A DNA stretch of 64,000 bases from Owenia fusiformis (taxonomy: Eukaryota; Annelida; Polychaeta; Sabellida; Oweniidae): the NCBI GenBank assembly GCA_903813345.2, contig CAIIXF020000008.1:6271341-6335340 (forward strand). Reading direction: 5' to 3'. Made by a program: the position numbers and the translations under genes. Shown piece after piece: positions 1-64,000 of the stretch (position 1 is its first letter; each line of letters starts with the position of its first letter). Below the pieces are notes generated by a model. The model was not told where the DNA came from and did not search any database. It saw nothing but the letters and a program-made list of their open reading frames with translations.

Positions 1-1355
1 CAAGTTCTTTTGATTAACCATTGTTTACTTATTTCAAATATGCATGTTTTTCTTTGAACTACCTGATAAAGGTGACGAAGCGGAATGATATTTAAATGAT
101 ACGTGGCAAATTTCCACAGTTCCAAAACGAGGTCAAGAGGAATTCCCAGGGAAATCCCAATGCATAATTTTATAATTTTACTGAAATTTCAATGAATTCG
201 CAAGAATACCTCGAATCCAGGTAAAGAGTATAGCCTTAAAGTAATGCTAGTTCATATAGATGTATCAAGTCTTTGATTGGGACGAATGCACTCCGACATT
301 AGATGTATTTTTTGTCCTAACTGTTAAAAAATGATTTTGAAAATTTAAAAAAGCCAAAAATATTCAAAATCAGCTGATTCAGTGATTGCAACAGACATTT
401 GCTTCAGTGGTAGAGGAAGGCAGAGGGATCATGTTTACTTTCTTTTCAATACATCAATGTTCATTGTGAAAAGCAAAAAAACTAAACTAAAAACTAAAAA
501 GATATTTGCATGATAAAGACATAGGATCAACTGCAAGAATCAGAGTCAGGGCAATCTGCGCGAGATTCGGTTTTTACTTGGTTCAGTTTTTCATTAAAGG
601 AAGTACTTCATTCCAATGATTCAAAGGGCTTTTCTGCCATCGCTTCGGTTTAAGTTTGTACAACACACGTCTACAAATCTAGGGCAGGTTGATATTATGT
701 CATTACATTTGTTTTGGGTGTATCCTTTTTGTTTTGACACTAAACAAAAATATTCCTGCACTATATACCCTATATTAATTGTGCATGCGTTTCAATAATT
801 TGAACCAATAAAATGGCTGGATTTAATGCGCATGCGCTAAAAACCGAACCATAAAATGGAATCTCGCGCAGATTGCCTCTAGTGAAGAATCATTTTGGTG
901 ACATATTACCTATAGACCTACCCTACATGTATATGTATTTCCCAATTTGACTGATTTGCTATAATTGAAAAGGTAAGACTTAGCTAAAGAATGTGACTCG
1001 CTTACATGTACATGTGCTTCCATGAGTCAGCACATAGACTTTGTTTCGTCAACCATTAGCACATTATCCACTCGCTTCTTCATGAGTTCCGGAAGTTATG
1101 GATTATATGTAGTATTACCAAACACATGATGTGAAATTCAAAATTCAAATTTTTGGGTCGCTTTATTTTGAGCATGCATGCACACATGTTAGTCACTTTA
1201 AACTATATTTTCACATTTAGGTGATATGATCTTTGAATGAAGTCTTTTATTTGCACATACTCGAAAAAAGAAAAATTGAAAATCACTTCACATTTATTTT
1301 GCATGAGCTATGCCAATTGTCATCAGTCGCAAAATGGTTTACATGTGTTTTACAG
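1..1355. other. Upstream region of the kelch-like gene
   Basis: Apart from the inverted-repeat element at 550-877, I see no coding exon here. A pyrimidine-rich tract ending in TTTTACAG at 1348-1355 looks like a 3' splice site. The first coding exon of the kelch-like gene is therefore probably preceded by a non-coding 5' exon somewhere in this stretch or upstream of the window. Confidence 0.4.
550..877. mobile_element. MITE-like element upstream of the kelch-like gene
   Basis: The 19-bp sequence GGCAATCTGCGCGAGATTC at 550-568 recurs as a perfect inverted copy at 859-877. The match resumes after a short insertion (GGTTTTTA / TAAAAACC). The interior has no convincing gene. This is the structure of a small non-autonomous TIR element. 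I see no clear target-site duplication, so the ends may be off by a few bases. Confidence 0.55.
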
Positions 1356-1363
1356 GTAAGGGT

Positions 1364-3383
1364 ATGGCAAGTTTAATAAACAAAGACTCTATGGAGTTTG
1401 AGTGCCCCAAACACCAACTGTCCCTATTGGCCAGCCTTAAAGATATGTACGACACCAACACACTGACAGATGTCTGCATTGCCGTGGAGCAACACAAGTT
1501 TGAATGTCATAGGTAGTTATACATTTTTTTAAATATACAAGTACTGTGTAGCGCTTTAAAAGAATTTTCATGATTTATCAATAAACATGTCTATCAGAAC
1601 CCAAATTGTAAAAGATTAAGTTATTCATTTTCATACATGTATTTGCTATTTCAGGAATGTCCTAGCTGGGAGCAGTCCCTATTTCAAGGCCATGTTTACC
1701 AATGATCTTCAGGAACGGTACAAGCAAACAATCGAGATATTTGACATAGATTCTACATCAATGGAGCTAATCATCAATTTTGCTTATACAGGGAATGTAG
1801 AAATCACTATGACAAATGCACAGAGTCTAATGGCTGCCTCTTCATTGTTCCAAATGACATCTATTGTCAATGCATGTGCTAAATACATGGAAACACAGTT
1901 AGATGTATCTAACTGCATACCAATGCATTACTTGGCAGCGATTCACAACTGTAATGAACTGGCCTCTAAAGCCAAGGAGCATATTGAAAAAAATTTCAAT
2001 GAAGTTACAGAATGCGAAGAATTCCTACAACTCTCTGTTGAGAAGTTATCTGAAATAATATCATCAAGTGATCTGAACGTAGACTCAGAAGAGATTATAT
2101 TTGAGTCTATCGTTGACTGGATAAACCATGATAAAAATCAGAGAGAAGAATATATGAAGAAGCTCCTACCTCATGTAAGATTTAGCCTACTCAGTATTAA
2201 ATACATTCACAATAACATAGACACCAATGAAACAGTCAGGAACTGTGATACTTGTCAAAAATTACTAAAAGCTGTACATGTGTTTGAAAACTCCCCAGAC
2301 ACGTATAAAGGGGACCATGTATTTAATATGGAATTACGATCAGGGATGATTAAGCCTGAGCCCTGTATACTGTTAATAGGTGGCATCGATCATGGTCGAT
2401 CATCTATTAACTGTTACAATCCATTGACAAGAGAGACTTACAGTGTATCAACACAATGTGATAATGGAAAATTTAACTTTTGTGATATTGAGGATCCAGC
2501 CTGTGTGGTTACCCCCGACAACCAGATATTCATCGCTGGGGGCAATTATGTTTACCATGACTCCTGGTACTGGGATGATGCTTCAGATGTCGATTCCCTA
2601 GATGAATACGATGGTGAAGACACAGTTCGTAGGGACCTCTGTTGCTATGACAATGATCATGACACATGGATCGCAAAATCTCCAATGTTGTTTCCAAAAT
2701 CAAACTTTGCTCTGGTGCATTTAGATGGATTCCTCTATTGTTTTGGGGGGCTAACAGTTAACCAGCATCCGACTGAGATAATTGAGAAATATGACATTGA
2801 GTCCAATAGATGGACTTATGTGGGGATGATGCCAACGACACTTGTGGACTTGTCAGCAGTAGTACATGATGGAATGATATATGTTCTAGGGGGAAGAACA
2901 GGGGTCGGGGCACATAATGTTCTTATGAAGTATGACAGCATTAAATCTGAATGGACAACACTGGCAGGGATCCCCACGCCTCGTTTCAGTTTCGGGGCAT
3001 GTGTGGTAGGTAGTGAAATCTATGTTGCTGGGGGTCAGATCTACTCTCACACAAGCAACACTATCCACAGGGACTCGCTAAGCTCAGTAGAAATCTATAA
3101 TATAACTGAGAACATCTGGCGCCAAGGCCCAGAACTTCCCTCGAGTGTATACAATGTGGGACTGATACATGTCAATGGAAGCTTATTTGCCTGCGGGACA
3201 GTTGAAGTACAACGTAATGCATTCAGGGTCTATGGAAATGTGGTCTACAAGTTAGATCTGGGTAAATCTACATGGAGGATGATAGAGGATGATTTATGTG
3301 ACATCAGGGATTTTGCTTGTGTATCTGCCCGCTTTCACACCAGAAAATTAGCTCAAGTGTTCAGGCCAGAAGTGGATACTTAG
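1364..3383 (+). CDS. Kelch-like protein (BTB-BACK-Kelch), two coding exons
   Basis: Kelch-like proteins are substrate adaptors for Cullin-3 ubiquitin ligases: the BTB domain binds CUL3 and the Kelch propeller binds the substrate. Exon 1 is 1364-1512 and exon 2 is 1655-3383, joined in phase across a GT-AG intron that splits an arginine codon, giving about 625 residues, a normal family length. The BTB domain (about residues 20-130) contains LTDVCIAVEQHKFECHR followed by NVLAGSSPYFKAMFTNDLQE. The BACK domain spans about 135-240. Kelch blades start near residue 287, with glycine doublets in LLIGG, FIAGG, YCFGG, YVLGG and YVAGG; the last blade has ACG-T instead of GG. The start is the ATG in MASLINKDSMEFECPK; an upstream in-frame ATG at 1310 lies before the apparent splice acceptor and was not chosen. 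I cannot assign a specific KLHL number. Confidence 0.9.
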
Positions 3384-5086
3384 AACTTATGACTAGGACC
3401 AAATTCAAATGAATGTATGCAAGTTTATAGTACATGTTCTTCCAAATCTAAAATGCATAAATGTTGTTTTGAGCTTGGAGAAAAATTGTTTAAACAATCA
3501 TGTTAATTCATTTTTTCAATACGATCATGATATGATATCATGAAGCAATTATTTCATGAATAATTTTGTAAATTAAAAAGCATAAAGTCTAGTCATAAAG
3601 AGTGTGTCATAAGGTTTATTGGATGAAATTGTGAACCAATTGTCTTATTTTCTTGTCCATGTACATGCTAAAAAACAAGCTGGTCCATGCTAAAATTGAC
3701 TGAACATTGTTCCCTTGGTTGGTGCTTATGCCACCCCCTTTAGTTTAAATGTTAGGTTGTATCCATGATTATATGATCTTTATAACCTGGATAATTAATA
3801 TAAATCTGGATTGCATTTAAATAAGCCTAATCAATGGTTTTATTACATGAAGTTATTAATTGGAGTGTAAACTTTTTGTTTCGGTAACAGATCACAATAT
3901 CAATGTTGTGCTAAATTCCAAATCACAGATCACTTTTAATCAATTTTCCACTGCTACTGGATGAACGTGAAGTTCTATTTGCAGGACTATCAGACTTGAA
4001 CTGTTTATGTGAGTTTGAAATTTACTCAATTCAAAGGAATTCAGATTTTCTCTTGAATGGAGATGAAAAGGGTATTGAAACAAATGAAAAATTGATTGAA
4101 ATCTCTGCTCACCATACTTTTCAAGCTACCCAAAGTCTAGAACAGGGTAATTTCTAACTTTTGATTTTGATACCAAACTTGTGGAATTAGGAGACATAGC
4201 AAAGCAAACAACAAACATTTTTTTCTGAACATTCTGTGTATTTCTAAATATCAAATTTAATTTATTAATATTGTTTCGATTATTGATAATGTTGATTTAT
4301 CAACAATGGCAATTTGTCAGTTTGTTCATAAGTATTCTGTTGTATTTTGTTCTGTTTAGAAATAAATTTTGTATGAAAAAAATACATGAAGTTTGAAATT
4401 TTTTAAAATAGGTGACGTGTCAAACAAAAAATGCGACAAACATCATAAAAATGTTTTCTGCTTGGAACTCACTTTAAAATTTAGATGCATTTAGATGACA
4501 AACAGTGACATTTGCTGAAGTAAATCTACAAGAATGACTGCAAAATTGATGGACTGTAGTATCAGTATCATATATTTGAACCATATAGGTTTTAGACAGT
4601 ACAATATGCAATTAGCTTGTTATTTTTGAGCTCTGATCAAACGCTTTTTGTGTATCACACGTACCAGGTCGTTCAATAAGTTCATGCAAAAACATTCTCA
4701 TTTTTTTATTTTTCAATGTTTTTCCTTGAAACTTTCACAAATCATCCCCAAAAAAGTTGGACTATAACACTGTCACCACTTCTAGTGGTGATATAAAGAT
4801 GTGATAAGATTTAATGCATAGTTTGTAATGAGAAATCACAAAGAACAATACTTTAAAAACAACTTTGTGTGAATACATAGTTCTCACAATCTGCACAATG
4901 TTACAACTATTGTACCCCAAGAAGACACATTTGTATTGGGCTGAAATCATGTTTAAATAACAAATTATTGGAATGAAATACAGTGTACAGTGTAAACACC
5001 TTCAAAACAAAAATATGAAAAAATTACTCATTTATTGCATTTGTGATTCACGGAAATCATGACGCAAAATTGAAAACTGTCACACG
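3384..5086. other. 3' UTR of the kelch-like gene and intergenic DNA
   Basis: AT-rich sequence without a recognisable gene. AATAAA near 4362 is a possible poly(A) signal for the kelch-like gene. One copy of the dispersed GTCACCACC hairpin repeat lies at about 4735-4800 in minus orientation. Confidence 0.35.
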
Positions 5087-7053
5087 AATATGCATACCTG
5101 CCAACCTACCGTATTTTTACGGGAATCTACCGTAAATTTTTCGTTTTTCCGTAAAAAATGACAAACTTCCGTAAAAAAATACCATGTTTATCCCGTAAAA
5201 ACGCCCGTAAAAAAATCTACCGTATTTTTTTCGAAATCTACCGTAAATTTATTTTTTAAAAACTCGTTTCTTCCATGAGAACGGCCGTAAAATCTACCGT
5301 AAATTTTTGAAAATCTACCGTAAATTTTCGAAAATCTACCGTATTTCTGCTAAAATCAACAGCATTTTTGTTCAAACTACCGTAAAATTTCCTGTTATTG
5401 TTGGGAAATGCTGAAAAATTGAAGTCTTCCTGTACTGTCCCTGTAATATTCCTTCACCAACCCGAATATAAATAGGTATCGACAGGTCTGTGGTTATCAG
5501 GTTATTGCGCATTTATCTAAGTACGCTGGCGTATAATCAGTCCAAACACCAACTACCACAAGAAAGAATTCTTTCTGACATGATTTTTGTAGTTACCAAA
5601 CCCTTTTGTACACAGATCTTTATTCCGAATGCAACAAAAATATGATTTTAGTTGCGCTTCATCTAAATAATTGAGTGGAAATGACAAAAACTACTTGCTT
5701 TACCGTATGAAATATGCGTAGTTTGGTTTATGATCAGTACTGAACGCCACATATACATTATACATAGTTTAATCAATTTGTTTTCAGTACGATAAAATGT
5801 TGTATTTTTCATCTGAACACATTATATCAGTAACAAATACATAATATGTACCAACCAGCATGAGGATTATGGAATTTTTTATGCATCTTTATTCTATTTT
5901 CACACTTTTGGATTTGATTACAACCATTCGATATTCCACTCTATTAAAATGGTTCGAAACACGTAATAAATTCGTTTGTTTTTACACATTTATATTTGAG
6001 TTATGTAACTATATATGCGATAAATGCACTTGTATATGCGGTTCATGTTATTCAGTGTTTGGTAAAATGTCACATATTTAAGTCACGAACAAAGACGGTT
6101 GACACATAATATATTTAGAACACACATCAAATACAAATATACTTTAGAACCAAACAATGTTCATTTACCGAACATTTACCAAATAGCACGGACATATAGT
6201 GACTTACCCCACATAATTAATGACATATTGCACATAAAATCATGTGGGGTAGGTCAAATTCTTCCACAAAACTAGTTATTTTAAAATCTATCGCAAAAAC
6301 TACCGCATTTTTTCCAAATTTACCGAAATGTACCTCATTTTTGGCAAATCTTCCGCAAAAGTACCGGTTTTTTCAAAAAATTACCGTAAAAACTACCGCA
6401 ATTTTCAAAATCTACCGTAAAACTACCGCATTTTTGGCAAATCTTCCGCAAAAGTACCGGTTTTTCAAAAAATAACCGTAAAAACTACCGCAATTTTCAA
6501 AATCTACCGTAAAACTACCGCGTTTTTTCAGAATCTTCCGCAAAACTACCGCTTGTTCAAAAAACTACCGTGAAAACTACCGCATTTTTTCAAAATCTAC
6601 CGTAAAACTACCGCATTTTTTCAAAATCTTTCGCAAAACTACCGGTTTTTCAAAAAACTACCGTAAAAACTACTGCATTTTTTAAAATCTACCGTAAAAC
6701 TACCGCATTTTTTTCTAAATCTTCCGCAAAACTACCGCTTTTTTCAAATTTCTACCGTAAAATTACATTTTTTTTCAAAAATCTACCCCAAACCTCTGAA
6801 ACTACAGTATTTTTTTAAATCTACCGCAAAAACTACCGTTTATTTTATAAATCTACCGCAAAAACTACCGTTTTTTAAAAAATCTACCGCAAAAACTACC
6901 GTTTTTTCTAAAATCGACCGTAAAAACTACCGCAATTTTGTTGAAAAATACCGCAAAAACTACAGTATTTTGAAAAAATCTACCGCAAAAATACAGCAAT
7001 TTTAAAAAAATCTACCGCAAAATTTTGGTCTTAGGTTGGCAGGTATGAATATG
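5087..7053. mobile_element. TIR element filled with degenerate CCGTAAA/CTACCG repeats
   Basis: A 16-bp inverted repeat, CATACCTGCCAACCTA, bounds the element at 5093-5108 and 7032-7047. Immediately outside lie direct copies of AATATG (5087-5092 and 7048-7053), a 6-bp target-site duplication. Two blocks of the interior (about 5105-5400 and 6260-7030) are dense runs of CTACCGTAAA, CTACCGCAAAA and related words spaced every 10-35 bp. The middle (about 5400-6250) is AT-rich, non-repetitive and without a credible gene. The structure is a non-autonomous DNA transposon. I do not assign a superfamily, although a 6-bp duplication would limit the choices. Confidence 0.75.
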
Positions 7054-7931
7054 TGTCACCATATGTTGGATTAACAACAAAGTGATAAACTTAACAAGAA
7101 ATAACAAAAAATTAGTACCGTGGGTACTGGGCTCACATGGTGACAGAAAAAAACAGATATAATTTTTTGCTGATTTTTTGTAATAAAATTATTTCAAGCC
7201 ACTATTTTGGACTGACGGAGAGACAGATGGACAAATCGATGTTAAGTAAAATTGCTGAAAAAAACAGATATAATTTTTTTTTAATTATTTGGAACAAAAT
7301 TATTTCATACAACTACTCTTTACAGTGACATGGCTTTTTGCAATGCAAGACACCTGAAATTATTTGTAAAGCTAGGAAATGGGCCAAAATTGAATTTCGC
7401 GAGACAAAAATGACGACCATTTTGAAATCAGGCAAGCTTTTGAACCAGGAGTCAAAGGGGAGTTTTTTGTATTGATGTTGAACAAAAATAACGTGAAACT
7501 GGAATCCTATCGACAGAGGTTTTAAGTAAATGGTCCAAAAGAGGATTTCGCGAGACAGATGAACAAATCAATGTTAACTAAAATGGCTGAAAATAAAAAA
7601 ACAGATATAATATTTTGCCGATTTTTTGTAACAAAATTATTTCATACAACTACTCTTTACAGTGACATGGGTTTTTACAATGCAGGACAGCTGAAATTAT
7701 TTGTAAAGCTAGGAAATGGGCAAAAAGTGAATTTCGCGAAACAAGAATGGCGACCATTTTGAAAATAGGCGAGCTTTTGAACCAAGAGTCATAGGAGAGT
7801 TTTTTGTATTGATGTTGAACAAAATTAACTTAAAACGGGAATCCTATCGACAGAGGGTTTAAGGTAAATGGTCCAAAAGTGGATTTTGCGAGACAGATGG
7901 ACAAATCAATGTTAACTAAAATGGCTGATAG

Positions 7932-8523
7932 TCCTGTCCCTAGCCTCTCTGAGCTTACTCGGATTTAGAATGAAATAACTTTTGATTTTCTTTTAGTAGA
8001 TACCCTGAAGTGTAGGAATCCATAAGTTATTTTTCCAGGTTTGGGTAAAATCAATTTTTATGGCAGGTTATAGTGGCGCCATCTAGTGATTTTAAAGTTG
8101 CAGGGTGATAATCTTAATTAATTTTTTTTTCAGCCAAACCTAATTTCATATTTATTTTTTTGCTTTTTCCTTAGAGACTACTTCCTAAACTATGCATTTG
8201 AATTTTTAGGTGATCCTGGAAGGTCATTTGATGGGTCATATTGCCTCAAATATACAGAAGCGCCACCTATAATCAAGGGTCTACCTTATAAAGTTTATTA
8301 TTCTGAGGCTGATATGGTAGATAAAATTGTTATTATTGGTGTAACAATTAGAACCATAAAGGGGACATATGATGCAGTATCAAATTAATATATGTGGGAC
8401 ATGGGAACTTTAGAAAAAATTTTTTTTGTAAAAGTGGAAGAAATTTGACAAAATATCAGTTTTTACATATTACCAAATACATATGCTTTTTTATAAGTTA
8501 ATCCTTATATGATGTAACAAGTA
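7932..8523 (+). repeat. Left terminal inverted repeat of the 4.88 kb element
   Basis: Matches the reverse complement of about 12226-12807 with few substitutions and small indels. Shared landmarks include the CTCTGAGCTTACTCGGATTT block, the GCGCCATCTAGTGAT block, GAAGCGCCACCTATAATC and ATGATGTAACAAGTA, after which similarity fades. The low divergence of the arms suggests a fairly recent insertion. Confidence 0.85.
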
Positions 8524-9489
8524 CAAACAAATACATTTTGATTTTTGAGAATATGAATGAAGTAATTGTAGGGCTGAATTTTGGTTTTGGCCCATTATTA
8601 TTATTTAATTATTCTGTGTTTGATATACACCCCTTATTATATCAAAGACTCAACTTCTGGAAATACAACACGGTACTTAATGAATGTATGAAAAGCTTTT
8701 CCTGAGTTTCTTTGTATTAATAGAGTATAACATCTATTAATCATATCATTTCCATAAGTGTGCACTTTTAGAATAAATTATATTTTATTTTACAGGTAAT
8801 TTTTGCCAGAAACATTTTGTATAAAATTAGAGCTTCTCAAAAGATGTATCTACACTTTTCAAATAAAAAATGATCCTTCAATCTATCCCACCCAAATGGA
8901 GTTAGATCTAATTTTATATTATATTTATACCATCATAAGTTAATATCAAACTCAAAACTGAAACTCCTGTTAAAAGCCATGGCAGCTAATTTTGGGGTAA
9001 TTTACATCTTATTAGCATGAAGGTTGTTTAAAACAGTAATCCTCTATAATTGACTTATTGACTAACCTTTTGTTTTTGTATTTAGTATATATTTGAGACT
9101 ACAGATGAACATGTATTGAATTGGTGGAAACAAAATTATTAAAATGTGATTAAAGTAAGTAAGCTTAAGGTTTATTTAAGATATAAAGATTGCTCATCTT
9201 CGACAAAATAGAAGAATTAAAATTATGATCACTTAGAATGATTCAAATTATTTCTAATATAGAATGTAAGTTGGTGTCTAGGAAAATAAAACATATGATC
9301 ACATCCAGCTTTTCTTTGAAAGTCAAATTTCCTTGCATATGGATTAACGAATTAACGTTAATAACTAAAATGAACCCAGTTACATGATAAACTATGCATG
9401 ATCCTGAATTGTGACTGTATTTTTGAGACCCAGAGATTGAATATTTTAAAATCACTAACAATCTATTTCTTCTCCAGTTAACTTCCTAA

Positions 9490-11660
9490 ATGGCTTCTAT
9501 AAACTTTGAAAGAGGAAAATGTATTATCTGCCAAGATGATTTTAAAGACAGTAACAGCAATGTTGTCAAGCCAACTGTGGGACAAGCAAGAGGTGTTGCA
9601 ACCTTGCTTAGAATAAGCAAAATGAAAGATGATGAAGTTTATCAACGTATGAAAGTAGCCAAACTTGAAAACGCACCTATTCTATATCACATGAACAATG
9701 CTTGCTACAGAGTATACACCCAAAAACGGCATACTGAAGAACCATTGAAGGAATGGTTGGAAGAAACACACCTCATTCCTCAACAGCACAACCCAAACAA
9801 ATGAAATGTTCCCTTCCACAAAGGAATGAAGAAACTGAAACTGATACTGAAAAAACCATTGAAGGAATGGTTGGAAACACACCTCATTCCTCAACAGAAC
9901 AACCCAAACAAATGAAATGTTCCCTTCCACAAAGGAATGAAGAAACTGAAACTGATACTGAAAAAACCATTGAAGGAATGGTTGGAAACACACCTCATTC
10001 CTCAACAGAACAACCCAAACAAATGAAATGTTCCCTTCCACAAAGGAATGAAGAAACTGAAGAAACTGAAACTGATACTGAAGAAACCATTGAAGGAATG
10101 GTTGGAAATACACCTCATTCCTCAACAGAACAACCCAAACAAATGAAATGTTCCCTTCCACAAAGGAATGAAGAAACTGATTAAACTGAAACTGATACTG
10201 AAGAAACCATTGAAGGAATGGTTGGAAATACACCTCATTCGTCAACAGCACAACCCAAACAAATGAAATGTTCCCTACCACAAAGGCCCTCTGTTGAAGC
10301 TGTTGATGTACCTAAATACCAGAATGTTTGTATATATTGTAATCAGGTCACAAAAAACAAAACATATGAAAAATCCCGAATTTCTGAAGAGAAGAAAGCT
10401 ACCGAGTTTCTTGTACAAACCCAACACTTACAGGGTGAAGTGTATACCAGCACCTGTCACCTCACTGATGTGAAAGGAGTGATTGAAGCTGATCTCTTAT
10501 ACCATAACTATTGTTACAAACAATACAGCCATAAATACCAGAAAAGTACTGATTCAAATTCTCTTCATGACTACTGCAATTGAAGTAGGAATTATTAATG
10601 AGAGTACACTGATTCCTCTGAATATGGACAACTTTTGGGGAAGTAATTCCAACAAAGAGCAACTACAATTATTGTTGAGAAAATCAATACAAAAAGTGGC
10701 AAGTAGTTACACAAATATAATGTTTGTTTTAAGTGGAACAGTCAGCAATTCACCAGAGTTGTCCATGAAATGCGAAAGCTTCAATGTTCCCTCAACAAGC
10801 AACACCCCATGTATCAATAAACCAATAGAAGAAGCAGATACTAGAATGCTTCCCCATATAGTAGATGCCTTAAAGAATAACATATGTAGAGTGTCTGTCA
10901 TATCAAATGACACTGATGTCTTTGTCATGGTTTTGCACTATGCAGAAAAACTAAAGGACTATGGAGCATCAGAGATATGGATACGAGCTGGCATCGGGGA
11001 CTCAACAAGATATCTTCCTATGCATACATTAGCACTGAGAGTTGATGAGAATATAAGCAAAGTTTTACCTGCAATTCACTTCCTTACTGGTTCAGATGTT
11101 ACAAGTAAAGATGGTACAAAACCTGCAGCATTGAAAGTAAAACCAGAATACATTCAAGGTTTAGCAACCTTTGGGGAGAACCTAAGTGATGAAAATTGCA
11201 GTAAAGCTGAAGTGTTTCTTGTACAAGTTTTGAAATCTGGGTCAAAATGTATGACAATGAATAAATTTAGGAACTGGATGTACCATCACTCAAAATCAGC
11301 TCAAATAAGCTCATTGCCACCCACATCACACCTACTAACAGACCACATAAACGAGCTCACTTAGCCACATATCAAGTCCAGCATGTTCTAGATGAAGAAG
11401 CTGTAACACTTGATCCCCTACAATATGGCTACATGAAGGACCCCACAAATGATTCTCTTATCCCAAAGCAGGACATAAGGATTTGGCCTGAAGATTTGAT
11501 AAAGCAATGTACATGCAAAACTTGCAGCCAGGCATCATGTGGATGCAAACAGAGTGGGCAACACTGCATATCATTCTGCAAATGCACAAGTTTACAAACA
11601 AATAAATGTAAAAATCCCTTTTTAAAAGAGAGTGAACTTTTGGAGGCAATGCTTAATTAA
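9490..11660 (+). pseudogene. Decayed transposon gene: zinc knuckles, repeat linker, PIN/FEN-like core, CXC-like tail
   Basis: Segments in order: an N-terminal module with CIICQDDF and YHMNNACYRVYT (C-x2-C then H-x4-C); a linker of about five 37-40-residue repeats (TIEGMVGNTPHSST...); a second module with CIYCNQ and YHNYCYKQY; a core with EADTRM, VISNDTDVFVMVL and HFLTGSDVTS; and a cysteine-rich tail with CTCKTC...CGCKQ...CKC. The core spacing of E-x-D, D-x-D and G-x-D resembles the acid cluster of PIN/FEN1-family nucleases. Breaks: a one-base loss near 9737-9740, an in-frame TAA at 10182-10184, a frame change around 10560-10615 where the middle of the family protein seems missing, and another frame change near 11330-11345. 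I know similar proteins as widespread uncharacterised ORFs in invertebrates; no function is established to my knowledge. Confidence 0.65.
9725..10275 (+). repeat. Coding tandem repeat, unit 111-120 bp, five copies
   Basis: The word GAAGGAATGG recurs at 9749, 9861, 9972, 10092 and 10212. Unit lengths are multiples of three (111 or 120; the extra 9 bp repeat GAAACTGAA), so reading frame is kept through the array. Each unit encodes a hydrophilic segment with NTPHSST and KQMKCSLPQRNEETETDTE. The first copy carries the one-base loss and the fourth ends in a TAA. Confidence 0.9.
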
Positions 11661-12225
11661 TGTTTTATGCTGATAAAATGAACTATTTTAATCAAATATC
11701 ACAAAACAAATTGAATGTAACAGTTGTTTTCTAGTCTCTATTTTACAATGAATTGGAATTTAGGTAGAATCAGATCAGGGAGCAGTTTTCAAAAATATTT
11801 ATGTCATATTCTTAATCACATCTATTTTCTAGAAATTCAAAGCAGTGCATTCTTTATTAAAAAATAGAGGTATTTCTGTTAATACGTTCAAGTGTTTTGC
11901 TGTGGATATATATACTTTGAATCTGAAATATGGTTATATTATTTCATAAAATAGCATGTATCTATTAGGAGGTACAATATTTGAAATGGTCAGGAAGACT
12001 TGGGGAGGCTAAAAGCGCATTTTGCTTTCAATTTTGTCATTGTTCTCTATGTTTCTTACTTTGCCTTCAAAAATCATACATGATTTACAAACAAATGAAA
12101 CTTATAGAAAAATATATTTTCTATAGATGGCGCCTTTTATGCATGGTTTCATTCTGTCTATAATGTATTCATTAATAACCGTAATTGTCAACCATAAGCT
12201 TAACTTGTCTAAATATATATTTTTC

Positions 12226-12807
12226 TACTTGTTACATCATGTTAGGTTTACCGTAGAAATAAAAAAGCATATGTTTTTGGTAATATGTAAAAACAATTTC
12301 TTCCACTTTTACAAAAATATTTTTTTCTAAGTTCCCATGTCCCACATATATTAATTTGATACTGCATCATATGTCCCCTTTATGGTTCTAATTATTACAC
12401 CAATAATAACAATTTTATCTACCATAACAGCCTCAGAATAATAAACTTTATAAGGTAGACCCTTGATTATAGGTGGCGCTTCTGTATATTTGAGGCAAAA
12501 TGACCCATCAAATGACCTTCCAGGATCACCTAAAAATTCAAATGCATAGTTTAGGAAGTAGTCTCTAAGGAAAAAGCAAAAAAATAAATATGAAATTAGG
12601 TTTGGCTGAAAAAAAAATTAATTAAGATTATCACCCTGCAACTTTAAAATCAATAGATGGTGCCACTATAACCTGCCATAAAAATTGATTTTACCCAAAC
12701 CTGGAAAAATAACTTATGGATTCCTACACTTCAGGGTATCTACTAAAAGAAAATCAAAAGTTATTTCATTCTAAATCCGAGTAAGCTCAGAGAGGCTAGG
12801 GACAGGA
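12226..12807 (-). repeat. Right terminal inverted repeat of the 4.88 kb element
   Basis: Inverted partner of 7932-8523. The outer tip reads TCCTGTCCCTAGCC on the minus strand. Differences from the left arm are scattered point changes (for example an ATAG for CTAG near the GCGCC block) and short A/T-run indels. Confidence 0.85.
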
Positions 12808-13389
12808 TCATGAAAATAAATTAATAAATTAAAAAATGGATATAATTTTTCGCTGATTTCTCGTAACAAAATTATTTCATACATCTTCTCTTTACATTGA
12901 CATGGATTTTTACAATGTAGGACACTTGAAATTATTTGTAAAGCTAGGAAATGGGTCAAAAGTGAATTTCGCGAGACAAAAATGGCGGCCATTTTGAAAA
13001 TAGGCGAGCTTTTGAACCAGGAGTCATAGGGGAGTTTTCTGTATTGATGTTGAACAGAAATAACATAAAACAGGAATCCTATCGACAGAGGTTTTAAAAC
13101 ATGCCACTGTTATTGACGAAAAGTGGATTTCGCGAGTCAGATAGACAAATCAATGTTAACTAAAATGGCTGAAAATAAAAAATGGATATAATTTTTCGCT
13201 GATTTTTTGTAACAATATTATAACATATATCTACTCTTTACATTGACATGGATTTTTACAGTGTAGGACACCTGAAATTATTTGTAAAGCTAGGAAATGG
13301 GTCAAAAGTGAATTTCGTGAGACAAAAGTGACGGCCATTTTGAAAATAGGCGAGCTTTTGAACCAGGAGTCAAAGGTTAAAACGTGCCA

Positions 13390-13406
13390 CTATTGTTGAC
13401 GGACAG

Positions 13407-13441
<35 letters not shown>

Positions 13442-13447
13442 GACAAG
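13390..13447. repeat. GACA/GACG tetranucleotide microsatellite
   Basis: About ten GACA and GACG units in a row near 13397-13443, at the right edge of the array just before the inverted GCTCACC...GTGAGC end. Such GTCC/GTCT tails are common next to this type of invertebrate repeat. Confidence 0.85.
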
Positions 13448-13478
13448 TGAGTGATTGCAAAAGCTCACCATGTGAGCT

Positions 13479-13998
13479 AAAAATAGCATTTTGATGCTAC
13501 GTGATTGGGAAATAAAAAGTATTATTTTTGTATGTGTTTTATACTACATGTATTACAAATCTCTCATACATCCTTACATTTATATGTAAATGTAACATCT
13601 CATTTCACTTTAAGTACATATAAGACAGTTAGTACATGAGGAAATATGTACACAAATATTTTATGACTGAAATGTCAAGGTTGCTCTTACACGCTTTTCC
13701 ATTTTAAAACTGCAATCAAACGCCTAAATATCACACACATTTCTCACAACTGAGTTCCCAAAGAACAAATAAATGATGATAATAATCTTTCATACAAATT
13801 AACAATACTTTTATTAATACAGCTGTACAAGCCTGTAATTTAGTTATAAACTGCTTCGATTATTATCCACCACCCTCCCTTTGTTTAATGTACAAAAATA
13901 AGTCCTAGTCATCCAGCCTTTTATCCAAATGACTTCAAGTCTACTGCATCCCATATATAGATATTTTCTTTTGATCAATAATAATTTATACTCATATA
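13479..13998. other. 3' flank / 3' UTR of YIPF4
   Basis: AT-rich sequence downstream of the YIPF4 stop (the gene reads leftward). TTTATT near 13809 would be AATAAA on the minus strand, about 190 bases after the stop, and is a candidate poly(A) signal. No other gene is seen. Confidence 0.4.
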
Positions 13999-19806
<5,808 letters not shown>

Positions 19807-20030
19807 GTCAGTTCTCGTTAAAATTATGAAATCTCGCGCAAACGAAACTTCGGAAATTTCGATTTTCTAATCTATTACTCAATATATTTATAAACCTGAT
19901 ATCACATAATGATTGCTTATTTTATTCTCAAGTTTCCATTATACTATATTCTCATAAATCTTCCAAATATCCTAAAACGCTATGTTTACTTCCGGGTTAA
20001 AATATCGCGGGAAGAAAAAATTTGCAAAAG
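19807..20030 (-). promoter_or_regulatory. Probable YIPF4 promoter with ETS- and E2F-like sites
   Basis: Within 230 bp upstream of the YIPF4 ATG there is ACTTCCGGG at 19988-19996 (reverse complement CCCGGAAGT, an ETS consensus) and TCGCGGGAA at 20005-20013 (reverse complement TTCCCGCGA, an E2F-like site). A CTCGCGC word lies near 19832. CpG is locally enriched compared with the flanks. Assignment as promoter is inference from position and motif content. Confidence 0.5.
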
Positions 20031-20214
20031 TTGTTTGGAAAATATGCACAGTAAATTACAGTTTAGTCTAATATTGTAGCCCATCGAGTTCAATAGTGAG
20101 TATCCCTTGATTCCTTTAATACCATTTTATTAGGATTCACATTTTGTCTATAAATGATCACAGATTGTGAGACTTCACCATTCTTGAATATTTTGTGGCA
20201 TTTTCCCAGGATCA

Positions 20215-20320
20215 TCAGGACCTTATCATCATCATCATCATCATCAGATTCTGAGCTTGTAGGTCTTAACTAACAGTCCTGTTAATGCTCAGATCTTTAT
20301 TATTTATAGTTCATATTCAA
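20215..20320 (-). repeat. 3' UTR and simple-repeat tail of LINE B
   Basis: On the minus strand the RT ORF is followed by a short 3' UTR that ends in TGATGATGATGATGATGATG at about 20247-20228. Short tandem tails of this kind, instead of poly(A), are typical of CR1/L2-like non-LTR elements. Confidence 0.75.
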
Positions 20321-22315
20321 TTAAACTATATCATAGTGGTAAGTTTGCCAAAATCTGTCTAGCCTCCCTTTAAACTGATCTACACTGTCAGACATCACAA
20401 TCATCTCGGGAAGGCTGTTCCAGTCATCAATAACCCTGTTGCTGAAGGAGTTTCTTCTCACAGTAGTGTTGCAGTGATGCTTGTATAGCTTCAAGGAATG
20501 CCCTCTGGTGGTAGTGGTAGCCTTAGTAAAGAAGGAGCTTGGCTCTATTGTGTCGATTCCATTCATGATTTTAAAGACTTGGATCATGTCGCCCCTTCTG
20601 CGTCTATATTGAAGTGAATGTAGCTTTAGCTCTTTCAGTCTTTCTTGGTAGGGCTTATCCTTTATTCCAGGTATTAATTTAGTAGCTCGTCTTTGTATTT
20701 GCTCTATTTTTCTGTTATCGCCTAAGAATCTTGGATGCCAGATGCTATTTCCGTAGTCTAGAATTGGTCGGATCATGGATTTATACAGTGGAATTATATT
20801 TTCCTTTATGTGTGTGAAACTCCTTTTAATAATACCTAGTTTACTATTGGCTTTCTTAGCTACTTGACTAATATGTTGCTTAAACTTCAGTTCAGTGTCC
20901 ATGATCACTCCTAAGTCCTTTTGTTCTGACACTGATTCAATGTCTTTATCATCAAGTTTATACTTATGGTTCGTATTCATATTCTTTCCGCCTAGGTTTA
21001 GCACTTTGCACTTTTTTTGATTGAATCTCATTTGCCATTTATTTGACCAGTCTGTTAGAGTGTTTATATCTTGTTGGAGACTTTGCCGCTGTTCCTCAGT
21101 TTCACTTACTCCGTATAGTTTAGTATCATCCGCAAAAATCTTTATCGAGTTCCTGATCTTGTCTGGAGCATCGTTGATGTATATGATGAACAGGGACGGC
21201 CCCAAAACGGTTCCTTGAGGTATTCCGGAGGCCACTGGCTTTGGTGAGGATGTGCTAGTGTTAACTTTCACTGTCTGTGTCCTGTTTGTAAGAAAACCTC
21301 TTATCCACTGAAGTACATTACCTCTAATTCCAACACTTTCAAGTTTTTTTAGTAGTCTCTGGTAGGGCACGGTATCAAACGCTTTCGCCAGGTCAAAATA
21401 TATTGCGTCTAATCTTGTTCCATTGTCGAGTATCTCCGTCCACTTTTCCATTACAGTTAGGAGTTGCGTGATACATGATTTTCCTGGTAAAAATCCATAC
21501 TGTTCATCAGCGAAAAGTCCATTTTCAAGCATGTAATTTATAATATCATCCCTTATAATGGATTCTAGTAACTTGCAACACACGCTAGTTAAACTGATGG
21601 GTCTGTAGTTCTCTGCTAGATCTCTTTGGCCACTTTTGTGTATTGCGACAATCTCAGCCTCCCGCCAGTCCTTGGGGACGTCTCCTGTGTTCAGTGACTT
21701 GTTGAAAATTATTGTTAGGGCTTTGGCTATTGAAGGTGCAGTTTCCTTGAGTACCCTTGGGTGAATGCTATCTGGTCCAGGTGACTTAAAAGGCCTCAGG
21801 TTCTTGAGCTTTCTCATTACTTTATCATATGTAATGTCAATAGTTGTCAGTTGTTGGCCTTTACTTCTATCTTCAATTATGGGTATGTTATCAAGTGTCT
21901 CTTCAGTGAAAACACTCGCGAAGTAGTCATTCAGTAGGTTCGATTTCTCATGGTCATTATCACAGTAGGTTCCATCTTTATCTCGTAGGTCAGGTATTCT
22001 AGATTTCGGCTTAATTTTCGAGTTAACATAATTGTAGAAGATTTTGGGATTCTGCTTTGATTTCCTTGCTATTTCATGTTCAAAGGCTTTATTCAATTGT
22101 CTAGTTTGTTTTCTTAGTTTGTTACTTTCTCGTCTTGCGTTTTCATAGTCCTTTCCATCCTTAGTTTTCAGGTATCTCTTCCATGTTGACAGTTTTTTCC
22201 TATACTGCTTCAGTGCATTTTTGTCCATATAGATGTTTTTCCTTTTGTCAGATTTTGGGCTAATAAAGGGGACATTACTGTCATCATCATCATGATAGAT
22301 ATGAAGGCCATCCAA
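20321..22315 (-). CDS. Reverse transcriptase ORF of a 5'-truncated non-LTR retrotransposon (LINE B)
   Basis: An uninterrupted frame of 664 codons covers a basic linker (RKQTRQLNKAFEHEIARK) and a complete RT: GPDSIHPRVLKE, NYRPISLTSVCCK, IYFDLAKAFDTV, SGIPQGTVLGPSLF and KIFADDTKLYG, followed by a thumb with RPILDYGNSIWHP and RRATKLIP. The first codon of the open frame is TTG, and no endonuclease domain is present, so the 5' part of ORF2 is missing. The left edge of the insertion lies about 22320, next to the 3' UTR of LINE C. The protein is clearly different from LINE A and LINE C but belongs to the same broad CR1/Jockey-like group. Confidence 0.9.
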   Translation of the reverse strand: MDGLHIYHDDDDSNVPFISPKSDKRKNIYMDKNALKQYRKKLSTWKRYLKTKDGKDYENARRESNKLRKQTRQLNKAFEHEIARKSKQNPKIFYNYVNSKIKPKSRIPDLRDKDGTYCDNDHEKSNLLNDYFASVFTEETLDNIPIIEDRSKGQQLTTIDITYDKVMRKLKNLRPFKSPGPDSIHPRVLKETAPSIAKALTIIFNKSLNTGDVPKDWREAEIVAIHKSGQRDLAENYRPISLTSVCCKLLESIIRDDIINYMLENGLFADEQYGFLPGKSCITQLLTVMEKWTEILDNGTRLDAIYFDLAKAFDTVPYQRLLKKLESVGIRGNVLQWIRGFLTNRTQTVKVNTSTSSPKPVASGIPQGTVLGPSLFIIYINDAPDKIRNSIKIFADDTKLYGVSETEEQRQSLQQDINTLTDWSNKWQMRFNQKKCKVLNLGGKNMNTNHKYKLDDKDIESVSEQKDLGVIMDTELKFKQHISQVAKKANSKLGIIKRSFTHIKENIIPLYKSMIRPILDYGNSIWHPRFLGDNRKIEQIQRRATKLIPGIKDKPYQERLKELKLHSLQYRRRRGDMIQVFKIMNGIDTIEPSSFFTKATTTTRGHSLKLYKHHCNTTVRRNSFSNRVIDDWNSLPEMIVMSDSVDQFKGRLDRFWQTYHYDIV

Positions 22316-22320
22316 AATTT

Positions 22321-22571
22321 TTCATAGGTACCATTCACTGTGTCAGGTATCAGATCGGGGTGTCTCAGATCTCATGAATTTGATTATCATACAGACACGA
22401 AAAGAGTTCATCCACCTCCCACTCACTTTATAAGATTATAAGATTATAAGTGAATTACGATTTATAGGCATGCTTGCCTGTTAATCGATCATTGCAAGGA
22501 CCTCATTGTCCTTAGATTGTTGCATAAAAAGTTAAAATTCAAAACTAAGTAGTCTTGCAGAAGAAGAACAA
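22321..22571 (-). repeat. 3' UTR and tail of LINE C
   Basis: Downstream of the LINE C stop on the minus strand the sequence runs through a short UTR to a repeat of ATCTTATA-type units near 22452-22430 (seen on the plus strand as TTATAAGATTATAAGATTATA). I take this as the microsatellite-like 3' end of the element. Confidence 0.5.
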
Positions 22572-25565
22572 CTACCTATGTACATAGCCATAATCAATGT
22601 TGTGGTCTAATTTCATTGGATGATCCATCCAGTGTTTGTCTAGCCTGTTTTTGAAAGTGTTGGTATTATCAGCCCTAATTACGAATTCAGGGAGTGCATT
22701 CCATTGTCTTATCACTCGCTGGCTGAAGGTGTTTTGTCTGTTTGTCGTTGAGCAGTGGAATTTTCTGAGCATCTGTGTGTTTGCTCTTCTTAGTGTTGGT
22801 CCTGTGTTTCTATTCTGTTGCATTGGGAATATGTCTAGGCTATTCACATCATATAAGTTGTTCATATACTTGAAAGTTTCTATTATGTCGCCTCTAAGTC
22901 TCCTATAGGCTAGGGTTGTTAGATCTAAAGTTCTGAGCCTTTCTGAATACGATAATTCTCTCAGGGATGGGATAATACGTGTAGCTCTTCTTTGCACATT
23001 TTCAATAAGTTCTATGTTTTTCTTGGTGAATGGATTCCAGACTGAGTTTGCAAATTCTAGTTTTGGTCTTATAAGTCCATTGAAGAGAAGCTTAAAAGAT
23101 TCAAGGTCCCAGTAAACGTATGTCCTCTTGATCATCCCTACAGCTTGGTTGGCTTTGTTCACTATTTTACTGATGTGTTGGTTAAAATTCAGGTTAGAGT
23201 CTATAAAGACCCCCAAGTCTCTTTCACAGGTAGAGTTGTTTAGGGGGATTTCTTCTCCTGTGTTTATGTCTTTCATATTGTAACTCATGGCCTTGTTGGT
23301 TCTGCCTATGTGTAAAACTGAACATTTTTGTGCATTGAACTTTAGGTTCCACTTTTTGGCCCAGTCCTGGATTGAGTCAAGGTCGTGTTGGAGCATATTT
23401 CTATCTGCTGGATCCTTCACTATCCTGTATAGTTTGGTGTCGTCGGCAAATAGAGTGATATTGCTATGTTTTATTGTGTCTGGCATGTCGTTTACGTAGA
23501 GGACATAGAGAAGCGGCCCGAGCACACTTCCCTGAGCTATACCAGAGCCTACGTGGGTCCACGGGGCTGCTTTACCATTCAGAACTACCCTCTGTTGTCT
23601 TTCTGTTACAAAGGAGGACATCCACTTAAGAGCTTTGCCTCTTATTCCTAATGTTTTAAGCTTGGAGAGCAGGCGCTGATGGGGCACGGAATCAAACGCT
23701 TTCGCGTAATCCATATATATTGCATCTACAGCGCCCCCTGTGTCGATGATCTTAGACCAGTTCTCAAGCATGGCTAGTAGATTAGTTGAGCAGGATCTAT
23801 TGGGAAGGAATCCATGTTGTGTAGTTGTTAGTAGCTTGTTGCTCTGTAGATGTTGGAGTAGTTGTGGGCGTATTATGTTCTCGAGAATTTTGCATACCGT
23901 GCTGGTAAGGCTAACTGGGCGGTAGTTTGTAGGGGAGGATCTGGTGCCTTTCTTGAATATGGGTGTGATATTGGCTCTTCTCCAGTCCATAGGCAAGTAA
24001 CCTTCGTCGACTGACTTGGTGAAGAGGAGGTAGATGGGTTGGGTTAGTACATCAGCTAATTCCTTCAGGATTCGTCCGCTTATGTTATCAGGCCCTGGTG
24101 ATTTGTTGGTTTTAGTTGTTTCTAGTTGTAGTTTTACATCTTCTTCTGACACTGTCCATTCATCTATGTAGGATCCAATATATATGAAGTCCATTGACGG
24201 TATGTTCTCTACGTCCTCGATGGTAAATACTCCAGAGAAAAAATCATTTAGTATATTAGCCTTCTGCTCATCTGAATCTGTCTTAGTGCCATCACCTTTA
24301 TCTAAGTCTGGTATTCCATTCCTTGATTTTGTCTGATGATTTGCATATTTCCAGAAGAGCTTTGGGTTAGATTTGGCAGCTTTGGCTATCTTCTTCTCAT
24401 ACTTCCGTATTGATTTCCTTATTTCAGATTTTGCTTGTTTGCTTGCTATTTTGTATGTCATTTTGTCATGCTCTGTTAGTGTTCCATATTTGGATTTACG
24501 TTTCATTTTATTGAAGGCTCTTCTTTTTGTTCTAATTGATTTAAGACAGTCACTGTTCATCCAGGGTGATTTTCTTTTGTTTGGGATAATTGTAGGTATG
24601 TTTTTTTCAGATGTTTCTTCTAATTTATTTTTGAAGATGTTCCAGCATTCCTCTGTGTTTTTCTCTTGGAAGAGAAGTTTCCAGTCTATATTGAGATCTT
24701 CTTTCATTGCTGTAAAGTTGGCTTTGTCTATGAGCTGTATTGGTTTGGTGGGTGGAATGTATTTTACCCCGCAGTTCATCTCCATGGTCAGTATGCAATG
24801 ATCACTCTTTCCAATAGGAGAGGCTGTTTTGTTGTTGTATATTGTGTCTTCTTCGTTTGTGATTATAAGGTCGAGTAGGCTTGGTACTTGTCCATCTCTG
24901 AATCTTGTTGGAGTCAGTTGATGTTGTATTAGGTAGTTGTCATCTATTTCATCAATGAGGCGTTGGGCGGTGTCATGGTTCGTTCCTGGTTTTATCATTT
25001 TTAGTTCCCAGTCAATTGTTGGTAGGTTAAAATCACCTAATATCAGTAGGTATCTTGGATTCTGACTGCATATTGTACTTATCTGACCTAGTAGATTGGT
25101 GGAGTTGTCCTGTGTACTATTTGGGCTTCTATATAGACACCCTATTGTGGCTTTGTTCCTATCCGATCCAATGCTTATCCATATTGCTTCGTTGCTTTTG
25201 TCTTGTACTTGGATTTGGGAACATTGTAGATTTGATTTTACATAGATGGCAGTGCCTCTTGTATTTTCAGTAGTTATATTGTGGTAGCATTCATATGAAT
25301 CGATTTTGATTTCACATTCCATCAAGGGGTCTCTTAAATTCTTTGGTTTAATTTCTGTGAGAGCTATTACATCCGGCTCTTCTGTGTCTACTACTAATTT
25401 GAGCTCATTTTTCTTGTTCATTAGTGAGTCACAATTAGTGTACAATACTTTAAGACTAGGTTTACTAGAGATTTCATTTTCTTGTCTTGTATTTTTTATC
25501 CTATTTACAGGCGGGTCATTTACATTATTTACATTATCTACACTATGTACAGTTTTGTTGTCTAG
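22572..25565 (-). CDS. LINE C ORF2: endonuclease plus reverse transcriptase
   Basis: The open frame runs 997 codons from the UGA that ends ORF1. It begins with about 40 unstructured residues without a Met, then enters an AP-type endonuclease at LYTNCDSLMNKKNEL, with TEIKPKN, LLILGDFNLPTIDWE and the terminal SDHCILTM catalytic motif. A linker and complete RT follow: GPDNISGRILKELAD, NYRPVSLTSTVCK, IYMDYAKAFDSV, SGIAQGSVLGPLLY and LFADDTKLYRI. There are no internal stops. It is in the same frame as ORF1, and the first ATG after the ORF1 stop is in NCDSLMNKK, already inside the endonuclease, so translation by reinitiation there would clip the domain. The element looks recently active. Confidence 0.93.
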   Translation of the reverse strand, partial: LDNKTVHSVDNVNNVNDPPVNRIKNTRQENEISSKPSLKVLYTNCDSLMNKKNELKLVVDTEEPDVIALTEIKPKNLRDPLMECEIKIDSYECYHNITTENTRGTAIYVKSNLQCSQIQVQDKSNEAIWISIGSDRNKATIGCLYRSPNSTQDNSTNLLGQISTICSQNPRYLLILGDFNLPTIDWELKMIKPGTNHDTAQRLIDEIDDNYLIQHQLTPTRFRDGQVPSLLDLIITNEEDTIYNNKTASPIGKSDHCILTMEMNCGVKYIPPTKPIQLIDKANFTAMKEDLNIDWKLLFQEKNTEECWNIFKNKLEETSEKNIPTIIPNKRKSPWMNSDCLKSIRTKRRAFNKMKRKSKYGTLTEHDKMTYKIASKQAKSEIRKSIRKYEKKIAKAAKSNPKLFWKYANHQTKSRNGIPDLDKGDGTKTDSDEQKANILNDFFSGVFTIEDVENIPSMDFIYIGSYIDEWTVSEEDVKLQLETTKTNKSPGPDNISGRILKELADVLTQPIYLLFTKSVDEGYLPMDWRRANITPIFKKGTRSSPTNYRPVSLTSTVCKILENIIRPQLLQHLQSNKLLTTTQHGFLPNRSCSTNLLAMLENWSKIIDTGGAVDAIYMDYAKAFDSVPHQRLLSKLKTLGIRGKALKWMSSFVTERQQRVVLNGKAAPWTHVGSGIAQGSVLGPLLYVLYVNDMPDTIKHSNITLFADDTKLYRIVKDPADRNMLQHDLDSIQDWAKKWNLKFNAQKCSVLHIGRTNKAMSYNMKDINTGEEIPLNNSTCERDLGVFIDSNLNFNQHISKIVNKANQAVGMIKRTYVYWDLESFKLLFNGLIRPKLEFANSVWNPFTKKNIELIENVQRRATRIIPSLRELSYSERLRTLDLTTLAYRRLRGDIIETFKYMNNLYDVNSLDIFPMQQNRNTGPTLRRANTQMLRKFHCSTTNRQNTFSQRVIRQWNALPEFVIRADNTNTFKNRLDKHWMDHPMKLDHNIDYGYVHR

Positions 25566-27263
25566 TCAATGTTGATGGTTTATTGGCTCTTCATACGTTG
25601 ACACTGGTGGATGTCTAGGGTTGTCTTCCCTTCTATTGTTGTTGTGGGTTGGCTGCTCACTGGTATTGAATGTACCTGGTTTTGGTGTACTGCTCCGTTG
25701 TTTTGAGGTTTGAGTTGCTGGTTCATGGTAGCTTGATTGTGATATAATCTCTGCTCTGCTTGGGTTAGAGTATTTTGGTGATTGACCCTTTTGTGTGGTT
25801 ACAGTGGGGTGATATATGTCACTTTCAAGGGATTTCTTATTTTCAAGTCTGCTTCTCAGGTCTGAGGTTTGCTTCGAATTAGGGAGGAGGTAAGTGGCCC
25901 TTTCCATCTCAGTATCAGAATCTAAGTTGTCGTTTTCATCACTCGAGATAAGGTCTTCTGTTGTGTCAATTGGAAATGTATTTTCACGTCTGGGGTGTGG
26001 CCTTTGTGTCGTTCTACGTGCAGTTTGTGGCTTTCTGATGATTTTTCCATCTCTTATGATCAAGTTGAATTCTCCATTTTCCAACCTTTGTTTTCTTTCC
26101 TGTCTAAGGTTGTAGGCTGTTTGTCTTTCGCATGGGGTCATATCAGCTTGTATATAAGTTCTTCCCCATCTTCCACTCTTCCTGAGTTTGGGCGCCGCCT
26201 TGAGTACATCGTTTCTACTGGTTGAATTTTCAAAGATGACTAGAAGTGGCCTGTTTCTATCACTGTTTCGTGCTCCAAGTCTTGTTGTTTTTGCGATTCT
26301 AACGTCTTCTATTGATAGTTGGTATTCGATGATGTCACTTACAAGTTGGTAGTCAGCCAATTGTCTTTGCCTCGGTGTGTCTAGTTCACTCTCTGGAACA
26401 TTTGTCATCACTAGGTTGTTTTTTCTGCGTTCTCTCTCTTGGAGTTCATCTAGTATTGTTGGACTATCCTGAGATTTAGTGACTAGGGTTTTCATTTCTA
26501 CTATGTTGTTTTGGATTTCAGCCATTTTGCTGTCTTTGGAATCGTCGTGTATGCTATTTCTGACTTGCGAACTTACTTCCTCTATTTTCTCAGTTATGTA
26601 GCTCATATTCTGTTTTAGTGCTCTTGTGTTTCTATCGATTTTAGAGTCAATGTCAACACTGTTTAGCTTAGTACATAGTTCCTTAAGTTTTTCATGGAGA
26701 TTGTCAACTTTTGACTGTGTGTCAGCATTGAGTTTGGAAGATTTCCGGTCCCATATATTTAGTTTCTCGTCAATCTGGGCCTTGGTCAGGTACATCATTT
26801 TTTTGCAGGATTCATCGATTTTCATCAAGATCATGGACTTAAGAGAATCTAGGTCTTCACCATCATTCCCCTGAGTAGAGAGTTTGTTTTTAACTTTGGC
26901 CTCACAAGTACGGCAATACCAGTGCAAGTCTTGGTAGCTGTGGAGTGCTTTCCACATTGGTTTGGTCACATTATGGCATTTCAAACATCCCCATTTTCTG
27001 CAATATTCACATTCAAGTATACTAGGGGTTTTCTGGCAGTATTCACATTTGCTTGTTTTGTTTTCTGTTTCCTTATGTTTAGTACCATCTTGTGAAGCCT
27101 GGTTGTTTTCTCTCAGTGGTTCTCTGTGGTCAGAGTTTTGGCTGTCATAAAAGGGGAGATCTTGTTCCTGATCTAACTTTTCTGTGCTTTCAGGAGCTGA
27201 GGTATTGCTTGCACTATGTATTAGGTAGAAAAAACAGGCTTGTATCTTAGTAAATCTAAGCCT
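25566..27263 (-). CDS. LINE C ORF1: PHD-like zinc finger and coiled-coil RNA-binding protein
   Basis: The frame is open from 27263 to a UGA at 25568-25566. Near its start is a cysteine cluster (C-x2-C, C-x2-C, C-x2-C/H, W-x-C-x2-C; about 27046-26893) of the PHD type found in ORF1 proteins of CR1-like elements. Next come a long charged helix-prone region, likely coiled coil, and a segment like LINE ORF1 nucleic-acid-binding domains (RRKNNLVMTNVPES, DVRIAKTTRLG, RPLLVIFENSTSRNDVLK). The C-terminus is polar and disordered. No ATG precedes the zinc finger, so the true start is either lost by 5' truncation near 27265 or non-AUG. It ends UGA CUA G directly into ORF2 in the same frame. Confidence 0.85.
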   Translation of the reverse strand, partial: RLRFTKIQACFFYLIHSASNTSAPESTEKLDQEQDLPFYDSQNSDHREPLRENNQASQDGTKHKETENKTSKCEYCQKTPSILECEYCRKWGCLKCHNVTKPMWKALHSYQDLHWYCRTCEAKVKNKLSTQGNDGEDLDSLKSMILMKIDESCKKMMYLTKAQIDEKLNIWDRKSSKLNADTQSKVDNLHEKLKELCTKLNSVDIDSKIDRNTRALKQNMSYITEKIEEVSSQVRNSIHDDSKDSKMAEIQNNIVEMKTLVTKSQDSPTILDELQERERRKNNLVMTNVPESELDTPRQRQLADYQLVSDIIEYQLSIEDVRIAKTTRLGARNSDRNRPLLVIFENSTSRNDVLKAAPKLRKSGRWGRTYIQADMTPCERQTAYNLRQERKQRLENGEFNLIIRDGKIIRKPQTARRTTQRPHPRRENTFPIDTTEDLISSDENDNLDSDTEMERATYLLPNSKQTSDLRSRLENKKSLESDIYHPTVTTQKGQSPKYSNPSRAEIISQSSYHEPATQTSKQRSSTPKPGTFNTSEQPTHNNNRREDNPRHPPVSTYEEPINHQH

Positions 27264-28533
27264 CTACTCTAATTCGTCCTTTTACAGTGATATCTGTAAT
27301 ATCCACAACGAGCGTCTCATTATTTTAGAATTTTATTTTGATAATTACGATTACCAATCTCAATTCTAGTATTTAGATATACATGTATCTGTGGTGACGC
27401 TATGAATTTATTGTAGTAGTCTCGGTATATTTTGCATAGTATATCGTTTAATATATGCTTTTTGATTTCTAAAAAAATTGTTGTGATTTTTCCCCCAAAA
27501 TTCACATCCAAGAAATGATCATTTGAGTAATCCGGCCCTTAAAAAATCAAAACTTTGTAGGTTTGTAATTAATAAAATTGAAAAAAACAAATAAGTGTGA
27601 GAATGTTAAATTAAGTGTGTAATTTAATTAAATAGTATTAATTAATAACTGCTGTGATTTGATTGGTCGACTGCAGAGACATCTTTCAAGTAAGCAAGAT
27701 GGCGATTGCAGATGTTGATTTGTCGTGACCGTGGGTTTGTGGGTTACTCTGTAAAAGCCAGCTGGACACAAACCCTAGAGATTGACAGCTATTAACAACC
27801 ATTGTTTCGTCAATAAGATATTTATATACATAATCTGAGAATTTAAGAGACGATCATTGGACATTATGGTGAGATTGAGCTGTTAGAGAAGAGATTTGGA
27901 TGTTTACGAAGTGAGCCTGTATTTTCTTTCATTATATAGTGAGTGTGTGGGGGGGGTTTAAATCTTCTTCCTGGGCCTGTGGATTATCACATTTTTGACT
28001 TACATAAGGTCTCAAATATTCAGTCCTTGTGTAAGTCTGCCCTGTCAACCCTCAAGCATTAGGCGTGATCGTCACGCATTTGCTGGAAAAAATGAAATCA
28101 CGCATCAAGTTTGCGTTTTCGAAATATTTTGCACCTACCTTCATGAATGCAATTGCGCAAAAAGTGAAATTTGTTTGACAAAATTTGATCTTTCATGTCA
28201 TATCCTTCAAGTAAGTTGAAGTTATCATATTTGAAATTGTCAGTAGTTTTCCTGAGTATTCATGTGGTGATCAGATAGGACCATTTCCCCTACATGTGGG
28301 CTATATATTATCATCTATTACATACTGAAGTCAATGGGAAAGTTCGGGGGCTTCATTGAGGAGAACTCAGGCATATTTCACATCATAGTGACATAACCTC
28401 TAAATATTTAAAAAGATGATTGTGTTCCATGCAAACCCAAATACTTACATGTGGTGTTTTGTTTCATCCCAAAGTGATGTGGTTGAACATGTTAATTGAA
28501 TGACATTGATTTGCAATGTACATGTACAATGTA
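27264..28533 (+). promoter_or_regulatory. Probable EXO1 promoter and 5' UTR exon region
   Basis: An ATTGG (reverse CCAAT) at 27662-27666 and AAGATGGCG at 27696-27704 (a YY1-like core often found at housekeeping start sites) lie in a modestly CpG-containing patch. A consensus donor, ATG|GTGAGA, follows at about 27868. A pyrimidine tract and CAG at about 29597 could be the matching acceptor, leading into the exon that carries the EXO1 start. The rest of the stretch shows no coding exon. Confidence 0.4.
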
Positions 28534-29528
28534 CAGGGTGTCCAAAAAAACAGGACCATAAGAAAGTTGAATTACTGGGTCAATTTTGCATATTTTGCCT
28601 TGAAATTTCAGAATTATTTAGTTCATTCAATGTGAATTTTGTTCTGAAAGTTTGATGATAATCTGTTCATTGTGTCGAAAACTACAGTCCTTTACAAAAC
28701 ATGCTCAAAGTGGGTACTTCTCCTCTCTATGCACAAACGAATCCTGCGAACAAAGTTGTTAATGACCCTTACCTATACACATTAATGTGGATGGTAAATA
28801 TTGGGGTAGTTATTGCCCTCTTAAGATTGTTAGGGGCCTGTCAGTATACACATTGGCTTTGAGAAATCCTCAAAGATAAAAATTTGGGGGATTTAGATCA
28901 GGCAAATGAGCTGCCCATATGGTTTGCGTTCTGCAACTGATGAGCTGACCACCAAAGCATTGCTTAAACCATTTCAGCATATCATTTGCAGCGTTGGGGT
29001 GGTGTTGGCTTGTTGAAACCACTGCTTAATTATCTCCTTAGATGTCCCTTCTGGTGCTTAGTGACCTCCAAAACTTGGTGAGAACTTACTGGTCCTTGTT
29101 CATGGTGATAGCGAGTCCCCAGTCACCTTCGAACCAAAAGGGACTGATGATTCCATGTTTCCTCATTGCCACCCAGGGAGAGCATTGTTCAGAATGCAAT
29201 GGATGCTGTAGCACTTCATCAGGAGGATGTAAGCCCCAGTAGCAATTGTTCTTGGAACCAACTTGTCCATTCAGAAAGACATGCGTGTAGGAGGATCATC
29301 AACAGCTTTGTTCGCCGGATTGAATTGTGCATAGAGATGAGATTTGCACATTTGGGGCATGTTTTGTAAGGAGCTGTAGTTTTTGACTCAATTGGTAGAT
29401 TATTATCAAACTTTCACAACAAAATTCACATTGAATGAACTAAATATTTCTGAAATTTCAAGGCTAAATATGCAAAATTGACCGAGTTATTCAACTTTCT
29501 TACGGTCCTGTTTTTTTTGGACACCCTG
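28534..29528 (-). mobile_element. Fold-back mariner-like element with decayed transposase
   Basis: CAGGGTGTCC at 28534 and GGACACCCTG ending at 29528 are flanked by TA on both sides. The inverted match extends about 260 bp inward from each end. On the minus strand the interior encodes a broken transposase C-terminal half, recognisable by a PDLNPPNF word in the context of mariner-type SPDLxPxDFFLWG. The segment for the extreme C-terminus (RR-x-LCIE-x-R...H-x-x-HVL) is present at both ends in opposite orientation, so the original 5' half was replaced by an inverted copy of the 3' end. Many stops; inactive. Confidence 0.75.
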
Positions 29529-29847
29529 TATATTGCAATTGATGCAATATATGCACAGTTGCTTATCAGGAGTATTGTTATATTTTATAATTTCAGGTTG
29601 TGACAAAATATTCGATCCCAAGACATCAGCTGCAACACATCTGATAAGCAAAAACACACTTTAACCAAGATGAAGAATTAAAGATGCTACAGCTTACAAC
29701 AATTTTACGCTAGCCTTTACCATTTAGTATATTTGACAGAAATTTTACTAACCAGTGTACTTGACAGTATTTGACAGAAATTTTAATTATCCACGCACAG
29801 AAGATTGGATTTGCAATACTCTTTTTATTACTAAATTATCTAATGCT

Positions 29848-32800
29848 ATGGGAATCTCAGGCCTACTCCCATTCTTGAAGAATGCCTCTAAACAAGCCAA
29901 CATCAAAGAGTACAAAGGATGTACTGTTGCCATAGATACATACTGTTGGCTGCACAAAGGTGCTTTCGCCTGTGCAGAGAAACTGGGAAAGGGAGAAAAA
30001 ACAGACACGTAATTGTTATTTACTTTATTATTGTAAATAAATAAAGTATAGACTAAAGTTTTTAAATTCAAATTAATAACAAATAAGTGTTACGTAGTGT
30101 TTATATTTTTGGAGTGTGCTGCTTGAAGAAAAGGCTCAATAAAATATTTATAACATTTACATTTATTTTGACAAAATAGATACTAGTCTACTCTTGAACA
30201 TATATCCATTAAACTGTTTGAATGAACCATCATTTGGTCAAATAGATTGAAGTAGCATTAAAATTGACATTCACCATAATTCTTATTAAGGTATGTTTGG
30301 TATGTGATGAAATTTGTCAACAATCTGCTGAGCTGGGACATCAAGCCTATCATGGTGTTTGATGGTTGCCATCTGCCCTCAAAGAAAGGAGTAGAAAAGA
30401 GCAGACGAGAGTAAGCATTCAGTCATGTTGAAAATTATCAAGAGTACATTACTATTATAATATTAGGTCCACCCGTATAGGTCAGCGATAGCACAGGTAC
30501 CTCTTACGCAATAGGTCCTGGATTCGATCCCTGGTTTAGGCAAAACTTAATTTGCTTGTTTGCGTAAAGTCAATAATCCAAATTATTAATTAAAAACAAA
30601 CTGTACAGTTTCATAATGTTTAAATTGTCATTTTAATGAAATGTAGCTGCAGCTTAAATATAAAACTTTAAGATTATCTACTATTTGTTTTCAGACGTCG
30701 AGAGCTTTACAGAAAGAAGGCAGCCCAGTACTTAAGAGAGGGCAAGAAATCTGAGGCCAGAGATTGCTTTACAAAATGTATTGATATTACTCCATTGATG
30801 GCCTTGGAGGTCATGCAGGTAATTAATAAAACTCCTTTGTTACACATGACTCAAAACTGAAGATTAGATTATTTTTAATTGAAATTTTTCTTTCACTGAG
30901 AAAGTAGGTTATTTGAATAATACAAATGAAATGTTCACATTGATAAATTAAATCAAATTGATTTATTCTTAATATAGGCATGCAGGGCAAAGGGAGTTGA
31001 CTGTATTGTGGCCCCATATGAGGCAGATTCCCAACTTGCCTACCTTAGCAAGACAGGTATTGCTCAGGTGATCATTACAGAGGACTCAGATCTTGTGCTA
31101 TTTGGATGTAAGAAGGCAAGTAAATGTTCTTCTATACTCAATTTTCTAGTATACTGAATCACCATATAGGCACACTACCTTCGGACTATTACACATGAAT
31201 TTTCAGTTTTGAGTTTGCCAAGATCTCAGGAAGCTCAAATGGATCTTTCATGGAGTAATATAGGAGTTTGTGAAATGAATGCTTGCTGTTAATCAGAATG
31301 TGTTGTCATGATTTTCTGTTTTTTACATGATGAGATATAAACATTCTGCAGTTCACAAGATTTGTCACCTTATTGACCACATAGCTAACGACATCACCAA
31401 CATCCCCTGAACACAGGGGTCCAGACATCATCCGCTGTGCTCCTACTTTCTTTCTGAATTAGCCGATCACAGGAGGGATGAAGGAACATGATGCCTAGAC
31501 ACCTGAGTTTGGAAGATGCGTTACCAAAACATTTGGTTTCACTATGTTACTTTGACCTGGCATATAATTCAATACCATTGCATATGCTTAAATGGCCGAT
31601 CATATAATGTTGTAGGTGATGTTCAAAATGGCATATAATTCAATACCATTGCATATGCTTAAATGGCCGATCATATAATGTTGTAGGTGATGTTCAAAAT
31701 GGCATATAATTCAATACCATTGCATATGCTTAAATGGCCGATCATATAATGTTGTAGGTGATGTTCAAAATGGCATATAATTCAATAGTCAATACCATTG
31801 CATATGCTTAAATGGCCGATCATATAATGTTGTAGGTGATGTTCAAGATGGATATAGCAGGCAATGGTATTCTAATTGAGAGAATGCATCTGAACAAGGC
31901 CACCCAGATACAGCAGGACTACTTCACATTTGACAAGTTCCGCTACATGTGTATCCTATCTGGGTGTGACTACCTCCCTAGTTTACCTGGCATAGGACTC
32001 GGCAAGGCATGTAAACTCTTTAAGATCACAAGACAAGCTGATATGACTATGGTAAGTCTACAATATGGATTGAAAAACCAACGATAGCAATCCCATGTTT
32101 TTGGGGTGTTTTAGTGGTGTTACCATAATGGAGAAGTATAGGGTTCAGAATTCTAGTGTGAATTCTAGGGGATATTGGTAAAGATATTAAATTTAAATTC
32201 CCCTTCTAGGGTTGTGGGAATTAATAATAGGAACATTTGGTCAAGAGGTCCATTTTATTTCAATTTATTAAAAGTAAACAAATATATTTCAATCTTTTTT
32301 CAAGGTTATTCGTAAACTACCCACTACATTAAAGATGTCACAGTTGATTGTACCCCAGGATTACATTGATGCATTTTTCCGTGCGAACAACACATTCCTG
32401 TATCAGCTTGTGTTTGATCCCCTGGAAAGACGACTGAGGCCCCTCAATGACTACCCCCCAGATATAAACAGGGCAGACCTGGACTATGCTGGACCGTATC
32501 CTTGCAACAATTCAAGCAAGAATATAATCAGAAGAAAATATTTATTTTGATTCCTTTTGATTATTTCTTCATTAATAATCCTATTTATAAGTAACATATT
32601 CATTAATGAGTGAAAAAAGCAGTTATTAATGACTGCATTATTTAACTCCTTTTGGGTCACCCTATATAATACTACAATTGGATTTTATTAGTCAGTGAAT
32701 TAAGCAAGTATTTATTCATTACTATATAAATTCATTACTGCATTATTTGATATGTTGGATCAGCATACATTAACATATAGTACTACGTTGTATAAAACAG

Positions 32801-35800
32801 TTCAATGTCGATGTGAATTACAAATATTCAATCCTGAAGCGAATACTACAATTTATATAAATGTCCATCTTTCCCTAATATACTTCCCACAGTCTGAATG
32901 TACAAAATGGAATTTACAAACTGAAAATGAAGATATATCATGGTCGCTTTTGTAATCATGTTATCCAGACATTAACCAAAGATAAAGTGAGTAACCCTTC
33001 AGTGATATAATGAATGTTTATATAAATGTAGGGTATTAGATTTTTGAATCATACAGTCCTTAACTCTTGAAGATATATCCCAATGGAGAAAGCCTACCAG
33101 ATTGCACTTGGAAACATTAACGTGAACAATGGACAGATAATTGGTGACTTCGATCCTGACACTTACCAGGTACTACATTCATTATTTTACAACTACTATA
33201 CAATGATTGCCATGTATATAGTTATGGGCTAATTCCTCATTGTCTCTCACATTGCCTTTAAGACTTTCAATGAGTTTAGATTTGATGAAAACTCTTTTGA
33301 TTGGTTTTGAATTTTTATGTCACCACCAAAAAGTGGTGACATATTGTTATGGTCTCCGTTTTTTATGTTTTGGTTGGCATCTGTTACAAATGGCAGGTAG
33401 TGACATTTTGCATATTAATGCCATGTAATTGATTTTGCAATCTTTGTGCAGTTGCTGACTCATAGTTGAGTTTTGAAGTCCCCTTGTCAAGCAACACTTG
33501 TTGACTAGGTATCTGACAGTACATTGAGGTATATGCTGTACTTTGGTACAATTGGCCTTGGTCAGTACATTTTAGGTCTAAGTCTGTGCATTCTGAAGAA
33601 TATTTTACTAAGGGGTGAAGGGAACATATGGCATTTGTGTCAAAATATTCAGTTCAGTTCACATTGTTATTATAGTGTTTCACAACCCAAAGTTGGTGTT
33701 TAATTAAACCAAATTGAAAAGAATCTTGAAAATATATTATCAATTTGTAGGTTTAGCTTCAATTTCTATACAAACTTATACATTTAAAAGGTTGAATTAA
33801 TGTAATAGTTCAAACCAGAAAAGCAAAAAGTTCATAGCAAAAACTGTACAAATGTCAAAGGTTGGCTATTGGTCAAATTGGCATACATGCTCTTAAAAGT
33901 AATTTCTAAAATAATGTCATTATCACTATCACATTAAGTTTTGAAATTTTAGTCATATTCATGTTCAGCATTTGGATTCATTTTCTCCTTTTCTGGAATC
34001 ATAGCATCTTGATCATTATATTTCTTACGCTTGAAGAAGCCACATTTCCAGAAAAAAATAACAAGCAAGACAAGAAGGAGGATTCCTACGATAACGGCAA
34101 CAATGATAATCCAAATCTCGACAGTTTTTGGTTTAGGTTTTTCATTTAATGTACCTACATATGTCGATACTTGGATAATATCCAAGGAATATTCCATTGG
34201 TTTGATCTTGTATGGCATTTTAACAACTTGGGCTAATGCCTCTGATACAATGACCATACTCTGTTGTCGCTTCTTAGTGAACGAATCTAACCATAATCTG
34301 CTGCGGATTTCAATCAGAGCGATATCATCATTTTTCATATCATGCACGTCACATATTATCAGTGTGCACCAATTTGATGTACATTGCATTCTGTTCACTG
34401 ATCCATGATCAACGTCCCTACGCCGTCTAGTGTAACTGTGGAGGTCGTCTGTCAGCTGATTGGATGATTCAACCTCACCATGTGGTAAAAGTATGATATT
34501 GTCAGGGTTCACCATATCTGTTGTGCATGACCCACTGCCTCTTATAATCTGAGGTATTTCTGTTAGATAAAACAAATTGTCACCATTTTCAAACTGGCTC
34601 GGCCAAAGAATTTCCACTTCTGCTGCTGCAATTGAACTTGGTCCAAGATTTCGTACTTCATATAAATGAATTACTTCAGGTCCGATTTCTGTGTCTGTTG
34701 TTTTGTTTAGGTTGGTTATCTGTGATGCGTTATATAGAAATTGTTCTGGTTTCGATACTCCATTAAGTGTGATTTTTGCACTAACTGTTAAAGGGATATC
34801 AAGGTAGTGAGTGTTGTCGGCTAATACAGTGCTGTTTTCAGTGTTTGAACTATTAGCTTTTACAGTAAACCTTAAGACATCTACATTGTCGTTTATGTTA
34901 CTAGGGGCAACAGTGACAACCAGAGACACCTTTTGGTAACTGGGGAGTGGATTGCCGATGTCACAAGACACTAAGTTCTCATTTACATTAGTACAACTAA
35001 TTGGTCTTGTAGATGAAACATCACTTGTTCGGATATATTTTGTCCCTGATGGTAGTTGTAAAGTTAACTGAGCTTCAAATGCATTTTCTCCTTTGTTCTC
35101 GACAGCAATATGGATCCGTATTGGAGTATTATCGTCCAGGATATGCTGCTGAGTTGACCCTTTGATATTAACACTTAGGTCTGGTTGGCAAATGTCATCA
35201 TCACCACAGTTTGTCAATATTTTTGCTGAACCTCTGTGAGTTTTCTCCATGTCTTCAATTATAGGGATCAATTTACCTCTTTGGATGTATACATCTTCCT
35301 TGAGGTTATGCCTAACATCTACAGAAAGAGGAGTTATTTTATCTCGTATGTTATTCTTAATGTATGCATTCATGGTGTCACACCATTTTTCAGATTTGAA
35401 TAATCGGACCATTTGACTTTCTTTATGTTGAGATCCACTTTGTAGGAAGAACATGCGAGGAGATATCACACTCTCAGGGTCAAGTGTCCATTCAACATTG
35501 ATTTCAATGTATTGGGGAACTTCAAGGCCATCATAAGTTAAACATGTCTTAATTGCAATACATGTAACTGAACGTCCATTCGAAAGAATACATGGTCTGT
35601 TGTCTAGATTAATCATACCTGGCTCTATGTTGATGTCTGTACTGATACGAATAATCGGACGTGACTTTAACAGCACAGCGTGGCTACTAGCATACGCACC
35701 TACAAGGACGTCGGGATATGAATTACCATCCATATCGTAGCCTCCTGCAATCGACCAACCAAATGTCTTGATGCCAGAGTCAATATCGGCTGCATAGACA

Positions 35801-38800
35801 ACTTGGGAATATTGCGTTTGGATGCCTTTACTAGAGCCATGGTAAAAATAAACAGCCCCATTTCCATCATTGCCCCCATATGGTGCCCCAATTGCTAAGT
35901 CTTTAAAATTGTCATTGTTGATATCCTTTATAGCAGCTACTGAAGTGCCAAATCTCGATTTGCTCCTTAAACCGACTAAGGTGTCTCTATTTTCAGCATT
36001 CATTTGATTTGTGCTAGTCTGATAATATACATAGACACATCCCATTTCTTCCTTTTGTCCAAATTCTTCTGTGTACAATGGAGCTCCGATTGCTATATCA
36101 TCCAGGTTATCCCCATTGAAATCACTGACTGCTAGCGCTGCACCAAAGTACGACCCTATCTGATCACCTGTTATATTTGTTAGTCTATCCAGGTCCTGAT
36201 CAAAAATAACAATCTCTCCCTTTAGTTTGCCTCCCCTTGGGATCCCAGCAACATATTCTTTGGCATTATTTCCAGTAAATTGACCAGTGGCGATAGAGTA
36301 TCCCATATATGTGTTGTCTTCGGAAGGGTCTCGCTCTGGAGTCTCTATGATATCCCCCGACAGAAAAAGGCTCTGAGAGATAACCTGACCTTGCCAGTAG
36401 AAACTCCCAACAGCTCCTATGATAAGACGAGACTCGTCTTGCGATATAATTGCCGCTAACCCAGCCTGACACGAGCCTTGTCTCCAGTAGCCATGGTTAT
36501 TATTTCGACATGGGGAATATTCATTCATGCTTGTCATCGAGCTAGTTGTTGTGAAACATGTTCCAATTGGTTCCCTCTCACGAAATATACCTCCAGCATA
36601 TAAATACCTTATATACTTTGGAGCGCATGCTACTATCTTCCCGTTTTTGCCACTACTAGTCACAGTTGCACCGAACCATTGGTTTGACTTATCATCAATC
36701 TCAATGTAACTCTGATCGATGTATTCAATATTGTTTCCTTTCAAGTCAAAAGGTATTTCCTGACAGTCGTTCTTAGTGTGTATGCTACAGCGAAGTACAG
36801 CCCCGCCTTTACTAATCCCAGATTGCCCTGTTTGCGTCAGAGGAGCACCTATCAATAGCCAATTGTAATTGCCATCAATATGTTGAGCGACGGAATATCC
36901 AAAATAACTATCTCTCTGTGGACCTTCATGGATGACAGGTCTTTGGAGATCAATGTTAAACCCAGTGACGCAAAATAATTCACTACAAATGTAGCATATC
37001 ATCCATATATGATGCAGCCTATTCATTTTGAAGTGTTCTGTTTGATTAAATTCTATGCTTTTTTGTGTTTTTTTTTGTTGTTAACTTTTAATCAATTTTT
37101 TAAATATTCACCTGTTCTCTTGAATATACAGGTTTTAACTGTACTTTCTTTATTAAACAATTTCCTATATATATGTCTCATGCAAAATGTCATCGGGACC
37201 AGATGTTTTGAATAGTGTATACCATGTAATTATTTTAATATGAAAATTGTAAGAAACCCAAATTTTCAATGTCATTGAAAGGAGACTACAGAGTTGAGTA
37301 TAGAGATGAAATAGGTATTTATTTAATGGGTTATCAAATAATAAAGATATATGTATTGCCAAGTTAGACATGCCAATACAAACACAGCCAAATTCTTTTA
37401 TGTTGTATTTTTGGGATAATATTGTTGAACGTTTAAATCTAAGGTATGTGTTAATGATGGTGTCATTTGTTAACATCTGTATTGTACAAATGTTAACATT
37501 TCTCAGAGGACTACTCGAGTTAATAAAAGAAAGTACTCATGTGGAGAAAAGTTGATTTTTCAATCTCTTATCTCTGATCTCCACAGGGTGTGCATTTAAA
37601 CCACAAGCATTAAGTGTATCCTGGCTAGATAAATGCATTCATGTAAAGGGATACAGAAAATAAGTGATGAGTTTATACTATATTGCATTGTAATCCAAAG
37701 CCCACATGTTTTATATGGACACATGAAATTCAAATATTTTAATATAATACAGGGTGGGACCAAATTAAAGATGCTTATAAAATATTTTTCATATGTGTAT
37801 AAAGTGGTGAATTTTAAGTTTCTAAAAGGATGATAACAATAAGGGTGCTTGATAATCGGGGGATTGAACAATATAATTTATTCACCTTGTCAAAGATTTG
37901 GTGGAAAGTTTGAACAACTTTGGGTCATATTCTAATCTCAACAAATGTTATTAAGATATGATATGTTAATTTCAAAAATATATTTAACGACTTTGTTTCA
38001 AGTAGCATTTTGAGGATCACACATGCATCCATTAATAAGCAATGTCCACAGGTCCAGCTGTTTAGTATTTCACAAAAGAAAATCTTTTTTAATTCATGAA
38101 ATTTAAATAACCGTTGTCAGATTTTGGTCATGTTTTATAGGCATATACATTTGGTTGTGCTCTCAAGGAAATTTTCAAAATTATGAAATATTTCAGAGTA
38201 ACTTGAATTTTTCTGCAATAAGTCTTTTACATTCTTGAAATCAGATTTAAAAAAATTGTACAGTTGAAATTCTTGAAAAGCTTGCGTCAAACATCATCTT
38301 TTGGAAATTTTCACTATTTTTGCTAATTTGATGTGAAAAATCTTACTTACCATATGCTTTGACATATAATTTTAGCCACCAAAGCGAAGTGACAGCTGGA
38401 CCTCACGTACTGACACCCCATTACATAAACTAAGCATATGGCACCCAAACTATCGTAAGATGGCTGACATGGCACAGGTAAACCAGACTGTGGTAGAGGT
38501 AGACCCCCCTACTACTAGGGGTAAAGAAACAACTATTTCAACTCTTCCTGGTCTGAAGAAATTTAGCCCTAGAAAAAGACCAAGAGCCCCAGGTATTTTA
38601 ATTCTTATATTTTAATATTGGTATTTTAATATGTGAGCATTTCAAGTAATCATTGTTTGTCAAATAATCGAGTCTAATTTTGAATCATTGCTCAAATCAC
38701 ATTATATTGATTATATAGAGGAAGGATGTTGAAGTAGATGTAATCTATTCATTATGAACTACCTACACCTAAATATATTTTATTGAACTTTGAATGGTGC

Positions 38801-41800
38801 TTGTTCAAAAGTACGCTAAATTCAATAGCCTACCTTTGTTTCAGGACATTTGAAACATACAGTGAACAAAAGTCAGTTAGTTTGGTCATATATGGGCTTT
38901 TGACTGATTGATTTTGATTGCCCAAATTTTTGAAAGATTTTAAGATGTAGTTTTAGTCACCTCAAATTTATATATCGAGATTATCCTATGTGCAAGTTAA
39001 ACATCATAATGTGTGTACTTTGTAGACACCCCGGAGGTTGACCCTAGCAGTAAATCTGAACCTGAGCTAATGGACCTCTACACCACCATAACTGATGAAA
39101 ATGACATCTTCAACCCAAAGAAGAAGCTGAAAATAACTCCAGCATTCCACGAGTTCAAACCTGAAAACAAAGCTTACGAAGCTAACGATTATTTCTCCAA
39201 GAACAAAGTGGGTTCTGAATGGGCAAAACCTAATAAACCCAACACTGATAGTGATAATGACAGTGATGATAACGATACACCTAAGAGACAAAGCGTGGAT
39301 GATAAACTCAGTCTTGCTTATATGGAGAAGACGACTGCCCATCTACCTTCATTACCAGACACTGCTGAAATACCAACAAAATTAGAGGAAAAACTCAAGA
39401 CACCTCCTGGACTGAATAAATTTGCAGTATCTACTGGAGGAAAGAAGAAGTTTAATCTGAGTGCTACAAAGCTAATGCCTGAGACGAAGGCAGTGAAAAG
39501 CAGGTGAGAGGAAGTATTTGTAAAAGTATGGTCTAGAACATATTCTCGAGAAAAATTTGGCAACTTGGTAATTCAAATTGCATTATGTTGGTGAATAATT
39601 GAGAGATTTAAAATTGAGGCATTTTCTCCTATAAATGTATGTTGAACTTTCGTGACTTGCTCCATCTGATAGTTGACTTGATTACTGATGGTCTTCATGA
39701 GCTTTATTTCTTTATATACTTTGCATTTCTGATTTCAGATTTTTCACAAGTACAAATAAGTTTGCAGTAAAAAAAGATCCAGAAGCGCAGCCAATCACAA
39801 GCTTCTTTGACACACCTCAACCAATCATAAAACCTGCAAATCAATCAATAATCAATGCACCAAAAACTACAACAGTAAATGAAAAGAAAAGTGAACCAGA
39901 GCTGAATGTAAATGATCATAAAACAAATGAAGTTTTGAAACCAGACACTGACAGTGCTGAATCGAATAATACTACCTCTGCACATAGACTATTTTCATGG
40001 GCAACAAAATTCGAGAGTAAATACGCAAAATCTGACAGTGAATCGATTGATAAAAACCGTCTTTCTCAGGATAAAAACCAATATAAACCTGTCGTGCCAT
40101 CTAAAAATACAGAAAATGCAAGTCAAAAATCTGAATCCAGTTTAAAATCAGAAGATGCCGGTTCAATAGATACCAATGAATTGTCTCAATATAGTAATGG
40201 ATATAGCATCGATACTTCACAGATCTCAATGAGTCAGATACTTGGCAGCCAGTCCCTTGGCTCTGAAACTGAGGAGACTCCAACTCCAGCAGGTGAGTTT
40301 GTTTTGAAATTGTAACTTTGTTGTTTCTAATGTCTGTTCCCTCATTTCGATTTTTTTGATGGTCTTTATTTGTGATTTCAACAATATTGAACTTAGAGGG
40401 AAAATCAGAGATAGCAAAAATGTTGTCTCAATTTTAGAATCTTTTGATCTCATTCTGTGCTTTTGCCTATTTAAAAAAATCAAAAAATTTACATGTTATA
40501 CTACTAGTATTATTCCAGGGAAACCTTCGATTTAGACATTTTACATTAAAATTGTAAAACGATGCAGTGAACCGAGCAAAAAGTAACTGGAAGTCAAATA
40601 TATATATTTTTGAACTTCACTGTTCTCTTCTAGATTTTAGAATTTCTTCAAAGGATTGGTATCGATGTGGTGAACTGAATTCAACAATGTTTTTCTCTTA
40701 TACCAATTATTGAAAACATTTTGTAAAAAAAAAAAGATAATAAAATTTTTAGAAATTTTGGATGACTGGTTTAAGAGAAACGTGTGTAAAAAAAGTTCAC
40801 CATATCGATACCAATCCTTTGATGATCTTACAATTGCTACAGAAATATTATCATTTACCTTTTCTAATTAAAATTCCAGACATCGATTCAGGTAACTTCA
40901 CAATGTCTGAAGGTTTAGCATCTACAGAAGTTGAAGAGCCACCACTGTTGCCTTCAATGGATCCTGATGGAGATGCTGCTATACATGCAAACAGTCCTCC
41001 ATTGCCTCCCTTAAAGTCATCTCCATCCAGTCAGGTAAATGAGATATAAACTTTAACCTTTATATCTGAACACCTCTCATAATCTCTCTAATCTGAACAC
41101 CTCTCAATGTGAACACTTTTTTCCGGTCCCATGTTTTTAATCCGTTAGACTTCCATGTTGAAAACTTGAAATGTGAACAGCTTCCAACCTGAACACTTTT
41201 AATCAGTCCAAGTGATGTTGAGATTACATCCAAGGCAGACTGTCACCTAATTTATTCCATATTTTGTAAAGTTCATCATCCTGAGCATTCTAATTTAAAC
41301 AAATAATTGTTCAGTTGAAAATTTTGATTCATTGTGATGTATGATACTTTCAATAAACAGGTAACATTATTTGAAATCCAATATTGTTCATTTTCAGGAA
41401 AATTCCAAGAGTTTGAGATCCCCACCTGGTGTTAACTCCACCCCTATATCTGCTAAATCAGGTCAGTACATGTATTCAGATGTAGGGCTATTTTAAGGCT
41501 CTCATGTTGTAAAACCTAATATAATATACTATACTGTGAAACCTGTATATCCTAACACCTCTCTAATCTGAACACCTCCCAATCTGAACACCCTTTCTCA
41601 GTGTCAATTTTGTCGTCTTCAATAAACGCACATGTTAAAAAAACTTGAAATATGAACACCTGCTAATCCGAACACTTTATGCTGGTCCCCGAGGCATTCG
41701 GATTAAACATGTTTTACTCTAGTTATATATTTGCTAAATCAGGTCAGTGTATGTGCTATACAACTAAATATGTAGTCATATTAAAGGAAGAATATTTGAG

Positions 41801-43380
41801 GCTAAACAATAATATTAAAATAGAATTTTTACTTTCACAGCCTGATTTTATTTATGTGATTATGTTTCTAATCCAGGTCAGTCCAAGACAATGGGAAGCT
41901 GCAGAAGAACAGGATTGGCCAGAACTCAAGGGAAAACACTACATAAGAAAAAATTGAACAATGAAAATGACACCAGTGGCAAACAAAAGAAAATACAAAG
42001 TTTCTTCACTCAGTTTACTTATAAAAATACAAGGTATGTGCTAAAGTTCATTGATGATTTGTTGAACAAATATTTTAATATCACCACCACAAATCTCTAA
42101 CTTTTTTGTGGCTGAAATTGGTGTTCGGAGTTTGGCATCTATGACAAATGGCAGGTGGTGACATTTTGAATGTTAATGCCTTGTTTGGCAAATATTTTAG
42201 TGTGTGAGGATTTCTGATTATATAATAGAGAGATTTCGCACCTAGTGAAAGTACAACTTATAACGTATACTTATACTTATAGGTAAACGTACAAGGTGTT
42301 TCATAATGTGAGCTTTTCGTCAGGAAAGATCTTCTCGGACTGTAATAAATACAGGTCAAAGGGATGCCATTTGTACTTTCTTGAATTGTAGCATGTTTAG
42401 TTGATCCAAATGTGTTTGTCTAGAATAAAATAGGCTCATATATAGTACACATGTTCGTTATGAAACACCCTGTATGTCATATGTTGAGCTACTGAATGGG
42501 TCGTTTCCAGGATTTGCTAGAACCTACTGGTTTGATTGGTGTTTCAAATTGATGGTTAAAGTATTTGATTGGATACTGTTCCCACTCAGCCAATTAATTT
42601 TAAAAAATGCTTGCGGTCAATTGTTCCACACACATGTAGGCAAATCTTTATACGGAGATCCAACTGTATACGTTATCATCTACGTAAATATACCATTTTG
42701 TAAGTTCATTGAACTTATACTGATCATGAAAACATTGAAATAATCAACTTGTTTATGTAATGACTCACTTTAAAGAATCATGACTCCCTTTAAAGTATCG
42801 TGTTTATAATACACTACAACTACAGGACACGGGAGCAAGCATTTAATCATAATGTGCACAATCTACACGTGCAGATGACAGTGCATTCACAGTCTCTAGT
42901 TGATGGAGCTTTTCTATAACAGAATTAGTTATGTTCCATTAAGTACAATTTAAAATTGATTTTGGTAAATATAATAGTTCGACATGACCCTTTAAACTAT
43001 ACGTATACGTATAAGTTGTACTTTCACTTATGTGCGAAATCTCTCTAATCTTGTGAATTATGTTTTTTATGTGAATATGTGTTAAAAATATAAGGTCTGT
43101 TTGAACCATTTATTTAATCAAATTATGTATGAAAGCCGCACTAAATTGATCAGTAATGTTTATTCCACTATTTCCAAAATGGTAACTGAGTTATTTTTTA
43201 GTACTAGTAGAGTTATTAATATTATCGGAACTTCATTTCACTTTCAGTTCCAAAACAGACAAGTTGGCACCAGCGAAACGTCAGCCTCTCTCTCCAAATA
43301 AGGACAATGCAACACCCGAGGGTGATCCTGTTATTCACAGAACAGGTGCTGACACAGTGCAGAGAAAACTTCTCACTTGA
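29848..43380 (+). CDS. EXO1: Exonuclease 1, 14 coding exons
   Basis: EXO1 is the Rad2/XPG-family 5'-3' exonuclease and flap endonuclease of mismatch repair and DNA end resection, acting in the nucleus. Exons: 29848-30008, 30291-30410, 30695-30818, 30978-31115, 31836-32051, 32305-32495, 33073-33169, 38376-38592, 39026-39503, 39739-40292, 40880-41034, 41398-41461, 41877-42033 and 43248-43380. All phases agree, giving about 934 residues (human 846). The XPG-N domain has [11 protein letters not shown] and [10 protein letters not shown] (Asp30). XPG-I has [11 protein letters not shown] (Glu150, Asp152) and [11 protein letters not shown] (Asp171, Asp173). [15 protein letters not shown] (Asp226) leads into the helix-hairpin-helix. 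The C-terminal half is low-complexity, Ser/Lys-rich, and ends with a PCNA-type box QKKIQSFF (about 875-882). Intron 4 uses a GC donor. Intron 7 contains an antisense integrin gene. Confidence 0.93.
30467..30545 (+). repeat. tRNA-derived SINE remnant in EXO1 intron 2
   Basis: ATAGGTCAGCGATAGCAC resembles a tRNA A box and, 30 bp on, GGATTCGATCC is a good B box, with the spacing of a tRNA. The two ends cannot form an acceptor stem, so it is not a functional tRNA gene. The best reading is the head of a tRNA-derived SINE. Confidence 0.55.
31558..31850 (+). repeat. 71-bp tandem array that includes the EXO1 exon 5 acceptor
   Basis: TTGTAGGTGATGTTCAA recurs at about 31610, 31681, 31752 and 31830, a 71-bp period with the last unit 7 bp longer (extra AGTCAAT). 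The final copy is the true splice acceptor and first codons of exon 5 (V-M-F-K-M). The three upstream copies are near-identical decoys whose reading frame, if spliced, ends at a TAA about 20 codons later. Confidence 0.9.
33170..33948. other. EXO1 intron 7, part downstream of the integrin gene
   Basis: Intronic sequence and probable 3' UTR of the integrin gene. One copy of the dispersed GTCACCACC hairpin repeat lies at 33316-33425. No other feature is recognised. Confidence 0.5.
33949..37026 (-). CDS. Integrin alpha subunit, intronless, nested in EXO1 intron 7
   Basis: Integrin alpha subunits pair with beta subunits as cell-surface adhesion receptors. One uninterrupted 1025-codon frame encodes a signal peptide (about 1-22, [14 protein letters not shown]), then a seven-bladed beta-propeller starting [15 protein letters not shown] with FG-GAP motifs ([28 protein letters not shown]). 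Three Ca-binding loops are visible: [18 protein letters not shown] and DMDGNSYPD. There is no inserted I domain. The leg region follows, with a basic cleavage site TRRRRDVD before the light chain, one transmembrane helix ([20 protein letters not shown]) and the cytoplasmic KCGFFKRKK signature. Integrin alpha genes normally have two to three dozen exons, so a single exon points to retroposition of a spliced mRNA. The gene reads opposite to EXO1. Ligand class is not assigned. Confidence 0.93.
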   Translation of the reverse strand: MNRLHHIWMICYICSELFCVTGFNIDLQRPVIHEGPQRDSYFGYSVAQHIDGNYNWLLIGAPLTQTGQSGISKGGAVLRCSIHTKNDCQEIPFDLKGNNIEYIDQSYIEIDDKSNQWFGATVTSSGKNGKIVACAPKYIRYLYAGGIFREREPIGTCFTTTSSMTSMNEYSPCRNNNHGYWRQGSCQAGLAAIISQDESRLIIGAVGSFYWQGQVISQSLFLSGDIIETPERDPSEDNTYMGYSIATGQFTGNNAKEYVAGIPRGGKLKGEIVIFDQDLDRLTNITGDQIGSYFGAALAVSDFNGDNLDDIAIGAPLYTEEFGQKEEMGCVYVYYQTSTNQMNAENRDTLVGLRSKSRFGTSVAAIKDINNDNFKDLAIGAPYGGNDGNGAVYFYHGSSKGIQTQYSQVVYAADIDSGIKTFGWSIAGGYDMDGNSYPDVLVGAYASSHAVLLKSRPIIRISTDINIEPGMINLDNRPCILSNGRSVTCIAIKTCLTYDGLEVPQYIEINVEWTLDPESVISPRMFFLQSGSQHKESQMVRLFKSEKWCDTMNAYIKNNIRDKITPLSVDVRHNLKEDVYIQRGKLIPIIEDMEKTHRGSAKILTNCGDDDICQPDLSVNIKGSTQQHILDDNTPIRIHIAVENKGENAFEAQLTLQLPSGTKYIRTSDVSSTRPISCTNVNENLVSCDIGNPLPSYQKVSLVVTVAPSNINDNVDVLRFTVKANSSNTENSTVLADNTHYLDIPLTVSAKITLNGVSKPEQFLYNASQITNLNKTTDTEIGPEVIHLYEVRNLGPSSIAAAEVEILWPSQFENGDNLFYLTEIPQIIRGSGSCTTDMVNPDNIILLPHGEVESSNQLTDDLHSYTRRRRDVDHGSVNRMQCTSNWCTLIICDVHDMKNDDIALIEIRSRLWLDSFTKKRQQSMVIVSEALAQVVKMPYKIKPMEYSLDIIQVSTYVGTLNEKPKPKTVEIWIIIVAVIVGILLLVLLVIFFWKCGFFKRKKYNDQDAMIPEKEKMNPNAEHEYD
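37027..38375. other. EXO1 intron 7, part upstream of the integrin gene
   Basis: AT-rich. It must contain the promoter of the antisense integrin gene if that gene is expressed, but I recognise no specific element. No coding exon or clear repeat is seen. Confidence 0.4.
41040..41220. repeat. CTAATCTGAACACCTCT repeat, EXO1 intron 11
   Basis: Repeated words of the form AATCTGAACACCTCTC and AATGTGAACACTTTT, matching similar blocks at 41535-41715 and 58318-58508. These resemble the ends and interior of pogo/Tc1-type MITEs whose tips read CAGTRAAACC. This copy lacks clear tips. Confidence 0.5.
41535..41715. repeat. Pogo-like MITE copy, EXO1 intron 12
   Basis: Starts ACTGTGAAACCTGTATATCC and ends GGATTAAACATGTTTTACT, an imperfect inverted pair, with AATCTGAACACC words inside. 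Same family as 41040-41220 and 58318-58508. Confidence 0.55.
42237..43046. mobile_element. TIR element in EXO1 intron 13 with a nested MITE
   Basis: AGAGAGATTTCGCACCTAG at 42237 and its inverted partner ending 43046 match over about 45 bp, with AAT on both outer sides. Inside its left arm region sits a second element, 42292-42472, with tips CAAGGTGTTTCATAATG / CGTTATGAAACACCCTG and TA duplications, so the smaller one inserted later. Confidence 0.7.
42292..42472. mobile_element. Nested 181-bp MITE with TA duplication
   Basis: Imperfect inverted tips (AAGGTGTTTCATAA versus TTATGAAACACCCT) lie directly inside TA dinucleotides at 42290-42291 and 42473-42474. This fits Tc1/mariner-type target choice. 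Confidence 0.7.
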
Positions 43381-46300
43381 TGATAGTCACTTGATACATC
43401 TTAAAATAGAAAATTATGTAACACCAGTGCCATATCCTCCATTTGGGAAAAAGGCAATAGTACAGAGAAGTCATTTGAACATGTTTTTGATATGCCTGTC
43501 AAAATTGGACCATAAACTAATACTTGAGCAGTGCAACATGGAACTCTGTTATACAAAGCCACATGTTATATAGAGCAGAGGGAGTTCAAGTAGAGATTAA
43601 TGTTTGATAAAACAAACTGATAGAAGTAATACTTAGAAATATTGTGTGATTAAATAACTAGTAAATGTATATCATATTACATTTTTTGGAAAATGTATCA
43701 TGCAGTGACTTCTGACAAAAACAGATACCTCATTGGGGGCTCTATCTTTAACCACTATTATACTGTATGGCAAAGGCCATGGGTTATACTCATATAATGA
43801 AAATGGAAATATGATGCATTTATATTTAAAATCTTGTACAGGAGATAAAATGAATACAATAAGAACATAAATTGAAGAATTACAAAAATCAGGGGAATCG
43901 AATTTTTAAAAACAGGAGAATGTACCTGTACCTATGTGTTCCAATCATATTACAAGAAGTATATGCATTTATAAAAAAAAAGAAATAGACCATAATGTAA
44001 ACTACATTTATCTATTTTGTGTTTTTATTTTTCATATTTTCTATGAAGTAGACATCAATGATATAAATACTAGTATCCACTTTTAGATAGATGGCGCACA
44101 GAATAGAGAGTGGAATATGTGGAAGTCAATCTTTTCAAAAACCAATCCCATGTACAATGTGCTTGTAAAATTCCAATTTTGTTACCTGAAAATAGGAATT
44201 GAAAAATCTGCTTAAATGTAAAATTTCATGGCGCACAGAATAGAGTGTGGAAATGGGGGAATTAATCTTTACAAAAACTATGCCTATGTACTTGTAAAAT
44301 TCTAAATTTATTAGGCCATAAGATATATAAGTTGATTCTTTGTTTTGCGTCTTGGTAAAATCCAAATCTTGCAAGGGTACAAGGAAAACAAACACAAACT
44401 TAAAAAACAACTTATTTGCTTGGAAATGTCTGGGTCTAATAATGGATGATTACAAACACATATCTATGCATCATATATCATATATTTTAACATAGCTATC
44501 AAAGCAGTGATTACAATCACATATCTACATGTATGCATTATATACTATAACATATATTTTAACATAACTGTGAATTAATGAAACATTATATCGAAAACAC
44601 ACATGTTTTGAGATTTCTGAGCTAAGTATGGGTTGACTATGACCACATGAGTATATGACAATGTCGTTGTCATTTAAAGTCTATTAAAAGATATTTTTGA
44701 CTTAAAAGTATCCTCATCCTCCTAAGCAGGTATCCAGAATCCGTATCTCCTTCCCCCTGCTATAACCAATTTGGAAGCGCCTGATAAAACTGAATCACGT
44801 GATATAATTATGCGCAATGACTTATACATGTTATCTGTCGCAGTGTCGTGACAGCCAATCAGATTGCCAGTTCTTAATCGGGGAAATGCTAACTGCTTAT
44901 CGCAGGGGGTAAAAAGAAAGAATATATTCTGGATTTTGAAGCCCTGTGATTTGAGGATGAAGTATCTTAGAAGTGCTTTTAAGTATCCTAGAAGTGTCAG
45001 TGTCATTTAAAGTCTAAGTTGTTGTTGTTTTTTTACTTGTTTCTTGTTCTCGCCGGGATTGATATTTGAATGTGTTAGTTTTTTCCGATTTGCTGCAAAA
45101 CAAAGAATCAACTTCTTATGGACTTACCTGGAAAGGGAATTGAAAAATCTGCTTAAATATGGAAAAAAAGAATGAGCAATTTTATCAAAAACGGAAGATA
45201 ATAAAAATCTTGTTTATGAACTTTTTATTAATTTTCTTTGGAATATCTTTTGTTGTACTGAACATAATGATGCTTTTTACTGAACACATTTTGAATATTA
45301 TAGTCAAACTCAAAAATATTTTCTTAACTAATCAAGTTATGGGGAACCATCTAAATTTAGTTTAAGACGATATTGTTATCCCTTCTTTAACCAGAAGTTA
45401 AACCTAATAGGACAAATTAAGCTTGGCGAGGAAAGTTCATCACTTTATCGAGATGGGTTCATTTATGAATTCTGGCGTATTTCCTCCTTTTTGATAACCT
45501 TTACCTTTAAAGGAGACATTTGACACTGATAAAATAAGGCATTAACATGCAAAATGTCACCACCTGCCATTTTTGTTACAGATGCCGAACACAAACCGCT
45601 ATCCACAAAAAAGTTGGAGACTATAACAATATGTCACCACAAATCTGAATGTCACCAATATGGAATATTGCCTCTTATGCAAGGTAGTTACCAGTTTCAA
45701 CAACACGTGATTGACTTGGGTCAGATAATGTGGCAGGCGTACAAAAAGTTCTAACCTTGAATAATTTATGAATCAATTTTCATTGAACCTTTTTAAGTTT
45801 GATGATTATACCATTTGTAATTAATTTGTTCAGTGAAATACATTACCATATTCTCTGTAATTGGTGCCTAGGGCATTTAGAAAATACAAAATACCTCCTT
45901 CAGACTGTTCTCATATTAAAACGTATTTATTATCATGTAATATGAGTACTGTCTCAGAATAATCTTTCCCACAGGGACTTGAATCAACTGACATCTATTA
46001 ACCAACCAGGAAGACAGACCATGTATTCTATATAATTGCTATGTAGCATTATGAGTATTAATGTAAAACCTACCAGCTTAAAGATATTTTCAATATTTCA
46101 GATATTTATTTAATAACTTAAAGTTATCATTTTATGTATAACAAATACTGTCCAATGACTCCAACCCTTATATAAAAAGACCCATGGCCCCTGTACTCAC
46201 ATAGTGAACCATTGCTAAAGTAGGCCTTATAATGTTTAAACTGGCAATTTATTGAAAAGCAAGAAACCAAACCAAAAAGGACCTTAAAAATGCTGATCAC

Positions 46301-47850
46301 GGGTCAAAACAAAACCTCCAATTTTTTTATGATTTTTATCAAAGTTTATAAATACCGAAAACTGTAATTCCAAAAGTTTTGAAACTTTTCGAGTATACAC
46401 ATAGCACAAAGTAACAAAAAATGCCACTAAAGCAATGCAATTAGTGGCAGTTAACAAAATTGCCACTGTATCAAAAACTGAGAGGACTAGGGAAATGGCG
46501 ATGATAGGTGAGACAGAATGTAGATATGACTTAATAAGAATAGCAGTTTTACTTTGTACCACCAATGGTGATGGATAGAGAGATGGATGTTTTGTTTGCA
46601 AACTGACAGATGTAAGCATTGTCTACATATTGGGCCACTTTGTGAACCAAATTAACGAGCGTTAACCACATACCCGCACATGTTTGATAACATTATGTTA
46701 CATCATCACATTCACTTGTTAAACTAGAAACAAATATTTACAAATATCATGATGAATGATTTGTTTATTTACAATGTTCATATTACATGTACATGATATA
46801 TTCTTTGTTTACCCGATCTATCCCAGCATAAACACAACACTGAGACTCAAGTTTCTAACAAAATATATGTGAACTTCATGCAGGGCATTTACTTGCCAAA
46901 AAACTATACATTTCTTTAATTAAATCATGTGTTGCCAAGCAACATGTTAGTGTTGCCATGCGACAGTTATACCCAACTTAGTTTGAAGATGAGTTGCCGC
47001 AAAGGATAAACCAGTAAAAATTCAGTGTTTTAACCAGTAAAAGTTCCCATCTTATTCAAATTTAAAACTAAAAGATATACAAAACTTTTTTCTACACAAA
47101 GATTACTGAATTAAAACATTCATGACCCGGTTATTATAATAAATGACTACCAAATACAGACTACAGATCTGCTCATACAGATTTATACATGCAAACTGAA
47201 TTACCAAGAATTAAACATATAGTTTCTAAAAATAGAAATATGGCCTTCAATACAAACCTTACCATAAGTTTTACATATATATGTAATTCTCTCAAAGTGA
47301 TTGTTCAAACATTTTTCTAAGGTAATCAACACAAACCGAAAAAAACTTTATTTTTTATCTGTTGTTACACTATGACCTTTGTTCACATTTTTCATTTCTT
47401 GTTCATATGACAAATTGTTCATGTGACAATTAGTCATAGTATGAAGCTCAATTTAGTTGACTAATTGTATCTTATATCTAGTATTTGAATATGTATCTAT
47501 TTTACTTTATTTCCATTGATTAAAAAATCTTGCTCAATCCAACATCACAATGTGTATCAGTTAAATGGACAAGAAAAATATGACAATATGAAAAAGAAAT
47601 ATAAAATTGACAATGTTCACAATACTTTTGTCATATAAAAAGTTAAAAACATACATTATGATATACAGAGTTGTGTGGTGTGGTGACCAATTTTGAAGAG
47701 ACGGAAAATGAAACAACGAACATCACAAAATCAATGAGAAACTTGTAATTGTCCTTTACTTTCTTGCTTCTAAGTCAATTGTCTTTCAAATAAACCTTGT
47801 TCACTGTACACTCTCATAATGATGCACACAGATCCATTCCTATGTTTTTA
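43381..47850. other. EXO1-ERH intergenic region
   Basis: The genes converge here. No coding exon is supported. Contents noted: an imperfect 136-bp tandem duplication near 44090-44370 (GGCGCACAGAATAGAG repeated); a 332-bp segment at about 44684-45000 between 15-bp direct repeats TGTCATTTAAAGTCT; a GTCACCACC-family repeat at 45538-45655; and a fragment of the CCGTATTCTCTGTAATTA family near 45848. TTTATT at 47847-47852 is AATAAA on the minus strand, a fitting poly(A) signal for ERH. Confidence 0.5.
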
Positions 47851-47885
47851 TTCCGAGTCTAAATGTCTCCTTCATTCCATCAAGT

Positions 47886-50800
47886 TCATGCTTTGCCAGC
47901 TTGCTTCCTTAACAAAATGTAAATTTTTTCTTTGATCCAATCTTTAGGGTGAGGAACGTAACTGGATGTGCTCTTTTGGAATCTAGAATCAACAAATGAA
48001 GCATGGTATACATGGTCTTTATTTGATGTCCAAAAACAAAATGCTAAACACTTTATGCTTTCCCAGCTTGCTTCCTTAACAAAATGTAAATCTTTTCTTT
48101 GATCCAGTCTTAAGGGTGAGGAACATAGCTGCATGTGCTCTTTTGGAATCTAAAATCAATGATTAAGAGATATAAGAAAAAATTATGAGTCATACGATAG
48201 ATAGACATGTTTATTCCATAGTTGCTGTGATATTCAAAGGATATGTCAAACTAAAAATGGTATTTTTGTATCCTGGTAAAATATCATGAGGATGAAAGTG
48301 TGGAACAAGTCATTAACATGCAAAATGTCACAACCTGCCATTTGTTACAGTTGCTGAATGCTGGATTCTAAATCCCATCACAAAAAAGCCAAAAAACCCA
48401 TATCAGATCCCGTATTGTATCCTGTATCAGCCAAAATCATGTACTGTTATAATCAACTTAATTTGGCGACCAATTTAATTTGGCGAATTGCAATAAATCA
48501 TAGGACATCCTCAATGTACCTTTAATTAAGGAAAAGTTAATGCGATAGTTTGCAATAGTTCAGTTCAGAACATGTTTGGTTTGGTAGCTCTAATTCTAGA
48601 TTAAAGATAATTTAGGCAAATGATGAAAATTGGAAAAGGACCTAAACTGCGAGTTAATTCCGTAAATAAAATGGCAAAAAAACATATTGAATTTGCAGAC
48701 CACAGAAAAATAATCAAAATATACATACACAAGACAACATAGGTCTGCAAGGCTGTCGATGAAGTCAAACAGCTGACTAATATCATATGTGATGGAGGGT
48801 GAGCTAGGGTTCTGTCTTTTCAGGTACTCTTCGTAGATCTTGCACACACCTGCAATATCAATGTGCTTACATATTAAATAGAGTTATTTTACTAAAAGGA
48901 AAATCACTAGGAAAATGAATAAAGTTAATCTCTCTTAAATGAGGTTTTATTAAAACAAGGAATTTGTAATCATCAACATCTTGGAAACATTTCATCTCAA
49001 AAATATTTTTTCAAGGGCTTGCATTAACTCTGTCCCATACATGCTAAGGACACAAAAAAAATTTGGAGGACATAAAAATTGAAAATATTTCCTGTTTTTA
49101 GGAACACAGAATTTTTTTAGGTCAATAATACAGCACTAGATTTAACATTGTGAGTATCGGTTTATTGTTAAAGCAGATATGAAATGGTATTCTTAACCTA
49201 AAGGAATCAATATAATTTTTTGATAGATGTATTTGGACATGTTTTCTCATCAGTAGTGTGAAAACTATTTCACTCTAACGATCATTATAGCTGCTTAATG
49301 AGCAATATTCAAATTGGTTGTGACGTTATTGGCCCCCACGTGATCTCCGGCACTGGTCCCCACGTGGGCCGTTTTGGTCCATTAGATCATGACGCCATAA
49401 TGCCAAAATGTTTTGTTATTTGTTTACACAACAATCTTACGGTTGCCGTGACGTTGTGATTACTATGGAACCAATTTACCAAAGCTATATTTTGTATATG
49501 ATGTTACTAATCACGTGGGGGCCAATTTAATTTATCAGTTAGTTTTATTTCATTATCTATGACCGTTAGCAGTTATCTAACATTTATTTTATAATGGCTA
49601 TCGCAAGAACTCTAGGATGGGCTTATAATGGAGAAAACCGCGTTTTTGTAGCTGCAAGTTGAGAAAAGCTATTTCAGTTGTCCTTTAACTTTGAACACTA
49701 AAGAACATTGTGAGAATCAGTTTGAGAGAGTCAAAGAAAATCAGCTGACAAAATTAACCTAATGGTAGCATTTGGTTAATTTGAACAATTTGAATTTGAA
49801 TAATAAAGCTATACCTCAAAACAGGCTTGTAATGGTGACACACATTTTTTTGATAGGACACACCTTTTTAAAAAAATGCTTCCTTGGGAATTTTCAACTT
49901 TTCAAACCTCATGCAAGACCTGAACTGCTTTCGAAACTAAGATTTGTCTTAATCAAAGTAAAAGCATACTGAGTTCTTGAAAATTGGTATATTATAATAT
50001 GTGATATATCGGGTGTCCCCGAAAAATGAGCCACGTTTTGATAAGTATTATCTCAGCAACTGATGAACCAAATTCACTGAAAATGTGTACAAAGTAGCAC
50101 AATAGTATCAGTAGCAAAGTAAAAAATGGAAAAATCAAGATAGCATGTCATAATAATCCATACTATACTGGAGCAACGCAATGAGAACTTTATGGTGTTT
50201 ACACCAAAAAATGAGAAGCAGCCGGCAGCCAAAATACTTAGAGCTTACCTTCTAACATCTCGTTCATGCTCTCATAGTCACTGTATGTGCGACCCTCAGG
50301 ACGTGAGGAGGCCTGCACCAATAGGATTGTGTGACTCTGCAACAACAAAAACACAACATTATCATCCTACTTATCATATTAATATAGGGTTCATGCTTAT
50401 GTTGTCTAGACACTTGCACTGTATCAATATACCGTATTCTCTGTAATTACCGCCCACTCTCTAATAAGCGCCCACCCCGCTTCACAAAGTTCAAGAAACA
50501 TCGAGGAATCATAATAATCCATAATGAATGAAGGAATTGTTCTTTATCGGCATTCAGAAATTTCAAAAGCTACTGCGCAGATGTTCTGCGCATGTCAAGG
50601 TCGTGAACTTTCTGGTTTCTTTTTAATGTTTCTCGACTTTTACACGACTTTTGCACGAATAATGATGATCTCTCATCAAATTAGAAATAATGTATAACTT
50701 AAGATCGATATCCAGCAGTCTCTAGTGGAAATATTGAATGTAATCGGCGATAATGACAAAGTGGGCGTGCCGGAAATAAATTAGACATAGACGGGTCTTC

Positions 50801-53800
50801 AACCACTGTCAATATTGTCTAAGCGATCTTTACCGTATTCTCTCCAATAACAGCACTTGTCATATTATTATAAAAATATGTTGAAGAAAATGCATTCTTG
50901 TCAAGAAAAATTGCCATACATGAAATTCCTCGGGATTTCTGATTTCTTTCATACATGGGCGCTTATTAGAATGGTCTAAATAATGTATTTTCAATTTTCT
51001 AAACGCCCTGGGCGCTAATTACAGAGAATACGGTAGTCTACTTGGGGGACAATTACCATCTCAAATATCTTTGTAGGCAAGTTCAATGCAATGAGTATAT
51101 AAATTTTCTCAAGGACACGATGCCCATGTCAAGCAGCGTGCTTACTAGGCACGCAGTTTGAAACTCTGACAAACTGTGTGCATATTTCAAAATGGAAGAC
51201 AGGGAGGACACGACTCCCAAAAAGAGCCAAAATACGAAAAATACAAGGTTAGTCTCGTTCTAAAGATAGTACCATTCTGTGAAGATGAACTTAACTTACT
51301 CATAGTACTCAATGTTTTTCCCGATGTAAACCTAGTTATCTCAATATAAGGGTCTTAAGTAACTTCTGTGTTTAAATTTACAGTGTAAAGTTATATCTAT
51401 GTCTTTTTATCGTCATTTGCCGTTTATTCAGCCATTGTGTCTGTGTATGCTAGAATATATAGGATCACTCCATCTGATTAAAGCAGCATAGTTTGTGTTC
51501 AAAACGATAATACGCCATAAACGTGATTTAAACATTTTTCTTGTCAAACTGCGCGCCTATATTCACATGTATTTCCCAAACTGCGTGCCTAATATTTCCA
51601 AACTTGCCTATCCAAGCTTGTTTTGTATTATTAGAAAACGTAAGCGCCATATATAAGGCACATGTGTCTAATAGTAGAACCCCATAATTGAAACACTATG
51701 ACAGTCCATCCACCAAGATGGTGATCTGAAAATAAAAGATTCTTTCGTTCCGAACTTAATTGTCACTTCTATTATACATTTTGACTTTCAATATGAAAAT
51801 CTCATAAAATCTGACGATAAAACAAAATTTCCAAAGCTATATGAAAAACACCTACACATGCCTCTGTAGAAATTCCAATGATAATATGTAGTTTTAATAG
51901 TGTATGCGCACAGTTTGTAATTTTTGGCTAAAATGGGCGCGCAGTTTGTGGTTTATTTCTTCTTAATCTCCTGATTATCTGTTTTATCTCGAAATATTTT
52001 GAATTGTACAAGATAAATGCGTAAGGAATTAAATATAAAACGAGTCTAAAGTATTTGTCATTTATGTTTAAAGTGCTAGATCGATTTACGTATAAATTCC
52101 CGTTAAATCAGTGACGAAAATGCCATTAATCTCCTTATGTTTTAAAACTTAGATTCATTTGCACATAGTTTTTGCTAGTATTAGCAAGATTCGTACATTC
52201 GCCACAGAATGAACTCATTGAACAAGAAAACAATGCGGAATAAATGTCTTTAAATTACGTTTCAAAATACAGACTCCAACTTAAATGATGCAATGTTGTT
52301 AGGCACGCAGTTTGTGATCGAAACAAACTGCGCGCCTAAGTAGGCGCGCAGCTTGACATGGGCACCGTGAAGGATGTATCATCTTAATCTGAAAATCTTG
52401 ATAAAATATAAAAAATATTCTCCAATTTCTTTTCTAGATACATTTGTGCACTCTTTGTGCAACAGCAAAACTGAAAGATGTAGACAATGTGGGGAAGGAG
52501 GAGTTCGTATTTGAAAATAACATGTGATTCAATGAGGATTGATGAACACAGCATGCAGCGTGATTAATGTGCAAGATTCAAAGTTGTTATTGGAGTTATG
52601 AATCTGATTGTAAACGAGACAACAGCAACGCCAAAGTGTAGCAAATCCCATCGAACAGCCATGGCTGGGATATTTACAAACGAAGTATATAGCAAAAATG
52701 GAAGCCATTTTTCAAAATGGCCACCTTCTACCAAAAGTGTCATTGGACAGTGTGCCATGCTTTATAGTTTCCACATACCAAATATGAACAAAATCACTCT
52801 ACTACCTTTTGAGTTATAGTAAAATACGTTAACATGGTGGCCATTTTTCAAAATTGGGCCAACGGTATTTGAGTTTTTGCCCGGATGGATGGGCGTCCGT
52901 ACAATAGACTATATCCTCTAGTCTGAAATTTTTTTTGAAATTTGGAATGAAAATATTCAGACTATAGCCCATATACAGTGGGGGACAAAAATAAAACTCA
53001 ACGTTCACAAGTTGTCACAATGAGCTCATTTCCAAGTTTCGTGTCTCAAACTCTCCCAAGCGGTAGAAAAATAATTCCCGTTCACTAAAGTAGCACAATA
53101 AATGAATCCAAAGCTTCATACCTGCAAATAATGGATAAATCCCTAGCAAATCGAATGAATGTTTTCATGAATCGCCATGTTTGTTATCCAAGGACGGTTG
53201 ACTCCCAGAATGCAACATCAGTTACCGTATTTACTCATGATAGGTTTCAAAATGGCGGAACAGCATTTTGAAAGCTGGCACGTGTCATGTTGCATTCTGG
53301 GAGCCAATCCTCCGTTCCGGCGCAATCGGGCGACAAAATCACCTCAACATTTGAAGAGTCGGCATAACATGTGAATATCCAATTCAACTTTTGAAGTTCT
53401 TATTTGTCATTAGGGACACAAATTCCACTATATTTGGACTTACTCAGACGGAGAAAATAGAGCACTGAATACAATGAGGTAAGAATTTATTACATGTGCG
53501 ACAGCATGTAATTTTCATAGCTTTTGCAATTCTTTATGATCCCCACTGTATGTTAAAATTTGGGATTGAAAATTATTTGTTTACATAGGAAGTGCCATTC
53601 AAAATGGCCGATTAGGTAAATTAATTTGCATATTTGTTACTTCCCCTAGCTTCATTTCCATTCGACAATACGCTGTGGTACTTTTTATAGCATTTAATTG
53701 TACCTTACTACTTCATTGAATTGTTATAATGCTTATTTTTTGGAAGTGAAGTTTCCTAAAATTGATAATTGTGTGCAAGAAATTTCCTGTTTTTTTCCCA

Positions 53801-54351
53801 CAGGAGGGACATAATGAACAATAGACTGAATTCTCAGGAAATTCAGTCTATTGGATATAGACTAGTACGTACGGATGGACGGAGGCGTTCCCTATATCCC
53901 TCCAAATTTCGTTCGATGGGATAATAAGCTATGGATGCTGGAATTTAACTTTTACTGTGTCAAAGATTATTGAATTGTTCCAGGAGCCTGTGTGTCCAAA
54001 CAATCATTGTAAAGTTGAGGTCATACCTCCAGAATCACGTCGGATATGGACAAACTCCCGCAGATAAAATATCACTATTTTTGAGTTTTTTTGCTAGTTG
54101 AGGAATATTTATTGACCTACTTATCCTGTTTCAAAAGAATCTTACCACCATCTATGCTTCTACTTGTAACTATAATCACTAAATCGGTTTCAACTCATTG
54201 CAAACAATTGCAAAAATTAGAAAAATAATCGACTAAAATTCAAGAGCTTAAATCTGTTAAATGCATTAACAAAGCTCATATTCTTGCATCTTGAATATGA
54301 GTTATCTTTAGTCCTACATTTATCTAAAGTCTTTACAACATTACTTACCAT
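47886..54351 (-). CDS. ERH: Enhancer of rudimentary homolog, four coding exons
   Basis: ERH is a small, highly conserved dimeric nuclear protein that acts as a cofactor in RNA processing and nuclear RNA decay. Exon 1 contributes only the ATG (54351-54349) followed at once by GTAAGT. Exon 2 is 50336-50249 (SHTILLVQ...[18 protein letters not shown]), exon 3 is 48849-48729 ([11 protein letters not shown]...[24 protein letters not shown]) and exon 4 is 47982-47886 (...[16 protein letters not shown]). All phases fit, giving 102 residues against 104 in human. A second copy of exon 4 with a stop lies 167 bp upstream at 48149-48053. The start codon is 325 bp from that of SLC39A9, in divergent orientation. 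Confidence 0.95.
48053..48149 (-). pseudogene. Duplicate ERH terminal exon with premature stop
   Basis: This 97-bp copy of ERH exon 4 keeps the acceptor AG and the same length as the functional exon at 47886-47982. The two differ at 8 positions by my count. Six changes are silent, including TGA versus TAA at the end; one is Ser to Cys; and one turns the Lys of PKDW into TAA (48112-48110). If spliced to exon 3 it would give a product of about 83 residues lacking the C-terminal helix [16 protein letters not shown]. It may be a dead duplicate or an alternative terminal exon. Confidence 0.85.
48308..48400 (-). repeat. Copy of the dispersed GTCACCACC repeat, ERH intron 3
   Basis: Contains ATTAACATGCAAAATGTCAC and CCTGCCATTTGTTACAG, matching the copies at 45538-45655 (same strand) and 33316-33425, 42082-42187, 63762-63900 (opposite strand). 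Confidence 0.6.
49328..49526. mobile_element. 199-bp MITE in ERH intron 2
   Basis: ATTGGCCCCCACGTGAT at 49328-49344 and its perfect inverted copy at 49510-49526. A second CCCCACGTGGG palindrome lies just inside the left end. The interior has no coding potential. Confidence 0.7.
50432..51033. mobile_element. 602-bp TIR element in ERH intron 1 (CCGTATTCTCTGTAATTA family)
   Basis: CCGTATTCTCTGTAATTA at 50432 is matched by TAATTACAGAGAATACGG ending at 51033, with TA on both outer sides. Each end is followed by a GCGCCC-like word (CGCCCAC / GGGCGC). An internal fragment at about 50833 and another outside the element near 45848 show that the family is dispersed. Confidence 0.8.
51111..52374. mobile_element. 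1.25 kb TIR element with 5-bp duplication and subterminal CAAACTGCGCGCC repeats
   Basis: The ends at 51116 (CACGATGCCCATGTCAAGC) and 52369 match as inverted copies over about 45 bp, and AAGGA lies directly outside each (51111-51115, 52370-52374). The motif CGCAGTTTG or its complement CAAACTGCG, usually with GCCTA, occurs about eight times in both orientations: near 51151, 51171, 51545, 51577, 51906, 51940, 52302 and 52324. The interior is AT-rich without a full gene. Superfamily not assigned; it lies in ERH intron 1. Confidence 0.8.
52976..53548. mobile_element. TA-flanked mariner-type non-autonomous element, ERH intron 1
   Basis: Tips CAGTGGGG and CCCCACTG are bounded by TA at 52974-52975 and 53549-53550. 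Inside is a further inverted pair, CTCCCAGAATGCAACA near 53202 and TGTTGCATTCTGGGAG near 53288. No transposase remains. Confidence 0.65.
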
Positions 54352-54676
54352 TCTACTGACGTAAAGGAATAAAAGTGAGATTAAATTTTACTTTTTCAAT
54401 TTTGCAACGTGGTCTCGTGTAGAATCTCGAACTAACGAGATCTTGAATTTTAGATGAGTTTGGTTTTAGAATTCAAATGGTAACTGCCCGAACTGTATAA
54501 TTTTTCATCATAGTCAAATAATGAAAAAATAATTAAAACAATATAGATTAAAGTTGGATCTAACAAAGTTGTACTATTTTTTTGGAGTTTTTGTAGCGCC
54601 ACCTATCACTTGAACAATTTGCCACATCAATTTTTTATGATTTGCAATGAAGCACTGATGCAGCTTTCGTGAGACA
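54352..54676. promoter_or_regulatory. Shared divergent promoter interval of ERH and SLC39A9
   Basis: Only 325 bp separate the two start codons, which face away from each other. TGACGTAA at 54357-54364 matches the ATF/CREB core. TCTCG...CGAGA near 54430-54445 resembles a split TCTCGCGAGA element. The two genes must share at least part of this interval for transcription start. Confidence 0.7.
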
Positions 54677-57600
54677 ATGGAGGAAATATGGACGTTGATT
54701 CTGTTTTGTTTGGTTATGTTGATAGGTTGTTATGTTGCTGGATCAGTTCCACTTGCTTTCACATTCTCTGAGGTAAGCTTTTTTCACAGAATTGAGGATT
54801 CACTCTGATCTGAGAATATGACTCTTCTTATTGACAATCATAATGACTCAGTATTACTCGAGTCTCTAGCTTACAGCTAGACGAAACTTCATTGATTTCG
54901 TATGTAATGTGCTACACGCACCTACACGCACCTAGAACTCATTTTTAATAAATTTTATAAATATTTTTAAGAATATTAATAATATTTAGGATGAAGCGTT
55001 GCTTGTCTGGATTTAGATATTTCAAAATTTCATTTCGGAGTTTGACAAATGGTGAAATTTTCTCGCTGTAGCTAAAAATGGCTTCCGGTTCTGGACGTGA
55101 ATAACATTTGAAATTATTCTCGCTTAAAGAAATCAAATATAACAATAGATTCAGACGGGGATGTGAGCTGATGTTCTTCAAATCTATACATAAAGGTATA
55201 TTTCATATTATTATGCCATATTTACTGTGCGTGTGACACAATGATTTACAATATTTATAATACTAAGGCAGCTCAATCTTCCTCCTCAAAGCCGGAATAT
55301 AGAGAAGGCTTTGGACCGAAGTAAACTCAGTACAGCCCAGGCCGAGTCTCAACAATAAAATGTCTCTATGCAGATTCACCAGACACTCTATTGAAAGGGT
55401 AGTATAAAGGAACACCGCATGTCACACAAAATTATCAACATGTATCCAATTCTTGAAATTAGGGAGCACAGCTATTATCTAAAAAGTATGATGCTTGTCG
55501 ATCCAAAAATTGATTTATTTCTAAATGTTGGCCATATTCTTCAATTTTTCTTTATATACGGTAAGTTTGGCCATAACGATGTTATATCTTGCCTACCGTT
55601 CGTCAGTTCACCACATGAAAGTGAGTAGGATTGCGTCAAATGAAATACATTGACATTTTTTGCATTTTTCTTCTGAATCTGACGAGCCGAACAATTCTAA
55701 GAATGTGACATCACCAGACAGAATGGACTCGTAGGGAGACAAGGAAGTTTAATGCAGCTGTCATCTTTCAATAAAAGTCAAATAAAAGTATATTCACCCC
55801 TGTTAGATAAACTCGCCCAATATTTGGAAACCTGACATCACTCAAATTCAGGGCCAGGAGAATTTTTCTGTAGAAAATGACTGACCTGTCCTTCGATGTT
55901 CGTAACGATTTTCAGGTATTTCTGTTCCTCGTTATGAAATAGATAAAAACACTTGGCCATAAAACTCTGTGATACATCGACTGTTAGTATGCTGAACGAT
56001 TTAGAAGGAATACTTAAGCGTTTTCAGAAAAACAGATTTTTGATCGACGGACAGCATACTTTTTAGATAATAAGTAATACCAAAGATCACTGGTACGTTA
56101 ACCAAAAAATAACTGATTCCTGGAATATTAGATTATTTCACAGGGGATTTTTAGGGGATTCTGAAGGTTGCAACAGCACCCAATGTCACAGTCCATATGA
56201 ATTGAGTGACCATAGAGAAGTCGCACCCCCTCAGAAATCTTTGAAAAAATGTCCAGGGAAATAAAGTCATATTCCAGCAAGCAGTCCTTTTTCTTGTAGA
56301 ATACAGGTGTACAGTGATCTTCGTTAATTTACACTTTGCTGTTATATTTCCGGGCAGTTGACAAGTTGGCTATTTTTGTTGTGTTTGGTCATTTTCGGGC
56401 CACTTCAGATTAAAAACATGAAACTTGAAAAATAGCGCGGCAATACAGTGTAAAGTGCATAATTACATAGTACATAAACAACCAGCGTAAAGCAAATGTA
56501 ATACATGTACAGTGTAAAGTGTTTAAAAACAGTGTTACAATACAATGTTACAATTACAATACTTGATATAAATTAATGATATTGCATAAAGAATATACAG
56601 TTCAGTGTAAAGCATACACAATGCTGTATGTACAGTGTAAAGTGTATCTCTAGTATAATTTCTATCATAAATACTAGTATGCCTGCAATTTAAGTTTCCT
56701 CCATTTGATTAAATGCAGTTCAAATTTGAAGTTGTGAAAATAAGGCTGATAAAGTGCTTCTTTTGATCTAAAATAACTAGATTACTTTTACATTATCAAT
56801 TATCAAACATTGTTGATATATATTTGTCATATTTGACCAGGTCATATCAGGTTGTATGAACGCACAGTAAATCTTATGCTTATACTTTTTTTTATCTACC
56901 TGGTCACTAGAAACTATTAAGGGGATAGGTCAAAATTTTACAAATGTCAGAGATTTGTGTAATTATATCATGCATATGTACATTAGATAAGATAATAAGA
57001 TGGATATAGATGAAGATTCAGATTAATTGGTAATTTTGTACTGAATTGGTAATTAAGACAGGCACTGTAAAATCAATTTAAGGTATTGGTCACTTGATTA
57101 TAAATTAGAATTTTTACTCTGTCTGAAATGTTCTATTTTTAATGTATATTTTGCCTAAGGAAATTCTGTCATATTAAAATTAGAGATCTGACCTATATTT
57201 ACTTTATCAATCATTCAATGTTTTATCAATCAATTAATTTCATATCTTTGAAAGCCCCATTATATTTACATTCAACAAGAGTTACCTTATCAACCTAAAG
57301 AAACATATTGATTTTGAAAACTTGATCTTTCTGATGAAAATATTAACAATACATTGTATATTAAAATTATTATTGGTAGCTCCAAGACTAAATTATTTTC
57401 AAGTCTCTCTCTTGATGACTTTGATAAAAAGTCTAAGATTTACCATTTACATACAGCAAAACCTGTCTAAGTGGAACACCCTTGGTACATCTTAAAAAGT
57501 TTTCCACTTTATAGGTGTCCCACTTAATAATATAATATATAGAGGTTCATTTAACAATAAGTAAGTTGGTCTCCACTAACAGAGGTGTTCCACTAATAGA

Positions 57601-60600
57601 GATGTTCCACTTAATTTACAGGTTTCACTGTACATACTGACCAGAAAAAGATTTGTACACTCAACGCTGTCCTTCACAACATACTTTGCTGAAAATGTGA
57701 AATATCCTGGCCTCGGATAGAGGAAGACTCAATGTTGATTCTGATTGAAATGATTGCAAAAATTTTATCAAAGCATTCATTTGTTTTGTCTTATTGACTA
57801 TACCAACCTAGTGAGGGGAAATGAAAACAAAATCTGAAAATTTAGCCTAGCTAACCACAGTATTTCTCATTATATTCCAGGAAAAACTGAAGTTAGTGAC
57901 TGTGCTTGGTGCAGGGCTGTTAGTTGGGACATCTTTAGCTGTTATTATACCAGAGGGGGTACATATGCTGTATGAGACACCTGGACACCATGGTAAATTT
58001 CTTATGTATTGGTGTATCACACTTTTTAATTTGTTTTGTTTTACTTTGCAAATGTTCAGTATTTACATGGTCTATTTCAAACTGGATGTGAAATACAAAT
58101 GGCTCATTGGCAGTAACAATATCACTTCTTATGTGGACATACTTACTTGTAAATGTAATATATTATAGGTCTTTCTGTTGACCTTATTTTCCTATAGTTT
58201 CTAGAGAAGATTGAAAATACTGACCCAGTAAAGGATGAAAACAATGATGTTTGTGAATGATTAAAATTATCAAGTTTAAGATACCATGCATTTTATTGTA
58301 GACAAAAGAATAAATAACAGTGAAAGCTGCATATCCGAACACCTTGCTTATTCGCTTATTCATATGAATACCTCTCAATATGAACACCTTTTCTTGGTTC
58401 TAAATTTGATAACTCCCATTTATTTACGTATTAAAAAACTGTGAATACCTGCTAATCTGAGCACTTTAGGCCAGTCCCAATAGTGTTTGGATTAGACAGG
58501 TTTTACTGGACAACCGTTAAAGAAGACACGACAGCATTTAAACATATAAAATGTTTTCAGATCATAAGCATGTTGAAGTAGCAATCAAAAGTGTTGACCA
58601 GGATGCCAGTAAAGTTGCTGCTGATGAGGCAACACATGTCCACAATCACGCAGAACACGCTCATTCACACTCAGATCCCCATAGCAAGATAGGTGTCACT
58701 CTAGTACTAGGATTTATATTTATGTTACTCGTGGATCAACTAGGCGGAGGACATACACATGCTTCCAGTACTGGTGAGTAACTTATAGAGTTTGGATTTA
58801 AATAGAGAAAGGTTGCATTTTCATCATATCAGATACGATGTAGAAAATGTTAACATAAGCTTTATAGGTACATTTCACTTGATGTATATACAGTAGTTAA
58901 TATAGCTATAATTTCTAAATCTGTGAATTCCCCCGTGTTACCAATAAAAATGTGTTATGTGTATTTCTTGTCATATTTCAGACACAGAAGCAGGGGTACA
59001 AAACAGACATAAAATCACTGCAACTTTAGGTTTAGTTGTACATGCTGCAGGTAAGATATAGAAATAACAAATCATAATTTCAGAAGTTAACGATCTAGAA
59101 TTTGAATCTTAGAGATTTCTTTCAATTTTATTTTCAAAAAATATATCAGACTGCCCGATTTTAAATTGTAACCTATTGTCTAAACAACCCATTGGAAAAG
59201 GTAGCCCTAGGTTGAAGTATCTCCATCGGCAATTCATTGGTTGGTATATACATCGGTTGTTTTTCAAAAACAAGCATATAAGACTGTTTGAATTTAAATT
59301 GTAACATGAGGTCTAAACAACCCAGTGGAAAAGGTAGTCCTAGACTATTCATTTGTTGGTATATACAACGGTTGTTTTTCAAAAACAAGCTGCCTGAATT
59401 TTAATTGTAACCTGAGGTCTAAATAACCCAGTGGACAAGGTAGCCCTAGGTTGAAGTATCTCCATCGGCAATTCATTGGTTGGTATATACATCGGTTGTT
59501 TTTCAAAAACAAGCATATAAGACTGTTTGAATTTAAATTGTAACATGAGGTCTAAACAACCCAGTGGAAAAGGTAGTCCTAGACTATTCATTTGTTGGTA
59601 TATACAACGGTTGTTTTTCAAAAACAAGCTGCCTGAATTTTAATTGTAACCTGAGGTCTAAATAACCCAGTGGACAAGGTAGCCCTAGGTTGAAGTATCT
59701 CCATCGGCAATTCATTGGTTGGTATATACATCGGTTGTTTTTCAAAAACAAGCATATAAGACTGTTTGAATTTAAATTGTAACATGAGGTCTAAACAACC
59801 CAGTGGAAAAAGTAGTCCTAGACTATTCATTTGTTGGTATATACAACGGTTGTTTTTCAAAAACAAGCTGCCTGAATTTTAATTGTAACCTGAGGTCTAA
59901 ATAATCCAGTGGACAAGGTAGCCCTAGGTTGAAGTATCTCCATCGGCAATTCATTGGTTGGTATATACATCGGTTGTTTTTCAAAAACAAGCATATAAGA
60001 CTGTTTGAATTTAAAATTAAAATTGTAACATGAGGTCTAAACAACCCAGTGGACAAGGTAGCCCTTGGTTGAAGTATCTCCATCGGCAATTCATTGGTTG
60101 GTATATACTGTACATTGGTTGTTTTTTCAGCTGATGGTATTGCACTGGGAGCTGCTGCTACTACATCACAGTTACATATAGAAATGATAGTTTTTTTGGC
60201 TATAATGCTTCATAAAGTAAGTTGCTAGATTTACATTTAATCACATGCCAATCCAGTCCTGTATTAGTCAAAATTATTTCAGAAGCTTTTGTATATTAAA
60301 TTCTAATGAAGACTTTTTTCGATAAGTGGCTTAAGAGAAATAAGATTCTGAATTTTACTCACGAGACCAAAAGATATGTGTGACCTCTAAAAGTTAGTAT
60401 TATTTAAATGCACAATTTTACGAACAAAAAGTCCTTCAAAAACCACTTTTTGAAATTAAAAAAGAGTTTCACATATCACACTTTGATAAGACTACAATAT
60501 AAGCCGAAGTGGTTTTAACTTTTTATGGGGGCTTTAAATTATTAAAACATTCAGAAAAATTAAAACCAAACAGAAAATGAAGTTTTTTTAAAACTCCTTC

Positions 60601-62866
60601 TTAAAATTCAGTTATTCTGATCACGATTTAGGAATTCTGAAAGATAAAACTGAAATCCTGATAAATGTTCAGAAATTATAATGAATACTTATTGAGAAGT
60701 CCAGAATCTTTTGTCAAACATTTTTCCACTTAATACTACTGTACATTGTTTTCTAGGCTCCAGCAGCTTTTGGTTTATCAACATTTTTACTCCATGACGG
60801 GTTTGATCGTCCAAGGATCCGGAAACATCTGGCAGTATTCTCACTTGCAGCTCCTATCATGGCGATAGTAACATATCTAGGACTTAGTCAAGTAAGAATC
60901 CGGCATTTTATTGTTGCATTATGTCATTGCGTTCATCATTCTTTCATCAAGTACAGTAGTATAGAATTTTCAATATCTGCCAACTCCTATTGTGATCACT
61001 TAAGATCACTTATGTGATCAATTAAAGTCCCCGTCTAAAGTTTGAAAATATTTTTTTATCATTCATTTACTATTTGTCAGGACTTAAAAAGTGATTTTAG
61101 AGATTTTTGAAGAAAAAAAAATTTTTGAAGAAAAAGCTGTGAGCATTTCATTTCTCAAATATTCAAATTTCCCGCCATTGAAATTTCTTAATCATCAAAT
61201 ATTTCTTAATGCATTTCAAAAAGATTATCTTTTTTAACACCATTGCAAAGATTGAACAGAAGACACACTATTTCAATAATAAAATGTCATATTTAATGGG
61301 CCACTTCAATGTTTTAGCTTATCAAAAATATTTTGAAACATCAGTGATGTCACTAATGGCCTAGTCACATAGCCCGGCCGATGTCCGGCATCGGTAGAGC
61401 TCGGTGGATTTTTTTGGTGCCACCGAGCTCTCCTCATCGGAAGCAGAGCTCGGTGACGTGAACGGACTCCGTCCGGACATCTTCAGGCGACCGACCGAAC
61501 ACCGGCCGGTGGCCGTACTGAGTCTGTCTCAAAATGGTAGTTTTTTTCTGCCGATGTGGCAGCAACTACCGGCCGGAGGTCGGCCGGACATCGGAAGGAA
61601 TACGGCCGGTACCCGAGCAGGTAACAGGACACCGTGCGATCGCCGGCCGGGTTGTTAACGGGCTTTGAACAGTGACCGGCCGATGCTCTGTCCCACATCG
61701 GCCGGAGCTCGGTCGGAGCTCGGCCGCTGTCCGTTAAAAAACATCGTCCTCTGGTTGTCTCAGATGCACGGGACACCGGCCGATACTCGGCCGTGCACCG
61801 GCCGACGTGTTTTCCGATGTGGTTACGATGGGGCTGCGATGACATGATGAGGGAGCTCGGTGAGAGCCCGGTGAAATTTAACTCCGAAGTTAAAATTTCA
61901 CCGAGCTACCACCGATGCGGTTTTAAGCAACAAACGCCACGGATGTCCGGCCGGTGTTCGGCCGAGTTCGGTGAAAATTGCATCGCTGGCTCATCGTAAC
62001 CTCATCGGCCGGGCTATGTGACTAGGCCATTAGGTAACAAAAACTTTTTGAAAAAAATTGAATTTTTTTTTTCGATGTCAATCTTTTCTAAATATGCTAG
62101 ACTTTCATAAAAAACCAATGTTGATTGTCTAACCAGGTTAAAAGGAAGAATAAATTATGTTTTAGATATCATTGTACCATTGGTTTCTATGAGAACTAAA
62201 ATTTTGAAATGCATTTTTCTCAGAACCATTTTCATGCACTGATAAGTTCATTTCTCGCTTGTTTATCAACCGATTTTCTTAATTTTTTCGGCAAAAAACA
62301 TGGGAGGATGAATGCTATGCATTGGTATGAATTGTGGCTAATTAGAAGATATGAGTGACCTCTAAAAGTTGGTTTTAAATAAATTCACAAATTTTGGAAC
62401 AAAAAGTCTATCAAAAACCACTTTTTGAAATTTAAAAAAAAAGTTTCACATATCACACTTTGATAACATTGGGTAAGACTACAATATAAGCCAAAGTGGT
62501 TTAAACTTTACATGGGGCCTTTAAGCATTTTCTACAAGGTACATTGTAGTACTACATTGATGTGGTACATTATCTTTGTGCCATTCATATCATTGTGTAT
62601 TTTCTCTTTACTTTCAGGCATATAAAGAGACTCTAAATGACATGAACGCTACTGGTTTAGCCATGTTATTCAGTGCTGGTACATTCCTGTACGTAGCTAC
62701 CGTACATATTCTCCCAGAACTAGCCGCTGGGAAACACACTCACTCAAGCCCTGGCAATGGCAATACTGTTATACATGAACATAGTGGCTTCTCCAAGCCC
62801 GAGCTGTTCGTCATGGTGATTGGATCCATAGTGCCCATAATCCTCTCAATAGGTCACTCCCACTAA
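54677..62866 (+). CDS. SLC39A9: Zinc transporter ZIP9, seven coding exons
   Basis: ZIP9 moves zinc into the cytosol across the Golgi/trans-Golgi and plasma membranes; in vertebrates it has also been reported as a membrane androgen receptor. Exons: 54677-54772, 57881-57992, 58561-58773, 58982-59050, 60131-60216, 60757-60891 and 62618-62866, all GT-AG and in phase, giving about 319 residues (human 307). The first membrane segment is [42 protein letters not shown] follows, then a cytosolic loop with [16 protein letters not shown]. The metal-site helices carry VVHAAADGIALG (H-x3-D-G) and MLHKAPAAFGL (H-K-x-P). The last exon has [26 protein letters not shown] and ends LSIGHSH. Intron 4 is a tandem array ending at the exon 5 acceptor; intron 6 holds a GC-rich TIR element. 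Confidence 0.95.
54773..57453. other. SLC39A9 intron 1
   Basis: No exon seen. An imperfect inverted pair (TATCTAAAAAGTATGATGC near 55478 and its partner near 56055) suggests an old TIR element of about 0.6 kb. The word CAGTGTAAAG occurs repeatedly between about 56440 and 56650. Confidence 0.4.
57454..57630. mobile_element. 177-bp TA-flanked MITE, SLC39A9 intron 1
   Basis: CAGCAAAACCTGTCTAAGTG and its imperfect partner ending TTACAGGTTTCACTG, with TA at 57452-57453 and 57631-57632. Repeated GTTCCACT / AGTGGAAC words fill the inside. The CAGTRAAACC tip is typical of pogo-like MITEs. Confidence 0.75.
58318..58508. mobile_element. 191-bp pogo-like MITE, SLC39A9 intron 2
   Basis: Tip CAGTGAAAGCTGCATATCCG and inverted tip GGATTAGACAGGTTTTACTG. 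It contains GAACACCTT words shared with 41040-41220 and 41535-41715. It ends about 50 bp before exon 3. Confidence 0.7.
59168..60120 (+). repeat. Higher-order tandem array (239-bp unit, four copies) in SLC39A9 intron 4
   Basis: GTAGCCCTAG recurs at 59201, 59440, 59679 and 59918, an exact 239-bp period. Each unit is itself two related half-units (about 131 and 108 bp), the shorter lacking part of the TTGAAGTATCTCCATCGGC segment. Copies are almost identical, so the array expanded or was homogenised recently. It ends within 20 bp of the exon 5 acceptor, and the repeated GGTTGTTTTTCAAAAAC resembles the real polypyrimidine tract and CAG. Confidence 0.92.
61353..62033. mobile_element. GC-rich 681-bp TIR element in SLC39A9 intron 6
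   Basis: CTAATGGCCTAGTCACATAG at 61353 begins a 31-bp arm that is perfectly inverted at 62003-62033. The interior is strikingly GC-rich for this window and full of CCGGCCG, CGGCCGG and CATCGG words in both orientations, so many frames are open by chance. No protein similarity is apparent. The GTCACAT word near the tip recalls the YIPF4 intron 4 palindrome. Confidence 0.85.
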
Positions 62867-63761
62867 CCCATTTGTCATACATGTCATACACACAAGACCT
62901 AGCAGGCTATTCATAATTGCACAAAGGCTTATTAAAAGTGTGTATACATCTGAGGATTTTTCTGCCATGTTCATGATTTAAATGCATGACGAACATTTCC
63001 ATTGCATTATGTGTACTGATAGGTGGCATCAGTCTTCAAGATGTGGACGGCTTCATTGGATCCTGTATTTGACATTGACAAATAAGTCACATCTTTTACA
63101 AACACGGGTGTGTAGAATTGTGAATGAATCCATGTCAAAAAATGAGATCGCTTCATTACACTGTCTCATTCCCGTCTGAAGGTCTCATTTGTTTATAGAT
63201 CTGAGCGCAGTCTCATATCATTTGGTTGTTTATATAGTGTGATAAATATTTGTGCAAAAATCAAACAATATTTTATTATTATGTGCTTGGAAAAGAGCAC
63301 AGAAAGTAGTCCAAATTAGCTCAGAGTAAACTCTTATGTCAAACAATTATCATACATATGGTTTTAAAATTTATAACTACTGGCACTGTGTTATGAACGC
63401 TTACTCTGCAGCTTCACATCTCTAAAAGAGAGCTTCATCTACATTTTTCAAATTAGAAATTATTTTTGGTCTGGCCTATCTAATCAGAATGTGTCCTACC
63501 AAAAAACATGCACACAATCTGACTGTGTATTATCAATTTCATCTGCTTATACATAACTGACATTGATTTCATATAAACTAGCAAAAGCTATAAAAGCAGC
63601 TTTTAAGATAACTTCATCAGCATCAAAACTGTAGATTCGTTTGAGCTACTCAAATGGTAGAATATCACTGTTAGCTTCTGAGCATCAGGGGAGTAGTGAA
63701 AACTATTCAAATTTTGAAAATTTATATTTTACCATACTGTCACCAGATTAAGGACCATTTT
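62867..63761 (+). other. 3' UTR and downstream flank of SLC39A9
   Basis: AT-rich sequence after the stop with no coding exon. I found no single convincing poly(A) signal to mark the transcript end. Confidence 0.35.
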
Positions 63762-63900
63762 TATGTCACCACCAGAAGTGGTGACATATTGTTATAGTCT
63801 TCAACATTTTTGTGGACAGAGTTTGGGGTTCAGGGTATGCAACAAATGCAACTCCCAAAATATGGTGGTGACATTTTAGGTATGTTAATGCCTTGTCTAA
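63762..63900 (+). repeat. Best copy of the dispersed GTCACCACC hairpin repeat
   Basis: Starts TGTCACCACCAGAAGTGGTG, a hairpin, followed by ATATTGTTATAGTC and ends GGTGGTGACATTTT...GTTAATGCCTTG. Related copies: about 4735-4800, 33316-33425, 42082-42187, 45538-45655 and 48308-48400. Confidence 0.7.
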
Positions 63901-64000
63901 CTGAGAATCACATAACATACATGTATTTTGTACATAGATTCATGGTGGTATATTTCTGACTCAATTCGGAGTCTTGTTTTAGCTTCATAAAATGTTACAT

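Follow-up and report, generated by a model that had tools for sequence, protein, structure and literature searches.

A transposon with a lone nuclease remnant in Owenia fusiformis is very probably an internally deleted AcademX-type element

Can a cut-and-paste transposon be moved by a PIN/FEN-like nuclease instead of a recognizable transposase? This question is raised by an element in a stretch of 64,000 nucleotides of the Owenia fusiformis genome (the window), in which an earlier note had described a transposon with terminal inverted repeats (TIRs) of ~590 bp and TGA on both flanks, whose only gene appeared to encode such a nuclease. We examined the ends of the element, its coding remnant, the other copies of its family and related full elements in the same genome.

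The element itself is as the earlier note described it, and the coordinates given there (7929-12810) are exact. The two arms are 98% complementary across 495 nt (7932-8426 and 12313-12807), beyond which they extend with small indels to ~8494 and ~12259, giving an arm of ~565-590 bp (Table 1). The insertion target is a tandem repeat with a unit of ~337-346 bp, and the empty site is provided by uninterrupted units ending at 7590 and 13172, which read AAAATGGCTGAAAATAAA and GGCTGAAAATAAA straight through; movement as one unit into such a target, also part of the earlier description, was confirmed. The termini of the family have the form TAG/TGA-TCCTGTCCC, and the 5' TIR of the window copy is 98-99% identical to those of nearly all other two-ended copies. 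The window element is a genuine DNA transposon, and its movement was recent.

Table 1. Features of the window element (positions in the window) and loci elsewhere in the genome that match Pfam DUF6589 (contig:position)
Feature	Position	Strand	Remark
5' target-site duplication, TGA	7926..7928		matches 12811-12813; one TGA only in uninterrupted repeat units
5' terminal inverted repeat, starts TAGTCCTGTCCCTAG	7929..8494	+	98% complementary to 3' arm
Exon 1 remnant: two zinc-knuckle-like Cys/His modules with 111/120-bp tandem repeats between them	9490..10569	+	same exon open in the C8 full copy
Internal-deletion junction, 2-bp GA overlap	10569..10570		links C8-copy position 2710 to 10447
FEN/XPG-like nuclease domain remnant	10570..11349	+	residues 921-1180 of the 1283-aa frame, 98.5% identity
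Cysteine-rich C-terminal tail, shifted 1 bp into another frame	11349..11660	+	matches full-frame residues 1181-1283 at 100% identity
3' terminal inverted repeat, ending in GGGACAGGATCA	about 12258..12810	-	pairs with 5' arm
3' target-site duplication, TGA	12811..12813		pairs with 7926..7928
DUF6589 loci L053-L057, L059	C11:14708020, C3:26995943, C5:17848263, C11:19954101, C1:55249787, C8:3968465

The gene inside the window copy is a different matter. The three acidic motifs to which the earlier note had pointed (kept in the remnant as EEAD, NDTDV and GSD) are indeed in frame, within a 293-aa frame at 10483-11364, but the gene around them is a broken remnant. In exon 1, the frame shifts near 9740 and is closed by a TAA stop at 10182-10184. 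At 10569-10570, this exon is joined out of frame to the nuclease block; the deletion behind the junction took away the last part of exon 1, the intron, all of a DDE-like region and the N-terminal half of the nuclease domain, including its N-terminal Asp and the VFDxY Asp. A further 1-bp frame shift near 11349 parts the nuclease block from the cysteine-rich tail. The window nuclease is incomplete and not a working enzyme, because D855 and D903 are lost and the frame is shifted. A Pfam scan of the window frames found no transposase or nuclease family over cut-off, and a single-sequence AlphaFold2 model of the nuclease remnant (pLDDT 35) was discarded. The window gene is a pseudogene, and the element is without any long intact gene. 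We also observed that the 111/120-bp tandem repeats within the first coding exon (9731-10286 in the window) vary in copy number among element copies.

What the intact gene looks like is seen in a full copy on the same contig as the window (C8:31324689-31337091), which has an unbroken frame of 1283 aa (C8:31332076-31335927) and an open exon 1. The whole window remnant corresponds to residues 921-1283 of this frame at ~98% identity, with the ~920 upstream amino acids missing. These upstream residues include the DDE-like region, which lies N-terminal to the nuclease in the same frame. Thus, the claim that the nuclease stands in place of a recognizable transposase does not hold: the window gene resembles a lone nuclease because its transposase part has been deleted. 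The earlier note had taken a separate DDE transposase in intact copies as the finding that would count against its reading; in substance this is what we observed, in that a DDE-like region is encoded, though fused to the nuclease, and no separate transposase gene was seen in the full elements (the C8 copy and the related element L022).

A TIR search of the 498-Mb genome yielded 16 two-ended copies, the window copy and 15 more, with TIR identities of ~96-99%. Read at the element ends, all 16 are flanked by 3-bp target-site duplications (TSDs), for which the earlier note had proposed to test (TGA, TAA, TAC, AGA, ATA, TAT, TTA, ATA, ACG, TAC, ATA, GTA, TAC, TTT, AAG and TTT; one copy with TTT, L039, is missing one terminal base). 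Chance matching is excluded, because each 3-bp match has a probability of 1/64 and all 16 copies have one. One intact gene per copy, for which the earlier note had also proposed to test, was not found: when mapped on the C8 copy, 15 of the 16, the window copy included, are internal-deletion derivatives, each having lost the greater part or the whole of the 1283-aa frame, which is full in the C8 copy alone. The junctions differ among these copies, with two exceptions. Four copies (L025, L028, L036, L038) have junctions 1664/5915 and 7689/10917 in common, and two (L032, L035) have junction 5788/10882 in common; the remaining deleted copies have their own junctions. Since the copies with common junctions lie at separate places in the genome and each has a duplicated flank of its own, the deleted forms themselves must have moved. 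The genome has a single occurrence of the DDE-like part of this family; beyond it, the best matches are other families at no more than 65% identity. Relative to the other copies, the C8 copy has ~1.8 kb of extra sequence (3129-4940). As a separate observation, in the C8 copy and in L039 (2/16) the outermost end bases, TAG and TGA, have changed places with respect to the gene, as though recombination between the long arms had flipped the interior.

The part that the window copy has lost includes a region of ~500 aa with conserved DN...D...GxxH...DxxxE residues. In an alignment (A1) of 13 long ORFs that represent the wider family in this genome, with identities down to ~22%, these are a near-invariant DN (D173), an invariant D355, GxxH (H384) and DxxxE (D603, E607). 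The acidic residues are spaced by ~180 and ~250 residues, a DDE-like layout that would fit a DDE transposase in which a large insertion precedes the final acidic residue, and we infer from this pattern that the middle region is probably a catalytic RNase H-fold transposase. A profile of the DDE-like region gave nothing meaningful against the PDB, with no solved RNase H protein matched by sequence; likewise, a phmmer search of the PDB with the full 1283-aa frame gave nothing meaningful (one match at E 1). A Pfam scan of the 13 long ORFs found no transposase, nuclease or helicase family over cut-off, with DUF6589 just below cut-off in one, and a scan of viral contigs for homologs found none.

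The earlier assignment of the nuclease core to the PIN/FEN type is supported by the full frame, in which the acidic positions are D855, D903 (VFDxY), E1008/D1010 (EEAD), D1034/D1036 (DTD) and D1096 (GSD/GCD). All seven are invariant across alignment A1; in alignment A5 (15 rows), D855 is replaced by E in one row (L056). Their order is that of FEN1, EXO1 and XPG. Moreover, a 15-sequence profile of the nuclease, compared with all PDB chains, matched EXO1 (E 0.0013) with collinear catalytic motifs. By this acidic signature and profile match, the nuclease is assigned to the FEN/XPG type (PIN superfamily). Comparison of the window's family with two relatives indicated purifying selection on both the DDE-like and the nuclease regions, with dN of ~0.3-0.6 and synonymous sites at or near saturation. 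At 30993-31124 (+ strand), ~18 kb away from the element, the window also contains a host exon coding for part of an XPG-family nuclease (XPG_I E 1.1e-12); this nuclease looks like exonuclease 1 (EXO1) and is unrelated to the transposon.

The fusion of these two regions extends well beyond the window's family. In the related full element L022 there are two open frames, of 358 and 1309 aa; its TIRs are 99% identical, its TSD is AAG and its termini (TAGTGCTGTCCCTAG) are nearly identical to those of the family described here. Another, L023, has the TSD TAT. ORFs at other loci of the genome (Table 1) match Pfam DUF6589 (E 1.3e-12), and the DUF6589-bearing ORFs that were read have a transposase-like core followed by a FEN-like nuclease, the FEN/XPG-like domain being present in 4/4 loci where that part was read (L053-L056). 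When the family of the window element was compared with DUF6589-bearing ORFs by hhalign, both regions were homologous (100%, E 1.5e-56). DUF6589, a family of unknown function in Pfam, may be the Academ transposase domain. In one of these loci (L056:530-986), an OTU-like cysteine protease domain (PF02338, E 1.2e-7) lies within the N-terminal half and precedes the DUF6589 match.

Academ proteins, as Kojima is said to have described in 2020, have an XPG nuclease and a transposase in the same protein. Academ is one of the DDE/D superfamilies (PMC10294476, PMC9004415), with a nuclease-encoding lineage, AcademX, that has TSDs of 3 or 4 bp, and a helicase-encoding lineage, AcademH, that has TSDs of 9-10 bp (PMC10045372). 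By architecture and TSD, rather than by direct alignment to Repbase Academ, the family described here appears to be of the AcademX type. We are confident that the window element is a non-autonomous, Ds-like internally deleted derivative of an AcademX-type cut-and-paste transposon. The autonomous form has two main coding blocks, which specify zinc knuckles at the N terminus, then a probable DDE-type transposase core, the FEN/XPG-like nuclease and, last, the cysteine-rich tail. In the mechanism that we propose, the full-length protein from a complete copy would bind the long inverted ends, excise any copy with both ends and join it elsewhere through cuts staggered by 3 bp, the nuclease presumably processing ends or flaps. 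The window copy makes no working protein and would have been mobilized in trans, as the Ac/Ds pattern of full and deleted copies suggests.

We considered three other readings of these data. The first, compatible with an internally deleted AcademX-type derivative, is that the FEN/XPG domain is itself catalytic in transposition alongside the DDE core. The seven FEN acidic positions are kept in full-length relatives, the domain is under purifying selection, and TSD length is tied to the accessory enzyme (3-4 bp in AcademX vs. 9-10 bp in AcademH; PMC10045372). However, the domain could instead serve a later repair step or regulation, and we hold a catalytic role to be possible but not probable. 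The division of labor that it might entail, with the DDE core acting on one strand and the flap nuclease on the other, such that second-strand or flap cleavage sets the 3-bp stagger, is put forward just as tentatively. The second reading is that an element of some other DDE superfamily, such as one akin to CACTA or Zator with 3-bp TSDs, independently acquired an XPG-like gene. TSDs of 3 bp are not unique to Academ, but the TAG/TGA-initial termini are not CACTA, Pfam transposase families gave no match above cut-off, and a single capture of an XPG-like gene is disfavored because the fusion is old and common to many diverged families in the genome; we think this reading quite unlikely. The third, a mobile family with a PIN/FEN-like nuclease as its sole enzyme, which itself moves the element, is hardly credible, since, although the window copy holds a nuclease remnant alone and 15/16 copies are without the DDE-like region, the window nuclease is frame-shifted and without two of the seven acidic positions, the C8 full copy and related full elements all retain the DDE-like region, and the nuclease-only layout cannot be the family's design because deletion end points vary among copies.

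An AcademX-type origin of the window element does away with the misleading idea of a transposon that a PIN nuclease moves unaided, and it illustrates how an element can come to look like the carrier of a new class of enzyme through internal deletion. Because the 98%-identical C8 copy carries both parts, as known AcademX elements do, the element is an ordinary one, and a DDE-class superfamily encoding a nuclease (AcademX) is already known. The Academ superfamily and the AcademX lineage are attributed to Kapitonov & Jurka 2010 and Kojima 2020. What the family does offer is a natural set for asking about the role of the AcademX XPG domain, with 16 young copies, two deleted subfamilies that have spread and a full copy. 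The tie between DUF6589 and the transposase-like core of the fused proteins is a small gain in annotation.

The comparison with known systems can be drawn as follows. The nuclease resembles the FEN1, EXO1 and XPG 5' nucleases in the order and identity of its seven acidic positions and in the match of its profile to EXO1; it differs from them in being fused to a transposase-like protein, and the window copy keeps its C-terminal half only. AcademH, the sister lineage within Academ, differs by its helicase and its 9-10-bp TSDs, neither of which was seen here. The family resembles AcademX in its long TIRs, in its 3-bp TSDs (in the 16 copies as well as in L022 and L023), in the fusion of a DDE-like region, taken to be the transposase, with an XPG-like nuclease in the C8 full copy and its relatives, in the many diverged families in the genome and in the lack of a detected helicase domain, whereas the window copy departs from AcademX in being without the transposase and half of the nuclease. 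That departure is of a kind familiar from maize Ac/Ds (Ds-del), in which copies with internal deletions retain their two ends and are mobile as long as the enzyme is provided by a full copy. Ac/Ds is a hAT system with 8-bp TSDs and 11-bp TIRs, of which the family here is not a member, but its working appears to be similar.
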